A stretch of DNA of 64,000 nucleotides from NCBI RefSeq assembly GCF_000483485.1, contig NZ_KI519609.1, positions 62,001 through 126,000 on the forward strand. Reading direction: 5' to 3'. The notes beneath the pieces were generated by a model, which worked only from the letters and a program-made list of their open reading frames with translations, ran no database searches and was not told where the DNA came from. Positions 1 to 64,000 of this stretch are shown here, one piece after another. Both the position numbers and the translations under genes were made by a program. Each line of letters begins with the position of its first letter. The stretch's first letter is position 1. The DNA comes from Thiomicrorhabdus chilensis DSM 12352. GTDB lineage: Bacteria; Pseudomonadota; Gammaproteobacteria; Thiomicrospirales; Thiomicrospiraceae.

Positions 1-1605
1 GACTGATAACACCGGCGTGGTTTCGGTCACGCCATAGCCTTCGAAAATCGGAGTATGGAATTTTTCGGCGTACAACTGGCGGGTTTCCGGACGCAGTCGC
101 TCCGCACCGGCCACCATCGCCTTGATGCTGTAAAAATCGTAAGGGTTGGCTTTGCGGGCGTAACCGCTGAAAAAAGTATCGGTTCCGAAAATCAGACGCG
201 CATTGGTCTGGTAAACCATCTCCGGAACAATCGCATAGTGCAACGGCGAAGGGTACAGAAACACTCGGGCCCCTTTCAGAATCGGCCATAAAAGCCCGGC
301 GGTCAGACCAAAGCTGTGAAAGGTCGGCAAGGCGTTGAATAGGCGCTCACCCGGCAAAAGCGTCAACATGGCGCTGATCTGTTCGATGTTGCTGACCACG
401 TTCTGATGCGACAGAACCACCCCTTTAGGCACCCCTTCCGAACCGGAGGTGAATAACACCACCGCTTCACTGTGCGGATCCTGACGATAACCCGGCAAAG
501 CGCTTTTGGATTTGAGCAGGCCTGCCAGTTTTTGCGGCAAGCCGATTCGGGTACGGATTTCCTCCAAAAAGAGGAAACGCAGCCCATGATCCTGCAGCTC
601 CTCAATGACGTTGTGCAAGTCGAATGCGTCAACAAACTTCTGCGAGGTGATAATCGTCTTCAGTTCGGCGGTGCGACAAGCCGATTTCATTGCGTTCAAG
701 CCAGCGGTGAAGTTGATCATCGCCGGCACATGACCATAAGCCTGCAAAGCAAAAAAGGTCGCAGACAAACCGGCCACATTAGGCAACATCAGCCCAACAC
801 GCTTTTCATCTTGTAAAAGTGCATGCAGCGGCTTTCCAAGGATGGCCGAAGCGGCCACCAGTTTTTTAAGCGACAAGCTCTGGTCATTGATGTCTTCCAC
901 GCACACTGCTTTGGGGTGGTAAGTCTGTTTTGCTTTGACCAAAGCCTGAAACAGGCTCTTTTCCTCAATAGAGCCGTGGTAAGCCATGTCGCGCATCAGG
1001 GTGAAAATCTGGTGTTTCAAGGAGTGGTGTTTGGCATGGCCTTTCAACCCGGGCGGCGGCGTCATGTTTTTGGCCGGCAGAATGGTCAGGGTAATTTTAG
1101 GAAACCAGAACTGCTTGATGTAGGCGAAAAACTGACCGTTCAGGTAAGACAGGGTACTGCGTTCTGCTCCCTTGATGAAAACGGGGAGAATCGCGGCATG
1201 GGTTTTGTCGGCGACCATCGCGGTGCCTTCGTACACTTTCATCAGGCCGCCGGTGGTGCTGATGCGCCCTTCCGGAAAAATCATGCACTGTTTACCTCGC
1301 TTGAGCTCGGAAATCATGTGCTTGGCGGCGTAAGGGCTATGAAGGTCGACCGTAAAGAATTTGCCAAAATAGAGCACAAACTTGCCATACCACTTCTTGG
1401 CGTGATTCATGCCGACCATAAAGGTGGTTTCACCGGGTACGAACAGGTCGATTAAGGGCCCGTCTAACAAAGAGACATGGTTGGCGACAATCAATAGCGG
1501 TTGTTTGGATTGGTCAACGGCATGGTAATGCTCCAACCCCTTGACTTCGACCCGATAGAAAACCCGAAACAACAACCTGACAAACGCTTTAACCAACCAC
1601 TTCAT
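1..1605 (-). CDS. aas: Bifunctional acyltransferase / acyl-ACP synthetase Aas (partial, 3' end outside window)
   Basis: I translated 535 codons by hand from the ATG at 1605 down to the window edge; the frame stays open, so the C-terminus is missing. The N-terminal third is a PlsC-type acyltransferase with the NHVSLLD form of the HX4D catalytic motif and an FPEGR motif. It is followed by an AMP-binding (ANL) domain with the phosphate-binding TSGSEGVPKG loop and GYGVTETTPV near the edge. Enzymes with this layout reactivate fatty acids onto ACP and re-acylate lysophosphatidylethanolamine at the inner membrane. An LplT-like transporter lies upstream on the same strand, as in the enterobacterial lplT-aas pair. 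A MITE-like element occupies the gap, starting 14 bp upstream of the start codon, and would separate or re-promote the two genes. Confidence 0.9.
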   Translation of the reverse strand, partial: MKWLVKAFVRLLFRVFYRVEVKGLEHYHAVDQSKQPLLIVANHVSLLDGPLIDLFVPGETTFMVGMNHAKKWYGKFVLYFGKFFTVDLHSPYAAKHMISELKRGKQCMIFPEGRISTTGGLMKVYEGTAMVADKTHAAILPVFIKGAERSTLSYLNGQFFAYIKQFWFPKITLTILPAKNMTPPPGLKGHAKHHSLKHQIFTLMRDMAYHGSIEEKSLFQALVKAKQTYHPKAVCVEDINDQSLSLKKLVAASAILGKPLHALLQDEKRVGLMLPNVAGLSATFFALQAYGHVPAMINFTAGLNAMKSACRTAELKTIITSQKFVDAFDLHNVIEELQDHGLRFLFLEEIRTRIGLPQKLAGLLKSKSALPGYRQDPHSEAVVLFTSGSEGVPKGVVLSHQNVVSNIEQISAMLTLLPGERLFNALPTFHSFGLTAGLLWPILKGARVFLYPSPLHYAIVPEMVYQTNARLIFGTDTFFSGYARKANPYDFYSIKAMVAGAERLRPETRQLYAEKFHTPIFEGYGVTETTPVLSV

Positions 1606-1618
1606 TGCGACTCCTTAT

Positions 1619-1881
1619 GGGCACCTCGAATAACCCCAGCTGTCTTCTGGCAACGCCAAATTATTCAGATCAAGGCGTGAAGTTGCAGGAATGTCTAGAC
1701 CTTGCAAAACTTCACAACGCAGAGCTGGATAATTTGGCTAAGCCCCTTCGGGCGGGGCTTAAAGCAGCCTTCTTCGTTGTTGCGACTCTTGGCCTTAGAA
1801 TGACTAAGACCGGCGAGCCGCGCCTAGAATAAGGCTGCTTTAAGTCCCGCAGAAGTCAACCTGGGGTTATTCGAGGTGCCC
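1619..1881. mobile_element. 263-bp MITE-like element with 21-bp terminal inverted repeats
   Basis: The ends are perfect 21-bp inverted repeats beginning GGGCACCTCGAATAACCCCA. Identical TTAT tetranucleotides flank them at 1615-1618 and 1882-1885, as expected of a target-site duplication. Inside are two further inverted-repeat pairs: GCCAAATTAT-type arms at about 1656 and 1728, and CTTAAAGCAGCCTT (about 1758) against AAGGCTGCTTTAAG (about 1830). The transcript could therefore fold into two large hairpins. There is no transposase gene. The ends recall those of IS5-type elements, but this family assignment is from memory. The element fills most of the 353-bp lplT-aas gap; without it and one TTAT copy the spacing would be about 86 bp. 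Confidence 0.85.
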
Positions 1882-1958
1882 TTATTTTAACTCAACCCAC
1901 TCTTTACGGGTGCACTGACTGCCTCTACCGGGAATTATAGCCTAATTCAATCGACTGG

Positions 1959-3284
1959 CTATTCATGCTCAGGCCTTTTCAGGTAAAACCAGATCGCCAC
2001 AACAAGGTTAAACAGAGCTAAAATCAGCAACATAGTCGATAATTTCAGTTCAAACAGGTAACCCAGCATCACCAACAGCGAAGACAGCACCATCAAAAAG
2101 GCATTGAGTATGTTATTGACCGCCACCATTCTGGCGCGCTGGTTTTGAGGAGTGGTGATTTGCAGTTGTGTATACAAAGGCACGATATAGGCACCGCCCA
2201 CAACCGCCAGCGAAAACAGGAAAAGCAGGGACAGGTTTTCAGGGAACTGTCCCAAAAACTCGGCCAAGCCCATCAATTCGGCAACGCTAAGGTCAACAAT
2301 TCTTAAAGAAGAGCCTATTGAATCGGCTACCCAAACGCTCAATACCAGCAGTAACGACATCAGCAGCAGCAGAATCGGGTGATAAAGCAGTTTCACCCCT
2401 TGACCAAACAATCTACCCGCCAGGCCCGCTCCTAGTGCGATGCCGATCGAAAACAGCGTGAGAAAGGCCACCACCACGTCTTCGTTGGCTTGCAGCGTGT
2501 ATTTGACAAAGGCGGGAATCTGGCTCAATAAAATCGCGCCGATAAACCAAAACCAAGAGATGGCCAAGACCGCAAAAAACGCCTGATGATGCCCGCGACT
2601 CGAACGGACCACCAGCCAAGTACTGCGCAGGATATTCCGGTCAATTTGCACCGCCGAGTCCTCAAAGACCGTGTAAGGAACCTTTAAACTCAAAAGATAA
2701 CCTGCCAGCGCCACCAAAATGACCCCGGCGGAAACCCACTGCGGACCATTCTCCAGAGTCACCGTGAGCCCTCCCACCAGCGTGCCCAATAAAATGGCGA
2801 TGAAAGTGGAACCGCTGAACCAGGCATTGCCCAACAACAGCTGTGAATCCGCCAGCACCTCTGGCAAAACGGAATACTTGATTGGGCCAAAAAAAGCGGA
2901 TTGCACGCCCATCAGAAACAATGAGGCGTACAACCATTCCAACTGCATCGACAGCAAACCGATGGCGCCGGTGAACATGATCAGGATTTCGGCCAGTTTG
3001 ATTTTGCGAATCAGTACCGATTTTGGATAATGATCGGCGATCTGTCCGGCTAGTGTGGAAAACAAAAAGAACGGTAAAATAAATATTCCGGCGGCAAGCG
3101 TAATGTACAACCCGGTCTGTTCATCGGTTTGACTGAGTTGAAACGCAATCAGCATCACCATTGCATTTTTGAAAAGGTTGTCGTTAAACGCCCCAAGAAA
3201 CTGCACCGCAAACAGCGGAAAAAAAGATCTGGAAAAAAACAAAGCGCGTTTAGAAACGGGGCGATTATCAGGCATACCAACCAT
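1959..3284 (-). CDS. MFS transporter, LplT-like (probable lysophospholipid transporter)
   Basis: This 441-residue, very hydrophobic protein has about 12 predicted membrane segments. The N-terminal helix carries FLGAFNDNLFKNAMV, a pattern typical of the LplT-like branch of the major facilitator superfamily. LplT flips lysophospholipids across the inner membrane to the Aas acyltransferase. The next gene downstream on the same strand encodes Aas, which supports that role. The specific substrate remains inference. The start at 3284 is the first ATG; a second ATG lies three codons in, and neither has a strong ribosome binding site. Confidence 0.8.
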   Translation of the reverse strand: MVGMPDNRPVSKRALFFSRSFFPLFAVQFLGAFNDNLFKNAMVMLIAFQLSQTDEQTGLYITLAAGIFILPFFLFSTLAGQIADHYPKSVLIRKIKLAEILIMFTGAIGLLSMQLEWLYASLFLMGVQSAFFGPIKYSVLPEVLADSQLLLGNAWFSGSTFIAILLGTLVGGLTVTLENGPQWVSAGVILVALAGYLLSLKVPYTVFEDSAVQIDRNILRSTWLVVRSSRGHHQAFFAVLAISWFWFIGAILLSQIPAFVKYTLQANEDVVVAFLTLFSIGIALGAGLAGRLFGQGVKLLYHPILLLLMSLLLVLSVWVADSIGSSLRIVDLSVAELMGLAEFLGQFPENLSLLFLFSLAVVGGAYIVPLYTQLQITTPQNQRARMVAVNNILNAFLMVLSSLLVMLGYLFELKLSTMLLILALFNLVVAIWFYLKRPEHE

Positions 3285-3375
3285 TGGATTTTGAGTTTAA
3301 ATTGCCGGTTAGTATACCTTTATCCATTGAAATCCCTAAGCTTTTGCAAACTTGAAAGCCTCTCGGCGAATCCCT

Positions 3376-4080
3376 TCAGATCTTGATATATTTCCAACCC
3401 TTGTTCAGCCGCTCCGCCACGGCATCGATTGCAGGCTTGTCATGCTGAACCTGGGGAATCACCTCAAAGGCCTCGCCTCGATCGAACACTCTCTGCAGGG
3501 CACGTTTACAAGCATACAAAGTCAAATTGTCATAACGCTCCAGCAGCGCTTCAAGCTGGGGTCGGTTCGGGTTTTTGACATCAAACATCCTCACCCCTTC
3601 GGCATTGGAAATGAAATCCACTTGAAGCTGTGAGCCACCTTGTGCCAATAAACGCTCAATTTCCTGTAGCGCTCTGGCCTGTTTTTTAAAATCTTCGGAA
3701 TCCAGGTGCACAATGTACTTGTTCTGCTGAGTAACGCCAGGTGCAAAATTTCCCGCCATCTGCATATTTGAATGAGAGTTGAAATTAGCATAGCCGCCCA
3801 ACATCCCGGCACCCAACACAACCCCCAACAACAGGGAGGCGGCCGCCGTTTTAGGCACCGACCAGACCCGCTTGAGTGGTTTTTGAGAATCAACTCTCTC
3901 AGGAACCGGAATCGCCTGATAGGCTTCCTTAACTTGCGATTTCAAGGTACGCAGATGACAGACCTGATCCTGAAGGTCAGGATCCAGCATCATCTCCGCT
4001 TCGATTTCCAGACACTCTTCCCTGGAAAGCTGACCGTCCACATAAGCCTGTATTTGATAGGTTTCGATTGGTTTGCCCAT
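3376..4080 (-). CDS. Membrane anti-sigma factor with a periplasmic DsrE-like domain
   Basis: The protein has 234 residues. Residues 1-60 resemble the cytoplasmic domain of anti-sigma factors (YVDGQLSREECLEIEAEM, acidic and helical) but lack the HxxxCxxC zinc motif. One membrane segment spans about 77-98. Residues 120-234 would face the periplasm and align by eye with the two exported DsrE-like proteins encoded divergently at 4974 and 5465: KYIVHLDSEDFKKQ matches KVVYHINYDDAKKQ, FISNAEGVRMF matches VAFGPGVRLM, and LTLYACKRAL matches VDFNVCANTI around a single conserved Cys (Cys191). The start codon overlaps the sigma factor's stop codon by one base (TAATG), so the two are translationally coupled. 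I infer that it holds the sigma factor inactive until the periplasmic domain senses a signal, possibly a sulfur compound. Confidence 0.78.
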   Translation of the reverse strand: MGKPIETYQIQAYVDGQLSREECLEIEAEMMLDPDLQDQVCHLRTLKSQVKEAYQAIPVPERVDSQKPLKRVWSVPKTAAASLLLGVVLGAGMLGGYANFNSHSNMQMAGNFAPGVTQQNKYIVHLDSEDFKKQARALQEIERLLAQGGSQLQVDFISNAEGVRMFDVKNPNRPQLEALLERYDNLTLYACKRALQRVFDRGEAFEVIPQVQHDKPAIDAVAERLNKGWKYIKI

Positions 4081-4655
4081 TATTTTCTCCGCAATGGCAC
4101 CACTTTATGCTGTTGCAGCTCATGGCTTTGCAGCAGCTGTTTCAATTTTTCTCGCCCTCTGGAAAGACGGCTCATCACCGTTCCGATTGGAGTGGAGGTG
4201 ATGTCCGAAATTTCCTGATAACTGAACCCCTGCAAATCCGACAAGCTGATGGCTTGCCTTTGTTCCAGGGAAAGCTTGGCCATGGCCTGATAAAAAGCCT
4301 GATTGGTCTGGCTCTTAATCAACTGGGTTTCAGTGCATTCCACCGTGTAATGCAAATCGATTTCACTCTCTTCGGCAAACTCCCAACGGCGTTTATGGCG
4401 CATATTGTCTAAAAACAGGTTATGCATGATCTTGGTCAACCAAGCGTCCAAATGCTCCAAACTGTCGAGTTTTTTGCGCTTTTCTATAGCCTTAAGCATG
4501 GTTTCCTGAACCAAATCCTGTGCCAAAGCGGGTTGATGGCTCCAAGCATAAGCCAAGCGATACAATCGTTCGTATTTGCTTTCCAATTGGGCATTAAACA
4601 GCCTGCGCTCTTTGGATTCGCAAAACAGATCCGCAACTTTGCTTGTTAATTTCAT
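4080..4655 (-). CDS. ECF-type RNA polymerase sigma factor
   Basis: The protein has 191 residues with the two-domain layout of extracytoplasmic-function sigma factors. The sigma-2 region spans about 25-95 (LAYAWSHQPALAQDLVQETMLKA, DAWLTKIMHNLFLDNMR) and the sigma-4 helix-turn-helix about 130-180 (LSLEQRQAISLSDLQGFSYQ, then GTVMSRLSRGREKLK). There is no sigma-1 or sigma-3 region. It is followed, with a one-base overlap, by a membrane anti-sigma factor and lies divergent from the DsrE-DsrE-porin genes, which are the obvious candidate targets. Its ECF subgroup cannot be decided from the sequence alone. Confidence 0.9.
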   Translation of the reverse strand: MKLTSKVADLFCESKERRLFNAQLESKYERLYRLAYAWSHQPALAQDLVQETMLKAIEKRKKLDSLEHLDAWLTKIMHNLFLDNMRHKRRWEFAEESEIDLHYTVECTETQLIKSQTNQAFYQAMAKLSLEQRQAISLSDLQGFSYQEISDITSTPIGTVMSRLSRGREKLKQLLQSHELQQHKVVPLRRK

Positions 4656-4973
4656 TTTGATATCACTTGTTTAAGTATCCTCACAGACGTTCTTTTAAAA
4701 AGCTCTTTACCTGCTTTGGAAAAGCTTCATTGAGTCTGGAACGCCCTCTTTTTTCGATAGTAATGTAATTCACTTTCTATTTGCAACAAAAATAAATTTA
4801 AAAAACCACCTGTAAATTTCTAAATATATTAACAACTTATGAAATAAGAAATTCTATGCCTTTGATAAGAAAATCTGGTTGAAGAAAATGGAATAAAAGC
4901 CTAAGCCCATACGTTAACCCGATAAGCGCGCTAAAACTTGAATCGTAAAAATGACCATAAACAGGACAGCCAT
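4656..4973. promoter_or_regulatory. Divergent promoter region between the ECF sigma gene and the DsrE-porin genes
   Basis: This 318-bp AT-rich non-coding stretch must hold the promoters for both directions. I saw no open gene or strong hairpin in it. The best rightward candidate is an ECF-like promoter at 4890-4915, listed separately. I found no convincing copy of the same motif facing the sigma gene. Confidence 0.5.
4890..4915 (+). promoter_or_regulatory. Candidate ECF-type promoter for the DsrE-porin operon
   Basis: GGAAT at 4890-4894 is followed after 17 bp by CGTT at 4912-4915, about 60 bp before the first DsrE start codon. GGAAC-N16/17-CGTT is a well-known layout for several ECF sigma groups. 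A GGAAC-like and CGTT-like pair can occur by chance, so this is suggestive only. Confidence 0.35.
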
Positions 4974-5432
4974 ATGAAACAAAAACTCAATCAATCCATT
5001 CTGACACTTTTGCTCAGTTTGGTTTTTACCCTTCCGGTTATGGCGGCACAACAGGAAGCCCCGTTACCCGAGACCTTTGCAGAACATAAGGTGGTGCTGC
5101 AAATCAGCGACAGCGACCCCTTCAAGCAGACACTGGTTCTTAATGTTGCCGCCAACCTGCAACGTTATTACGGAGCCAGTAATGTCGATATTGAAATCGT
5201 GGCCTTTGGCCCGGGGGTTAGACTGATGTTGCAAGACAATGTCAACCAACCCCGTATACAGTCGATGATAGAAGGTGGCATTCGCTTCAGCGCCTGCTCC
5301 AATACACTGAAAAATTTTGCTAAAAAACTGGGCGAAGACCCTCTTGTGATGCCGGGCGTGAATCGAGTACCGGCTGGAGCTGGACGCATCCTGCAACTCA
5401 ACGCAGCCGGATGGCAACTGCTCAAACCATAA
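4974..5432 (+). CDS. Exported DsrE-like protein 1
   Basis: The start is set at the ATG at 4974, preceded by AGGACA, rather than an upstream TTG. The protein then has 152 residues with a clear signal peptide (hydrophobic LTLLLSLVFTLPVMAA, cleavage near 25). The mature part is a DsrE/COG1416-type domain (KVVLQISDSDPFKQ..., VDIEIVAFGPGVRLM) with one conserved cysteine, Cys108, in RFSACSNTLKNF. DsrE-family folds bind or relay sulfane sulfur or thiols in sulfur oxidisers, usually in the cytoplasm, so an exported form is less common. The gene is 32 bp upstream of a second DsrE gene and resembles the sensor domain of the neighbouring anti-sigma factor. The exact ligand is unknown. Confidence 0.8.
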   Translation: MKQKLNQSILTLLLSLVFTLPVMAAQQEAPLPETFAEHKVVLQISDSDPFKQTLVLNVAANLQRYYGASNVDIEIVAFGPGVRLMLQDNVNQPRIQSMIEGGIRFSACSNTLKNFAKKLGEDPLVMPGVNRVPAGAGRILQLNAAGWQLLKP

Positions 5433-5464
5433 CGACTTAAAAACCATAATCAAGGGGTGAAATC

Positions 5465-5953
5465 ATGAAAACAATACCAACCACATTAATAAGTCTTTTG
5501 CTAATTGGCCTGGGGGTTTTTACATCCGCCTTTGCCGATACCTCGGACCGTTACGGCAACCAAAAAGTGGTTTATCACATTAATTACGACGACGCCAAGA
5601 AGCAGTCTTCAACCCTGAGAAACATTCAGAACCACATCAATGCGGTGGGATCTGATAATCTCGACATCAAAGTGGTGATGCACGGCAACGGTTTGTCTCT
5701 GTTGATCAAACCCGAAGCCCTGAAAAATGTGCCGAAATTCAAAACGGCCAATGCCACCCAGGAGATGGTTCAAAAAATAGACCAACTTAAAATGCAGGGC
5801 GTCGATTTCAATGTCTGTGCCAATACAATCAAAGGCCGCGGAGTTGATGTCGCACGTGATTTATACGATTCCAAACCAGATGATGTGGTTCCGAGCGGTG
5901 TCGCCGAACTCGCCTACCTGCAATCACAAGGTTATCTCTATCTCAGACCTTAA
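5465..5953 (+). CDS. Exported DsrE-like protein 2
   Basis: The protein has 162 residues with a signal peptide (TLISLLLIGLGVFTSAFA, cleavage near residue 24) and a DsrE/COG1416-type domain. It carries the conserved block KVVYHINYDDAKKQ, a NLDIKVVMHGNGLSLL strand-loop, and Cys118 in VDFNVCANTIKGRG. A ribosome binding site (AAGGGGTGAA) sits just before the ATG. It is a paralogue of the preceding gene. Together they may form a mixed oligomer, as DsrE-family subunits do, but in the periplasm. A porin follows 62 bp downstream. Confidence 0.82.
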   Translation: MKTIPTTLISLLLIGLGVFTSAFADTSDRYGNQKVVYHINYDDAKKQSSTLRNIQNHINAVGSDNLDIKVVMHGNGLSLLIKPEALKNVPKFKTANATQEMVQKIDQLKMQGVDFNVCANTIKGRGVDVARDLYDSKPDDVVPSGVAELAYLQSQGYLYLRP

Positions 5954-6015
5954 CGCTTCCTACTCTTAAATAAAATCAATTAAAAAAGGCTCTGAATAAA
6001 GAGCAGAGGATACTT

Positions 6016-7305
6016 ATGCTTAACAAAACGTCACAACTCAAAAAAACGGCTTTACTGATTGCTTTGGCAGGCGCTATGACAAGCCAATCCGTTCACGCCG
6101 CCAACTGGCTGATGGTTCAAGGAACCGAGAAGGACCATCAAGCTCCACGTGCCAAGGTATGGGGGTTTGTGCAGGCAGAATACCAACAAACCGATGACAC
6201 CAAGCTCAAAGCGGGCCCCTATGCCGGAAAAGCGGCCGCTTTCAACCAGATGGCCCCGCAATTGGATACCTCCCAAGGATTCAACGTACGTCGTGCTCGT
6301 ATTGGGGTCAGGGGCAACAACTTCCCTCTGGACAATAAGATCAATTACTTCATATTGGCAGAATTCGGCAATAACGGCATCACCACCGGTGGTGATGCCT
6401 CACAAGGACAGTTGACCGATGCCAGCGTCACCCTCAACCACATTCCGGGCGCACGCATTCGAGCAGGCCTGTTCAAAACCCCGGGGGCCGAAGAAGGCTT
6501 GCAGGCCATACCGGTTTTCAATTATGTCAATTTCACCAATGTAACCGACCGGTTATTGCTGGAACGCCATTTTGACAACTCGACCAATAACACGGGAAGA
6601 AGCCAATCGGTTGGCGCTTTCCGCGATACCGGGGTGCAGGTATTCGATGCCTTCAGAGTCGGCGACTGGGAACACAGTTATGCGGTGATGCTCGGCAACG
6701 GCAATGGTCTGGCGATGACGGATAAGGATAAACATCAGGATCTCTATCTGTATGCCTCCACTGAGAAGATTCTGGACAATAGCAAGGGACCGAGACGAGC
6801 TGGTCTGAAGTTTTTTGCCTGGATGCAAGACGGCAAACGTACATTGGATGATGTTGGAACAGTGGATCGTAAGCGATCCGGCTTGGGTACCACTTATTGG
6901 GATGGAAAATACCGTTTGGCGGCCGAATACATCACTGCAGACGGCATGATTTACGGCGGAACAAAAGGCGCGGGCACTCCCGATGACGGAGCTACTTTCA
7001 GTGTTCTCACTGATGAAAAAGCCAGTGGTTACTACCTCGATTTGGGCTATCGCGTGCTGCCCAAACTAGAACTGAACGTGCGTTATGACATGCTCGATAG
7101 TGGAACCGAAGAAGATGCCAACCATCGTGAATTTCAAACCACAACACTGGGGGCGCAATACTTTTTCAATAAAAAAACATCGGTACGCTTGAACTATGAA
7201 ATGCGTTCCATTGATGCGCCAGACCTTCCAGCCGCCTCACCGGTTCACGACATTCTGGACAGCATCGACGACCGCCTATCGGCTCAGGTCAGTCTGGTTT
7301 TCTAG
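6016..7305 (+). CDS. Outer-membrane porin, phosphate-selective porin O/P (OprP) type
   Basis: The protein has 429 residues with a signal peptide (TALLIALAGAMTSQSVHAA). It has many alternating amphipathic strands, a conserved early block FNVRRARIGVRG, and the terminal aromatic residue (LVF) typical of outer-membrane barrels. The family forms anion-preferring channels. It is the last gene of the presumed DsrE-DsrE-porin unit, ahead of a strong terminator. An anion channel induced by an envelope sigma factor together with sulfur-binding proteins would fit uptake or export of oxidised sulfur anions, but that is inference. Confidence 0.83.
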   Translation: MLNKTSQLKKTALLIALAGAMTSQSVHAANWLMVQGTEKDHQAPRAKVWGFVQAEYQQTDDTKLKAGPYAGKAAAFNQMAPQLDTSQGFNVRRARIGVRGNNFPLDNKINYFILAEFGNNGITTGGDASQGQLTDASVTLNHIPGARIRAGLFKTPGAEEGLQAIPVFNYVNFTNVTDRLLLERHFDNSTNNTGRSQSVGAFRDTGVQVFDAFRVGDWEHSYAVMLGNGNGLAMTDKDKHQDLYLYASTEKILDNSKGPRRAGLKFFAWMQDGKRTLDDVGTVDRKRSGLGTTYWDGKYRLAAEYITADGMIYGGTKGAGTPDDGATFSVLTDEKASGYYLDLGYRVLPKLELNVRYDMLDSGTEEDANHREFQTTTLGAQYFFNKKTSVRLNYEMRSIDAPDLPAASPVHDILDSIDDRLSAQVSLVF

Positions 7306-7401
7306 AAAAACAGATAAAGGGCGAAACACCCGTTTTATAACCTGTTTGTACCACTCTTTTTGTTGTGAGTGAACGGTTGGGATTTCACATTCAACCACCT
7401 T

Positions 7402-7428
7402 GCCCGGCCAGTTGGTCCGGGCTTTTTT
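7402..7428 (+). terminator. Rho-independent terminator after the porin gene
   Basis: A stem of GCCCGG pairs with CCGGGC around a short loop and is followed by TTTTTT. It sits about 100 bp after the porin stop codon. Confidence 0.85.
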
Positions 7429-7454
7429 ATAGGTGATGGTTTTAGGAAAGATAC

Positions 7455-9509
7455 CTAAGCCGCAATGCCGCTATGGCGCAACAACGCATCGATTTTTGGT
7501 TCACGTCCCCTGAAGGATTTAAACAGCACCATCGGATCGATTGAACCGCCTGCCGCCAAAATCGTGTTCTTGAAGCGTACCCCGGTCTCTGAATTTAGAA
7601 TGCCAGTCTCTTCGAACAGACTGAAGGCATCGGCCGACAAGACTTCCGCCCACTTGTAACTGAAATACCCTGCGGCATAGCCCCCAGCGAAAATATGGCT
7701 GAAACTGTGCAGCATGCGCGAATACTCTGGAGGTTGCACCACCGCCACTTCCTCACGGATACGTTGGGCAAGATCCAGAATATCCTCGGCTTCCTGAGGA
7801 TCGTAGAAACTATGAAGCTCAAAATCCATCAAGGCAAATTCGATCTGGCGCACCATCATCATAGCCGACTGGAAACCGCGACTGGCTTTCAAGGAATCGA
7901 ACAAAGCCTCTGGTAACACCTCCCCTGTTTCGATATGGCTGGAAATCAAATCCAGGCCTTCACGCTCCCAGCAGAAGTTCTCCATAAACTGCGACGGCAA
8001 TTCCACCGCATCCCAAGGCACGCCACTGATTCCTGAAATGTCCAGGTGTTCCATCTGCGTCATCAGGTGATGAATACCATGTCCGAATTCGTGGAACAGC
8101 GTCGTGACCTCATCATGTGTCAGACAGGCCGGTTTGTCGCCAACCGGAGGAGTGAAGTTGCACACCAGATAAGCCACCGGCTTTTGCAGGTCGCCGCCAC
8201 TGTGTTTCCAACGGCTCACAGCCGAGTCCATCCAGGCACCGCCACGCTTGTTTTCACGGGCATACAGATCCAAATAAAACTGTCCGACTACTTCATCGGC
8301 CGCATCCACCAGTTCAAAAAAGCGCACGGCCTTATGCCATACCGGCACGCCTTGTTTTTCACGAATGCGTACCCCAAACAAGGTTTCGGTGATATTGAAC
8401 AGGCCTGTCAAAACCGTATTCACAGGGAAATAGGGACGCAAAGTCTCTTGGGAAAGAGACAAGGTCGCGCTTTTGAGTTTTTCGGAAACAAAAGAAACAT
8501 CCCACGGCTCGAAATCTTCGATGCCCAATTCAGTTTTAGCAAAGGCCTTTAAGGTCTGTAGCTCTTTCTCGGCCTGGGGTTTGGAACGCGTCGCCAGATC
8601 GCGCAAAAAGCCCAACACCTGATCACGATTCTCGGCCATCTTGGTCGCCAACGAATAATCGGCATACTGTTCAAAACCAAGCAGGCCTGCTAGTTGGTGG
8701 CGCAACAGGCGTATTTTCTCGATAATTTTTGAATTGTCATACTCAACATTCACCGCCTGATCGGATGCCCGTGTACCAAACGCGCGATAAACCTCGGCGC
8801 GCAAATCGCGATTTTCGGCATGAGTCATGATGGCGATATAAGACGGGAAATCCAGCGTCACCAACCACCCTTGCTGATCTTTTTGCTCGGCAAGCTGTTG
8901 CAATAATCCCATGGCATTTTCCGGCAGGCCTGCCAATTCTTCAGGGTCTTTTATCAATTTGCTCCAAGCCTGGGTCGACTTCAAGACATTGTTTCCAAAC
9001 TGGCTGCTCAACTGCGACAGTTGCTGCTTGATCTGCTGATACTCTTGTTGCTTCACCTCCGGTAAATCAATACCCGACAAGCGGAAATTTCGAAGGGCGT
9101 TTTCAATCACTTTTTTCTGCGCCAAAGAGTAATCGGAAAATTCAACACTTTCAGCCAGTGCGGTAAACTTGTCGAACAAACCCTTATTTTGCCCCATTTC
9201 ACTGTGATAGGCGGTGACCTTCTCCAAACAGGCCGTATAGGCGGCGTGCCACTCATCACTGTTTTTCACGGAATCCAAATGTCCTATCGGCCCCCATACG
9301 CGTTCAAACCGATTGTCCAGAGACTCCAAAGGCTCAATAAAGTTGTCCCAGCTCGGCTTCTCAGACGACTGAACCAGTCGTTCAATCTGAACCCGATTTT
9401 CGGCTAATAATTGATCGATTGCCAGCTCTACATGTTCCACGTGAAACAGGTCAAATTTCGGCAAATCGGTAATATTAAGAAGAGGGTTAGGATATTCGGT
9501 ATTTGTCAT
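7455..9509 (-). CDS. prlC: Oligopeptidase A (M3 family metallopeptidase)
   Basis: This 684-residue protein has the zinc-binding HEXXH motif in TLFHEFGHGIHHL and the downstream ISGVPWDAVELPSQFMENFCW block diagnostic of the M3A/oligopeptidase A branch. The length equals that of the enterobacterial enzyme. It degrades short peptides, including cleaved signal peptides, in the cytoplasm. The gene stands alone and is divergent from the TIGR03643-family gene at 9655. The coding sequence contains a perfect parS-like site near its 5' end and three copies of CAGGCCTG. Confidence 0.95.
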   Translation of the reverse strand: MTNTEYPNPLLNITDLPKFDLFHVEHVELAIDQLLAENRVQIERLVQSSEKPSWDNFIEPLESLDNRFERVWGPIGHLDSVKNSDEWHAAYTACLEKVTAYHSEMGQNKGLFDKFTALAESVEFSDYSLAQKKVIENALRNFRLSGIDLPEVKQQEYQQIKQQLSQLSSQFGNNVLKSTQAWSKLIKDPEELAGLPENAMGLLQQLAEQKDQQGWLVTLDFPSYIAIMTHAENRDLRAEVYRAFGTRASDQAVNVEYDNSKIIEKIRLLRHQLAGLLGFEQYADYSLATKMAENRDQVLGFLRDLATRSKPQAEKELQTLKAFAKTELGIEDFEPWDVSFVSEKLKSATLSLSQETLRPYFPVNTVLTGLFNITETLFGVRIREKQGVPVWHKAVRFFELVDAADEVVGQFYLDLYARENKRGGAWMDSAVSRWKHSGGDLQKPVAYLVCNFTPPVGDKPACLTHDEVTTLFHEFGHGIHHLMTQMEHLDISGISGVPWDAVELPSQFMENFCWEREGLDLISSHIETGEVLPEALFDSLKASRGFQSAMMMVRQIEFALMDFELHSFYDPQEAEDILDLAQRIREEVAVVQPPEYSRMLHSFSHIFAGGYAAGYFSYKWAEVLSADAFSLFEETGILNSETGVRFKNTILAAGGSIDPMVLFKSFRGREPKIDALLRHSGIAA
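9433..9448. other. parS-like centromere site 1
   Basis: TGTTCCACGTGAAACA is identical to the classical bacterial parS consensus bound by ParB/Spo0J. It lies inside the 5' part of prlC. Two more copies occur at 13567 and 42897. Confidence 0.85.
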
Positions 9510-9640
9510 GAATTCGTTCTTTTGTGGCTTGAAAAGGCTTGCATTATAACTGATGGCGACTCGAGCTTACCAATCTGCAGGGATTTAAGTTGGGTTTTAA
9601 TGTGCCTGCAAAACGGTATAATGCCAAAAATCCACCATAA

Positions 9641-9660
9641 CAGGCCTGCTTAAAATGAAA
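9641..9660 (+). repeat. CAGGCCTG dispersed motif, intergenic copy
   Basis: The core CAGGCCTG is followed by CTTAAAATGAAA. The tail runs into the start codon of the next gene (ATG at 9655). Confidence 0.75.
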
Positions 9661-9930
9661 CCTTGGCTGCAAACACTGGTCACTGAATCCATCTCCAGAA
9701 TCATCGAAATGGCATGGGAAGATCGCACCCCTTTCGAGGCGATTGAAATCAATTATGGCTTAAATGAAAGTCAGGTCATCACACTGATGAGACGTGAACT
9801 GAAAAGCGGTTCTTTTAAGGTGTGGCGTCAAAGGGTCAGCGGCAGAAAAACCAAACACCTGGCCCTGCGCTCAAACGCAGTCGGGCGTGGCTATTGTCCA
9901 ACCCAGTACAAACACCGGGCTCGCAGCTGA
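9655..9930 (+). CDS. TIGR03643/DUF2805 family protein
   Basis: This short basic protein of 91 residues carries the family pattern IIEMAWEDRTPFEAIEINYG followed by the helix-turn-helix-like LNESQVITLMRRELK and a basic tail rich in Arg and Lys. The family is widespread in proteobacteria and of unknown function. The fold looks DNA- or RNA-binding, but I know of no demonstrated role. It is divergent from prlC and 31 bp upstream of yjbQ. Confidence 0.8.
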   Translation: MKPWLQTLVTESISRIIEMAWEDRTPFEAIEINYGLNESQVITLMRRELKSGSFKVWRQRVSGRKTKHLALRSNAVGRGYCPTQYKHRARS

Positions 9931-9961
9931 TTATCAAAATCAAACATAGGTGAAAGCTAAA

Positions 9962-10381
9962 ATGAAAACCCATCAAACAGAATTGAATTTTAGCAGCCCG
10001 CATCGCGGCACTTATAATATCACCGACGCTATCCAGAAAGCATTGCTCGAGGCCGATATTCAAACCGGACTATGTCATATTTTCATCCAACATACTTCGG
10101 CTTCGTTGATTATCACCGAAAATGCAGACCCGAGCGTACGTGAAGACATCGAATACTGGATGGGGAAAACCGTTAAAGACGGTGATCCCCATTATCGACA
10201 CAATTATGAAGGCGATGACGATATGAGCGCCCACATTCGCTGTATGATTACCGACACCAGCCAAACCATACCGATTACTGCTGGAAGACTCAACCTGGGA
10301 ACCTGGCAGGGAATATTTTTATACGAACACAGAACAGGACGATTCGATAGAAAATTGGTTGTCACCTTTCAAGGAAGCTGA
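9962..10381 (+). CDS. yjbQ: YjbQ family protein (UPF0047)
   Basis: The start is placed at the ATG at 9962, nine bases after AGGTG; an upstream GTG at 9950 is less likely. The protein has 139 residues and the family signature residues: CHIFIQHTSASLIITENADP, RHNYEGDDDMSAHIR, and GTWQGIFLYEHR near the end. Members fold as trimers with a buried metal site formed by the conserved His residues. Weak thiamine-phosphate synthase activity has been reported for the family, but the physiological role is unsettled. It converges with a small lipoprotein gene. Confidence 0.9.
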   Translation: MKTHQTELNFSSPHRGTYNITDAIQKALLEADIQTGLCHIFIQHTSASLIITENADPSVREDIEYWMGKTVKDGDPHYRHNYEGDDDMSAHIRCMITDTSQTIPITAGRLNLGTWQGIFLYEHRTGRFDRKLVVTFQGS

Positions 10382-10399
10382 AAACCGTTTGACTAAACA

Positions 10400-10618
10400 T
10401 TACTTTATTTCATAACCCAAGTTGCGCATGCATTCATCGTAAGGAATCAAACGTTCACCTTCAGGCCGCGATTCACTCTGTCCCGTCGCCAAACCCTGAC
10501 AATAGGCTTTATCCTGAATGAACTGTTTATCACTTTGACCGGTTTTATTCACAAAATGGTGGGACGTGCACCCAGCCAAAACTCCAATCAAAACCGAACC
10601 CGTTAAAATCCATTTCAT
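10400..10618 (-). CDS. Small putative lipoprotein of unknown function
   Basis: This 72-residue protein begins with a lipoprotein signal (MKWILTGSVLIGVLAGCTSH; lipobox LAGC, Cys16). The rest is polar and contains two further Cys (YCQGLA and DECMRN), which could form a disulfide in the periplasm. I do not recognise a family. It stands alone and converges with yjbQ. The signal sequence and plausible length argue that it is real. Confidence 0.6.
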   Translation of the reverse strand: MKWILTGSVLIGVLAGCTSHHFVNKTGQSDKQFIQDKAYCQGLATGQSESRPEGERLIPYDECMRNLGYEIK

Positions 10619-10851
10619 ACCCTATTGCTCCAAAAGTGCTGATTAAACATTAAACATCAAAATTCAGCATAACACATCCCAAACCGAGTCTTATAAAGCA
10701 AACAAATTATAAAAATCCTTAAATAAAGCCTATTCACGGCCTGATTTTTGATTTTGTAAGCCTTTGCATTACCCTGTCTTAGAAATCGTCACCAAGAGGG
10801 CTTTACAAGGGCTTTTTTATAGCCGTTCTACAAAAAAATTTCAGTCGCGAC

Positions 10852-12681
10852 TCAACTGACCACTTTGCCTGGCGCATTGTCATCCGATGTCTGTACCGTT
10901 GCGAGATGCAGTCTTGCGATACGTTTTGACAAAGTGTGCAACTGCTTCAAACCATCAACAAGTTGCATTTCATAACGGAAAATTCGCAGGCGTTCTTCAT
11001 TGGGTTGAAATCGTTTTATTTGATGAGCCAGCGCTTCCTGAATCAGATGGTCAATGGTCGGCTTAATTGCAATCACCGCCAAAGCAGCCTCGGAATCACG
11101 TTTGTAAATACTCTGCATGGCATTCTCCATCGCCTTACCCACTTCCGAAGTAAGCTGACCCACCAGATTAAGCATGGTTTCACTTGGCTTGATGTTCTCC
11201 TGAACCATCTCATGCATCATATTCATCATGTTTGACTGTAAGGCCTCCAACATAGACTCCAGAATATTGAGCACATTCATAAGTTTCATGTACTCCTTTT
11301 GTTCATCAGCAGACATGGCAGATTGCCCCACACGACCCAGATAACTCAGGATTTGGCTTTGATAGGAACGTAACCGCCGAATGGTCAAGTCTTCACGAGA
11401 CAGCTTGTCTATACTGGGGGAGGCAATCATGCCGATCACACGTTTATAAAAAAGACCTTGTTGACGCTGATAATGCTCTAATTCAAGATTGACGGCATTT
11501 AACGCCAAGGAAGGCGTCATGATAATGGCCTCGTCGAGAAATTCGGGTTTGAATTCCCCTAATGTCTTTTCCTCAGGAATCACCGGAACCAATTTATTGA
11601 CAACCCATAGAAACACCGGAATCAACGGCAGGAAGATCAACAGGCTGATAAGATTGAACAGGGTATTGGCATTGGCAATCTCCCTTGGTGTATTCTCCGC
11701 CAACAGCATCATGGTCTCGTTATCCAAATAGTCGTGAGCGGAAATCATCACCGCCATATTGGCCAATTCGGGTATAAACGGCAACCAGATCAACACCCCC
11801 ATGATATTGAACTGCACATGTATCAAAGCGGTACGCAACGCCTCACGGGACTTACCAAGCGTGGCCAACATCGCGGTAAAGGTGGTGCCGATATTGGCTC
11901 CCATCGCCAATGCAATGCCTGCCGGCAGGGTTAAAAACCCATTGCTGGCCATCACGATGACAATTGCAATGGTAGCCGAGGAGGATTGCACCAAGGCCGT
12001 GAACACCATTCCCACCAAAATCCCATAAAACGGGTTTTGCATTTCGCGCATCAGAGCCAAAAAAGGTTCGTAACTTCGCAAAGGCGCCATGCCATCGCCC
12101 ATCAAGTTCATGCCAAAAAACAACAAACCCAAACCCATGATGAATTCACCAATTGCCACTTTTTTTCTTAATTGTGCTAAAAATTGGATCACAAACCCCA
12201 CTGCCACCATTAAAAGTGCAAAATGGGTGATCTTAAACGCCACAATTTGAGCAGTAACCGTTGTCCCTAAATTTGCTCCCATAACCACACCGGCAGCCTG
12301 TGCAGCCGTCATCAGGCCGGCAGAAACGAAGCCGACCGTCAATACACTAGTCACGGATGAAGATTGGATAACGGCGGTGATTCCGGCACCGGTAAGCGCC
12401 CCCATAAATCGATTGACGGTGAGTTTGGCCAGCATATTTTTCATCTGCTCGCCCGCCAGAACCAACAATCCCTTTATCATCTTTTCCAGACCGTACAAAA
12501 AAATCGCCAAGCCCCCGAACAGGCTCATCAACATGCTAAACCAATCCAATTTTGACTCGGCCATACCCGTTTCAGCGAAAACACTCCATGGAGTCATTAA
12601 AATCACTAAAGAGAAAGCGAACAAAGACAACAGAACCGCATTTCGGGATTGGAAAAACATTAAAAAAGGGAATTTGGACAT
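10852..12681 (-). CDS. Na+/phosphate cotransporter family protein (NptA/YjbB type) with C-terminal PhoU-like domain
   Basis: This 609-residue protein has a signal-anchor region followed by two inverted Na_Pi_cotrans repeats, each with the characteristic Q-S-S-S motif: TAVIQSSSVTSVLTVGFV at about 105 and TALVQSSSATIAIVIVM at about 230. GANLGTT and GANIGTTFTAM follow them. From about residue 390 to the end it is helical and PhoU-like. YjbB-type proteins have been linked to phosphate efflux, while NptA-type proteins import it; the direction cannot be read from sequence. It is a single gene with no neighbouring Pho regulators. Confidence 0.85.
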   Translation of the reverse strand: MSKFPFLMFFQSRNAVLLSLFAFSLVILMTPWSVFAETGMAESKLDWFSMLMSLFGGLAIFLYGLEKMIKGLLVLAGEQMKNMLAKLTVNRFMGALTGAGITAVIQSSSVTSVLTVGFVSAGLMTAAQAAGVVMGANLGTTVTAQIVAFKITHFALLMVAVGFVIQFLAQLRKKVAIGEFIMGLGLLFFGMNLMGDGMAPLRSYEPFLALMREMQNPFYGILVGMVFTALVQSSSATIAIVIVMASNGFLTLPAGIALAMGANIGTTFTAMLATLGKSREALRTALIHVQFNIMGVLIWLPFIPELANMAVMISAHDYLDNETMMLLAENTPREIANANTLFNLISLLIFLPLIPVFLWVVNKLVPVIPEEKTLGEFKPEFLDEAIIMTPSLALNAVNLELEHYQRQQGLFYKRVIGMIASPSIDKLSREDLTIRRLRSYQSQILSYLGRVGQSAMSADEQKEYMKLMNVLNILESMLEALQSNMMNMMHEMVQENIKPSETMLNLVGQLTSEVGKAMENAMQSIYKRDSEAALAVIAIKPTIDHLIQEALAHQIKRFQPNEERLRIFRYEMQLVDGLKQLHTLSKRIARLHLATVQTSDDNAPGKVVS

Positions 12682-12925
12682 AACAAATCAACCAAAAATG
12701 AATGATGAGTTTCATCATACTCGCAATTAAACAAATGTCATACGCCGGACGCTATTGATTCCATTTAGCATTCAATAAAATTGATGTAAGCAATTAATAA
12801 ATAGATAAATTTTTGATATAGAGATCCATCAAATAACTTTATTATGCTATTGGTTTTTTATATTATCATTAACTAATATATTCGTATAAATTACACTTGC
12901 TTATTTTTACTTATCGGAGAAAAAA

Positions 12926-13513
12926 ATGAAAAAGCAGCTTATTGGCACATTAGTGGCCGTCACTTTTGCATTCACTTCATTCAACACTTGGGCATCACCT
13001 GAACCGAGTGATCCAAAAAAACGCACTCCGCAAGGGTTGTATGTGGATGCTAAAGAAACCTATGAGATGATGCAGAAAGACCCAGAAGTCATTTTGGTTG
13101 ACGTCCGTACCCCGGCTGAGTGGCAGTTTGTCGGTTATACCGATATGGCTCAGATCATGATTCCATCGGTTTTCTTCAAATACGACGGTTTGGATGAGAA
13201 AAAACCGCGTTACCGTTCTGTTTTAAACGATCGATTCATTACTGAATTTGAAGAGAAACTATTTGATTTGGGAGCCGATAAAGAAACCAAATTTGTTTTG
13301 ATGTGTCGTTCGGGTGCCACACGCGCTCAACCGGCAGCCAAAATGCTTGACCAGTATGGCTATAAAAACGTCTACATCATGACCGACGGTTTTGAGGGTG
13401 GAAAACTTAAAGAGGGCGAGCACAAAGGTTACCGTCTTAAAAATGGTTGGAAATACAACGGTTACCCTTGGACTTACAAAATCAACAAAGAGAAAGCGTA
13501 TTTAGAAAAATAA
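12926..13513 (+). CDS. Exported rhodanese-domain protein
   Basis: This 195-residue protein has a signal peptide (IGTLVAVTFAFTSFNTWAS, cleavage near 23) and one rhodanese domain. LVDVRTPAEWQFVGY is the N-terminal block, and the active-site loop is CRSGATRA with the catalytic Cys at about 129. The domain transfers sulfane sulfur in the periplasm. A strong ribosome binding site (CGGAGA) precedes the ATG. The gene is monocistronic, closed by a hairpin terminator, and downstream is a parS site. In this genome it would fit handling of thiosulfate or polysulfide outside the cytoplasm. Confidence 0.85.
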   Translation: MKKQLIGTLVAVTFAFTSFNTWASPEPSDPKKRTPQGLYVDAKETYEMMQKDPEVILVDVRTPAEWQFVGYTDMAQIMIPSVFFKYDGLDEKKPRYRSVLNDRFITEFEEKLFDLGADKETKFVLMCRSGATRAQPAAKMLDQYGYKNVYIMTDGFEGGKLKEGEHKGYRLKNGWKYNGYPWTYKINKEKAYLEK

Positions 13514-13530
13514 TCGATTTTCTTTAGATA

Positions 13531-13567
13531 AAAAAACCGCCGAAGCTCAGCAACGGCGGTTTTTTTT
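13531..13567. terminator. Bidirectional rho-independent terminator (rhodanese / flavin reductase)
   Basis: AAAAAACCGCCG pairs with CGGCGGTTTTTTT around an 11-base loop, with A and T tracts on both sides. It serves the rhodanese gene on + and the leuA-flavin reductase operon on -. Its last bases abut a parS site. Confidence 0.88.
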
Positions 13568-13582
13568 GTTTCACGTGAAACT
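13567..13582. other. parS-like centromere site 2
   Basis: TGTTTCACGTGAAACT is an almost perfect palindrome and one base from a symmetric parS. It is intergenic, directly after the bidirectional terminator. Confidence 0.85.
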
Positions 13583-13584
13583 TA

Positions 13585-14208
13585 TTATGACTTGCCGTCC
13601 TTCAGGATTGGTCTTTCCAAAGAGAATAGCGATTCGGTTGAGCAATAGTCATTGCCTCCCATCTTACCAATCACATCCAATGCAGCTGAATCGATACGAT
13701 TGTTTACAAAAACCGAATCCGAGACCTGAACGGCGATGACATCCAGAAGAATTAGAGTTCCGCCCACTGGTTGGTCTGAAACCTCAATAACCTCCCTTAA
13801 ACGGCATTCATAGCGTACTTTTGAAGATTTAACCCCTTTGGCAGTGACCAAAAGGCTTTCGACTGATTCCACACCGACAGCCTCAAACTCGCTGATATCC
13901 GCCGAATAATCGGCACAACTGGCATTCATATTTTCTGCATGATCGGCGCTGACGATATTGACCACACACTCCCCAGTTTGTTGGATATTGGCCAAAGTAT
14001 CTTTCGTACGGCCATCCCCCGGAGTGACATGGGTGATGCTCAAGACTGGTGGCTGACAACTGGCTACAGTGAAAAAAGAGTAAGGCGCCAAATTGTCGAT
14101 TCCCTGTGCATCATAGGTGCTTACCCACGCGATTGGTCGCGGGAGCACCCCTCCAACCAATAGTTGATATAAACTTCCAGCATCTAACTCTTCAGTTTTG
14201 AACACCAT
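13585..14208 (-). CDS. Flavin reductase-like, FMN-binding split-barrel protein
   Basis: The protein has 207 residues with the flavin_reduct domain pattern: RPIAWVSTYDAQGIDNLAPYSFFTVASCQPP near the N-terminus, TPGDGRTKDTLANI, and a conserved Gly at GKMGGNDY. Members of this branch bind FMN and are often annotated as oxidoreductases of unknown substrate. AAGGA sits at good spacing before the ATG. It starts 23 bp after the leuA stop codon, so the two are probably cotranscribed. A link to leucine synthesis is not obvious. Confidence 0.8.
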   Translation of the reverse strand: MVFKTEELDAGSLYQLLVGGVLPRPIAWVSTYDAQGIDNLAPYSFFTVASCQPPVLSITHVTPGDGRTKDTLANIQQTGECVVNIVSADHAENMNASCADYSADISEFEAVGVESVESLLVTAKGVKSSKVRYECRLREVIEVSDQPVGGTLILLDVIAVQVSDSVFVNNRIDSAALDVIGKMGGNDYCSTESLFSLERPILKDGKS

Positions 14209-14231
14209 TGCACGGTCCTTCTTTAGGAGGA

Positions 14232-15884
14232 TCAGGTCTTTAAACCTTTCAATAAAGACAACAGCATCGCTGTCACCGAATCTTTTGCCGTCGCCACGCC
14301 TACGACTTTTCTCTCTTTGTGCTGCAAATAAACATAGGCGATCGCCTGGGCATTTTTTCCCTCCGAAACATGGTCAACCAAATGCAAGGCGTGCTCGGCA
14401 TAGTCGATAACGTCCACAGGATGGCCGTTACGTTTCTGCCAAGCGTCACACAGAGCGCTGATGGTGCCGTTTCCGATTCCCTGCCACTGTTCACCCTCTA
14501 TCTCAATGCTTAAACGCTCCTTGCCATCCACACGATCCAACTGGTAATGATCCAATCGAATAGGAGAGTTCGCCAATCCATAGTGATTCTCAAAAGCATG
14601 ATATAGCTCCTTGTGACTGACCACTCCGCCCTGCTTTTCCGCCAAGGCTTGAGCCACTGGGGCAAAATCCAACTGAACCCATTTCGGAAGATTCAAACCA
14701 TACTCCTGCGCCAAAACAAACGCCGATCCCGCTTTACCGGACTGGCTGTTAACACGAATGATCGCCTCATAATCGCGTCCCACATCCTTGGGATCGATTG
14801 GCAAGTAAGCCACATTCCAAGGCGCATCGGCCTGCTGTTTCAACAGACATTTACGGATTGCATCCTGGTGGCTTCCGGAATAGGCGGTATACACTACTTC
14901 GCCCACCCACGGGTGGCGTGGATGGGTTTTAATCTGCGTGACCTCTTCCACAACTGGTATCCACTCATTGGGCTGTGAAAATTCCAATTGTGGATCGATG
15001 CCTTCACTGAAAAGATTCATCGCCAAAGTAACAATGTCCATATTGCCGGTACGTTCACCATTGCCCAGCAAGGTGCCTTCAATACGATCCGCACCGGCCA
15101 ATAAAGCCAGTTCGGCCGCCGCCACCGCACATCCCCTATCGTTGTGCGTATGAATCGAAATAATCGCCGATTCGCGGTTTTGTAGGTGGCTAATAAAATA
15201 CTCGACTTGATCCGCAAAGCGGTTGGGTGATGTGCTCTCAACCGTAGCAGGCAGATTCAAAATACAGCGGTTTTCCGGCGTGGGTTGCCAAACCTCCATC
15301 ACCGCTTGGCACACCTCCACCGCATAATCGGTTTCGGTTTGGGAAAAGCTTTCCGGAGAGTACTGGAATACAAACTTAGATTGCGGGCTATGTTGCTCGG
15401 CTTTGCAAGCATACTCCTGAACCCATTTGGCACCCTGCACCGCCATGGCCTTAATTTCGTCTTTGGATTTCTCAAAAACATTGTCACGTTGTACAATCGA
15501 AGTGGTGTTATATACATGCACCACCGCTTGCTTGACACCCTTAAGCGCCTCATAGGTGCGTTCAATCAAATGTTCTCGAGCCTGCACCAATACCTGGATA
15601 CTCACATCGCCGGGAATCAAATCCTCTTCAATCAAACGGCGGGTAAAATCAAACTCCACCTGACTGGCCGAAGGAAAGCCCACCTCAATGGTTTTGAACC
15701 CCATCTTGACCAGTTGATCCCATAAAGCCAATTTTTGTTCAACCGTCATCGGATTGGCCAATGCCTGATTTCCGTCCCGCAGATCGACACTTGCCCACAT
15801 TGGCGCTTTGCTCAGAAAATTGTTTGGCCATTGACGATTGGGCAACTCAGGGGTAGGCGTGCGGCGGTATTTTAGGGCGTTCAT
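14232..15884 (-). CDS. leuA: 2-isopropylmalate synthase (LeuA type 2)
   Basis: I chose the ATG at 15884 (protein begins [10 protein letters not shown]) over one eight codons upstream, because an AGAGAAA sequence precedes it and the family begins with KYRP-like residues; this gives 550 residues. The enzyme condenses acetyl-CoA with 2-oxoisovalerate as the first step of leucine synthesis. Visible motifs are the DLRDGNQAL metal-site block, [24 protein letters not shown], and the HMGL-like GNGERTGN. The C-terminal 130 residues form the LeuA allosteric domain (leucine feedback). An Lrp/AsnC-type regulator is divergent from it. Confidence 0.95.
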
Positions 15885-16047
15885 AATGATTTCTCTTGAT
15901 TGCGTCATTGCATTGGATTAATTAAAGATTATTGTAAACGTGATACCCCCGAATTTTATTGCAACCTATTCTATTTATTACACACAAACAACAACTTTAT
16001 GCTTAAATAATACAAAACATAACAATAATATTTTTATATAAAAGACT

Positions 16048-16527
16048 ATGACAACAAATCATTCATCCCAACTAGATTCCTACGACAAAGCCATATTGAA
16101 CGCCTTGCAAAACAACGGAAGGCTCAGCAACCAGGAGATGGCGGACCAGATCGGTCTCTCTCCTTCAGCCTGCTTGCGGCGTTTCAAGGCTTTGGAAGAG
16201 TCTGGAGTGATTATCGGGTATCGTGCCCTGCTCGATGCCAAAAAACTGGGATTGGACCTGATGGCCTTGATCCACATCTCCATGGACAAACACACCAAAG
16301 AGCGATTTCAGGAATTTGAATCCAAAGTTCAATCCCTGCCTAACGTGTTGGAGTGTTTGTTATTGACCGGGCAAACCGCTGATTATCAGCTCAAGGTTGT
16401 GGTCAAGGACTTGGAAGCCTATCAAGACCTATTATTGAACCACGTTACCCAAATTGAAGGCGTAAGCGGCGTTCACACCAGCTTTGTATTGCGCAAAGTG
16501 GTAGACAAAACCGCGATTCCAATCTGA
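16048..16527 (+). CDS. Lrp/AsnC family transcriptional regulator
   Basis: The protein has 159 residues. Residues 10-60 form the AsnC-type helix-turn-helix (LDSYDKAILNALQNNGRLSN, then LSPSACLRRFKALEESGVI). Residues 70-150 form the RAM ligand-binding domain with the conserved G-T-A-D-like loop (LLTGQTADYQLKVVVKDLEAY). Its position divergent from leuA across about 160 bp of AT-rich DNA suggests that it senses leucine or another amino acid and controls both genes. The effector is inference. Confidence 0.9.
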   Translation: MTTNHSSQLDSYDKAILNALQNNGRLSNQEMADQIGLSPSACLRRFKALEESGVIIGYRALLDAKKLGLDLMALIHISMDKHTKERFQEFESKVQSLPNVLECLLLTGQTADYQLKVVVKDLEAYQDLLLNHVTQIEGVSGVHTSFVLRKVVDKTAIPI

Positions 16528-16528
16528 T

Positions 16529-16548
16529 TTTGGAAATCGGCAGGCCTG
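16529..16548 (-). repeat. CAGGCCTG dispersed motif, intergenic copy
   Basis: Read on the minus strand, CAGGCCTG is followed by CCGATTTCCAAA. It is 14 bp after the Lrp-type gene. Confidence 0.7.
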
Positions 16549-16648
16549 GTCATGAGACAGCGCCAACATTGCCAATGAGTGCAAATAAGAGTATAAAAAA
16601 TAAACATCTTTTAATTTACTCAAACAGGCACATCAAGAGGGATTCAGC

Positions 16649-17107
16649 ATGGTGAAGTCTAAAAATTGCGCCAAAGCAGTCATCATCCAAAATGACAAGG
16701 TGTTGCTGATAAAAAAACAATACGAAAATGGTGTGGTCGTTTACACACTACCCGGAGGCACTCAAGAGGCGGGTGAAAGTTTGCAAAATACCGTCAAGCG
16801 CGAGGCCCTGGAAGAGGTGGCCGCCACAGTAGAAGTAAAAGGCTTGTTAAGTCTCTATGAACATACCCGCCCTTCAAAAACACAACCAAATGAACTAAAA
16901 CATAAAATCGAATTTGCCTTTTTGTGTGAAATTATGGGCGACTATTCCCCTCAAAACGGCTTTCATCCCGACCCTCATCAGCATTCAGTGGAATGGATCG
17001 CCTTAAATGCACTTGAACAACTGACGCTTGATCCGCCTGTTTTGTCTGGCATATTGCAAAGCCGCACCCTGCCAGACAGACCGGTCTATTTAGGTTTATT
17101 CGAATAA
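16649..17107 (+). CDS. Nudix hydrolase
   Basis: This 152-residue protein is a single Nudix domain. The box reads GGTQEAGESLQNTVKREALE followed by EVAA, matching GX5EX7REUXEE, but with Ala where the last Gly is usual. A ribosome binding site (AGAGGG) precedes the ATG. Such enzymes hydrolyse nucleoside diphosphates linked to another moiety. The insert PSKTQPNELKHKIEFAFLCEI and the tail do not identify a substrate. It lies between two CAGGCCTG motifs and is probably monocistronic. Confidence 0.85.
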   Translation: MVKSKNCAKAVIIQNDKVLLIKKQYENGVVVYTLPGGTQEAGESLQNTVKREALEEVAATVEVKGLLSLYEHTRPSKTQPNELKHKIEFAFLCEIMGDYSPQNGFHPDPHQHSVEWIALNALEQLTLDPPVLSGILQSRTLPDRPVYLGLFE

Positions 17108-17129
17108 CCAAGTCTTGTATGAGCCGAGA

Positions 17130-17149
17130 CAGGCCTGTTCATTTTCAAA
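17130..17149 (+). repeat. CAGGCCTG dispersed motif, intergenic copy
   Basis: CAGGCCTG is followed by TTCATTTTCAAA, a model example of the core plus tail. It is 22 bp after the Nudix gene. Confidence 0.78.
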
Positions 17150-17235
17150 AATTAGAACGAATTCCGAAAATTTCATCTAGTTGCAATGCCGCAAGATTAG
17201 TCTGAAGTCATTCTTTTGAATATAGAGACGAATCC

Positions 17236-17664
17236 ATGCCGTTAATAGAAATCACTCTGCCAAACAGTCAGTTTTCGAACGAAGAGGAACAAGAGTTGGC
17301 AAACAAGGCAACCGATATATTACTGGAACTGGAAGGCATGCAAGACAACCCAGGAGCCAGAAAACTTACTTGGGTCTACTTGAAACACGCTAATCAAAAC
17401 GATTTTTTTATGGGGGGAAGCCCCACCACAAAAGCGCACTACCGATTTGATGTCACGGTTTTTGCCGACACCTTGCAGGATCATCATAAAGAGACCCTGA
17501 CCCACCGATTCACCACGCTGATATTAGATCTGGAAAGCACCGCTTTCAACACTCTGAATGCGGCCAGAATCTGGGTAATGTTTCACGAGGTTGAAGATGG
17601 CAACTGGGGCGGAGCGGGTCAAATTTACCGTCGCAATGACCTTCTAAAGATGCTACAAAGCTAA
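17236..17664 (+). CDS. Tautomerase-superfamily protein
   Basis: This 142-residue protein has the catalytic N-terminal proline exposed after Met removal (MPLIEITLPN). It consists of two beta-alpha-beta units fused in one chain, the layout of CaaD/MSAD-like or larger 4-oxalocrotonate tautomerase relatives. GNWGGAGQIYRRNDLLKML near the end resembles tautomerase C-terminal motifs. The substrate cannot be inferred. It ends just before a terminator hairpin and converges with the DUF2189 gene. Confidence 0.75.
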   Translation: MPLIEITLPNSQFSNEEEQELANKATDILLELEGMQDNPGARKLTWVYLKHANQNDFFMGGSPTTKAHYRFDVTVFADTLQDHHKETLTHRFTTLILDLESTAFNTLNAARIWVMFHEVEDGNWGGAGQIYRRNDLLKMLQS

Positions 17665-17672
17665 ACAAAAAA

Positions 17673-17695
17673 GCCGAACCCTATTTGGATTCGGC
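17673..17695 (-). terminator. Rho-independent terminator for the DUF2189 gene
   Basis: GCCGAA pairs with TTCGGC. The A tract at 17666-17672 becomes a run of U on the minus-strand transcript. The plus-strand side lacks a T run, so it mainly serves the minus strand. Confidence 0.75.
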
Positions 17696-17753
17696 CTGAC
17701 TGACGCCTTCTAACACAGCTAAAAGGCAAACTCATTACAACTTAAACATCCGT

Positions 17754-18581
17754 TTAGGATTCTTGGTAGGATTCATCGATCTCCACCAGATCGGTAAACG
17801 CATGCCAGCTGGCAAAGCCCAACAGTGGCATCACAACCACCATGGCGACTCCAAGGGTCAGCAAGCCCACAGTTACCAAAGCGGCGATGGTAAAAGCCCA
17901 AACCGCCATGACCAGTTTATTTTCCATGACCACTTTCCAACTGATGACCATACTGGAAATAAAGCCGATTTTATCGTCTTTGAGCAACAATGGAATGGTC
18001 ACCACACTGATTGCAAAGGCAAAGGCCGCCACAATGGCTCCAATAACCATGAAAGCTACCAGAAACTGCAAACCAGCATCAGAGCTCAAAAAGCCCATCA
18101 ACCCAAGGTCAGGGTTCACGATCAACAGGGATTGAGACTTGACGATCCCCGCAATCAGCGGAGTAATCCGTGACCAGATCGCAATAATCACCCCCAACGT
18201 CACCGCAAACAATGCAAATTCGGTGGCGTTGTGCCGCCAAGCATACAAGGATTTAATCAGATTAGGAGACTCGCCTTTTTCCAATTGATTGGCGATAAAA
18301 TATAGACCCGTCGCCAAAAACGGTGCGATCATCACAAACGATGTCGCCACGGTAAACATCAGGATCGGCGTTTCTTTAAAAAACAGATAGACCGTCATCA
18401 CAAATAAGGTCATGAGCAAACCATAAAACAGCGAGGCCAAAGGTGCATGGGCCATATCCAGCCAACCGCGTTTGAGCCAGCTTCCTATATCGCTGATTTT
18501 GGCCTCACTGGAGATGAGATGTTCACCTTTTTCGGTGTAATGATGATGTGTGTGAAGTGGATCTTGAATTGCATGTGCCAT
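17754..18581 (-). CDS. DUF2189 membrane protein
   Basis: The start at 18581 is preceded by GGAGG with ideal spacing, so eight in-frame upstream codons are left out; 275 residues remain. A His-rich N-terminus (LHTHHHYTEK) is followed by about six membrane helices with the DUF2189 pattern: WLKRGWLDMAHAPLASLFYG, FLATGLYFIANQLEKGE, and PLLGFASWHAFTDLVEID at the end. The family is common in proteobacteria, often near cytochrome or stress genes, and its function is unknown. It is monocistronic. A 243-bp AT-rich gap follows at higher coordinates, with a CCTAG/CTAGG hairpin at about 18730-18746. Confidence 0.82.
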   Translation of the reverse strand: MAHAIQDPLHTHHHYTEKGEHLISSEAKISDIGSWLKRGWLDMAHAPLASLFYGLLMTLFVMTVYLFFKETPILMFTVATSFVMIAPFLATGLYFIANQLEKGESPNLIKSLYAWRHNATEFALFAVTLGVIIAIWSRITPLIAGIVKSQSLLIVNPDLGLMGFLSSDAGLQFLVAFMVIGAIVAAFAFAISVVTIPLLLKDDKIGFISSMVISWKVVMENKLVMAVWAFTIAALVTVGLLTLGVAMVVVMPLLGFASWHAFTDLVEIDESYQES

Positions 18582-18824
18582 ACCTTCCTCCCTGTCAAAA
18601 GACAAAGTTTAAAGTCGGTGAATGATTGGAAACATCAAATTCATCGGCTAGATAAAAAAATATTCATCAAAGCGAAATCTAAGGGTACTTTTGTAGATAA
18701 TTTGTACAACCTTGATTCACATTATAATAACCTAGCCGTTTACTAGGAAATAAATTTTATCTATAAAAAGTTTTATATTCATAGAGTTAATATATATTAA
18801 CGATATCTTATTTAATTAAATACG

Positions 18825-19448
18825 CTAAATTTCAATGCAACTGAACTTAAAAGCATTCACAAAAGTAACCCCGTTCTCATCGGCTGTACCGGTAGCTTCA
18901 TGGATGTGACCGAAGACATGTAACTTTAACTGTCTTAACTGCTGAATGCGTACAGCCAGATGTTCACAACCTGCATGAAATCCTGAACGGGTCTGATCCA
19001 ACATACCGGATGGCGGGGTATGTGTGAGCAAAACCTGTGTATCCGAAGGAATTTTTGACCAGGCCTGCTCTAACTCAAAACCGCTTCTCGGTAAATTAAA
19101 GGCCATGTCACAAAATTCGGGCTGCCAGGGAGAACCGTAAAACTTGATGCCGTCCAACACCACGGAATCATCCATAAGATAATGGATGCCCTCCAAATCA
19201 AAAGGCAGCTTCTTGTTTTCACCCGCCTGGGAAAACTGCCAGTTTTGATAAAATTCAATATCATGATTGCCGGCAATCAACACCTTATGCCGAATCGGCA
19301 AACTGCGGAACCAATCCAAAAAATCTTCAGTGTGCCAAACATTGCCAAGGTGGCTGAAATCGCCACTATGCACGACCACGTCGGCTTCTGGTAACGGTTC
19401 AAGTTTACGGTGATAACCGTGGGTGTCACTCAAACAAAGAATTTTCAT
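18825..19448 (-). CDS. Calcineurin-like metallophosphoesterase
   Basis: This protein of about 207 residues has the full metallophosphoesterase motif set: ILCLSDTHGYH, VVHSGDFSHLGN, LIAGNHDIEFY, LLTHTPPSG and VFGHIHEATG. They supply the two-metal site. The pattern resembles MPPED1/2-like small phosphoesterases. I chose the ATG at 19448, five bases after GAAGG, instead of the GTG two codons earlier. It is the last gene of a Kef-Usp-phosphoesterase cluster, 12 bp after the Usp gene. Confidence 0.88.
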   Translation of the reverse strand: MKILCLSDTHGYHRKLEPLPEADVVVHSGDFSHLGNVWHTEDFLDWFRSLPIRHKVLIAGNHDIEFYQNWQFSQAGENKKLPFDLEGIHYLMDDSVVLDGIKFYGSPWQPEFCDMAFNLPRSGFELEQAWSKIPSDTQVLLTHTPPSGMLDQTRSGFHAGCEHLAVRIQQLRQLKLHVFGHIHEATGTADENGVTFVNAFKFSCIEI

Positions 19449-19460
19449 AAACACCTTCTT

Positions 19461-20441
19461 TTATTCGACCTTAACCGGTGTGACAAATCCTTTGGGTTTA
19501 ATCGCCAGCACGGAGCAGTTTACCTGCTGCAGAATTTCCTCTGCGGTGTTGCCTATAAACCAGCCTGCCACGCCGACTCGCGCTACGGTTCCCATCACCA
19601 GAAGATCGCATGGGTTGTCTTCCAACCAGTTCAGAATCGCCTTTTGCGGCACACCTTTTGGCAAGAAGGTCTGCATTTTGGGATCATTATGGCGAAAAGA
19701 CTCCACTTCCAAATCCATGGCTTTTTGGTGCAATTCACGCTCTTTTTCATTAAATTTCAACATATCCAGTTCCGTCCAGTCGGTATTCCAGTGATACACC
19801 AATTCCTCCGCTTCAGACTGCCAAGCATGAATCACCTTAAGCCCCGGAACGGGATGGAGCCGTTTTGCCCAATTCAGTATGCGCCCGTTCAAACGATGTG
19901 AATCCAGTTCTATTTTGGATGTATCATCATTGCCGTCAATCAGATTATTCACATCCACATCAATGCTGGCCACCACATTTTGATAAGGCAAAATGGCGTT
20001 TCCTTTATGCAGCAGTATGGCACAAGGACACTTACGCAGCAGATGTAGGTCCTGACTACCAAACAAGGAGTGATGCGTGCTTTCGGCATCATCGGCCAAC
20101 TTAACCACCAGATCGGCATCCAAATCCAATACCTGCTCAATCACCTTAAAAAAGAGTTTGCCGAATTGCACGTCAAACGACATCTTCACCTTGACCTGCT
20201 CGGCCTGCAGCAACCAAGGCTGAAACAAAGCAACCTGTTTTTCTTGTTGCTGCTGCTGCAATGTCATTGGCGTGCTATTCTGAAGCCAGGAAGCCAAACC
20301 GGGGGATACAGCTGGCAGAATCCGAATCACCTTCAAAAATGCCTGATGCTTGGCGGCCAATTCCAGTGCCCAGGAAAACAACGCCTGTTCCTCTTGCAAG
20401 GGTTTTTCAGACACAAAAATGATTGTCTTTATAGTGCCCAT
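19461..20441 (-). CDS. Tandem universal stress protein (UspE-like)
   Basis: This 326-residue protein has two Usp domains. The first (about 1-150) is degenerate; the second ends in the ATP-binding style signature LLVMGTVARVGVAGWFIGNTAEEILQQVNCSVLAIKP. Paired-domain Usps regulate stress physiology. The start lies three bases from the stop of the upstream antiporter gene, so a shared transcript is very likely, as in known Kef/Nha-Usp pairs where the Usp domain may tune the transporter. Confidence 0.87.
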   Translation of the reverse strand: MGTIKTIIFVSEKPLQEEQALFSWALELAAKHQAFLKVIRILPAVSPGLASWLQNSTPMTLQQQQQEKQVALFQPWLLQAEQVKVKMSFDVQFGKLFFKVIEQVLDLDADLVVKLADDAESTHHSLFGSQDLHLLRKCPCAILLHKGNAILPYQNVVASIDVDVNNLIDGNDDTSKIELDSHRLNGRILNWAKRLHPVPGLKVIHAWQSEAEELVYHWNTDWTELDMLKFNEKERELHQKAMDLEVESFRHNDPKMQTFLPKGVPQKAILNWLEDNPCDLLVMGTVARVGVAGWFIGNTAEEILQQVNCSVLAIKPKGFVTPVKVE

Positions 20442-20444
20442 AAC

Positions 20445-22088
20445 CTACTCCATTTTGGACAATTTTAAAATACGCGTCACCGCCTCAAGCGCCGCATCCT
20501 GATAAGGAATCAACGTGATGTCCGCGCCCTGTTTCAACAAATCATCGCTGTCCGACTGATGGTGTGCGGCCATCGCGCTCTTGCCTCGATAACCCGCTTC
20601 CTCCAAGGATTTAAGCAATGCCAGATTAATTGGACGTTCGCGCAAAGTGCTGACCACCCATTGCGCTTCAGACAGAGGCAGACTGAGAATGAACTCGGGA
20701 TCTTCAGCATCACCGTAACGGGTAGGCACACCATGTTGTGCGGTGGTTTGCAGCAGTTCGGGATTAAAATCCACCGCTAGCACGTTTAACCCTTTGGTTT
20801 GCAGGCTTTGTGCGATCTGCATACCCAAACGGCCCAAACCGAACAGAATCACATCGGTAGATTGCGCCACAGGCTGTTGATCCAACTCCACTTCCCTAAA
20901 AGGTGTAACACGTTCGAAAACCCCCAAAAAAGGGGCCAGTTTTTCATACAGTTTTTGTGAGTAGAGAATCATATAGGTCGAAGCGGAAATGGTAATCAGG
21001 CCCACCAAGGTAATCAAACCGACCGTGGCCTGATCAATATGCCCCAAAGTGAAACCTAATGCGGCCAATATCAACGAGAACTCACTGATTTGCGCCACCG
21101 TCAAACCGGCTAAAAACCCAGTACGTTTGCGATATCCTATGTAGCCCATAATCACCATCACGATCAGAGGATTACCGATCAGTACAAACACAGACAGGAT
21201 CATTGCCGGGACAATCTGCAAGCCCAGGGTGCTCATATCCAAATTAGCGCCAAGATTGATGAAAAAAAACAACAGCAAAAAATCACGCAAACTCACTAAA
21301 CGGGCGCCGATCAATTCGCGATAATGAGTGGAAGCCAAGGAGATACCGGCCAGAAACGCCCCCACTTCCTGACTGAAACCAAGCGTATACCCGGCAGAGG
21401 CTCCCAGGACAGCCCATGCAATAGCAAACAGAATCAACAATTCAGGCGAACGTGCCAAACGGCTCAATAAAGGTGGAATCAAGTAACGCATCAGCAACGC
21501 CACCACAACCAGCATCAAAAGTCCTTTAATCAGCACCATCAAAACTTCGTAAGTGAGATTGCCACTTTGAGAGGATTGGCCCAAGGCGGTCAAAGCAATC
21601 ATTGCCAAAACCACGACGATGTCCTGAACAATCAAAAAACCGATGGCGATACGACCATGCAAAGCATCCAGTTCACGTTTATCAGACAACAGTTTGACGA
21701 TAATAATCGTACTGGAAAAAGTCAGTGCGACGGCGACATACAAAGCGCCAATGGGACTCAAACCCAATGCGAGTGCAATGAAAAACCCCACTACGGAAGT
21801 AAACACGACCTGTCCCAACCCGGTTAAGAGCGCGACCATGCCTAAAGTTCGGATAATGTGCAGATCCAACTTCAGACCCACCACAAACAGCAGTATGGCA
21901 ATGCCCAAATGGGCGAGCAGTTCAAGTTTTTCACTGCTCTCAATCAAACCCAAAGCCGAGGGACCTACCAAAATTCCCACCGCAATAAAAGCCACTATCA
22001 GGGGTTGGCGCAACTGTACGGCCAATAACCCCATCACCGCAGAGATACCCAATAATACGCTGAACTCTAAAAAGGCACTTTCAAACAT
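20445..22088 (-). CDS. CPA2 monovalent cation:proton antiporter with TrkA-N domain (Kef/YbaL type)
   Basis: The protein has 547 residues. Residues 1-385 form about 12 membrane helices with the CPA2 pattern (VGLKLDLHIIRTLG; FSQEVGAFLAGISLASTHYR; FFINLGANLDMS). Residues 410-530 are a Rossmann TrkA-N domain with the GxGxxG variant FGLGRLGMQIAQSL, which binds NAD(H) and gates transport. No TrkA-C domain follows, as in YbaL-like proteins. It is the first gene of the Kef-Usp-phosphoesterase cluster and is divergent from the mrp operon, so two monovalent cation systems sit back to back. Confidence 0.9.
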   Translation of the reverse strand: MFESAFLEFSVLLGISAVMGLLAVQLRQPLIVAFIAVGILVGPSALGLIESSEKLELLAHLGIAILLFVVGLKLDLHIIRTLGMVALLTGLGQVVFTSVVGFFIALALGLSPIGALYVAVALTFSSTIIIVKLLSDKRELDALHGRIAIGFLIVQDIVVVLAMIALTALGQSSQSGNLTYEVLMVLIKGLLMLVVVALLMRYLIPPLLSRLARSPELLILFAIAWAVLGASAGYTLGFSQEVGAFLAGISLASTHYRELIGARLVSLRDFLLLFFFINLGANLDMSTLGLQIVPAMILSVFVLIGNPLIVMVIMGYIGYRKRTGFLAGLTVAQISEFSLILAALGFTLGHIDQATVGLITLVGLITISASTYMILYSQKLYEKLAPFLGVFERVTPFREVELDQQPVAQSTDVILFGLGRLGMQIAQSLQTKGLNVLAVDFNPELLQTTAQHGVPTRYGDAEDPEFILSLPLSEAQWVVSTLRERPINLALLKSLEEAGYRGKSAMAAHHQSDSDDLLKQGADITLIPYQDAALEAVTRILKLSKME

Positions 22089-22234
22089 GTCACCTCTATT
22101 ACGCCCTAATTTCGACGTTTGAAAACCTGGTTTCCATCATCTTATCAAAAGCCAACAGAGCGAATCGTAAAATTAGAAAACACTAAAATAGCCATTTAAC
22201 TAGGCTTCATCGTTTTATACAGCATTCTAAAATT

Positions 22235-22262
22235 TTGACTAAACGCGGGTTTATGGTAGTCT
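22235..22262 (+). promoter_or_regulatory. Candidate sigma-70 promoter of the mrp operon
   Basis: TTGACT (22235-22240) is a strong -35 and is separated by 16 bp from TAGTCT (22257-22262), a weak -10. A TATAAAAT lies slightly further on at about 22271. Either would start transcription within 40 bp of the mrpA start codon. Confidence 0.35.
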
Positions 22263-22303
22263 TTTCAGGTTATAAAATACCCTTATAGTAGGCATAGAGA
22301 GCG

Positions 22304-25138
22304 ATGAATTTTCTGGATTTCAATCTTCCTTTGGTTGTGCTGTTGCCATTTGTTGGCGCGATTTTCGCCGCCATGGCTTCCAAACTTAACCGTCTAGCGG
22401 CAGCATACACCAGTGCGGGTGTCACCATTTTAACCTTGGCGCTGCTTGCTCCGGCCATGTCACTGCCGTTTTCCAGCCAAACTCTGGTACAGAGTTGGTC
22501 ATGGATTGATTCGATTGGTTTGCAGTTCGCATTCCGACTGGACGGTTTATCTCTGTTATTTGCTCTACTGATTCTGGTAATCGGCCTGCTGGTGATTGTT
22601 TATGCCCGTTATTACCTGGCCACTAAAGATTGCATGGGACGCTTTTTCGCCTATCTGTTGATGTTCATGGGGTCAATGCTGGGCATCGTACTGTCGGAAA
22701 ACCTGTTGCAACTGGTGGTTTTCTGGGAACTGACTTCGATTACCTCTTTCCTGCTGATCAGCTATTGGCAACACCGTGAAGACGCTCGTCAAGGGGCGCG
22801 TATGGCTTTGGCGATTACCGGAGCCGGGGGATTGGCTTTATTGGGGGGAGTACTGCTGTTAGGCCATATTGTAGGCAGTTACCAACTTAGCGATGTATTG
22901 GCTGCAGGCGATTTAGTACGCGAACACCCTTTGTACCTAACCACCCTGGTACTCATTCTATTGGGTGTATTTACCAAATCGGCACAATTTCCATTCCATT
23001 TCTGGCTGCCGCACGCCATGGCCGCCCCTACTCCGGTTTCGGCTTATCTGCACTCGGCAACCATGGTCAAGGCGGGCATCTTCCTTCTGGCGCGTTTTTT
23101 CCCGGTTTTGTCCGGCACTCCGGAATGGATGTGGCTGGTCGGCGGGGCTGGTTTGATCACCCTGCTGATTGGTGCCTATACCGCTTTATTCAAACACGAC
23201 CTCAAAGGGCTCTTGGCCTATTCCACCATCAGTCACTTGGGACTGATTACCCTACTCTTCGGTTTCAGCACCCAACTGGCGGCCGTCGCCGCGATTTTCC
23301 ACATCATCAACCACGCCACCTTTAAAGCCTCTTTGTTTATGGTCGCCGGCATCATAGACCATGAAACCGGTAGCCGGGACATGCGCAAACTCAATGGCCT
23401 GTTGAAATACATGCCGCATACCGCCGCACTCGCCATTATCGCTTCTGCGGCCATGGCTGGCGTGCCCTTGCTCAACGGTTTCCTGAGTAAAGAGATGTTC
23501 TTTGACCAGGCGGTTACTGCCTCGCATGCCAACAGTATGGCCTGGTTGATTCCGGCTCTGGTTACTGTTGCCGGAATTTTTTCAGTCGCCTACTCAATCC
23601 GTTTCATCCACGATGTATTCTTTAATGGCGAACCGGTGGATTTGCCCAAAACACCGCATGAACCGCCACGGTTCATGAAAGTACCGGTGGACCTTCTGGT
23701 CATTGCCTGTCTGGCGGTCGGTATCTTGCCGATCTATACGGTTGCTCCATTGTTGGATGTGGCTGTGGTGGGCACCTTGCAAAATGAAGCCCCACAATAC
23801 AGTTTAGCCATCTGGCATGGCATCACCATGCCATTGATCATGAGTATGATTGCGCTTGGTGTAGGTGCATTAGTGTATTTCAAACGCGATGTTTTGTTCC
23901 GATTCCACGAACGTTATGTGGAATCGATTGATGCCCGCCGTTATTTTGAAATCGGACTCAATAAAATCATTCAATTAAGCATCTCCGTCAGCCGTGGCTT
24001 CGACAAAGGGTCCCTGCAACATGCTTCCATGTGGGTGATTTTGACCTCAATAATCGCCGGTATCATCGGATTCATAAGCGTTTCATCACCGCTATTAGGG
24101 GATCGTGACTTTATCCCTCTTGATGGCATCACCCTAGTGACCGCCGCCATCTTGGTATTGGCGAGCCTGATGACAACCATCTGGCACCGCCAACGCCTGC
24201 TGAGTTTGGTGGTGATTGGGGTGATCGGACTGATTATCTCATTGGGATTCGTCAAATTTTCCGCGCCCGATCTGGCATTAACCCAACTTTCGGTTGAAGT
24301 CGTCACCATTGTTCTGTTGCTTTTGGCACTGTATTTCCTACCGCAAGTGACGCCAAAGGAAACCGATCGCACCCGCCTGTGGCGGGATGCTATCTTGGCA
24401 GTGGTCTCCGGCGTAGGCGTGACCTTGCTGACTTTAATGGTGTTAAGCCGGGATTTCGCTCCGATTTCCGATTACTTCCTGGCCAACAGCGTGCCCGGCG
24501 GTGGCGGAACCAATGTGGTCAATGTCATATTGGTGGATTTCCGTGGTTTTGATACCTTGGGAGAGATTGTGGTATTGGCTTTAGCTGGTTTAGGGGTGTT
24601 TGCCATGTTGCAAGGCATGACATTGCCGGCCCCCAATCAAGATGCCGACGGACGGATTTGGAATTCAGACAAACATCCCGCCATTATGCAAACCTTGACA
24701 CGTCTACTTTTGCCATTGATGTTGTTGGTGGCGGTCTATATCTTCCTGCGCGGTCATAATCTTCCGGGTGGTGGTTTTATCGCCGGTCTGATCGCTTCGG
24801 TAGCCCTGATTGTGCAATATCTCGCCAATGGGATTGAATGGACTCAGAAACGCCTCAAAATCGACATGCATTGGGCCATCGGTTTTGGTTTATTGATTGC
24901 GGTTTCAACAGGCCTGGTCGCAATGGGATTGGGTTATCCTTTCCTAACCTCAGCTTTCAGCCATGTCCATTGGCCGGTGGTGGGCGAATTTGAAATTGCC
25001 AGTGCCATCGCTTTCGATCTCGGGGTGTTTTTAGTCGTTGTTGGCGCCACCGTCATGAGTCTGGTGCAACTAGGCAAACTCAGTACAGCCTCACACCATG
25101 ATTCACCCTTGTCCAAACAGCTTGAGGAAACAAACTAA
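22304..25138 (+). CDS. mrpA: Mrp Na+/H+ antiporter subunit A, fused A/B form
   Basis: The protein has 944 residues. The first 480 are a proton-translocating module homologous to complex I NuoL (FFAYLLMFMGSMLGIVLSEN, FWELTSITSFLLISYW, HSATMVKAGIFLLARF, HDLKGLLAYSTISHLG). The later part holds the MrpA-specific region and, at about 790-930, an MrpB-like domain (LLVAVYIFLRGHNLPGGGFI). No separate mrpB exists, so A and B are fused. It is the first gene of a six-gene antiporter operon whose subunits assemble into one membrane complex exchanging Na+ for H+. Confidence 0.95.
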   Translation: MNFLDFNLPLVVLLPFVGAIFAAMASKLNRLAAAYTSAGVTILTLALLAPAMSLPFSSQTLVQSWSWIDSIGLQFAFRLDGLSLLFALLILVIGLLVIVYARYYLATKDCMGRFFAYLLMFMGSMLGIVLSENLLQLVVFWELTSITSFLLISYWQHREDARQGARMALAITGAGGLALLGGVLLLGHIVGSYQLSDVLAAGDLVREHPLYLTTLVLILLGVFTKSAQFPFHFWLPHAMAAPTPVSAYLHSATMVKAGIFLLARFFPVLSGTPEWMWLVGGAGLITLLIGAYTALFKHDLKGLLAYSTISHLGLITLLFGFSTQLAAVAAIFHIINHATFKASLFMVAGIIDHETGSRDMRKLNGLLKYMPHTAALAIIASAAMAGVPLLNGFLSKEMFFDQAVTASHANSMAWLIPALVTVAGIFSVAYSIRFIHDVFFNGEPVDLPKTPHEPPRFMKVPVDLLVIACLAVGILPIYTVAPLLDVAVVGTLQNEAPQYSLAIWHGITMPLIMSMIALGVGALVYFKRDVLFRFHERYVESIDARRYFEIGLNKIIQLSISVSRGFDKGSLQHASMWVILTSIIAGIIGFISVSSPLLGDRDFIPLDGITLVTAAILVLASLMTTIWHRQRLLSLVVIGVIGLIISLGFVKFSAPDLALTQLSVEVVTIVLLLLALYFLPQVTPKETDRTRLWRDAILAVVSGVGVTLLTLMVLSRDFAPISDYFLANSVPGGGGTNVVNVILVDFRGFDTLGEIVVLALAGLGVFAMLQGMTLPAPNQDADGRIWNSDKHPAIMQTLTRLLLPLMLLVAVYIFLRGHNLPGGGFIAGLIASVALIVQYLANGIEWTQKRLKIDMHWAIGFGLLIAVSTGLVAMGLGYPFLTSAFSHVHWPVVGEFEIASAIAFDLGVFLVVVGATVMSLVQLGKLSTASHHDSPLSKQLEETN

Positions 25139-25527
25139 TGGAACTCATCATTGCCTTGATAATCGGTGTCTTGACCACCAGTGGTGTATTTCTGACCCTG
25201 CGCGGCCATACCTTTCCGGTGGTGCTCGGTTTGACCCTGCTGGCTTATGCCGTCAACGTCTTTTTATTTGCAATGGGGCGTTTGACCATCGGTTTGCCTG
25301 CGGTCATCGATCCGACACAAGCCGAATATGCTGACCCTTTGCCACAAGCATTGGTGTTAACCGCAATTGTTATCGCTTTTGGGATGACGGCCTTTTTGAT
25401 TGTACTGGCCCTCAAGTCACGTTCGGAACTCGGCAACGATCATGTGGATGGCCAATCCTGTCCTGAAGGTGAAATTCCCGTAGAAACAGACGTTCAGAAA
25501 CAGATTCAAAGGAACGAACAACTATGA
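25138..25527 (+). CDS. mrpC: Mrp antiporter subunit C
   Basis: This 129-residue protein has three membrane helices and resembles NuoK: GVFLTLRGHTFPVVLGLTLL, then DPLPQALVLTAIVIAFGMTAF. Its ATG overlaps the mrpA stop codon by one base (TAATG) and its end overlaps mrpD by four (ATGA), so translation is coupled throughout. The last 30 residues are acidic and cytoplasmic. Confidence 0.94.
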   Translation: MELIIALIIGVLTTSGVFLTLRGHTFPVVLGLTLLAYAVNVFLFAMGRLTIGLPAVIDPTQAEYADPLPQALVLTAIVIAFGMTAFLIVLALKSRSELGNDHVDGQSCPEGEIPVETDVQKQIQRNEQL

Positions 25528-27041
25528 TGTCACTGACATTTTTACCGGTTTTAGCACCCTTATTAGCCGGCATAATCATTCTTCTGGCACGTCTTGGCGG
25601 CCTCAACCTGCAACGTTTGCTCAGTATGCTCAGCGTTTTACTGCTGACATTTATTTCGCTGGAACTGATGCAGCAAGCGGTGCAAGGCCAAACCCAGGTC
25701 TATACCCTTGGCAATTGGGTTGCGCCTTTTGGGATTGTTTTGGTGCTCGATCAACTCTCGGCCTTAATGGTGCTGATTACCTCAATTCTGGCACTTGGAG
25801 CCCTTTGGTACGCCGTCACCAGTAAGATCGATGCCAAAGGTTCGCATTTTCACGTTTTGTTCCAAATCCAATTGTTTGGCCTCAACGGCGCTTTTATGAC
25901 CGGTGACGTCTTCAACCTGTTTGTCTTTTTTGAAGTGCTGTTGCTGGCCTCTTACGGCTTGTTGTTGCATGGCGGCGGCGCGGCGCGCACCAAAGGCGGA
26001 TTGCAGTATGTGGTCATCAATCTGATCGGTTCGACGTTATTCCTGTTTGCCGTCGGAACCCTTTATGGAATCTTAGGAACCCTGAATATCGCCGATATGG
26101 CGGTAAAAGTTTCACAAGCACAACCAGAAGATTTAGGTGTAATCGCCGCCGCCGGTTTACTTTTATTGGTGGTGTTCGGTCTTAAGGCCGCCATGTTTCC
26201 ACTGTATTTATGGCTGCCGCAAGCCTATGCGAATACGTCCGCTCCTGTGGCCGCTCTGTTTGCAATCATGACCAAAGTGGGGCTATATGCAATCATCCGG
26301 GTTCATGGCACGGTATTTGGCGACAGTGCCGGGGAATTGGCGCATTATTATGCACCTTGGGTATTGGGACTGGGTCTTATCACCTTGCTATTGGCAGCAC
26401 TTGGAGTCATGGCGGCACGTGGACTTCGTGAACAAGTGACTTATTTGGTTCTGGCTTCGGTCGCAACCTTGCTGATTGGATTGGGGCTGAATTCAGCAGA
26501 AGCGCTTGCGGCGAGTCTCTATTATCTGATCCATTCTACTTTGATTGCCGGCGGTTTCTTTTTACTGGCGGATATCATTGCCCGTGGCCGAGACCAAATC
26601 GGCGACCGATTCATCAGCGCCAATGCTATGCCTCAAGCGGTACTGATTGGTGGAACCTTCATTTTCGGAGCCATCGCCATGAGCGGTATGCCTCCTTTAT
26701 CAGGCTTTTTCGGTAAGGTATTGATCTTATCATCGGCATTGGATCATGAGTGGTTTATGACCATACTGGGCATTGTATTGGTGTCGGGGTTACTGATGAT
26801 TGTTGCCGTGGCGCGATCAGGTTCTTTGATGTTCTACCATACCCAGCCGGATGCCCCACAGGGAGAGAGTCTCAATAGCCTTGCCTACGGTGCAGTAGTG
26901 ATGTTATTTGCAACCGGCATAATTTTAGTGATATTCGCCCACTCCATCACTTTATTGACAGAATCCACCGCTCAACAGTTATGGCAATCCAGTGATTACA
27001 TCCAAGCGGTATTGAATACCCGCGCCGTAGGAGGAAATTAA
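25524..27041 (+). CDS. mrpD: Mrp antiporter subunit D
   Basis: This 505-residue, 14-helix protein is homologous to NuoM/NuoN/MrpA. The proton-channel helices carry the expected acidic and Lys residues (FVFFEVLLLASYGLLLHGG; GLKAAMFPLYLWLPQAYANTSAPVAALFA in two parts; FAIMTKVGLYAIIRVHG). It forms the second large transporter half of the Mrp complex. Confidence 0.94.
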   Translation: MMSLTFLPVLAPLLAGIIILLARLGGLNLQRLLSMLSVLLLTFISLELMQQAVQGQTQVYTLGNWVAPFGIVLVLDQLSALMVLITSILALGALWYAVTSKIDAKGSHFHVLFQIQLFGLNGAFMTGDVFNLFVFFEVLLLASYGLLLHGGGAARTKGGLQYVVINLIGSTLFLFAVGTLYGILGTLNIADMAVKVSQAQPEDLGVIAAAGLLLLVVFGLKAAMFPLYLWLPQAYANTSAPVAALFAIMTKVGLYAIIRVHGTVFGDSAGELAHYYAPWVLGLGLITLLLAALGVMAARGLREQVTYLVLASVATLLIGLGLNSAEALAASLYYLIHSTLIAGGFFLLADIIARGRDQIGDRFISANAMPQAVLIGGTFIFGAIAMSGMPPLSGFFGKVLILSSALDHEWFMTILGIVLVSGLLMIVAVARSGSLMFYHTQPDAPQGESLNSLAYGAVVMLFATGIILVIFAHSITLLTESTAQQLWQSSDYIQAVLNTRAVGGN

Positions 27042-27043
27042 AG

Positions 27044-27559
27044 ATGGTGACTGATCGCGTTCCTTTATGGAAAAAATTGTTGCCGCATCCCTTTCTTACC
27101 CTTGCATTATGGGTGATCTGGTTGCTTCTCAACAACACTATGGCAGCCGGCCATATGGTTCTCGGTTTTATTCTGGCCGTCATCATTCCTTTGCTCACAT
27201 CTGGCTTCTGGCCGGAAAAGGTCTGTTTGAAAAAACCTTGGGTATTGATGCGTTTCATCCTCATCGTTTTATGGGATATTCTGGTGGCCAACATCATTGT
27301 TGCCAAACTGATTTTAGGGCCTAAGGATAAATTGCAACCGGCGTTCATCACCGTAGAGTTGGATATTCGTCATCCGCTTGGAATCGGCATTCTCGCCAAC
27401 ACCATTTCCCTGACTCCGGGTACCGTCTCCTGCGACCTATCTGAAGATCATCGTTATTTGTATGTACACGGCTTGCATGTGGAAAACATGGATGAAACCA
27501 TTAACGAAATAAAACAACGCTATGAGCAGCCCTTAATGGAGGTATTTCAATCATGTTAG
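27044..27559 (+). CDS. mrpE: Mrp antiporter subunit E
   Basis: This 171-residue protein has two or three membrane helices near the N-terminus and a cytoplasmic tail. It shows the MrpE signature LGIGILANTISLTPGTVSCDLSED in two parts (HPLGIGILANTISLTPGT) and LYVHGLHVE. It starts two bases after the mrpD stop and overlaps mrpF by seven bases. Confidence 0.93.
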   Translation: MVTDRVPLWKKLLPHPFLTLALWVIWLLLNNTMAAGHMVLGFILAVIIPLLTSGFWPEKVCLKKPWVLMRFILIVLWDILVANIIVAKLILGPKDKLQPAFITVELDIRHPLGIGILANTISLTPGTVSCDLSEDHRYLYVHGLHVENMDETINEIKQRYEQPLMEVFQSC

Positions 27560-27822
27560 AGAACGTATTGGAACTCAGTTTTGTATTGGTGGCCTTAGCA
27601 ATGCTTCTGAGCCTCTATCGTCTGATCAAAGGTCCGGACATCCCTGACCGTATATTGGCACTGGATACACTGTATATAAATTCCATCGCACTGCTTATTC
27701 TGTTTGGACTTTATCAAGGCAGCCCACTTTATTTCGAGGCGGCATTGCTAATTGCGGTTATGGGCTTTGTCGGCACGGTCGCACTGAGCAAGTATCTGCT
27801 TCGCGGCGACATCATGGAATAA
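27553..27822 (+). CDS. mrpF: Mrp antiporter subunit F
   Basis: This 89-residue protein has three membrane helices and the conserved loop LIKGPDIPDRILALDTLYIN between helices 1 and 2, typical of MrpF/MnhF. It is coupled to mrpE by a seven-base overlap. Confidence 0.93.
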   Translation: MLENVLELSFVLVALAMLLSLYRLIKGPDIPDRILALDTLYINSIALLILFGLYQGSPLYFEAALLIAVMGFVGTVALSKYLLRGDIME

Positions 27823-27859
27823 TCTCTTATGACGTTTTTACACCCTACAGGAAACGATT

Positions 27860-28174
27860 ATGTTTGAATGGATTTTGGCCGGTTTGATATTGATTGGCGC
27901 CCTTTTTACTTTGGTGGGTTCGATTGGCCTGTATAAATTACCGGATTTTTTTATGCGACTGCATGGTCCAACCAAAGCCACTACGCTTGGAGTTGGTGCC
28001 ATACTCTTGGCTTCAGCCCTCTATTTCAGCTTTAAAACTGAATCGGCCAGTCTGCATGAGATTCTAATCAGTTTATTCTTGTTTATTACCGCGCCGGTCA
28101 GTGCGCATTTAATGGCCAAGGCCGCCATGCACATTAAACTCAAACAGGTAAAACGCACCCAAAACCCTCAATAA
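27860..28174 (+). CDS. mrpG: Mrp antiporter subunit G
   Basis: This 104-residue protein has three membrane helices and the MrpG/MnhG motif LYKLPDFFMRLHGPTKATTL. It is the last gene of the operon, 37 bp after mrpF and preceded by an AGGAAA ribosome binding site. A CAGGCCTG motif and a bidirectional terminator follow. Confidence 0.93.
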   Translation: MFEWILAGLILIGALFTLVGSIGLYKLPDFFMRLHGPTKATTLGVGAILLASALYFSFKTESASLHEILISLFLFITAPVSAHLMAKAAMHIKLKQVKRTQNPQ

Positions 28175-28213
28175 ATCTGCTTTTCATCAGCTTTATGATC
28201 GATTGATTTTAGA

Positions 28214-28233
28214 CAGGCCTGTCCAAAATGAAC
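28214..28233 (+). repeat. CAGGCCTG dispersed motif, intergenic copy
   Basis: CAGGCCTG is followed by TCCAAAATGAAC. It lies between the mrpG stop and the shared terminator. Confidence 0.75.
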
Positions 28234-28241
28234 CCAATAAA

Positions 28242-28265
28242 AACCCGGTCTTAACCGGGTTTTTA
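28242..28265. terminator. Bidirectional terminator between mrpG and mlaA
   Basis: AACCCGGT pairs with ACCGGGTT around CTTA, flanked by an A-rich tract on the left and TTTT on the right. It ends both converging transcripts. Confidence 0.87.
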
Positions 28266-28278
28266 TTAAAATCTGTTC

Positions 28279-29064
28279 TTATTCAAAATTGAAGTCATCC
28301 AGTTTGGGTTGCGGTGGATTACCGTCGTAAATCAGATTGGTTCGATACTGCAAATAACTTTCACGCATGAAAATGTAAGGATCGGGTTGAGATTTTAATT
28401 CTTCAATCAAAGGCGCCGCTTTGGCATAGCTGATAAAGCCTTTGGTAATGACAAAAGAATTGCGATTGAAGTCTTCATGGATTAAATCGTAAGCCGGATC
28501 GTAACTGCTGTCGCCGATATCGCCAAACAAACTGCGTGTGGTATAAGGCCCTAAAATTGGCAGCATCACAAACGATGCCTCATCCCATAAACCCCAAACA
28601 TACAGGGTTTGCCCCAAATCTTCTTTTTTGAGCTCCAAACCGGCCGGTGTGGCAATGTCCAATAATCCTAACAAACCCAAGGTGCTGTTTAGGCTAAAAC
28701 GCATAAAACCTTCCAATCCCTGTTGAACTTTACCCTGCAGAAAACTGTTGACGATATTTAACGGCATGCCCAAATTGCTGAAGAAATTGCTTAAACCGGT
28801 TTGTGCCGGTGTAGGAACATAATTTAAATAAACATCCGCTGCCGGTTTTCCTATGGAGTCATGAAATGCCATGTTGAAAGCAAACATTTGGCGATTATAG
28901 GATTCAAAAGGATCTTTCGAATTCATGGTTTTAAAATCGGATTCAATGCTTTTATCGTGTTTGAAAACCAGATCCTCTTCCCAATTGGCGAAGGAGGGTG
29001 TCATCGATAAAAAGGTTAAAAACCCGATTAATAAACTAAAAAAATAATTAAATGCAGATCTCAT
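28279..29064 (-). CDS. mlaA: MlaA/VacJ family outer-membrane lipid-asymmetry protein
   Basis: The protein has 261 residues with the MlaA domain at about 50-250: DPFESYNRQMFAFNMAFHD, FFSNLGMPLNIVNSFLQGK, DLGQTLYVWG, and FVMLPILGPYTTRSLFGDI. The family removes phospholipids from the outer leaflet of the outer membrane and passes them to MlaC and MlaFEDB. Unusually, the N-terminal signal (LIGFLTFLSMTPSFANWEED) has no lipobox and the whole protein has no cysteine, so it cannot be a conventional lipoprotein. No other mla genes are nearby. Confidence 0.88.
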   Translation of the reverse strand: MRSAFNYFFSLLIGFLTFLSMTPSFANWEEDLVFKHDKSIESDFKTMNSKDPFESYNRQMFAFNMAFHDSIGKPAADVYLNYVPTPAQTGLSNFFSNLGMPLNIVNSFLQGKVQQGLEGFMRFSLNSTLGLLGLLDIATPAGLELKKEDLGQTLYVWGLWDEASFVMLPILGPYTTRSLFGDIGDSSYDPAYDLIHEDFNRNSFVITKGFISYAKAAPLIEELKSQPDPYIFMRESYLQYRTNLIYDGNPPQPKLDDFNFE

Positions 29065-29109
29065 TTTTTGTCTTTTATTTAAATTTTGGCAACGATGAAA
29101 AGAATTGTA

Positions 29110-30045
29110 CTAAACCTTGGATGAATTGGTTTGAATTGTGCAGTTAAGTTTGATTTCTAGAAGAGATTGTTTGAACCGTTCCAATATTTCCTTTCTAGGA
29201 AAGCTTTTACGCCATGCTAGAGCAACTTTTCTGGTTGGGACGGGGGGATTTAACTCTTTTACCGTAAAAAGAGCTTCATCACGTTCTGAGAGCGAACTGC
29301 ATGGAAAAATAGATATACCCGCACCGGATGCCACCATATATCGAATGGTTTCCAAAGAACTGCCTTCAAAGGTTTTTTGCAAACGATCGCTTTGATAATT
29401 GAGATGCATCAGATTAGGAAAGGCCTCAACCACCTGATCACGAAAACAGTGTCCTGCCCCTAAAAGCAAAATGGTTTCGTTTTCGATTTTTTTCAAAAAT
29501 ATTTCTTGAGTTGATTCGCTTAAAGGATGCTGTTTCGGAATGATGAGTTTGAAGGGTTCTTCATAAAGTTCAAAGGTTTCGATATTCGGTTCGTCAAAAG
29601 GAAGAGAGAGAATCACCATATCCAATTCACCGGTTTGCAGTTTTTCTGCTAAGACATGGGTGTAATTTTCTTCAATGATAAGAGGCACATTTGGAACTTT
29701 TTGATGGAAGGTGGGAATGAGCTTGGGCAACAGATAAGGGCCAATGGTATGAATCGCTCCGATTTTAAGTTCTGATGTCAGTTCACCCAATTCCGTTTTA
29801 GCAATTTGCTTGATGTCTTGACTGCGTTCGATGATCTCTTCAGCGATTTGAATGATTTTTTTTCCAACGGGAGTGACTAATACATCTTGTTTGCGTCTTT
29901 CAAATAAAATCACGCCTAATTCTTCTTCAAGTTTTTTAATGGCGACACTTAAAGTAGGTTGGCTTACGAAACAGGTTTCGGAGGCTTTTCTAAAATGTCT
30001 CTCTTTAGCGACGGCAATGATGTATTTCAATTCATTCAAGGTCAT
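29110..30045 (-). CDS. oxyR: OxyR-like LysR-family regulator lacking the second redox cysteine
   Basis: The start is set at the ATG at 30045, which gives the usual MTLNELKYI opening and 311 residues. Residues 1-60 hold the LysR helix-turn-helix (HFRKASETCFVSQPTLSVAI). The regulatory domain keeps the OxyR signature GHCFRDQV with the peroxide-reactive Cys at 200, but the residue expected to be the partner Cys (E. coli Cys208) is Phe209 in VEAFPNL. SLETIRYMVASGAGISIFP also matches OxyR. With one cysteine it could not form the classical disulfide; it may sense peroxide through Cys oxidation or thiol mixing, or respond differently. It is divergent from a nitroreductase gene across a DnaA-box-rich gap. 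Confidence 0.85.
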   Translation of the reverse strand: MTLNELKYIIAVAKERHFRKASETCFVSQPTLSVAIKKLEEELGVILFERRKQDVLVTPVGKKIIQIAEEIIERSQDIKQIAKTELGELTSELKIGAIHTIGPYLLPKLIPTFHQKVPNVPLIIEENYTHVLAEKLQTGELDMVILSLPFDEPNIETFELYEEPFKLIIPKQHPLSESTQEIFLKKIENETILLLGAGHCFRDQVVEAFPNLMHLNYQSDRLQKTFEGSSLETIRYMVASGAGISIFPCSSLSERDEALFTVKELNPPVPTRKVALAWRKSFPRKEILERFKQSLLEIKLNCTIQTNSSKV

Positions 30046-30075
30046 TTTGACGTTTCTCTGTGGAAGTTTGTTCAC

Positions 30076-30397
30076 TTATTAAATATATATATTTTTCTTT
30101 ATATATTCTTCTTTTTATTCTTCTTAGTGAGGCTAATTGTGTTGATAAATACGATTAATTTAACAGTATCATCATCTTAGCTTGTGTACAGGGTGTGGGT
30201 AGAGCACCAAATAAGTGGCGTGGATAAATGTGTGTGTTTTGTGGATAAAAAATAAGGTTAATGGAAAAAGGTGACTTATCCACAAAATGACACATTTTAT
30301 TCACCGTGTTATTGGCTTGTGAATGCCTGGGCGATTTATCATAATGGGAGTCAAATTCCATTAAGACCATTTTAGATGATTAAGGTGAATTAAACCA
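30076..30397. other. Candidate chromosomal replication origin (AT-rich tract plus DnaA-box cluster)
   Basis: This intergenic region has a very AT-rich stretch at about 30078-30180. Four DnaA-box-like nonamers follow within 90 bp: CGTGGATAA at 30219-30227, TGTGGATAA at 30240-30248 (perfect on the minus strand), TTATCCACA at 30276-30284 (perfect on plus), and TTATTCACC at 30297-30305 (weaker). An AT-rich unwinding element beside clustered boxes is the hallmark of bacterial origins. Three parS-like sites lie 12-21 kb away on both sides. By eye, sampled lines show more C than G on the plus strand in much of the left part and more G than C in much of the right part. The competing candidate is the dnaA upstream region. 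Confidence 0.55.
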
Positions 30398-31009
30398 ATG
30401 CAATCGGAACTTTCCACATCAGATTTATTAATGCTTTTTCAGTCTAGACGTACTTGTTACCAGTTTACTGATCCTGCAGAGTCTCCGATTGATCGGCAGG
30501 CATTATTGAATTGTTTGGAAGCGGCTAGATGGGCGCCCAATCATAAATTAACCCAGCCTTGGCGTTATTGGTGGTTAGGCCCGGAATACAAACAGAAATT
30601 GGCGCATATCTATGCCGATAATCGAGCTAAAAAAAAGGCGCTACCGCAAGATTCTTGTGATTACGATTGTTTTTATCAGAAAGCGATACAAAAGTTTAAT
30701 CGTATTCCGGAGATATTGTTAGTGGGTCAGGTGCTGGCACAGGATAGAGTTGTTGAAAAAGAAGATTATGCCGCTTGCGCCAGTGGCATTCAGAATTTCC
30801 AGTTAATGGCATGGAATCAGGGAATAGGGGTGCAGTGGAGCACCGGTCCTATTTTACAGGACTCCAGAACCCATGATTTATTGCAAACCGACCCTGCAAA
30901 AATCGAACTGATTGGTGCTTTATACGTGGGTAATCGTAAAACCGATTGCGGCAGTGTGACCAACGCAAAAAGAAAACCGTTAGAAGAGATTCTGACCTGT
31001 CTGGATTAA
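30398..31009 (+). CDS. Nitroreductase-family protein
   Basis: This 203-residue protein has the FMN-binding nitroreductase fold: SRRTCYQFTDPAESPIDRQA near the N-terminus (RR-binding loop), AARWAPNHKLTQPWRYWW, then DYAACASGIQNFQLMAWNQGIG and IGALYVGNRK. Proteins of this type reduce nitro groups, quinones or enones with NAD(P)H. It lies divergent from oxyR, suggesting oxidative or electrophile stress control. The substrate is not predictable. Confidence 0.87.
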   Translation: MQSELSTSDLLMLFQSRRTCYQFTDPAESPIDRQALLNCLEAARWAPNHKLTQPWRYWWLGPEYKQKLAHIYADNRAKKKALPQDSCDYDCFYQKAIQKFNRIPEILLVGQVLAQDRVVEKEDYAACASGIQNFQLMAWNQGIGVQWSTGPILQDSRTHDLLQTDPAKIELIGALYVGNRKTDCGSVTNAKRKPLEEILTCLD

Positions 31010-31038
31010 CCGATAGGTCTGAAGCCCTGTTGGATTGT

Positions 31039-31380
31039 TTAGAAATTCAGGGTTTCTTCTTCAACTAATAAACTGTTTTCTTCATGCAGAGAGTTACGAA
31101 TGCTTTTCTTAAAGAGCAATTTATTCTGAACCGCATTGGGCAGATCGGTGAAACGGATAATGTCTTTATTGATCAATACTTCAATCAAATCTTCAATGAC
31201 TCGCACCATATCCAAGTCCAGTTTATCCAAAACGGTCTTGATCAGCTCTTCACTGTGGGGGGAGTTTTTTAAAAAATCTTTGAGTTTTGGATCAAACAGA
31301 CTGATTTCTTCAAGGTTTGGACCAGGAGAAAAATCGATTTCGGAAATTTCGCCGTCCACGTCACGTCGGATGAAAATCAT
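31039..31380 (-). CDS. Conserved small acidic protein of unknown function
   Basis: This 113-residue acidic protein opens MIFIRRDVDGEISEIDFSPG. Similar short proteins in gammaproteobacteria often carry the uninformative name tryptophan synthase beta-like, though they are far too short and lack the PLP lysine motif. It is mainly helical (VLDKLDLDMVRVIEDLIEVLINK), with no membrane segment or signal. GAGGAG precedes the ATG at good spacing, which supports expression. It converges with the nitroreductase gene. Confidence 0.7.
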   Translation of the reverse strand: MIFIRRDVDGEISEIDFSPGPNLEEISLFDPKLKDFLKNSPHSEELIKTVLDKLDLDMVRVIEDLIEVLINKDIIRFTDLPNAVQNKLLFKKSIRNSLHEENSLLVEEETLNF

Positions 31381-31418
31381 AACTCCTCCTTTGAGTTTGA
31401 TTATAGGTAAAAAACAAC

Positions 31419-31438
31419 CAGGCCTGCTTGTTTTAAAA
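31419..31438 (+). repeat. CAGGCCTG dispersed motif, intergenic copy
   Basis: CAGGCCTG is followed by CTTGTTTTAAAA. It lies between the small acidic protein gene and the acetolactate synthase gene. Confidence 0.77.
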
Positions 31439-31450
31439 TCCGGGTTGTTA

Positions 31451-31481
31451 AAGGAACCTCTGATTCAACCAGAGATTCCTT
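31451..31481 (-). terminator. Possible terminator overlapping the acetolactate synthase stop codon
   Basis: AAGGAACCTCTG pairs imperfectly with CAGAGATTCCTT (one mismatch). The minus-strand side is followed by a short U-poor stretch, so it may be a weak terminator or an mRNA-stabilising hairpin. Confidence 0.4.
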
Positions 31482-33126
31482 AATCTTCTATTTCAGAAAG
31501 CACATTACCTAATAGAGCCGTTAAACGATCATTTTGAGAGTAGTCGACCGGACAATCGATGACGGTCACGGTATTGGCATTCAGCGCTTTTTTGAGTGCA
31601 GGCAAGAGTTGGTCTGCCGATTCAATGCGAACCCCCTCAGCACCGAAGGATTTGGCGTAGGCAACAAAATCCGGGTTTTTAAAGTCGATATAGGCCGAAC
31701 GACCAAAACGTCTTTGCTGTTTCCATTCGATCAGGCCATATTGACTGTCGTTCCATATCAGGATCACCACTGGTGCGTTGCAGCGCAGTGCGGTTTCAAT
31801 CTCTTGGGAGTTCATCATGAAGCCGGCATCACCCGTCACCGCGACCACCGCTTTGTCCGGATAGGCGAGTTTGGCGGCAATCGCCCCTGGCACCGCAATG
31901 CCCATCCCTGCAAAACCGTTAGAGATGATGCAAGTGTTGGGTAAATCACAGCGGAACATACGTGCCATCCACATTTTATGGGCCCCCACGTCACAAATGG
32001 CGATATCGGCTTTTTTCATAGCGGTACGCAGATCCCAGATGATTTTTTGCGGCAGCATTGGCCAGTCGGTGCTGGTTGAGCAGCGATTCATCTCTTTGAT
32101 CATGGCGTCCCTCAGCGGAAAGTCGATCAAGCTGTTTCTTTGAGGTTTGGGGATTAATTCTCCCAGGGCCGAAAGGTTACGGCCGATGTTGCCGATGAGT
32201 TCGATTTGAGGGATATAGCTGTGATCGACTTCGGATTTTTTGGTGTCGATATGGATAATCTTATGGTTGCGTTTTGGGTTCCATAGATGTGGGTGATACT
32301 CAACCATATCAAAACCGACACAAATCACCACATCGGCTTTTTCAAAACCGCCGTTTTCGTAATCACCTTTTTGCAGTCCTGCTGAACCCATTGCCATGCC
32401 GTTTTTGAAGAAAGGAATAATTCCTTTGGCCATAAAGGTATTCACCACCGGAATAGAGTGCTTTTCCACAAACATCTGCAGATCATGGCCGGCTTCGGCA
32501 CGAACAGCGCCGTTACCAACCAGTATCAAAGGGTATTCTGCATTTTGGATCAATTCAGCCGCCGCTTCCAATAACTCGTGATCCGCAAGTGTCAGACGGT
32601 TGGCACTGGTTGGCAACGGGGTTTCATCAGTATCCATTTCAGTGATATTTTCTGGAAGGTCGATGAAGGTCGCACCCGGTTTTTCCGCTTCCGCCAGTTT
32701 GAAAGCCTTACGCACAACTTCCGGTATGGTTTCCGGTTCCAGTACTTGGGTGGCATATTTGGTGATGGGTTTGAACATGCTTACCAGATCCACCACCTGG
32801 TGGGATTCTTTATGCATACGAGTGGTGGCTGCTTGACCCGCTATGGCGACCAGAGGGGCGTTGTCCATATTGGCGTCAGCCACGCCAGTGACCAGATTGG
32901 TGGCCCCGGGTCCGAGCGTGGAGAGACAAACTCCGGCACGTCCCGTCAAACGTCCGTAAACATCGGCCATAAAAGCGGCGCCTTGTTCGTGACGTGTGGT
33001 GATGAACTGGATTTTTGAATCCAGCAAAGCATCCATAATGTCTAGATTCTCTTCTCCGGGTATTCCGAAAATGAATTCAACCCCTTCATTTTCCAGACAT
33101 TGAACAAATAATTTTGCCGCTTTCAT
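31480..33126 (-). CDS. Thiamine-diphosphate-dependent acetolactate synthase, large-subunit type
   Basis: This 548-residue protein has the three domains of TPP enzymes. The PYR domain carries the catalytic Glu in TTRHEQGAAFMADVYGR, the central FAD/transhydrogenase-like domain follows at about 190-330, and the PP domain has GDAGFMMNSQEIETALRCNA with the TPP-Mg motif ending in NDSQYG. The overall pattern resembles the catabolic AlsS/stand-alone group rather than IlvB. No small regulatory subunit gene and no acetolactate decarboxylase gene are adjacent. It converts two pyruvates to 2-acetolactate, either for branched-chain amino acids or acetoin. It stands alone. Confidence 0.85.
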   Translation of the reverse strand: MKAAKLFVQCLENEGVEFIFGIPGEENLDIMDALLDSKIQFITTRHEQGAAFMADVYGRLTGRAGVCLSTLGPGATNLVTGVADANMDNAPLVAIAGQAATTRMHKESHQVVDLVSMFKPITKYATQVLEPETIPEVVRKAFKLAEAEKPGATFIDLPENITEMDTDETPLPTSANRLTLADHELLEAAAELIQNAEYPLILVGNGAVRAEAGHDLQMFVEKHSIPVVNTFMAKGIIPFFKNGMAMGSAGLQKGDYENGGFEKADVVICVGFDMVEYHPHLWNPKRNHKIIHIDTKKSEVDHSYIPQIELIGNIGRNLSALGELIPKPQRNSLIDFPLRDAMIKEMNRCSTSTDWPMLPQKIIWDLRTAMKKADIAICDVGAHKMWMARMFRCDLPNTCIISNGFAGMGIAVPGAIAAKLAYPDKAVVAVTGDAGFMMNSQEIETALRCNAPVVILIWNDSQYGLIEWKQQRRFGRSAYIDFKNPDFVAYAKSFGAEGVRIESADQLLPALKKALNANTVTVIDCPVDYSQNDRLTALLGNVLSEIED

Positions 33127-33167
33127 GCACCACTCGCTTTACTGTTACATCATTGAATTTCAGACCT

Positions 33168-33187
33168 TGTTAAAAATAACAGGCCTG
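33168..33187 (-). repeat. CAGGCCTG dispersed motif, intergenic copy
   Basis: Read on the minus strand, CAGGCCTG is followed by TTATTTTTAACA. It is upstream of the acetolactate synthase gene. Confidence 0.72.
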
Positions 33188-33248
33188 GATGGAATATGGA
33201 ATCGTTTAGATTAAAATTTATCTTAAAAAGGGTTATTTCGAGCATAAA

Positions 33249-33272
33249 AAAAGGGGAAAATATTCCCCTTTT
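33249..33272 (-). terminator. Terminator after dsbA
   Basis: AAAAGGGGAA pairs with TTCCCCTTTT around a four-base loop. The A tract on the left gives a U run on the minus-strand transcript. Confidence 0.85.
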
Positions 33273-33296
33273 AAACTCCTTAAACGTTCGATGGGG

Positions 33297-33929
33297 TTAC
33301 TTGTTGGTCAAGTAATCAACCACCTTCCACATTCTGTCTTTACTGTGCGCCATTGGCACATCCGTTAAGTATTGGCCGTTAACGATTACAGCAGGAACAC
33401 CTTCAATACCGTAAGATTGGGTCACTTTCATGGCATTTCTAACCAGTTGATCGACTTTAAAACTTTTGAATGTTGCAATAAAATCGGCTTCCTTGATTCC
33501 AAACTGAGTGAAGAATTCAGCAATGGCTTCAACCGTGAAAAGCGGTTTTTTATCTTGATGCAAAGCCGTGAAAAAAGGCAGATGCGATTGTTCTATCACG
33601 CCGAGTTCTTTGGCGGTGTAGTAAACCTTAGCCATAAAAATCCAATTAGGATTGTTTAATACGGCGGGTACTTGTTCAAAATCGACATTGGCAGGTTTGG
33701 TTTTAAGCCATTCATGAATGCTGGGCTCCAAATGAAAGCAGTGTGGGCAGCCATAATAAAAGACTTCGGTCACCTGTTTTTGATGGGGTGCGATCGATTG
33801 TGGCTGTGGAATTTTTTTATATTCCACGCCTTCTGCAAAATCGAACTCATCCTGAGCGAACGAAACGCTGGAAAACAAAGCCATAAAGGTTGTGAAAACC
33901 AAGGTTTTTAACCAAGTTCTGCGTATCAT
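33297..33929 (-). CDS. dsbA: Thiol:disulfide interchange protein DsbA
   Basis: This 210-residue protein has a signal peptide (TLVFTTFMALFSSVSFAQ) and a thioredoxin fold with the active site CPHC in FYYGCPHCFHLEP and the cis-Pro loop YGIEGVPAVIVNG. It oxidises cysteines in exported proteins. It directly follows the ccsB/resB cytochrome c assembly genes on the same strand (44 bp gap), which makes sense because apocytochrome cysteines pass through the same thiol network. Confidence 0.93.
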   Translation of the reverse strand: MIRRTWLKTLVFTTFMALFSSVSFAQDEFDFAEGVEYKKIPQPQSIAPHQKQVTEVFYYGCPHCFHLEPSIHEWLKTKPANVDFEQVPAVLNNPNWIFMAKVYYTAKELGVIEQSHLPFFTALHQDKKPLFTVEAIAEFFTQFGIKEADFIATFKSFKVDQLVRNAMKVTQSYGIEGVPAVIVNGQYLTDVPMAHSKDRMWKVVDYLTNK

Positions 33930-33973
33930 GAAAACCTCTTCAGTTCATTTAACGTTAAGTGGATCTATTGAGC

Positions 33974-35152
33974 TTAAAGCTCACCGTAGGAGTGCAGTCC
34001 CGATAGGAACATGTTAACCCCTAAGAAGGCGAAAGTGGTGATCAACAAGCCAATCAATGCCCACCAGGCCATTGGCTTGCCGCGCCAGCCTTTAGACATA
34101 CGGATATGCAACCAAGCGGCATAGTTTAACCAGACAATCAGAGCCCAGGTTTCTTTTGGATCCCAAGACCAGTATCCGCCCCAAGCTTCAGCCGCCCACA
34201 TGGCGCCCAACACCGTCGCAATGGTGAAGAAGGCAAAACCAAGAGCGATGTTTTTATACATGACATCATCCATCAGCTCCAATGAAGGCATGCGTTTTAC
34301 GAATGTGCTGTCCGGGTTTTTTTCAGCGACTTTGGCGGTGATTAAATAGGCGAGACCCACCATCGCGGCAATCGAGAAAGTACCATAACCGATGAAGTTT
34401 GCTGGAACGTGGATTTTCATCCACCAGCTTTTCAATGCCGGTACCAGTGGTTGGATAACATGGGCTTCACGGTCAAAGGTATACCACAGGATAAAACCGA
34501 CAGCGGCGGCAATGACCAACATTACAAAACCACCCAAGGTGCGGGTTTTGTATTTTTGTTCGTAATACAGATAAATCAGTGCGGTCATGACCACAAACAG
34601 AATGAAGACTTCGTACAGGCTACTGACCGGAATATGGCCGTAATCCATATTGATTATATAGGATTCGCGCCAGCGAACCATCATGCCGATCAGACCGAAT
34701 GCAGACGCACTCCACACCATTGAAGTGGCGACTTTTCCGGTAAATTCGGACTTTTGATAAAGTGCCAGAAAATAGGCCACCATAGCGAGAATGAAAAGGG
34801 CGTTCATCCACATGATCGCCGATTGGCTGGAGATCAGGTATTTGAGGAAAAAAGCCTGCTCGTTGGCAGTAATGACGTCTCCATGCGCTTGATAGGTATA
34901 GATCGCTAAAACACTCAATAAGGCTACGACAACCGTGAGTGGCTGAAAACTCGGCCACATGCGCCCAAGCCAGATCAGTCCGATGGCGGCACCCGCCAAA
35001 ATTGCGTCTTCGTAGATATCCATTAAGGAGCCGTATTGGTTCCAGGCTAAATAACTACCCACAATGACGAAAAGCGCCCAGGCTACATCTCTGAAGCCAA
35101 AAGCCTTTTGTTTTGATGAATTAAACTCATGAGTAACGCTTTCTGTTTGCAT
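33974..35152 (-). CDS. ccsB: Cytochrome c biogenesis protein CcsB/ResC (CcsA-type haem handler)
   Basis: This 392-residue protein has about eight membrane helices and the conserved tryptophan-rich haem-handling motif in WGGYWSWDPKETWALIVWL, plus flanking His residues (HVPANFIGYGTFSIAA; LHIRMSKGW). With ResB it forms the system II haem export and ligation complex for c-type cytochromes. It lies 12 bp after resB in the same operon. Naming conventions differ (CcsA, CcsB or ResC). Confidence 0.92.
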   Translation of the reverse strand: MQTESVTHEFNSSKQKAFGFRDVAWALFVIVGSYLAWNQYGSLMDIYEDAILAGAAIGLIWLGRMWPSFQPLTVVVALLSVLAIYTYQAHGDVITANEQAFFLKYLISSQSAIMWMNALFILAMVAYFLALYQKSEFTGKVATSMVWSASAFGLIGMMVRWRESYIINMDYGHIPVSSLYEVFILFVVMTALIYLYYEQKYKTRTLGGFVMLVIAAAVGFILWYTFDREAHVIQPLVPALKSWWMKIHVPANFIGYGTFSIAAMVGLAYLITAKVAEKNPDSTFVKRMPSLELMDDVMYKNIALGFAFFTIATVLGAMWAAEAWGGYWSWDPKETWALIVWLNYAAWLHIRMSKGWRGKPMAWWALIGLLITTFAFLGVNMFLSGLHSYGEL

Positions 35153-35164
35153 GGTTTGCTACCT

Positions 35165-37210
35165 TTAAGCTGTTTTTGTTGGGTTATGGGTCGGTTGTTG
35201 AATCTGCTTAACAAGCTCGTTGAATTCGATTTCCGTTTCAGGCAAAGGTTTATTGTCCTTGCCGGCTACGGTAATCTCCACTGAATCATTATTTTCATTT
35301 TCATCGTTTGCTTGAATGTGTATCCAAATGCGTTTTTGACGCACATAGAATAGGAAGAACACCCCGATTATAAGCATTGCACTCCCAAAATAAACCACAT
35401 CTTTACCGGGAGATTTGGTGATTTGCAATCCGGTTGCCTGAATTTGTTTGAAGGATTTCAATTCAAAATACATTGGCGGTCCGTATCGCGACAAGCCGTT
35501 GAAAGCATTAAGCGCATCTTCAAACCAGATTTTGTCAAAATCGGAGATGTCCTGATCGGCTGCGAGTTTCACACCTTCTTTTTGCAATATGGTCAGATAA
35601 AGGCTCTGTAAGGCAAAGCTTGATTGACTGAAATAGTATTCGGCCACTTGCTCGCGTTCTTTTTCAGGGACATTTTTATTCACGAATTCAGTAATACCTT
35701 CAAAGCCTTTGGCTCGGAACAGGTTCATCAATTGCTGCATCAGTTTGATTTGCAATTCATAGGTTTTGTCAGTGATCTGTTCGGTTTTTGGGAAAGCATC
35801 CCTTAAGATTTTACTGGTCTCGACCGGATTGTTTACGAGCGCCAAGAACTGGAAAAAACGGGTCTTTGTTTTGTTGGCATCGGCCGGGATGAACAGGTAG
35901 CGGAAAGGTTCGCTGTTGATGGTGCGTACTCCGGTCATAAAGAACCAACGATCTTCCTGAAGGCTCGGCATCATATAGTTTTCGTATTCCCAGGCCTTAC
36001 CTTGTTCATTACGAACCTTGAATATTATAGAAGGGCCGTTGTTGTGGAATTTCTTACCGGTTTGAGCTTTCTCTTCCTCAGTGGTGGGTACCATGTTGAA
36101 CAAACGGAAGTCGTTGATCTCTACTCTAAATTTGCCGATCGGCGTTTTCAAGGGCTCTACCTTGTTCACGGCCGTTTCCAACGGCATGACGTTCTCGATT
36201 GGAGACAACAGCGGATGGACATCCAAATTGAGAATCGAACCGCCATCGCCAAACGAAGACTGATAGATCGCATAATTCTTGTAATAGAGCGGATGATTGA
36301 CCGCGATGGTTTTGACGATGGGTTCGTCCAGTTCGGGGTCGGTCAGAATCAGGTCGCTTTCGTAGGATTTAGGCATACCGGTATCGTAATATTCGATGCG
36401 GAAATCTTTCACATCAATGCTGAACGGCAGTTTCTGAACCAGGTAACCGTTTTCATAAGGCAGAAATAACACATCGGTTTTTTGCCCTTCCGGCACATTC
36501 ACAGAACCGCGGAAAGAGAGGTTCTCCGGTCCCATCCAGGCGGTTTGTTCAACCTTGTCCAAAGACACGGTGCGGGTTTCTGGAATCAAATCCCCGGTCA
36601 GTTCGCGGTATTTCAGCAGCAGGTTACTGTCCAGCAAAGCGCCGACACAGATGACAATAATGGAAATGTGGGTGAAGAAATACCCCAATCGATTCCAACG
36701 GCCTTTCAAGCCGGCAACGGTGACACCGCCATCGTCTTTATGGTGAACTTTGGTTTTGTAACCATTGGTTTTGAGCAATGCCTGAGCACGTTCGATTTCG
36801 GTTTGTTGGCTGTTGGTACTCTCAAAAGTGGCGTGGTTCGGCTGGTGTTTCAGTGCGTTGACAGAGAGTTTTTCACTGAACTGTTTTATGTCTTTCAGAA
36901 AGGTCGGCGTATTGCGGGTGACACACACACTGGTTGAGAGCAGCAAAAACACCAATACTAATACAAACCAGGCTGCACCGTATACATGATAAAGGCCCAG
37001 ACTGTTGAACACATCTGCCCAAAAAGGCCCGAACTTGATGATGTAATCCTGGAAAGTTTGGTTTTGTTGCAAAACCGTTCCAATCACCGAAGCAATCGAC
37101 AGCATCACCAACAGGGTGACCGCCAGATTCATGGAGCCTAAAAAGTCGAGTAGAACTCTACTTTTTTTAGGGTGAGATGACGCTTTTTGAGAAAAGTTTT
37201 TTTGTGTCAT
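35165..37210 (-). CDS. resB: Cytochrome c biogenesis protein ResB
   Basis: The protein has 681 residues. Membrane helices lie near 23-43, 75-97, 170-190 and 628-648, with a large periplasmic domain (about 200-620) between the last two, as in ResB of system II. Conserved blocks include LDFLGSMNLAVTLLVMLSIA, GRWNRLGYFFTHISIIVICV and IGVFFLFYVRQKRIWI. It partners with CcsB. System II assembly is used in place of Ccm in many sulfur oxidisers. It is the first gene of resB-ccsB-dsbA. Confidence 0.92.
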   Translation of the reverse strand: MTQKNFSQKASSHPKKSRVLLDFLGSMNLAVTLLVMLSIASVIGTVLQQNQTFQDYIIKFGPFWADVFNSLGLYHVYGAAWFVLVLVFLLLSTSVCVTRNTPTFLKDIKQFSEKLSVNALKHQPNHATFESTNSQQTEIERAQALLKTNGYKTKVHHKDDGGVTVAGLKGRWNRLGYFFTHISIIVICVGALLDSNLLLKYRELTGDLIPETRTVSLDKVEQTAWMGPENLSFRGSVNVPEGQKTDVLFLPYENGYLVQKLPFSIDVKDFRIEYYDTGMPKSYESDLILTDPELDEPIVKTIAVNHPLYYKNYAIYQSSFGDGGSILNLDVHPLLSPIENVMPLETAVNKVEPLKTPIGKFRVEINDFRLFNMVPTTEEEKAQTGKKFHNNGPSIIFKVRNEQGKAWEYENYMMPSLQEDRWFFMTGVRTINSEPFRYLFIPADANKTKTRFFQFLALVNNPVETSKILRDAFPKTEQITDKTYELQIKLMQQLMNLFRAKGFEGITEFVNKNVPEKEREQVAEYYFSQSSFALQSLYLTILQKEGVKLAADQDISDFDKIWFEDALNAFNGLSRYGPPMYFELKSFKQIQATGLQITKSPGKDVVYFGSAMLIIGVFFLFYVRQKRIWIHIQANDENENNDSVEITVAGKDNKPLPETEIEFNELVKQIQQPTHNPTKTA

Positions 37211-37331
37211 AAGCCTATAAATACAGGGGTTTAAGGGGCTAGAAGATACCCGACCTCTGAATAATGTTATTTAAAAAGATTGTAGAGTATATACTTATGC
37301 AAACCATTGATAAAGTATTAAAGAATATTCT

Positions 37332-37961
37332 ATGCAACACCCTCTGTATCAAAAAGCAACCTATTTGAAAAGTGTGCCGACCTTGGCATTGTGTCCCGAA
37401 GATGAAGGTTATGAAGTCGCATTTGCCGGTCGTTCCAATGCCGGTAAATCCAGCGCGTTGAATGTCATCACTTCGCAAAGAGGATTGGCCCGAACCAGTA
37501 AAACGCCGGGTCGCACCCAGCTGATCAACTTTTTCGAATGTGATCCTGAACGTCGGTTGGTGGATCTGCCGGGTTACGGCTTTGCCAAAGTGAACATCAA
37601 GATCAAACGTGCCTGGGAAGAAGGATTGTCGGAATACATTGAGAAAAGAAAGTGCCTTAAGGGGTTGATTTTATTGATGGATTGTCGCATGCCGCCCACC
37701 GAGATCGATTTGGTGATGCTGGATTGGACTCAGGATTTGAAGTTGCCGGTGCATGTGTTGTTGACCAAGTCCGATAAACTCAAAAAAGGGCCGGCAAAAG
37801 CAAATTTGCTGAAGTTACAAAAGTTATTGAAAGAAGAATATCCGCATGCTTCGGCTCAACTGTTCTCGTCCTTAAAGCGTGAAGGCCTCACACAAGTGTG
37901 GAACAAGTTGGACGAATGGATGGATTATGAACGTCCGGTCAAAGAGAATAAGTCCGATTGA
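37332..37961 (+). CDS. engB: Ribosome biogenesis GTPase EngB/YsxC
   Basis: This 209-residue GTPase has G1 in GRSNAGKSSALN, G2 around KTPGRTQLIN, G3 in VDLPGYGFAK, G4 in LLTKSDKLKK and G5 near SSLKREG. It assists late 50S subunit assembly. It is divergent from resB and ends at a strong bidirectional terminator. Confidence 0.95.
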   Translation: MQHPLYQKATYLKSVPTLALCPEDEGYEVAFAGRSNAGKSSALNVITSQRGLARTSKTPGRTQLINFFECDPERRLVDLPGYGFAKVNIKIKRAWEEGLSEYIEKRKCLKGLILLMDCRMPPTEIDLVMLDWTQDLKLPVHVLLTKSDKLKKGPAKANLLKLQKLLKEEYPHASAQLFSSLKREGLTQVWNKLDEWMDYERPVKENKSD

Positions 37962-37992
37962 CGGTGTGGAAGTCCCCCCTCGTTCAACCATT

Positions 37993-38020
37993 AAAAAAGG
38001 CCTCAAATGAGGCCTTTTTT
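37993..38020. terminator. Bidirectional terminator between engB and the outer-membrane protein gene
   Basis: AAAAAAGGCCTC pairs perfectly with GAGGCCTTTTTT around AAAT, giving U runs in both directions for two converging genes. Confidence 0.92.
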
Positions 38021-38044
38021 TAATGCATAAAATGTTTCGATGGT

Positions 38045-38788
38045 TTAGAAACGATACCCCGCTTTTAATGAATAGGTGGCATTTTCACCAATCTGGTTAT
38101 AGCCGACCAGAACATCCATAAAGAGCAAATTGACATTCAATCCGGCTGAGAATTTCATCAAAGAGAGGTTTTCGGTTTTCAGGTCAACCGTCGTATTGGT
38201 GTTTTCAACTTCGGGATCGACATTGGCCAAAACCAGGCCGATTCCTGCGTAAGGGGTTAAATTGGCAAAGCCTTTGGAGATGCCCAAATCCACGCCGTAA
38301 CTGCTGAAATTCAAGGCTTTGATGCCGGAACCTTTGGTGTAGTTTCCACTCAACGAAACAGCCGGTTTCGCCGTGCCACCTTCGATTAAGGCGTAGCGCA
38401 CTTCGGCACTCCAGCTGGAAGCTTTGCTGTCTGCAAGCAGGTTGTAGTGCAGACCCACATCGAACCCGCCCGGCAAGCCTTTGATGGCGTGCAGGCTGTA
38501 TATAGGCAGTATTTCCTGGTCACGTTTGCTTTGATTGGAGAGTTTGTAAGCGCTTTGTGCGAAACTCACGGACGCCCCGACATCAAACCCGGTCAAGCCA
38601 AGTTGTTCGGCAGGGAACAGGGTTTTATGGTTGAAAATATTGGTGACGCTTTCAGAAAAGTTTTCAAAATCATTTCTTGAATCGAATGTCAGGCTGTCGA
38701 TATTGTTATCGGCTTGCACATTTAGGGCTGTGGCCACTAAACATGAGCCCAATAACAGGTTTTTTAGGTTTTTATGTGACAAAATCAT
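38045..38788 (-). CDS. Putative outer-membrane beta-barrel protein
   Basis: This 247-residue protein has a signal peptide (LLLGSCLVATALNVQADN). Alternating amphipathic strands are rich in Gly, Tyr and Ser (FDVGASVSFAQSAYKLS; GFDVGLHYNLLAD; LTPYAGIGLVLAN), and it ends YSLKAGYRF with the terminal Phe expected of BamA-inserted barrels. I do not recognise the family. It is a single gene upstream of the engB terminator, with a CAGGCCTG motif upstream of it. Confidence 0.7.
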   Translation of the reverse strand: MILSHKNLKNLLLGSCLVATALNVQADNNIDSLTFDSRNDFENFSESVTNIFNHKTLFPAEQLGLTGFDVGASVSFAQSAYKLSNQSKRDQEILPIYSLHAIKGLPGGFDVGLHYNLLADSKASSWSAEVRYALIEGGTAKPAVSLSGNYTKGSGIKALNFSSYGVDLGISKGFANLTPYAGIGLVLANVDPEVENTNTTVDLKTENLSLMKFSAGLNVNLLFMDVLVGYNQIGENATYSLKAGYRF

Positions 38789-38848
38789 GGGGTTTCTCCA
38801 GAGAATAGGTAATGAATAGGATCCAAATACATCATGTTTGAAAACAGG

Positions 38849-38868
38849 CAGGCCTGTCCAAATTGATT
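38849..38868. repeat. CAGGCCTG dispersed motif, intergenic copy with tails on both sides
   Basis: CAGGCCTG is followed by TCCAAATTGATT on the plus strand. On the minus strand it is followed by CCTGTTTTCAAA, so both directions fit the extended motif. Confidence 0.78.
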
Positions 38869-38884
38869 TTTCCGGATCTGAAAT

Positions 38885-41740
38885 TTAATGGGCTTCATCC
38901 CAGTTTTTGCCTTGTCCGATATCGACAATCAACGGTACCTTGAGATCCAATGCAGATTCCATCAGCTCTTTAATATGAGGTATGACGGCTTCCCTGTCTT
39001 TTTCAGCCACTTCAAACACCAGTTCATCGTGTACCTGCATGATCATTTTGATGTCGAACGGGCAGTTGTCCAACCAAGATTCGATGCGGATCATGGCGGT
39101 TTTGATGATGTCGGCCGCAGTGCCTTGCATGGGGGCGTTGATGGCGGTGCGTTCCGCATATTGGCGCAATTGGCCGTTGCGGGCGTTGATGTCCGGCAGA
39201 TAAAGGCGCCGCCCCATTAGGGTTTCCACATAACCGTTGGCTTTGGCGTTTTCTTTGGTGGTGTCCATATAGCTGAGCACACCGGGATAGCGTGCAAAGT
39301 AAAGGTTGATGTATTCCTGAGCCAGATTTCGCGAGACGTTGAGCTGTTTTGCCAAACCGAATGCCGACATGCCGTAGATTAGACCGAAGTTGACCGCCTT
39401 GGCGCTACGGCGTTGTTCGGAAGTGACCGCATCAAGCGGCACACCGAAAATTTCGGCAGCAGTAGCCTTATGGATGTCTTTTCCTTGAGCAAAAGCATTA
39501 AGCAAGCCTTCGTCACCGGAAAGATGCGCCATGATGCGCAACTCGATCTGAGAATAGTCGGCGGCGATCAACTGGTAACCGGGTTCGGCAATGAAAGCTT
39601 GGCGAATACGACGGCCTTCGGGTGAACGCACCGGTATGTTCTGCAGGTTGGGTTCAGTGGATGATAAACGGCCGGTGGAGGCCACCGCCTGCTGGTAGGA
39701 GGTATGCACCCGTCCTGTATTGGAATTGATCTGTTTAGGCAGAGAATCCGTATAGGTGGATTTGAGTTTCGCCAGGCTGCGGTATTCCAGAATCAGGTTG
39801 GGCATCTCGTGGCCTTGCTCGGCCAGCTCAGCCAATACCGGTTCTGCGGTCGATGGCTGGCCTTTTGGGGTTTTCTTGATGACCGGAAGCTCCAGGTTCT
39901 CAAACAGAATGACTTGCAACTGTTTGGAAGAGTTTAGATTGAAGACTTCACCAGCAATCAAGTGCGCTTGCTGTTCGAGTTTGCCGAGTTTTTCGGTGAT
40001 TTCCAGACTTTGTTTGGCCAGCATGTCGGTGTCGATGAGCACGCCGTTGCGTTCCATGTGCGCCAATACCGGCATTAAAGGCATTTCAATGTCGGTAAAA
40101 ACCGATTTCAGGCTGGGTTCTGCTTCCAATTGTTGCCAAAGTGTTTCGTGAAGCTGTAAAGTGACATCGGCATCTTCTGCGGCGTAAGGGGAGGCGGTCT
40201 CAATTTCAATTTGATTGAAAGTCAGCTGTTTTTTGCCTTTACCAGCAATCTCTTCGAAATGAATGGTGCGATGATTCAGGTATTTAAGTGCCAAATCGTC
40301 CATATTGTGACGGGTGGCGACACTGTTCAAGGTGTAGGATTCAAGCATGGTGTCGAATTTTATGCCTTTTAGTGTGATACCGTGATTTTGAAACACATGC
40401 CAATCATATTTAAGATTTTGCCCGCATTTAGCGACATCAGGGTTCTCCAGAATGGGTTTAACTTTTTCCAGAACCGTTTTCTTATCCAGTTGTTCAGGTG
40501 CGCCTTCGTAATCGTGAGCCAGTGGAATGTAGCAGGCCTGTCGGGTTTTATTTTCAACCACGGCAAAACACAAACCGACAATTTGCGCTTCCATGGTATT
40601 CAGCGAAGTGGTTTCGGTGTCTACGGTTATTAAATCGGCTTTGTGTAAACGTGTCATCCACTTTTCAAACTGTTCTTGAGTCAATACGGTCTCGTAAGGT
40701 TCGGAGTTTTTCATTTCAGAGCTGTGATTTGAATTCACGACAGCTTCGGATTGACCGGATGAGGCGGCACTGTTTTTCTTGGTAAGAGTTTGGCTGTGCG
40801 CCTTGGCGCCGTTGGATTTTGAAAAGGGCGGGTTTCCTTGCATGACCTGGTTGAGCCAGGTTTTGAATTCATATTCGGCAAACAATTCCTGCAGTTTGGC
40901 CAGATCGGCCGGTTGGCGGTTGATGTCTTCGAGGTGTACCGGCAGATCACAATCGATCTTAATGGTGGTGAGTTCGCGTGATAACGCCAGTTGATCGAGG
41001 TTGTTACGCAGGTTTTCACCGATTTTACCGCCAATCATATCGGCGTTTTCAATCAGTCGATCGATGTTTCCATGTGCATTGAGCCATTTAACCGCGGTTT
41101 TGGGTCCACATTTGGGAATGCCTGGGATATTGTCGGAGGTGTCGCCGACCAGTGCCAAGTAGTCGATGATCTGGTCGGGGCGTACGCCGAATTTCTCTAC
41201 CACGGTTTCAGGGGTGGAGAGGGCATCGTTCATGGTGTTGATCAAGGTGATGTGTTCATTGACCAATTGCGCCATATCCTTGTCCCCGGTGGAAATCAGG
41301 GTATCGTGTTGGGCTTCAGTCGCTTGATGGGCAAGGGTGCCGATGACATCGTCCGCTTCCACACCTTCTATGACAAACAGCGGTAACCCCATGGCTTTGA
41401 CGATTTCGTGCAAAGGGGCGATCTGGCTGCTCAACTCTTCGGGCATGGGCGGGCGGTGTGCTTTGTATTCGCTGTACATGTCGTGACGAAAGGTTTTGCC
41501 TTTGGCGTCAAAGATCACCGCCATCTTTTCAGGCTGGTATTGAGAGAGTAGTTTACCCAGCATATTGACCACCCCGAATATCGCGCCGGTGGCCTGACCT
41601 TTGGAATTGGTCAAGGGTGGCATGGCATGAAATGCCCGGAAGAGGTAGGAGGAGCCGTCCACTAAAATAAATGGGCTATCCGGGTTGGTGATCAGAGGTG
41701 CATTGGCTTGTACATCTGGTTGCACATTCGATTGGGTCAT
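38885..41740 (-). CDS. polA: DNA polymerase I
   Basis: The protein has 951 residues with all three activities. The 5'-3' exonuclease/flap domain covers about 20-310 (LVDGSSYLFRAFHAMPPLTN, GVEADDVIGTLA, GDKDMAQLV). The 3'-5' proofreading domain keeps its metal residues (ITVDTETTSLN; CGQNLKYDWHVF). The polymerase domain has motif A DYSQIELRIMAHLSGD, motif B RRSAKAVNFGLIYGMS and motif C VHDELVFEV. A low-complexity linker at about 315-345 separates the flap and Klenow parts. It replaces RNA primers and fills repair gaps. Confidence 0.97.
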   Translation of the reverse strand: MTQSNVQPDVQANAPLITNPDSPFILVDGSSYLFRAFHAMPPLTNSKGQATGAIFGVVNMLGKLLSQYQPEKMAVIFDAKGKTFRHDMYSEYKAHRPPMPEELSSQIAPLHEIVKAMGLPLFVIEGVEADDVIGTLAHQATEAQHDTLISTGDKDMAQLVNEHITLINTMNDALSTPETVVEKFGVRPDQIIDYLALVGDTSDNIPGIPKCGPKTAVKWLNAHGNIDRLIENADMIGGKIGENLRNNLDQLALSRELTTIKIDCDLPVHLEDINRQPADLAKLQELFAEYEFKTWLNQVMQGNPPFSKSNGAKAHSQTLTKKNSAASSGQSEAVVNSNHSSEMKNSEPYETVLTQEQFEKWMTRLHKADLITVDTETTSLNTMEAQIVGLCFAVVENKTRQACYIPLAHDYEGAPEQLDKKTVLEKVKPILENPDVAKCGQNLKYDWHVFQNHGITLKGIKFDTMLESYTLNSVATRHNMDDLALKYLNHRTIHFEEIAGKGKKQLTFNQIEIETASPYAAEDADVTLQLHETLWQQLEAEPSLKSVFTDIEMPLMPVLAHMERNGVLIDTDMLAKQSLEITEKLGKLEQQAHLIAGEVFNLNSSKQLQVILFENLELPVIKKTPKGQPSTAEPVLAELAEQGHEMPNLILEYRSLAKLKSTYTDSLPKQINSNTGRVHTSYQQAVASTGRLSSTEPNLQNIPVRSPEGRRIRQAFIAEPGYQLIAADYSQIELRIMAHLSGDEGLLNAFAQGKDIHKATAAEIFGVPLDAVTSEQRRSAKAVNFGLIYGMSAFGLAKQLNVSRNLAQEYINLYFARYPGVLSYMDTTKENAKANGYVETLMGRRLYLPDINARNGQLRQYAERTAINAPMQGTAADIIKTAMIRIESWLDNCPFDIKMIMQVHDELVFEVAEKDREAVIPHIKELMESALDLKVPLIVDIGQGKNWDEAH

Positions 41741-41800
41741 TTGTTTGCCTGTTATGGTAAAATTGTGGGATCATTTTACCCAATAACGAGACTTTACTCT

Positions 41801-42754
41801 ATGTCTGTCTATACAGTCGTTGACGAACCCCAGCTAATCGAATTCTTAAAGGATTATGAAGTCGGGAGCTTGAAATCCTTTGAAGGCATCAGTGCCGGTA
41901 TCGAAAACACCAATTATTTTGTGGATACCAACCTGAACGGGGAAACCAAACGATTTGTACTCACCATTTTCGAACACCACAGTTTTGAAGAGTTGCCCTA
42001 TTTTCTGGATATTATGGCGTTTATGGCGGAACATCAAATTCCGACCGCACATCCGATTCAAACCTTGTCGAACGGTTATTTAAAAGAGCTGTACGGTAAG
42101 CCGGCCGCCTTGGTGGAACGTTTGACCGGCAGCGGGGTGGAAGACCCGTCCGAAATCCAGTGCGGTGTCATGGGGGAGCAGTTGGCACGTTTCCATCAAG
42201 CTGGAGCCGGTTTTGAATCTAAACGCACCAATGACCGTGATTTGCAATGGATGCAGGCCACCTTCAAGCAAATAGAAGCTTTTTTGCCGGACGATGAAAA
42301 ACAGATGATCACTCAAGAGCTTGCTTTCCAGTCCACGATTGACTGGGCGCATTTGCCACAAGGTGTGATCCATGCGGATCTGTTCTGCGACAACGCCCTA
42401 TTTGACGGCGATCAGCTTTCCGGCATCATCGATCTCTATTATGCGTGCAACAGCACATTTTTGTATGACTTGGCGGTGATGGTCAATGACTGGTGTCGGT
42501 TGCATAGCGAACAGCCTCTGGAGATCCATTTCGATCAAGCCAAGGTTGAAGCCATGGTGTCAACCTATCAGAAACAACGTCCTTTGACCGATGCCGAACA
42601 GAAAGCTTGGCCTGCGGCGTTGCGATTGGCGGCCTTGCGTTTCTTTCTGTCACGCCTTAAAGACCTGCATATACCACGGGAAGGGGAGATGACCCAGATT
42701 AAGGATCCAAAAGTGTTTAAACGCGTGTTGGCGATTCATCAGCAATCCGTGTAA
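41801..42754 (+). CDS. thrB: Homoserine kinase, ThrB2 (aminoglycoside phosphotransferase-fold) type
   Basis: This 317-residue protein has the APH/choline-kinase fold rather than the GHMP fold of enterobacterial ThrB. The catalytic loop is QGVIHADLFCDNALFD (Brenner motif HxDxxxxN), with ISGIIDLYYACNSTFLYDLAV as the metal-binding DxD-like segment. GISAGIENTNYFVDT is the ATP lid. It phosphorylates homoserine for threonine synthesis. The start is the ATG at 41801. A longer reading from 41708 would overlap polA and is unlikely. Confidence 0.9.
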   Translation: MSVYTVVDEPQLIEFLKDYEVGSLKSFEGISAGIENTNYFVDTNLNGETKRFVLTIFEHHSFEELPYFLDIMAFMAEHQIPTAHPIQTLSNGYLKELYGKPAALVERLTGSGVEDPSEIQCGVMGEQLARFHQAGAGFESKRTNDRDLQWMQATFKQIEAFLPDDEKQMITQELAFQSTIDWAHLPQGVIHADLFCDNALFDGDQLSGIIDLYYACNSTFLYDLAVMVNDWCRLHSEQPLEIHFDQAKVEAMVSTYQKQRPLTDAEQKAWPAALRLAALRFFLSRLKDLHIPREGEMTQIKDPKVFKRVLAIHQQSV

Positions 42755-42758
42755 CCAA

Positions 42759-42778
42759 CAGGCCTGCTCACTTTGAAA
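42759..42778 (+). repeat. CAGGCCTG dispersed motif, intergenic copy
   Basis: CAGGCCTG is followed by CTCACTTTGAAA. The tail includes the TTG start codon of tsaC, so the motif is embedded in its translation initiation region. Confidence 0.77.
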
Positions 42779-43321
42779 AACTCTTCCGTTACCCAAGCCG
42801 TTAAACTCCTTAAATCGGGAGGGGTGGTTGCTTATCCTACCGAAGCGGTTTATGGATTGGGGTGTGATCCGTTTAATCAGCAGGCGGTGGAATTGTTGTT
42901 TCACGTGAAACAACGCCCACCGGAAAAAGGCGTGATTTTAGTAGCGGCTTCTGTGGAGCAGGTTTTGCCCTATGTGCAATTGAGCGGCATGCCTTGGGAA
43001 GAGCAGGTTCTGGCAACCTGGCCAGGTCCGGTGACTTGGGTGCTGCCATTGAAACAATCGCTACCCGACTGGATTACCGGGGGTCGCGATAGCGTTGCCA
43101 TCCGTGTCTCGGCGCATCTGTTGGTGCAACAACTTTGCCAAGAATTTGGCGGGCCTATCGTCTCCACCAGTGCTAACCTTTCCACTCAACCGCCAGCCAA
43201 ATCCTGTGACCAGGTATCCGAAGTCTTTGGCGAGGAACTTTATTGTCTTCAAGGCGAGCTGGGGTCTCTTGCCCAGCCTACCCAGATTCGAGATGCTCAA
43301 AGCGGTGAAGTTCTAAGGTAG
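42773..43321 (+). CDS. tsaC: Threonylcarbamoyl-AMP synthase (TsaC/YrdC)
   Basis: This 182-residue protein is of Sua5/YciO/YrdC type: GGVVAYPTEAVYGLGCDPFN, LLFHVKQRPPEKGVILVAAS, WPGPVTWVLPL, and IVSTSANLSTQPP. It makes the threonylcarbamoyl adenylate used for the tRNA t6A modification. A TTG start at 42773 matches the family's usual N-terminal length; no ATG is suitably placed. A perfect parS-like palindrome lies inside the coding sequence at 42897. Confidence 0.93.
   Translation: MKNSSVTQAVKLLKSGGVVAYPTEAVYGLGCDPFNQQAVELLFHVKQRPPEKGVILVAASVEQVLPYVQLSGMPWEEQVLATWPGPVTWVLPLKQSLPDWITGGRDSVAIRVSAHLLVQQLCQEFGGPIVSTSANLSTQPPAKSCDQVSEVFGEELYCLQGELGSLAQPTQIRDAQSGEVLR
42897..42912. other. parS-like centromere site 3 (perfect palindrome)
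   Basis: TGTTTCACGTGAAACA is a perfect 16-bp palindrome, and the symmetry extends one base further on each side. It lies inside tsaC and on the opposite side of the 30.2-kb origin candidate from sites 1 and 2. Confidence 0.87.
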
Positions 43322-43322
43322 C

Positions 43323-43350
43323 CATAAACAGACAGGCCTGTCTGTTTATG
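43323..43350. repeat. 28-bp perfect palindrome centred on CAGGCCTG
   Basis: The left arm CATAAACAGACAGG is matched exactly by its inverse CCTGTCTGTTTATG. It lies between the converging tsaC and M48 protease genes. As RNA it would be a stem without a U run. It is the most symmetric member of the dispersed motif family. Confidence 0.85.
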
Positions 43351-43368
43351 AATTTAACCAAGCAGCTT

Positions 43369-44193
43369 TTAGCGCGGTTTGGCCGCAAAATACAGCGGTT
43401 CGACCCGTCTGGCGTATTTTTTCAAATCCTTGATACGGGTATCGTGTGCTGGATGGGTACTGAGGATTTCCGGTGCCCCGCCATTGCCCATTTTGCTCAT
43501 TTTTTGCCAAATATTGACGGCTGCATAAGGGTTGAAACCGGCGCGAGCCGCCAGCTCCACGCCCATGCGATCAGCTTCGGTTTCGTGAGTACGGCTGTTT
43601 GGCAAAGTCAGGGTAACATTCAACGCCAAAGCGGTCGCATCCAGCGCGGGGCCTTGGATGCCGGTGAAAACCTGCAAAGCGGCCAAACCAACTTGTGTTA
43701 ATTGAGCTTGGGAAGCGCGTTCGCGACCGTGTTCACGCAAAGCATGTGCCATCTCGTGGCCCATGATGGCGGCGATTTCATCATCGGTAAGTTTGAGTTT
43801 TTGAATGATGCCGGTATAGAAAGCGATTTTGCCTCCGGGCATGCACCAGGCATTCAATTGGTCTGACTTGATCAGATTGACTACCCAATCCCACCGAGGG
43901 GCGTCTTTACGAAACACGCCGGTTTGCGGAATCAAACGGTTGGCGATAATGCGAATGCGTTCCACCATTTTGGCGTCAGTGTTCAGGGTTTTTTTCTGAC
44001 GTGCTTCTTTAAGGATGGCGTCATAGGCTCTTTCAGCTCCTTGGTTCATCTCCTGTTCGGAAAACATCATCAGTTGTTGGCGTTCGATGCCAACCGCCCC
44101 TTGTTTGGTGGTTTGAGTGCCCACACAGGCGCTGAGCGAAATCAGTGACAGGCTGATAAACAGGGTTTTAACGAGTTTCATAAATTTCATCAT
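43369..44193 (-). CDS. M48-family metalloprotease, lipoprotein (LoiP/YcaL-like)
   Basis: This 274-residue protein has a lipoprotein signal (TLFISLSLISLSACVG; lipobox LSAC, Cys about 23). The zinc motif HEMAH is in IAAIMGHEMAHALREHG, and a downstream Glu in RTHETEADRMGVELAARAGF provides the third ligand. It sits in the periplasm, probably anchored to the outer membrane, where such enzymes cleave misfolded outer-membrane proteins. It starts nine bases after the DUF4197 gene, so the two are likely cotranscribed. Confidence 0.9.
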   Translation of the reverse strand: MMKFMKLVKTLFISLSLISLSACVGTQTTKQGAVGIERQQLMMFSEQEMNQGAERAYDAILKEARQKKTLNTDAKMVERIRIIANRLIPQTGVFRKDAPRWDWVVNLIKSDQLNAWCMPGGKIAFYTGIIQKLKLTDDEIAAIMGHEMAHALREHGRERASQAQLTQVGLAALQVFTGIQGPALDATALALNVTLTLPNSRTHETEADRMGVELAARAGFNPYAAVNIWQKMSKMGNGGAPEILSTHPAHDTRIKDLKKYARRVEPLYFAAKPR

Positions 44194-44202
44194 GGGAGTG
44201 CT

Positions 44203-44967
44203 TTATTCGCTTCCAAATACTTTTTTAAGCAGTTCGGTGGTTTGCTTGACTGGATCTTTGCGAATCTTTTCTTCTTCCTTGGCTAAATAATAAAACATAC
44301 CGTCCATGCCTTTTTGGGTGACATGGTTGAGCAGATCGGCTTTGACATCCGGAACAAAGGGCAGGCTTTTGTATTCGTGCATGACTTTGTCGTAGGTGTT
44401 GACGGCTCCGACACTGTTAAGGGTCTGTTCTATAATGGGTCGCATTTTCTGTTTCAGGTCGTCGCTGGTTTTGGACTTCAGGTATTGGGTTCCCGAGTCT
44501 TTGGGGCCCTGATAGATGGTTTGCACATCCTCGAACGTCATCGATTTGATGGCGTTTAGGAAAAGCGCCTGAGCTTCCGGGGTGGCGGCTTCCGCAGCGC
44601 GGTTAAGTTTAAGTTCGAGATCTTCCATTAAATTGCCCATTCCGACATTGCCAAGCAGGCTCTTGACCCGTTTTAACTCATCCGGAAGCGGGATGTGAAT
44701 GGCTTGATCGGCATTGAAACCGTCTTTAACACTGAGCTGGCTGACCACCGCCTTGGAACCCAAACTCAAGGCTTCTTTGAATGCTTTGTTGAGTTCTTCA
44801 CTAGAAAGGTTGTTGCTGGGTTGAACGCTTGAATCAGAGGTTGGAGATTCGCTTTGAATGTCTTTAAGCAGGTCCATTCCACTTTCCCACCAGCTGCTGT
44901 GGGCTAAGGAGCCGTGACTGAGGCCAAAAACGGTGAATAAAGCAATGATTGAGCGTTTCAGGTACAT
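44203..44967 (-). CDS. DUF4197 exported protein
   Basis: The protein has 254 residues with a signal peptide (IIALFTVFGLSHGSLAHS) and the DUF4197 region at about 55-250: NKAFKEALSLGSKAVVSQLS, IHIPLPDELKRVKSLL, and DGMFYYLAKEEEKIRKDPVK near the end. It is mostly helical. The family is common in proteobacteria and its function is unknown. Coupling to an M48 lipoprotein protease suggests an envelope role. Confidence 0.85.
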   Translation of the reverse strand: MYLKRSIIALFTVFGLSHGSLAHSSWWESGMDLLKDIQSESPTSDSSVQPSNNLSSEELNKAFKEALSLGSKAVVSQLSVKDGFNADQAIHIPLPDELKRVKSLLGNVGMGNLMEDLELKLNRAAEAATPEAQALFLNAIKSMTFEDVQTIYQGPKDSGTQYLKSKTSDDLKQKMRPIIEQTLNSVGAVNTYDKVMHEYKSLPFVPDVKADLLNHVTQKGMDGMFYYLAKEEEKIRKDPVKQTTELLKKVFGSE

Positions 44968-45125
44968 GATGATTCCTTAATGACTGGAAGAGGATGAGGA
45001 GTGCTTATTCATATCAAAATTAAATAATAGTTTTTAGTGGTTGTGAATACAAGCGTATTAGAGGTGGCATGAATTTCCAAGAGGGTGAATTAGCTCTAAA
45101 AAGAGTGTTATTCGGGTTAAAATAA

Positions 45126-46115
<990 letters not shown>

Positions 46116-46119
46116 TCCG

Positions 46120-46488
46120 ATGGATAAGTTAAGAGTTGATAAATGGCTTTGGGCGGCACGTTTCTTTAAGACTCGAGGGGTGGCTTTGGAGGCGGTTAAG
46201 GGCGGTAAGGTCGAACTCAACGGCCACAAGCCCAAGCCAAGCAAAACCTTGTCGGTAGGCGATAAGCTCAAGATTACCCAGCCACATCGTCAGATTGAGG
46301 TGACGGTGTTGGTTGTCAGCGATAAACGCGGTTCCGCCGAGCAAGCTCAAACCCTTTATCAACTGGATAGTGAGGTGTTGAACCAGCGTAAACCCACTGC
46401 CGACATGGCATTGGTGGGTTACCGTGAAAAAGGCGCCGGTCGCCCCACGAAACGGGACCGACGCAGCATTGACAAGTTGGGTTTTTGA
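46120..46488 (+). CDS. hslR: S4-domain RNA-binding heat-shock protein 15 (Hsp15)
   Basis: This 122-residue basic protein opens with an S4 domain (LRVDKWLWAARFFKTRGVAL, then GGKVELNGHKPKPSKTLSVG) and ends in an Arg/Lys-rich tail (GRPTKRDRRSIDKLGF). HslR binds stalled 50S subunits carrying nascent chains and helps recycle them. It is cotranscribed with hemF. Confidence 0.93.
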   Translation: MDKLRVDKWLWAARFFKTRGVALEAVKGGKVELNGHKPKPSKTLSVGDKLKITQPHRQIEVTVLVVSDKRGSAEQAQTLYQLDSEVLNQRKPTADMALVGYREKGAGRPTKRDRRSIDKLGF

Positions 46489-46533
46489 ATCTAGTATTCT
46501 GTTGAATTATTAAACATGACTTAGGAGTAATGT

Positions 46534-47208
46534 GTGAAAAAATTAGTCACCGCAGCGGCCATGGGCTCTGCACTTGTTATGGCCAATACGGTTCAGGCGG
46601 CTTCGGTTGAAGGTTTGGGCATTGGCGCCGGTTATGGTTTGTTTTCAGGTCCGACATTGGAATTGAATTATCCGATCAATGATGTGCTTCAGGTTCGCGG
46701 TGCTTTGTCTGCAGGGATGGGAATCAATGAAACCACCAGTGATACTGAGATTGAATATGATGTGAAACTGGATGGTGGTATTAATCGTCTGGCCTTGGAT
46801 TATCATCCGTTTGGCGGAGCTTTCTTCCTTTCGGCGGGTTATGCAGTGAATAATTTCAATGTTAAAGCCAATGCCCATGAACAATCCGAATTTGTAGTGG
46901 GTGATAACACCTATAACGGTAATGTTTATTTAGATGGTCAAATTGACTGGGACAGTGCACCGACATTAAGTTTGGGTTGGGGACATTCTCCAGCACAAGG
47001 CTGGGGGGCAATGGTTGAATTGGGAGCGATATTTACCGGTTCTGGACAGGTTGACTTGAATGCGACCGGTAATGTGAATGGTACCGATGTAACGCAAGAC
47101 TCTGATTTTCAGGCAGACTTGATACGTGAAGAGAAAAAACTTCAGGATGACGTGGGAGATTACGATTTCTTGCCGATTCTGCAGGCCGGCGTGACTTACC
47201 GTTTTTAA
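46534..47208 (+). CDS. Putative outer-membrane barrel protein
   Basis: The start is the GTG at 46534, six bases after AGGAG. The protein has 224 residues with a signal peptide (LVTAAAMGSALVMANTVQAA), Gly- and Tyr-rich strands (VEGLGIGAGYGLFSGPTLEL; GGAFFLSAGYAVNNFNVKA), and a terminal VTYRF with aromatic last residue. It is broadly OmpA-barrel or lipid-A-modifying-like in size, but I do not recognise a specific family. Confidence 0.72.
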   Translation: MKKLVTAAAMGSALVMANTVQAASVEGLGIGAGYGLFSGPTLELNYPINDVLQVRGALSAGMGINETTSDTEIEYDVKLDGGINRLALDYHPFGGAFFLSAGYAVNNFNVKANAHEQSEFVVGDNTYNGNVYLDGQIDWDSAPTLSLGWGHSPAQGWGAMVELGAIFTGSGQVDLNATGNVNGTDVTQDSDFQADLIREEKKLQDDVGDYDFLPILQAGVTYRF

Positions 47209-47232
47209 TCAGAATTGTAAGCCGATCTTTAA

Positions 47233-47264
47233 AAACCCTCTGTATTCAATCAGGGGGTTTTTTT
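47233..47264 (+). terminator. Terminator after the outer-membrane protein gene
   Basis: AAACCCTCTG pairs with CAGGGGGTTT (one G-U pair) around an eight-base loop and is followed by a run of T. Confidence 0.85.
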
Positions 47265-47350
47265 ATGCCAGGAGTTTTTGGCGATTGCTTAGAAACTGTG
47301 TAAACTGATTTTCATTAATTATTTTATAAGTCGCCTGTAAAGGAGCGCTC

Positions 47351-49225
47351 ATGGCTTTATATACGGTTCTGTATGATTCCAAGCAAAAGGAGGTTTTCGA
47401 TGAAGAGATCAAACCGCTTTTGTTGGAATATGAGTGTGATTTCATTGCTTACGATTCGTCCTCCATGCCCCAACTGGGTCAGCAGTCCCGGGTGTTGATC
47501 TGGTTGGGTGACGAGAACCTTTATCGGGTGTTACCCCATGCCTCTGAACAGGAGTGGTGGATCGGGTTTTTGCCGCACCCCGAGATGAACCGTTGCAGTC
47601 GTTTATTCAATGTTCCATCCAAGCCTGAAGAGGCAATCACCGATATCATGGCGATGGAAGAGCCGGTGAATGCCGATTTGATGTATTGCAACGAACGCTT
47701 GGTATTGGGGTCTGTGATGCTTGGAAATCCGGTGACCATGAAACCGGCCGTCCAGGTGGACGAAGGCATTTGGAGTAAATTGACCCAGTTGGCTGTACTG
47801 ACTTTTAATTTGAGTAAAAGCTCTTTGCTTCCTTATCGATTGGAAACGGCGAAAGACAGTGTGGTCAATACCGCAGCCTTGGGCATCACCATCGTCTATC
47901 GTCCTGGTAACAGCGATTTCACCAAACGGGTGGTGGGGGAAACCAGTGAAGACGAAGCCTCATTGGATGCGGTGATTCTCGCTCCCAGAAGCATTTCCGA
48001 GGTGGTACATTTTCTATTGACAAAGGTGCTGCCCAAAACCGTTCGCAATGTTTCCTTGTCCGATTATCTCGGACATATCAAAACGACGGCTTTGAACATT
48101 AATAGTGGCAAATCTGTGGATTACAGTGTGGATGGTGAGTTGCTCAGTGCGGAACAGATTGAGGTTCGGGTACAAAATGATGCACTGAAGGTACTAAGCA
48201 GTTTCTTACCTAAAAAGTTGGAGTTAAAAGAGCATAAAGAGTCACTCAGGACTTCAGGCCTGCCAAAAGGTCAGGCGGTTCAGGAGGTCATCAATCGGCC
48301 GCTTCACTGGATACACCACGCCGATCAGGAAGAGGTCAAGGAAACCTTCATTACCCTTAGAGAAAACGCTCAAACAAGTGAATCTTATCTGGTTTTGATG
48401 GTATTGGCGACCTTGTTGGCCACGGTGGGATTGTTTGCCAATTCAGCTCCGGTGATTATTGGCGCGATGATACTCGCGCCTTTAATGGCGCCGATTATTT
48501 CATTGTCAATGGGAGTGTTGAGGCAGAATACCGATTTGGTGGCCGTCAGCAGCAGGACCCTTCTAACCGGTGTGTTGTTGGCACTGTTGTTTGGTACTTT
48601 ATTGACATTGGTCACGCCTCTGCATACCGTCAATCATGAAATTGGCGCGCGGCTTAGCCCCACCATTTTGGATTTGGGGGTGGCGATCATCTCCGGTATT
48701 GCCGGAGCTTACGCCAATGCACGTTCCGAGGTGGCGAAAAGTTTGGCTGGAGTGGCCATCGCGGTGGCGCTGGTGCCACCGTTAGCGGTATCGGGCATTG
48801 GCATTGGCTGGATGGATTGGAGTGTGTTCTGGGGGGCTTTTTTGCTGTTCATGACTAACCTGGTGGGCATTGTCTTGGCAGCCTCCGCGACGTTTTTACT
48901 TATGGGTTTCAGTCCGTTCCATTTGGCTAAAAAGGGCATTTTACTGACTTTGGCGTTTGTGCTGGTGGTAAGTATTCCGCTGGTGTTGGCGTTTAATAAG
49001 ATGGTCGATGAACAGCGTGTGGTTTATGCGCTTGAGGGCTGGGAATCAAAGGGAATTGAGGTACGCGACGTTAAAATCCGCAGTGGCGATCCCATGTTTG
49101 TCTCGGTCACCTTGTTGTCGGGCCAGCCTTTAAAGGGTCAGCAGATTGATGACATCAAAGATGAGATGGAAAAGTTGTTGTCGCAGAAAATTCGTCTGGA
49201 AGCGAAGACTGCGGTGATTCGGTAA
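47351..49225 (+). CDS. DUF389/TIGR00341 family membrane protein with N-terminal kinase-like region
   Basis: The protein has 624 residues. Residues 1-300 are soluble and partly resemble a diacylglycerol kinase-like or lipid-binding fold (ALGITIVYRPGNSDF; VILAPRSISEVVHFLLTKVL). Residues 330-560 are the DUF389 membrane domain with about six helices (LVLMVLATLLATVGLFANSA; GAMILAPLMAPIISLSMG; VAIAVALVPPLAVSGIGIGW). The C-terminal 60 residues form a small domain. The DUF389 fold is unassigned functionally; substrate and role are unknown. A bidirectional terminator follows. Confidence 0.85.
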   Translation: MALYTVLYDSKQKEVFDEEIKPLLLEYECDFIAYDSSSMPQLGQQSRVLIWLGDENLYRVLPHASEQEWWIGFLPHPEMNRCSRLFNVPSKPEEAITDIMAMEEPVNADLMYCNERLVLGSVMLGNPVTMKPAVQVDEGIWSKLTQLAVLTFNLSKSSLLPYRLETAKDSVVNTAALGITIVYRPGNSDFTKRVVGETSEDEASLDAVILAPRSISEVVHFLLTKVLPKTVRNVSLSDYLGHIKTTALNINSGKSVDYSVDGELLSAEQIEVRVQNDALKVLSSFLPKKLELKEHKESLRTSGLPKGQAVQEVINRPLHWIHHADQEEVKETFITLRENAQTSESYLVLMVLATLLATVGLFANSAPVIIGAMILAPLMAPIISLSMGVLRQNTDLVAVSSRTLLTGVLLALLFGTLLTLVTPLHTVNHEIGARLSPTILDLGVAIISGIAGAYANARSEVAKSLAGVAIAVALVPPLAVSGIGIGWMDWSVFWGAFLLFMTNLVGIVLAASATFLLMGFSPFHLAKKGILLTLAFVLVVSIPLVLAFNKMVDEQRVVYALEGWESKGIEVRDVKIRSGDPMFVSVTLLSGQPLKGQQIDDIKDEMEKLLSQKIRLEAKTAVIR

Positions 49226-49249
49226 ATCAGGACGAGAATTGGCCAATAA

Positions 49250-49274
49250 AAAACCCGCTTTAAGCGGGTTTTTT
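49250..49274. terminator. Bidirectional terminator between the DUF389 gene and prk
   Basis: AAAACCCGCTT pairs with AAGCGGGTTTT nearly without loop, flanked by A and T runs. It ends two converging transcripts. Confidence 0.9.
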
Positions 49275-49308
49275 ATTGGATAGGACTGAAAAGGCCTAGA
49301 ATAATATC

Positions 49309-50253
49309 TTATGCTTGTCCAAGAGCGGCCATAGCGGCACGCTTTTTAGCGATTAGATTTTGAATGATCGGAGTCATCATCAAATCCATCGCTTGAACCA
49401 TGTGTTCACCGCCACAAACCAGGGTTTCTGGGTTCTGCAGGAAAGCACCGGGGATTTTAGCCTTGATCGCTTCCATATCCACATCCTGGTGACGGACATG
49501 ACAGATGATCAATGAATCTTCTGGAGCTGGGCCCATTGGCGCATCCGGAGACATGGTCGAGAACGGATCGGAAGTGTCGATCAACGGTACACGGTGGAAG
49601 TTGATGTGTGTACGGTGGAACTGAGGCACGATGGTCTCAATGTAATCCGGCATACGCTCAAGGATGACGTCACGCACTTGCTGAACCGAGTAAGGGCGCT
49701 CAGAGGTGTCACGGTAAATTTTCTGCATCCATTCGATGTTGATGGATGGTGCCACACCGATACCCAGGTCAACATACTGGGCTACATTGTGCTTGCCTTC
49801 TTCAGGTCCGTGATCCATGCGCTTCACCATACCGTGAAGACCTTCGTAGAACAGAACGTCGGTTCCTTCAGGAATCGGTTCCCAAGGGGTGAATTCACCG
49901 GATGAGAAGTTAGTGCCCAAACGTGCGTTATGTTCGGCGGCTTCTTCATCACTGTGGATATAGTAGCGCTGTTTTCCGGTACCGTTTTCTTTGTATTCCT
50001 TGAAAAGGGCTTCAAGCTCAGCGAATTCGTTGGCATATTCAGAGAAGTGAGTCAGAACCGGGCCACCGTTTGCTTTGGATTCGGCGACTTTTTCTTTCAT
50101 TTCCGCACGGTTGTATTTGTGGTAGCTATCGCCTTCAACGATCGCAACGTTCAAGTTTTCACGATCAAAGATTTTTTCTACGGCACGCTTTACGAATGAG
50201 GTACCAGCACCAGATGAACCGGTAACGGTTACAATTGGATGTTCTACTGACAT
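49309..50253 (-). CDS. prk: Phosphoribulokinase
   Basis: The start is the ATG at 50253, preceded by AGGAG; an in-frame upstream extension is discarded. The protein has 314 residues and is the bacterial type: P-loop VTVTGSSGAGTSFVKRAVEK, VEGDSYHKYNRAEMKE, LFYEGLHGMV, and VDLGIGVAPSINIEWMQKIY. It phosphorylates ribulose-5-phosphate to the RuBisCO substrate, strong evidence for autotrophy by the Calvin cycle. RuBisCO genes are not in this window. It lies downstream of gyrB on the same strand. Confidence 0.96.
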   Translation of the reverse strand: MSVEHPIVTVTGSSGAGTSFVKRAVEKIFDRENLNVAIVEGDSYHKYNRAEMKEKVAESKANGGPVLTHFSEYANEFAELEALFKEYKENGTGKQRYYIHSDEEAAEHNARLGTNFSSGEFTPWEPIPEGTDVLFYEGLHGMVKRMDHGPEEGKHNVAQYVDLGIGVAPSINIEWMQKIYRDTSERPYSVQQVRDVILERMPDYIETIVPQFHRTHINFHRVPLIDTSDPFSTMSPDAPMGPAPEDSLIICHVRHQDVDMEAIKAKIPGAFLQNPETLVCGGEHMVQAMDLMMTPIIQNLIAKKRAAMAALGQA

Positions 50254-50275
50254 AACACAGTCTCCTAATTTAACG

Positions 50276-50297
50276 AAATGGACAGGCCTGCCCATTT
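50276..50297. repeat. CAGGCCTG dispersed motif with near-perfect 22-bp palindrome
   Basis: AAATGG and CCATTT flank the core symmetrically (one mismatched pair in 22 bp). It lies 22 bp upstream of the prk start codon, so it could touch prk expression. Confidence 0.8.
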
Positions 50298-50513
50298 TTA
50301 AAGTTTAATATTTTGATAGCTTTAGACTAATAGCGGGGTATTAGAAACTAAATAATCGTTTTTTTCAAAATTAAATTTTTACTACAGTATTGAATTCTCA
50401 AGTTAAAATGCCGATTTTATTGCCGATTGAGTGTCGTTTGGACAGCTGTTTTTCGTTTTGCTTTTGGTTTTAAAGCGCTTAAACGAGCGTTCACTTTTTG
50501 ATTCAAATCGGAC

Positions 50514-53314
<2,801 letters not shown>

Positions 53315-53749
53315 ATGAATCGATTTTTAACTACATTTGATCCGTTTAAAGAGTTGAGAGAGATGGAGAAACGCTTTCAGCACGCTTTTCCGTCAAAATC
53401 TTCCGAAGAATCGAGTTTGGCTGGGTTTACTCCCACCGTCAATACCCGTGAAGGGGATTACGCTTACCATATTGAGGTGGATTTACCGGGTGTTAAAAAA
53501 GATGACATCAGCGTGGAAGTGAAGGATAACCGCGTCACCATCTCCGGGGAGCGCAAAACCAAGGAAGAGGTCAAGGAAGAGGAGTACTACCGCATGGAAA
53601 GCAGCTATGGCAAGTTTGAACGCAGCTTTACCCTGCCGGAGAACGTGGATGCCGAAAATGTTTCCGCGAGCTCTAACGATGGTGTGCTGGAGGTGGTGCT
53701 TCCGAAAAAAGAAAGGGCTGCTTCAAGCAAGCAGGTTGAAGTGAAATAA
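53315..53749 (+). CDS. Hsp20/alpha-crystallin family small heat-shock protein
   Basis: The start is the ATG at 53315 after AAGGGGG; 144 residues. The alpha-crystallin domain covers about 40-130 (YHIEVDLPGVKKDDISVEVK; VTISGERKTKEEVKEEEYYR; GKFERSFTLPENVD; DGVLEVVLPKKE), ending in a short tail. It is an ATP-independent holdase. The gene is inserted on the opposite strand within the gyrB-recF region and has its own terminator. Confidence 0.93.
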   Translation: MNRFLTTFDPFKELREMEKRFQHAFPSKSSEESSLAGFTPTVNTREGDYAYHIEVDLPGVKKDDISVEVKDNRVTISGERKTKEEVKEEEYYRMESSYGKFERSFTLPENVDAENVSASSNDGVLEVVLPKKERAASSKQVEVK

Positions 53750-53783
53750 GTGATCTGCTGAATTCATTCAATTTTAAACAAGC

Positions 53784-53812
53784 AAGGCTGACTATGATGT
53801 CAGCCTTTTTTG
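53784..53812 (+). terminator. Terminator after hsp20
   Basis: AAGGCTGAC pairs perfectly with GTCAGCCTT around TATGAT and is followed by a run of T. Confidence 0.9.
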
Positions 53813-53823
53813 TATGTGACTGA

Positions 53824-53849
53824 CAGAATCAACAGGCCTGTCGATTCTG
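53824..53849. repeat. CAGGCCTG dispersed motif with near-perfect 26-bp palindrome
   Basis: CAGAATC and GATTCTG flank the core symmetrically; 12 of 13 base pairs match. It lies between the converging hsp20 and DUF4870-like genes. Confidence 0.82.
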
Positions 53850-53869
53850 CGCGGGTTTTATTAGTTTGG

Positions 53870-54253
53870 TTATCCGAACATCCAGCTGGTCGGTTCCGGC
53901 ATGGGTTCTTGTTTGCCCAAATACTTGAAGCCTTTAACGCAGCGAATGATCAACCAGACGACAGTAAAAAACAGAATCAGCCAGCCGATGACGATAAAGG
54001 TCAAGAGTACGCCAATGAAACCGTAAAGCAGACCGATCCAGAAGGTGCGGATTTGGAACTGGTAGTGCGACTCCAGGAAGTCCGCTCCGTCGGATTTGTT
54101 GATATAGGCCATGATGACGCCCACTAAAGCGGCAAAAGGCACAATCAGGTTGGCCAGATAGAGTGCGTAGATGATGGTCGGTAAAGTGGTGGAGACGGGT
54201 GGTGTTTGTGTTTTTTGAGCGGTTTCGGAAGGAGTGTTTGCGGTGTCAGACAT
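53870..54253 (-). CDS. DUF4870-like small membrane protein
   Basis: The start is the ATG at 54253, five bases after AGAGGA; 127 residues. A Thr/Pro/Gln-rich N-terminus is followed by about three membrane helices with the DUF4870 pattern: YALYLANLIVPFAALVGVIM, FLESHYQFQIRTFWIGLLYG, and a final VWLIIRCVKGFKYLGKQEPM. Function is unknown. It lies between recF and hsp20. Confidence 0.75.
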   Translation of the reverse strand: MSDTANTPSETAQKTQTPPVSTTLPTIIYALYLANLIVPFAALVGVIMAYINKSDGADFLESHYQFQIRTFWIGLLYGFIGVLLTFIVIGWLILFFTVVWLIIRCVKGFKYLGKQEPMPEPTSWMFG

Positions 54254-54366
54254 AGGCATCCTCTGAGAGTTCTGTTAAAAGGTCATTTGATTATAAAAGA
54301 AGTGGCAGAGAAACTAGATAAAAATACTTAATCAGATGGGCTTTCGATTTTATGAAGCGACTTGAC

Positions 54367-54386
54367 CAGGCCTGCCGGTTTTCAAT
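54367..54386 (+). repeat. CAGGCCTG dispersed motif, copy overlapping the recF 3' end
   Basis: CAGGCCTG is followed by CCGGTTTTCAAT. Its tail runs into the recF stop codon. Confidence 0.75.
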
Positions 54387-55494
54387 TGGAAGTTTCTGGT
54401 TTTTGAAGAATCGGGTTTCCTGCTTGGATATGCCATATTTGGGTGGTTTCGGGTGCCAAAATGGGAATCAGGGATTCGCTGGTGCTGGTAATTAGATGTT
54501 GGATATTGAGGATTTGCAGCAACTCCAACAGTTTTAGGCGGTGGGTTTCGTCGAGCTCGGCGGGTAAATCGTCAATCAGCATGATCACAGGTTCGTTCAC
54601 CACTTTCTCGTGCAGGCTGGCTTGTGCCAGCAGCAGCGCACAAACGAACAATTTCTGTTGACCGCGCGACAGGGTGTTGATCGCTTCCAATCCTCCGAAC
54701 TTGAAGCGGATATCGGCACGGTGGGCACCATGCTGAGTGTGTCCCAACTGCACATCTTTGGCAAAGTTCTGCGTCATCAAGTCCAACAGGTTAGGCGTGT
54801 TTTTGGGCCAGCCGGAACGGTATTGGCACACTACTTCTTCTTCGATTTCAGGCATTAAAGCCTGACAGAAGGTCAGCAGATAGGGGGTTAAGGCCTCAAG
54901 GTAGGCTTGACGAATGGCATCGATTTTAAGGGCGATCTCAACCAGTTGCGGATCCCATAACTGGATCTGTTCTCTGGGAAGACGTCTTTTCAAGGCGTGA
55001 TTGCGCTGTTTAAGGATGCGCTGATGTTGCCGCCAAAGTTGGATGAACTCTTGGCTTTGGTAAAAACAGCCCCAATCCATGAATTGGCGGCGTGCTTTGG
55101 GGCCCTCTTCCAGCAGACGGTGGCTTTCCGGTGTCAGCAGTTGAACCGGCAGCAGTTCGGCAATGTGGATTTGTCCTTTGGCGGTTTCGCCGTCAATGCG
55201 CAAGGTGGTTTGAACCGCGCTTTTTTGCATGCCCAGGCGATGGCTTTTTAAGGCATCATGGCTGGAGACCACCTCGCAGAATAGGGTGCTTTCGTTCTGA
55301 TGGTGTTGAATCAGGTGTTGGGTTTTGCTGGTGCGGAACGATCGCCCGGTGGCCAGCAGCCAAATGGCTTCAATGAGCGAGGTTTTGCCAGCGGCATTGT
55401 CGCCAACAAACAGGTTGAGGCCGGAGCTGAGGCTACATTGTGCTTGGCTGCAGTTGCGGAAATTCTGCAGATTAAATTGACGAATTTGGGTCAC
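54382..55494 (-). CDS. recF: DNA replication and repair protein RecF
   Basis: This 370-residue SMC-like ATPase has Walker A LFVGDNAAGKTSLIEAIWLL, the signature region LSRGQQKLFVCALLLAQAS and Walker B VIMLIDDLPAELDE. It loads RecA at gaps. Its start lies 10 bp after the stop of a metal exporter gene, so it is probably cotranscribed with that exporter rather than directly with dnaN. Confidence 0.95.
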   Translation of the reverse strand: MTQIRQFNLQNFRNCSQAQCSLSSGLNLFVGDNAAGKTSLIEAIWLLATGRSFRTSKTQHLIQHHQNESTLFCEVVSSHDALKSHRLGMQKSAVQTTLRIDGETAKGQIHIAELLPVQLLTPESHRLLEEGPKARRQFMDWGCFYQSQEFIQLWRQHQRILKQRNHALKRRLPREQIQLWDPQLVEIALKIDAIRQAYLEALTPYLLTFCQALMPEIEEEVVCQYRSGWPKNTPNLLDLMTQNFAKDVQLGHTQHGAHRADIRFKFGGLEAINTLSRGQQKLFVCALLLAQASLHEKVVNEPVIMLIDDLPAELDETHRLKLLELLQILNIQHLITSTSESLIPILAPETTQIWHIQAGNPILQKPETSN

Positions 55495-55504
55495 GGTTTT
55501 GCCA

Positions 55505-56401
55505 TTATGCTTTGCCCCAGGTGTGGTGTTCCGGATCGTTCTTCAAGCTCACCGGCTCCTGGTGGATCATTACGTCAATATTTTCAAAGGCGTTTTGCAA
55601 AGCCTGTGTGACCTCTTCAGCAATCTGGTGACTTTGTTTGAGGGTCAGGTCGTCGTCTAACTCCAAATCCAATTGTACAAAAAAGTTGGGGCCCGACTGA
55701 TAGCTGCGCAAATCGTTGAATCCCCGGACATTGGGTGTGCCGAGAATGATCTGTTGAATCTGCTGGCGGATCTCATTGGGCAGTTCACGGTCCAGCAACT
55801 GGTTGCCGGCCTCTTTGGCAATGTGAATGGCGCTGTAGAGGATCCATAAGGCAATGCCCAGTGCTAGTAGCGGATCGAGCCATTGAATGTGGCTTAACCA
55901 TAAGCTCAAAATAACCAATAGGTTGGCCAAGACATCGCTGACATAATGCAGTGAATCCGCCTTGATGGCACTGGATTGGGTTTGGCTGATCACATAGCGT
56001 TGAAAACTGATCAAAAGCAACGTCAGAATCAATGATATCAGCATGAAGATTAAACCGGTTTGGGGCGATTGCAGTGGCTGTGGGATGAAGATCCGGTCGA
56101 TCGAATAGAGCAACAGATAACCGGCCGAACCCGCGATGAAGACACTCTGCGCCAAGGAAGCCAAGGGCTCTGCCTTGCCGTGTCCAAATCGGTGTTCTTT
56201 ATCTGCCGGAGTTTGCGCAATGTGAACCGCCACGGCGATCATGACCGAAGCAGCGATATCCAAAGTGGAATCGAGCAGCGAAGCCAGAATACTGACCGAA
56301 TCGGTTTGCCACCAGGCCACGACTTTGATGAGCACCAGAGTCACCGCGACGGCAACCGATGTGTATGTTGCGATGCGAACGAGTTGTGCTGGATTCATCA
56401 T
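55505..56401 (-). CDS. Cation diffusion facilitator (FieF-like) inserted between dnaN and recF
   Basis: This 298-residue CDF transporter has six membrane helices with the metal-site residues of the DxxxD type (LLDSTLDIAASVMI and YVSDVLANLL with HD/DD pairs) and a C-terminal cytoplasmic domain with conserved His/Asp (VQLDLELDDDLTLKQSHQIA; VMIHQEPV). It exports divalent metals such as Fe, Zn or Cd in exchange for protons. Its position inside the replication gene order is unusual. Confidence 0.88.
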   Translation of the reverse strand: MMNPAQLVRIATYTSVAVAVTLVLIKVVAWWQTDSVSILASLLDSTLDIAASVMIAVAVHIAQTPADKEHRFGHGKAEPLASLAQSVFIAGSAGYLLLYSIDRIFIPQPLQSPQTGLIFMLISLILTLLLISFQRYVISQTQSSAIKADSLHYVSDVLANLLVILSLWLSHIQWLDPLLALGIALWILYSAIHIAKEAGNQLLDRELPNEIRQQIQQIILGTPNVRGFNDLRSYQSGPNFFVQLDLELDDDLTLKQSHQIAEEVTQALQNAFENIDVMIHQEPVSLKNDPEHHTWGKA

Positions 56402-56547
56402 GCGCTAACCCCGAGAAGGTATTTGAATAATGGCTGTTTTGTTTGCAAGCCGACTAAAGCTCGTATGGCTTGGGATGGGCTTGTTGAGTTGAACCCCGGC
56501 CAATCCATCAAGATGATGCGGTTCAAGCCGGGTTAAAAGGAAAAGGC

Positions 56548-57657
56548 CTAGAGGCGCATCGGCATAATCACGTGTTGACAGTGGCACACGTCAGAATGCG
56601 ATTCGATCAAGCTGCTGCTGTTAGAGTCTTTTAGTTGAATGGTCACACAGTCTTCCTGCATAGAGTTCAAGACGTCCAGAATGTAACTGACGTTAAAACC
56701 GATTTCCATGTCCGGCCCGTTGTAGTCAATCGCCATGTCTTCATGGGATTCGTCCTGTTCGCTGTTGGAAGCGTTGACCGCCAGCAGGTTGTTGGCCAGG
56801 ATGAAACGAATGCCTTTGAATTTGTCGTTGGACAGAATCGACGCACGCTGCAACAGGTTGCGCAACAGTTCGCGGTCGGTTTGCACTGTCTGGTCATTGT
56901 GTTGTGGAATCACTCGACGGTAATCCGGGAAGCGACCGTCCACCAGTTTACAGGTGAATACAGTCTCTTCAAACTGCACCGTCAGATAGTTTTTCGCCAA
57001 AGAGAATTGAATCAGAGAATCGTCGTCGCCGATCAGTTTGGACAGCTCCAACACCCCTTTACGCGGCAGAATCGCCTGTGTGGGTTCCAGGCCGTCCATC
57101 GCCAATTCGGTTGTACAGGTCGACAGGCGGTGTCCGTCGGTGGCCACTACGCGCAACGACTGGTTGTTGATGTCGAACAGCATGCCGTTGAGGTAAAAGC
57201 GTACGTCCTGACTGGCCATGGCAAAACTCGAATGCTGGATCAATTGTTTTAATTGGTGTTGTGACATTGAGAAAGACAGTTCGGCCTGGGTCAGGTCGAT
57301 GGTCGGGAAATCGTCAGCCGGCAAGGTCGAGAGCTTAAAGCGTGAACGTCCGGCGGACAAGATACAGCGGGTCTCTTCAAAATCCAGAATAATGGTCAGG
57401 CCGTCCGGTAATGAGCGCACGATGTTAATCAGTTTGATGGCCGGAAGGGTGATGGCAAACTGTTCGACTTCGGAACTTTCCAGTTCGGTTTGCGCTCGAG
57501 TCTCGATTTCAAGATCGGAAGCGGTGACGGTTAAGGTGTTTTGAAACACCTGGAACAAGACGTTCCCCAAAATCGGCATGGTTTGACGCTTTTCTACGAC
57601 ACCGCCTACGGTTTGCAATACTTTTAGCAGGTTTTCACGAGAAAGACTGATTTTCAT
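56548..57657 (-). CDS. dnaN: DNA polymerase III beta clamp
   Basis: The start is the ATG at 57657 (MKISLSRENLLKVLQ); an earlier in-frame ATG three codons up is less typical. The 369-residue protein has three repeated clamp domains and ends with HVIMPMRL, the hydrophobic pocket tail. It forms the sliding clamp. dnaA lies 29 bp upstream on the same strand. Confidence 0.97.
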   Translation of the reverse strand: MKISLSRENLLKVLQTVGGVVEKRQTMPILGNVLFQVFQNTLTVTASDLEIETRAQTELESSEVEQFAITLPAIKLINIVRSLPDGLTIILDFEETRCILSAGRSRFKLSTLPADDFPTIDLTQAELSFSMSQHQLKQLIQHSSFAMASQDVRFYLNGMLFDINNQSLRVVATDGHRLSTCTTELAMDGLEPTQAILPRKGVLELSKLIGDDDSLIQFSLAKNYLTVQFEETVFTCKLVDGRFPDYRRVIPQHNDQTVQTDRELLRNLLQRASILSNDKFKGIRFILANNLLAVNASNSEQDESHEDMAIDYNGPDMEIGFNVSYILDVLNSMQEDCVTIQLKDSNSSSLIESHSDVCHCQHVIMPMRL

Positions 57658-57686
57658 CTTAAGCACTCTTTACGTTAAAGTTGAAT

Positions 57687-59093
57687 TTAGTTGGTAATGA
57701 TTCGAATTAAGCTGTTGAAGTCCTCATCCATGCGGTGATCGCTTTCACGCAGTTCTTTGATCTTACGCACAGCATGCAGGACGGTGGTGTGATCGCGCCC
57801 GCCAAATGCATCGCCGATTTCCGGCAAGCTATGGTTGGTCAGCTCTTTGGCAATAGCCATGGCCAACTGTCTTGGGCGGGCGATGTTCCGTGAACGTCGT
57901 TTGGATAAAATGTCCGCTACACGGATTTTATAATAGTCCGCCACGGTTTTTTGAATGTTTTCCAGGGTGACCATTTTTTGTTGCAAAGCCAACAAATCCT
58001 TAAGCGCCTCTTTCACCACTTCAACGGTCAGTGATTGTTGGGTGAACTGCGCGAAAGCACCGACTCGTTTCAATGCCCCTTCCAAGTCACGGACATTGCC
58101 GCGCAAACGTTTGGCGATGAAAAATGCGACTTCATCCGGTAGAATAAAACCGAACTCGGAGGCTTTTTTCAACAGGATGGCGACACGCATCTCAAATTCC
58201 GGCGGCTCCACTGCAATGGTCAGTCCCCAGCCGAAGCGCGATTTCAATCGGTCTTCCAGGCCGTCCACCTCTTTGGGGAAGCGGTCACTGGTCAAAATCA
58301 CCTGTTTGTTACCTTCCAATAAGGTGTTGAAGGTATGGAAAAACTCTTCCTGAGACTGTTCCTTGTTGGCGAAAAATTGAATGTCATCGATCAGTAAAGC
58401 ATCCAAAGAGCGGTAAAAACGTTTGAACTCGTCTATTTTATTGTGGCGCAGAGCGTTGACCATGTCGGCCACGAAGCGTTCGGAGTGTAGATAGACAACA
58501 CGCGCATTCGGGTTGTCCTTCATCATCTGGTTACCGATGGCGTGCATCAAGTGGGTTTTACCCAGACCGACGCCACCATAAATGAAAAACGGATTGTAGG
58601 CGCCTCCAGGGTTTTCTGATACCTGGCGAGCCGCCGCCGCGGCTAGTTGGTTGGCCTTACCTTCAACAAAGGTATCAAACGTGAAATTGCCGTTTAGGCC
58701 ATGTTTGATTGAGTTTTTGCTGGTTTTGCCTGTGGCCTGAGACGCCGCCGTGTTTTTGGGTTGGCTTTGGTCTTTAGGCTGTGTCTCTTTGTTTTTTTTG
58801 ACTTGCAAAGGTTGAGGAATGGTCGGTTCATCGGCTTCAATGGTTTCGATTGCGTAATCGCCGATTTCCAGTTTTACATCCGGTGTATTGATTGGCGCGG
58901 CAATCGCCACCGCTTGACGGATATTGTCCATCAGTTTTTTGTTTACCCAATCTAAAATGAAAGACGAAGGTGCCAATAAACGAATCACTGCATCTTCTTC
59001 AATGGCTTGCAGTGGACGAATCCAGGTATGGAATTGTTGATCGTTTAAATCATTTTCTAAATGCTTAAGGCTTTGAGCCCATAATGATGACAA
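57687..59093 (-). CDS. dnaA: Chromosomal replication initiator DnaA
   Basis: The protein has 468 residues. Domain I is at 1-85 ([20 protein letters not shown]) and the linker at about 90-130 is polar and Gln/Lys-rich. The AAA+ domain has Walker [21 protein letters not shown] and Walker [14 protein letters not shown]. Domain IV has the DNA-binding helix ending in [20 protein letters not shown]. It recognises TTATCCACA boxes; three box-like sites lie upstream of its own gene and four more at about 30.2 kb. Confidence 0.98.
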
Positions 59094-59409
59094 AAGCGTA
59101 TCCTTTCTTCTTTGTTGTAAACAAAAAACTGAAACAAGTCATCCCTCGTAAGTCACGCTAAGAAAGTATGGACAAAGGGGGAATTTGTTTAAATTCAACC
59201 CGGCTAACGGGATTTGAAATTACTCAAACAAGTATACCTGTGAATAACTTTAATTCATAGCCCGTTTCTGTGGATAAGTTTGGGGATAGTGCTAGTGGAT
59301 AACTAAATTTTTTTATAGGTTAACATTCTGTTTTTATGATGTTTTTTACACTTATTCAAATTTGGCAAAAATTCATTTTAAATGCCGCTAAATAGAAGTA
59401 TATGGCATT
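59094..59409. promoter_or_regulatory. dnaA upstream region with three DnaA boxes; alternative origin candidate
   Basis: This 316-bp non-coding region contains TGTGAATAA at 59239-59247, TGTGGATAA at 59269-59277 (a perfect box on the minus strand) and AGTGGATAA at 59294-59302, followed by an AT-rich stretch at about 59303-59400. Boxes here fit DnaA autoregulation and could also be an origin. No open gene is visible. Confidence 0.6.
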
Positions 59410-60213
59410 TTATGTGAAAAACAGCATTTTGCTGGCCAGAATCAGTAAAAACACGCCAAACACTCGTTTTAAGGTTTTGACCGGAAGTTGGTGCGCCAGT
59501 CGTGCGCCAAGCGGTGCGGTGAATACACTGGCCAAAACAATGCCGGCAAAGGCGGGCCAATAGATGTATCCGGTTGAGTAGGCGGGTAAATTTTGGGCCT
59601 CTATGCCGCCCAGTATGAAGCCGATGGAACCCGCCAGTGCCACGGGCAGACTGACCGCCGCCGAAGTGGCGATGGCTTGATGCATGGAAACATTGTTCCA
59701 CACCAGGTAGGGAGTTGTCAGGGTGCCTCCGCCAATGCCGACCAAGGAAGCGAGGCTGCCAATCAGCCCGCCCGCCAGAGTGTTTCCAGGCAGACCTGGC
59801 AGTTCACGCTGAGGATTGGGTTTGAACGCCAGCAGCATATTGATCGCAATCAGCACTTCCAGTATGCCAAAAATCATTCCCAGAACGGAGGATGAAAAAA
59901 ACTGTGAACTCCAACCGCCAAAGAAGGCCCCTAAAAGAACGCCCAGCACCAGAAGTTTGACGATATCCCAGCGAACCGCCCCATGGCCGTGATGGGCTTT
60001 GACGGAAGAGAGCGAGGTGATGAGGATCGTCGCTAAAGAGGTTCCGATGGCCAGGTGAACGATATGCTCGGTGTCTAAAAAATAGACAAAAGCCGTGGTC
60101 AGGACCGGAACGATGATAAGACCCCCGCCAATTCCTAACAGGCCTGCCGCAAAGCCAACAAAGGCACCGGTCAACAGGTAAACCGGAAGTTCATAAAGGA
60201 GCTGTTCAAACAT
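59410..60213 (-). CDS. TauE/SafE family anion exporter
   Basis: This 267-residue protein has eight or nine membrane helices arranged as two repeats, each starting with a Gly-rich motif: GAFVGFAAGLLGIGGGLIIV and LIGSLASLVGIGGGTLTTPY. The family exports sulfite, sulfoacetate or related organosulfur anions, or moves sulfur compounds inward in some members. In a sulfur oxidiser it could relieve sulfite build-up. It lies directly upstream of dnaA and faces the same way. The specific substrate is inference. Confidence 0.88.
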   Translation of the reverse strand: MFEQLLYELPVYLLTGAFVGFAAGLLGIGGGLIIVPVLTTAFVYFLDTEHIVHLAIGTSLATILITSLSSVKAHHGHGAVRWDIVKLLVLGVLLGAFFGGWSSQFFSSSVLGMIFGILEVLIAINMLLAFKPNPQRELPGLPGNTLAGGLIGSLASLVGIGGGTLTTPYLVWNNVSMHQAIATSAAVSLPVALAGSIGFILGGIEAQNLPAYSTGYIYWPAFAGIVLASVFTAPLGARLAHQLPVKTLKRVFGVFLLILASKMLFFT

Positions 60214-60444
60214 GGGTTCTTCTGGGAGGTTAAAGATTGAAATGCCATTATAACGACAGGAATATTGTGAGTGGGGTGAAAATGCCTATTGTCATGATGT
60301 CTTAATCTTCATGGCTAATAAAAGTGTGAAGTTTCAAACCAGCGTTTGTTTTATAATCGTACAATCACTTATTCAATTAATGATCTCTCCTTTAATGGAT
60401 CGCCTTGCCTAAAAGGCAGGTTTAAAACCACAGGCTGAATTTTT

Positions 60445-61485
60445 ATGCGTTTTTTTGCTCTATTGCTCGTTTCGGCGATTTTAATGGCTCCTACGGTTCA
60501 GGCGGTTCAGGCCGACTCGAGCTCAGTGCCGGTCAGTGTGGTGCCGATAAAAAAAGTGACCCACCAGACTTGGCAGTTGACCGGTCAGGTGGTGTCGCGT
60601 TTCACTTTGCCGTTGAGTGTAAGGGTGCAAGGGCAGGTTGCCGAGCGTTTGGTCGAGTTGGGTGACCGGGTCCAGGTTGGCCAATCTTTGCTACGATTGG
60701 ATCAGACGGATTTGCGACTTGAAGTCGCCCGAAGCGAAGCCAGTTTAAAGTCGGCTCAAGCGGAAACATTGAATGCGGAGCGTGAACGCAAGCGATTAAG
60801 CAAACTTTATGCAGACAAGTTGGTGAGTTTGCAGGAATTGCAACGTGCCGAAACGTTTGAGTCGGCAAGTCGTCAAACCTTGATTGCAGCCGAAGCGACG
60901 CTGAAATTGGCCAAGAACCAACTGACCTACAGTAATTTAATGTCACCTGAATCGGGCCGAATCAGTGCGGTTGAGGTCGAGGTCGGACAGGTGGTGAGTC
61001 CGGGACAGACACTTTTTCAATTGGCATCGGGTGATCCGGAAGTAGCGGTTTTGCTGCCTTCCGCCCGCCTTCAGGGGGCACTTGACGTGGCACGGGTAGA
61101 AGGAGTGGATCAACCCGGTTTGTGTGACGCCAGATTGCGAGCCAAAAGCCCGGTTAATCAGACCGGAAGTTTGCAATACCAAGCGTATTATCGTTTGTTG
61201 AATTGCAGCAAGATTTTGCCTTTGGGGGCGACGGTTCAGGTGCAGTTTGAGAACACTGCCGAGCCGGGTTTGAAAAAGGTGCCGCTGTCCTCGATATTTA
61301 ATAAAGGTGAACAGAGTTTCGTGTGGCAGGTGCTTGACCAAACGGTCTCTGCAAAGCCCGTACAGGTGTTTCGATTGGATAGCCGTTATGCCTATATCAC
61401 CAGTGAATTGCCAGAAGATTCTCTGGTGGTCGCCCAAGGGGTGCATGTGCTGGTTGAAGGTCAGGCGGTGAGACTTAGACCATGA
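60445..61485 (+). CDS. RND efflux periplasmic adaptor (membrane fusion protein)
   Basis: This 346-residue protein has a signal peptide (LLLVSAILMAPTVQAVQA). Lipoyl half-motifs (SVRVQGQVAERLVELGDRVQ and SGRISAVEVEVGQVVSPGQT) flank a helical hairpin at about 90-150, followed by a beta-barrel. It links an RND pump to an outer-membrane channel. Its stop codon overlaps the start of the pump gene by four bases (ATGA). No outer-membrane channel gene is visible in the window. Confidence 0.9.
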   Translation: MRFFALLLVSAILMAPTVQAVQADSSSVPVSVVPIKKVTHQTWQLTGQVVSRFTLPLSVRVQGQVAERLVELGDRVQVGQSLLRLDQTDLRLEVARSEASLKSAQAETLNAERERKRLSKLYADKLVSLQELQRAETFESASRQTLIAAEATLKLAKNQLTYSNLMSPESGRISAVEVEVGQVVSPGQTLFQLASGDPEVAVLLPSARLQGALDVARVEGVDQPGLCDARLRAKSPVNQTGSLQYQAYYRLLNCSKILPLGATVQVQFENTAEPGLKKVPLSSIFNKGEQSFVWQVLDQTVSAKPVQVFRLDSRYAYITSELPEDSLVVAQGVHVLVEGQAVRLRP

Positions 61486-64000
61486 TGCAGCGCTTCAATC
61501 TTTCGCAGTTGGCGGTCAGGCATCAGGCACTGACCCTCTATTTTCTTCTGCTCGCTTTATTGGTGGGATCGGTTTCCTTCATTAATTTGGGGCGTGCCGA
61601 AGACCCTAACTTCACCATTAAGGTTATGGTGGTTTCCGCCCAGTGGCCGGGCGCGACGGCTGAGCAGATGCAGAATCAGGTGGCGGATCCACTGGAAAAA
61701 CGCTTGCAGGAAGTGGAGTATTTCGATTTTGTCGATACCACGTCGCGCCCGGGCCAGGTGGAGATGTTGATCACCTTCAAGGATTCGACGCCACCGGAGA
61801 AGATTCAAGATCAGTTTTATGAAGTGCGCAAACGCATGCTGGATATGCAGGGCACTTTGCCGGCCGGGGTTCATGGTCCTTTTGTGAATGATGATTTTTC
61901 GGATGTGTATTTTACCCTCTACTCCCTAACACAGGGAAAACTCAGCTATGCCGATTGGCTTGAAAAAGCCGAACAGACCCGTAATGCTCTGTTGGCTATT
62001 GATGGGGTTCAAAAGGTGAATCTGCTCGGAGAGCAGGATCAGCAGATTCAGATCGAATTCAATGCGGCCAAATTGGCGCAACTCGGCTTGACGAAAAACC
62101 AGATTTTACAGAATCTTTCGTTTTATCAGACGGTGACACCGGCTGGGTTTGTGGAAACTCAGGGGGCGAGGGTGTATTTGCGCAACCTGTCCGAATTCGA
62201 AACGGTGGAGCAGATTCGACAAATGCCCATTGCCGCAGATGGCCAGTTGCTGCACCTGGGTGATTTAGCCGAAGTCTCGCGCGGTTTTGTCTCGCCGAGT
62301 TCCTTTAAAATCCGCAACCAAGGTCAGGAAACCCTGCTGTTGGGGGTGATTATGCAGGCGGGGGAAAACGGTTTGGCGTTGTCCGATCGCTTATCGGCTT
62401 TCTCAAACGACTGGCAGTCGCGTTTGCCTGAAGGGGTGGCTTTGCAGAAGGTGACCAATCAAGGTGATGCCATTGCCTTGGCGGTGAATACCTTTCAGCT
62501 CAAGTTTTTGATTGCCGTATTGGTGGTGATGGCGGTCAGTTTCATCGCTTTGGGCTGGCGTGCCGGCATAGTGGTGGCACTGGCGATTCCTTTGACCTTG
62601 GCGCTGACGTTTTTTTTGATGCAGTTGACCGGTAAAAACCTGGATCGTATTACATTGGGGGCATTGATTCTGGCGCTGGGGCTGTTAGTGGACGATGCCA
62701 TTATCGCCATTGAAATGATGCTGGTGAAGATGGAAGAGGGCTTGGAGCGAAGCAAAGCGGCGGCTTATGCGTGGCAAGTCACCGCCTCGCCGATGCTATT
62801 TGGAACCCTGGTCACGGTAGTGGGTTTTGTTCCCATCGGCTTTGCGGCCTCTAACGTTGGGGAATACGCCGGAAATATTTTTTGGATTTTGGCCTTTGCT
62901 TTGCTGATTTCCTGGCTGGTGGCGGTGACTTTTACTCCGTATTTGGGTTATAAGCTGTTGCCGCAACCCAAAGTCAGCCATCATGCCGACGAAGTGCCCG
63001 AAAATCGGTTCACCCGAAAACTGGCAGGCCTGGTGCGGTTTTGCGTGCAGCAGCGTAAAACCGTAGTGTTGCTCACCCTGGGATTGTTTGTGTTGGCGGC
63101 CATCGGCATGGGCAAACTGGTGGAAAAGCAGTTTTTCCCCAGCTCCGACCGTCCGGAATTGATGGTGGATATTTATCTGCCGGAAGGCAGCAGCCAGCAA
63201 GTGACCGATGACTTGACGCATCGTCTTGAGGACTATGTGTCCCAACAGCCGGAAGTGAAAACCCTGACCAGTTATGTGGGGCAGGGGGCGCCGCGTTTTT
63301 TCTTGGCGTTGAACCCGGAATTGCCGAATCCGGCGTTTGCCAAGTTGATTATTGTCACCGAGGACGCCCAAGCCCGTGACCGCCTTAAAGAGCGATTGCA
63401 GGCCTATTTGGCCGAGGGCCATGTCGACGCCGCCCGGGTCAGGGTCCATGCTTTGCTTTATGGGCCACCGGTGATTTGGCCGGTTTCCTTTCGAGTCATG
63501 GGGGAGGACATCGATCAGTTGCGTCAGGTCGGCGAGCAGGTGCGGCAGATTATGGCGGAAAACCCGCATATCCGTACCCCGCATCTTGAGTGGGGGGATC
63601 GGGCTCCGGTGATCAGTTTGAAATACGACTCTGATCGTTTGGCTCTGCTGGGCGTGTCGCCTTTGAGTCTTTCCAATCAATTGCAGCACGCCTTGCAGGG
63701 AAAAGATGAGGCAGAGTTGCGTGAGAACGACCGCCGTATCCTGTTGACCAGTTACACCAGTCGTCAGGCCGAGGACTCTTTGGCACAGCTGGGTCTTTTG
63801 CCGATTGAGACGACCAACGGCAACAAGCTTCCGCTAGAGCAGTTGGTTGAGCTTCAAGTGGGCTTTGAGGATCCGGTGCTTAAACGTCGTAATCGTCTGC
63901 CCTCCATTAATGTCAATGCCGAGGTGAACGGGGCTCAGCCACCGGATGTGACCATGGCCATCTGGAAGCAATTGCAGCCATTGGTCAATGACCTGCCTCA
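61482..64000 (+). CDS. RND efflux transporter permease (partial, 3' end outside window)
   Basis: I read about 839 codons from the ATG at 61482, open to the window edge. Motifs of the AcrB/hydrophobe-amphiphile RND branch are visible: FINLGRAEDPNFTIKVMVVS, VSAQWPGATAEQMQNQVADP, and GALILALGLLVDDAIIAIEM with the proton-relay Asp pair in helix 4, then ENRFTRKLAGLVRFC before the second half. A full protein would be about 1,020-1,050 residues. It uses the proton gradient to export drugs, solvents or lipophilic compounds. The adaptor overlaps its start by four bases. Confidence 0.92.
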   Translation, partial: MMQRFNLSQLAVRHQALTLYFLLLALLVGSVSFINLGRAEDPNFTIKVMVVSAQWPGATAEQMQNQVADPLEKRLQEVEYFDFVDTTSRPGQVEMLITFKDSTPPEKIQDQFYEVRKRMLDMQGTLPAGVHGPFVNDDFSDVYFTLYSLTQGKLSYADWLEKAEQTRNALLAIDGVQKVNLLGEQDQQIQIEFNAAKLAQLGLTKNQILQNLSFYQTVTPAGFVETQGARVYLRNLSEFETVEQIRQMPIAADGQLLHLGDLAEVSRGFVSPSSFKIRNQGQETLLLGVIMQAGENGLALSDRLSAFSNDWQSRLPEGVALQKVTNQGDAIALAVNTFQLKFLIAVLVVMAVSFIALGWRAGIVVALAIPLTLALTFFLMQLTGKNLDRITLGALILALGLLVDDAIIAIEMMLVKMEEGLERSKAAAYAWQVTASPMLFGTLVTVVGFVPIGFAASNVGEYAGNIFWILAFALLISWLVAVTFTPYLGYKLLPQPKVSHHADEVPENRFTRKLAGLVRFCVQQRKTVVLLTLGLFVLAAIGMGKLVEKQFFPSSDRPELMVDIYLPEGSSQQVTDDLTHRLEDYVSQQPEVKTLTSYVGQGAPRFFLALNPELPNPAFAKLIIVTEDAQARDRLKERLQAYLAEGHVDAARVRVHALLYGPPVIWPVSFRVMGEDIDQLRQVGEQVRQIMAENPHIRTPHLEWGDRAPVISLKYDSDRLALLGVSPLSLSNQLQHALQGKDEAELRENDRRILLTSYTSRQAEDSLAQLGLLPIETTNGNKLPLEQLVELQVGFEDPVLKRRNRLPSINVNAEVNGAQPPDVTMAIWKQLQPLVNDLP

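Follow-up and report, generated by a model that had tools for sequence, protein, structure and literature searches.

A membrane anti-sigma factor with a periplasmic DsrE-fold domain, encoded beside an ECF sigma factor and a DsrE-porin operon in sulfur-oxidizing Gammaproteobacteria

What could a membrane anti-sigma factor perceive if its periplasmic part resembles proteins that handle sulfur, and which genes would answer to it? The question is raised by a gene of Thiomicrorhabdus chilensis DSM 12352 (Gammaproteobacteria), located on the minus strand at positions 3376..4080 of what we call the window, the whole stretch of 64,000 nucleotides that we analyzed (contig NZ_KI519609.1, positions 62,001 to 126,000). 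The gene encodes a protein of 234 aa, which we describe on the basis of its open reading frame, an AlphaFold model and 71 homologues. Our results suggest that it probably belongs to a transmembrane module of sulfur oxidizers, in which sulfur sensing in the periplasm governs a porin together with exported DsrE proteins.

Architecture and gene context identify the protein as an ECF anti-sigma factor. It consists of a predicted sigma-binding region in the cytoplasm, one membrane helix and a DsrE domain in the periplasm. The cytoplasmic region (residues 1-60, 3901..4080, minus strand) contains helices 7-14, 20-32 and 34-56 in the model (pLDDT block means 82-94). Matches to zf-HC2 at E up to 1 are found in 23 of 27 homologues, and hhalign relates the region to the N-terminus of a Sinorhizobium meliloti anti-sigma factor. 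The membrane helix (residues 77-94, 3799..3852, minus strand) is predicted from a hydrophobic stretch in the sequence, which is covered by a model helix of low confidence (pLDDT about 50). Upstream lies the gene of an ECF sigma factor of 191 aa (4080..4655, minus strand; Pfam Sigma70_r2 2e-14 and Sigma70_r4_2 3.6e-16; sigma70-ECF 9.2e-26, over the cut-off), which overlaps the start of the anti-sigma gene by one base. Hence, the features of class I membrane anti-sigma factors are present: a helical anti-sigma region, one membrane helix and an adjoining ECF sigma gene. A zinc-binding anti-sigma factor (ZAS) was also considered and rejected, because HxxxCxxC occurs in none of the 71 homologues.

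Is the pairing with a sigma factor a constant feature of the family? The 71 homologues come from 70 neighborhoods: the window, 29 of 30 loci from relatives (one was left out because its gene is split) and 40 further loci, one of which carries two copies. The further loci were taken from the matches listed in our class search, best first and then some from lower down. A constant ECF sigma neighbor had been set beforehand as a test of the initial annotation, and in all 71 cases the gene directly upstream was indeed that of a sigma factor. A 300-base rule recovered 66 of these (another rule gave 68), and in the remaining five (L110, L128, L133, L136 and L141) an over-long predicted start of the open reading frame overruns the sigma gene. 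In one draft genome (G007; locus L060, 1863-2553) the anti-sigma gene reads as two open reading frames, which may reflect a sequencing error or a broken gene.

The initial annotation recognized the periplasmic part of the protein (residues 119-234, 3379..3726, minus strand) as DsrE-like from an alignment by eye. Profile searches and structural alignment bear this out: judged from homologous sequences and a predicted structure, the domain has the DsrE fold, which is that of bacterial sulfur-handling proteins. A structural match to this fold had been set beforehand as a test, and hmmsearch, Foldseek and VIA all returned it with confidence. When a profile of 27 homologues was compared with PDB sequences by hmmsearch, it matched MTH1491 (1l1s) at E 2.5e-16 over profile positions 115-228 of 229, and ST0148 (2pd2) at E 3.8e-10. 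The AlphaFold model, built from 13 sequences, has a mean pLDDT of 79.9 and a pTM of 0.49, with block means of 80-96 in the DsrE domain. VIA aligned this model to 1l1s with a Z of 17.4 and an rmsd of 1.6 over 108 aa; other matches in the DsrE family were E. coli YchN (Z 14.3), DsrE (12.8) and TusD (12.5). The first ten rows, which include DsrE, TusD, YchN and named DsrE-like proteins, span Z 12.0-17.4, and the first unrelated structure follows in row eleven at Z 7.0. No unrelated fold gave a better match. Foldseek matched 2pd2 at 2.1e-7. As a single sequence the anti-sigma factor of the window has no match to Pfam DsrE, and 4 of 27 single homologues match it at E up to 1 (best 1.2e-6).

It was also claimed initially that the domain resembles, along its whole length, two exported DsrE-like proteins encoded next door. 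These are D1 (152 aa, 4974..5432, plus strand; Pfam DsrE 6e-4, under the cut-off) and D2 (162 aa, 5465..5953, plus strand; Pfam DsrE 2.6e-12, over the cut-off); their signal peptides were assigned by eye. For both proteins the likeness exceeds what chance would give. In alignments of residues 110-234, the score was 89 for D1 (z 11.8, with a shuffle mean of 28) and 59 for D2 (z 6.5), and in either case none of 1000 shuffles scored as high. However, the pairwise alignment with D2 is limited to about 46 residues, and the evidence for a match along the whole length therefore comes from profiles. When 27 anti-sigma rows were compared by hhalign with 22 rows of free DsrE proteins, Prob was 99.1 and E 2e-18, with 117 columns aligned (about residues 115-233). 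A profile of free DsrE proteins of the D1/D2 type itself matches 1l1s at E 6.2e-23.

D1 and D2 form an operon with the gene of an outer-membrane porin-like protein of 429 aa (6016..7305, plus strand), and this operon is divergent from the sigma/anti-sigma pair. The assignment to porins is a tentative one, as the NCBIfam match to porin ExtI (8.2e-5) is weak and far under the cut-off. Weak ExtI matches are found in 5 of 18 porins of the family, and a search of PDB sequences at E up to 0.1 gave no match. The porin is strongly conserved, with 31-84% identity between the window porin and 17 others in an alignment of 18 rows. Elsewhere in the same genome, a further match to the DsrE family and one of the two soxB matches are separated by about 2.3 kb (G000:C1:1063396-1063749 and 1059907-1061115).

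How much of the DsrE chemistry could the anti-sigma domain have kept? The initial annotation had quoted matching segments and a conserved cysteine in each protein (Cys191 in the anti-sigma factor, Cys108 of D1 counted from the ATG at 4974, and Cys118 of D2), and these are correct. All 71 homologues have Cys191 (codon 3508..3510, minus strand), and none has another cysteine in the periplasmic domain; the residue aligns with a cysteine of MTH1491. Trp229 is likewise kept in all 71 and His125 in 69. In the free DsrE proteins encoded at these loci, the cysteine at the corresponding position (75 of 76) is followed by x-N-T (Asn in 74 of 76, Thr in 75 of 76). The counterpart in the window's anti-sigma factor is C-K-R-A, and across the anti-sigma family Asn and Thr are each found in 22 of 71. 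Hence, the domain keeps the cysteine in altered surroundings. That C-x-N-T is mostly lost makes it doubtful that the chemistry is that of free DsrE proteins, and it is also why we do not class the window protein with the free exported DsrE proteins. A disulfide switch within the domain was rejected, since there is one cysteine only. A lone cysteine argues against any internal disulfide and would leave persulfidation, S-sulfonation or bonds between proteins.

The two kinds of DsrE domain also separate in a tree, where a single branch with a support of 100/97 divides anti-sigma from free DsrE rows. This split is consistent with a single fusion event, as far as can be told from a tree that was thinned to 63 of the 71 anti-sigma rows and 25 of the 75 free ones and that has few columns and an unsettled bootstrap.

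Our results also show that, in the class sample, the DsrE-domain anti-sigma factor is found only in genomes with sulfur-oxidation genes. Among 369 genomes of the class we found 67 carriers (E up to 1.1e-29) in 40 families. The gene soxB is present in 65 of the 67 and dsrA in 52, and every carrier has at least one of them. Among the 302 non-carriers, 96 have soxB or dsrA (Fisher p 1.2e-28, a value that ignores shared ancestry and comes with no control regulator family). We counted G293, whose partial match sits at the end of a contig, among the carriers. Three genomes in which the match is split or partial and has a weaker E (G125, G298 and G334) were left out; each of them has soxB. The searches for the anti-sigma factor, soxB and dsrA used the same settings and 369 genomes each, and we assumed that their draws were identical. 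In a sample of the phylum, 3 of 398 genomes, all from the window's class and including that of the window itself, matched at E up to 1e-20; the number of genomes outside the class is not given for this sample, and we do not take the result as absence there. Nine of the 14 relatives that were named from GTDB contigs are Thiomicrorhabdus, and plasmid records gave no match to the anti-sigma factor. The occurrence in many families of sulfur oxidizers suggests that sulfur chemistry outside the cell membrane is read through the anti-sigma factor.

How might such a reading work? We consider sulfur chemistry at Cys191 to be the likeliest signal, and on the whole a probable one. In the resting state, the ECF26-like sigma factor would be bound to the cytoplasmic part of the anti-sigma factor. 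The DsrE domain would then use its only cysteine, Cys191, to react with a sulfur species formed outside the inner membrane. Candidates are sulfane sulfur and polysulfide, or else sulfite that attacks a persulfide, and the exported DsrE proteins of this circuit may deliver the sulfur to the domain. The reaction would lead to release of the sigma factor and thereby switch on the divergent operon, with its one or two exported DsrE proteins and porin. One could go further and propose that the exported DsrE proteins take up sulfane sulfur in the periplasm and pass it to the tethered DsrE domain in a mixed complex. The persulfide state of the domain would then set sigma activity and with it the supply of more carriers and porin. 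We hold this more detailed version tentatively, as possible and some way short of probable.

The main rival to chemistry at Cys191 is that D1 and D2 simply dock: they would be bound to the DsrE domain in one state and absent from it in another, and this occupancy, not a reaction of the cysteine, would set sigma activity. DsrE folds form trimers and hexamers, and partners for such a complex are often encoded close by. A gene for a free exported DsrE protein is located no more than 2.5 kb away in 54 of 71 loci, on the opposite strand in 45 and on the same strand in 10. Moreover, seven anti-sigma domains group together in a clade (94/69) in which every member has a same-strand DsrE gene downstream, as do L049 and L110 outside the seven-member clade. 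Nevertheless, we think that docking is an unlikely explanation, for the following reasons. First, it leaves the invariance of the sole cysteine unexplained. Second, 17 of the 71 loci are without a DsrE gene within 2.5 kb, although some of these loci are truncated at contig ends, and the gene may also lie at another place in the genome.

A porin gene is found within 4.5 kb in 47 of 71 loci, and a DsrE or a porin gene in 58. Thirteen loci have neither; in five of these the sequence on the sigma side covers less than 2.2 kb, and in eight at least 2.9 kb. One locus (L124, 2081-8280) contains two tandem sigma/anti-sigma pairs; a DsrE gene lies downstream of one of them, and the other is accompanied by a DsrE gene and a porin gene in divergent orientation.

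If the sigma factor is released by sulfur chemistry at Cys191, which genes would it transcribe? An ECF-type promoter, GGAATAA-N15-CGTTAA, is present at 4890..4917 on the plus strand, 56 bases ahead of the D1 start and before the DsrE-porin operon, and similar sites are found in relatives. The general motif (GGAATAA, a spacer of 14-16 bases that is mostly 15, and CGT) was spotted by eye in 29 sigma upstream regions from the window and relatives. It is present in 26 of these 29 and in 20 of 40 regions that were not used for its discovery. Overall, 46 of 69 sigma upstream regions contain the motif, compared with 0.15 expected from mononucleotide shuffles; it is missing in 23, and three regions were excluded because they were too short. 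Just 3' of the window promoter, at about 4922-4931, we also noticed an element like AAGCGCGC, which by eye recurs in many loci of the genus.

Across the 69 regions the motif points toward the divergent gene in 38 and toward the sigma gene in 17. Within the window's genus, the site faces the DsrE operon in 20 of 20 regions (two of 22 were too short) and never the sigma gene; the 17 loci with a site toward the sigma gene all lie outside the genus. Hence, autoregulation seems to have been lost in the genus.

A wide regulon was considered as well and rejected, because scans of the window's own genome and of the genus did not find more sites outside the module than the reversed control gave. In the window genome, the pattern with CGTNNA yields 5 sites, compared with 8 for the reversed control, and none beyond the module stands above background. 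Since there is no second site above background in this genome, the regulon seems to be a local one. Across 32 genomes of the genus, a pattern with CGTTTA, which does not match the window's own site (CGTTAA), yields 27 sites, 16 of them at known modules, and the control yields 17. Two of the 11 other sites (G014:C2 and G010:C97) may be module sites on other contigs.

The promoter raises a second alternative, which is that the protein senses sulfite as ECF26 systems may do. Sulfur in the periplasm would maintain Cys191 as a persulfide, sulfite would take off the sulfane sulfur to give thiosulfate, and the stripped form would free the sigma factor. According to excerpts of PMC6527743, sulfite is the reported inducer of ECF26 (RpoE4/SigE), and the sulfite-responsive sigma factors have the consensus -35 GGAAT / -10 CGTC, with no further strong genomic matches. 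The promoter of the window family, GGAATAA-N14-16-CGT, fits this consensus, with a -10 that is mostly CGTT in the window's genus. When plasmid records were searched with the sigma factor, a locus of S. meliloti Ak57 came up in which sigma, anti-sigma, sulfite oxidase, cytochrome c and pseudoazurin genes stand in a row, and similar loci are found in Aminobacter and Bradyrhizobium. The Ak57 order is that of the characterized rpoE4-sorT locus, as far as the excerpts of PMC3511301 describe it. The Ak57 sigma factor is 34% identical to that of the window over 166 aa, and its RpoE4-type anti-sigma factor resembles the window family in the cytoplasmic region (hhalign E 2.1e-8, profile columns 9-70). 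The resemblance ends there: the Ak57 anti-sigma factor has no match to the DsrE domain, and its periplasmic part is a different one. Moreover, the predicted target of the window's sigma factor, an operon of two DsrE genes and a porin gene, includes no sulfite oxidase. We therefore regard a sulfite sensor of the ECF26 kind as quite improbable here.

In a tree of 60 sigma factors (52 of 72 from the window family after thinning, three of ECF26 type and five other ECF), the window family forms one group (95/96) with the ECF26 type as its sister (86/73). The branches are long, and the placement beside ECF26 suggested by these sequences is not firm.

That the DsrE domain is a structural remnant, in a protein that senses envelope stress or a ligand other than sulfur, is very improbable: anti-sigma factors use many recruited folds and C-x-N-T is degraded, but the lone cysteine is invariant and His125 nearly so over 71 divergent sequences, and 67 of 67 sampled carriers have soxB or dsrA.

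How does the proposed sulfur sensing through Cys191 compare with what is known from other systems? No such arrangement was known to the initial annotation, and the literature we searched agrees: among the matches listed, no anti-sigma factor with a DsrE domain is described. The closest relatives of the domain itself are on the branch of MTH1491 and ST0148 (with YchN, DsrE and TusD), with which it shares the same fold throughout residues 119-234. In contrast to DsrE proteins of the MTH1491/ST0148 type, the window domain is tethered to the membrane as the predicted sensor part of an anti-sigma factor. The sulfane-sulfur regulators described in the literature excerpts we searched are, among the matches listed, soluble transcription factors. 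One of them is SoxR of Hyphomicrobium denitrificans, a sulfane-sulfur-responsive repressor of sulfur-oxidation functions (PMC10451225, in excerpts). SoxR is soluble and binds DNA, whereas the window protein would sense in the periplasm and act through a sigma factor. If this is correct, the module would assign a function to the exported DsrE and porin pair that is widespread in sulfur oxidizers.

A further comparison is with the ECF26 systems, RpoE4 of S. meliloti and SigE of Starkeya novella. As in the window, an ECF sigma gene is followed by an anti-sigma gene, and there are few targets and a sulfur-related output (PMC3511301 and PMC6527743, in excerpts). The targets themselves differ, being sulfite oxidase, cytochrome c and pseudoazurin for ECF26 and, by prediction, exported DsrE proteins and a porin for the window. 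How the sigma factor is released in ECF26 systems is stated to be unknown in the excerpts of PMC6527743. Here, a similar sigma factor and promoter are tied to a DsrE-fold domain with a single cysteine, so that the module offers a defined residue, a promoter and a target operon.
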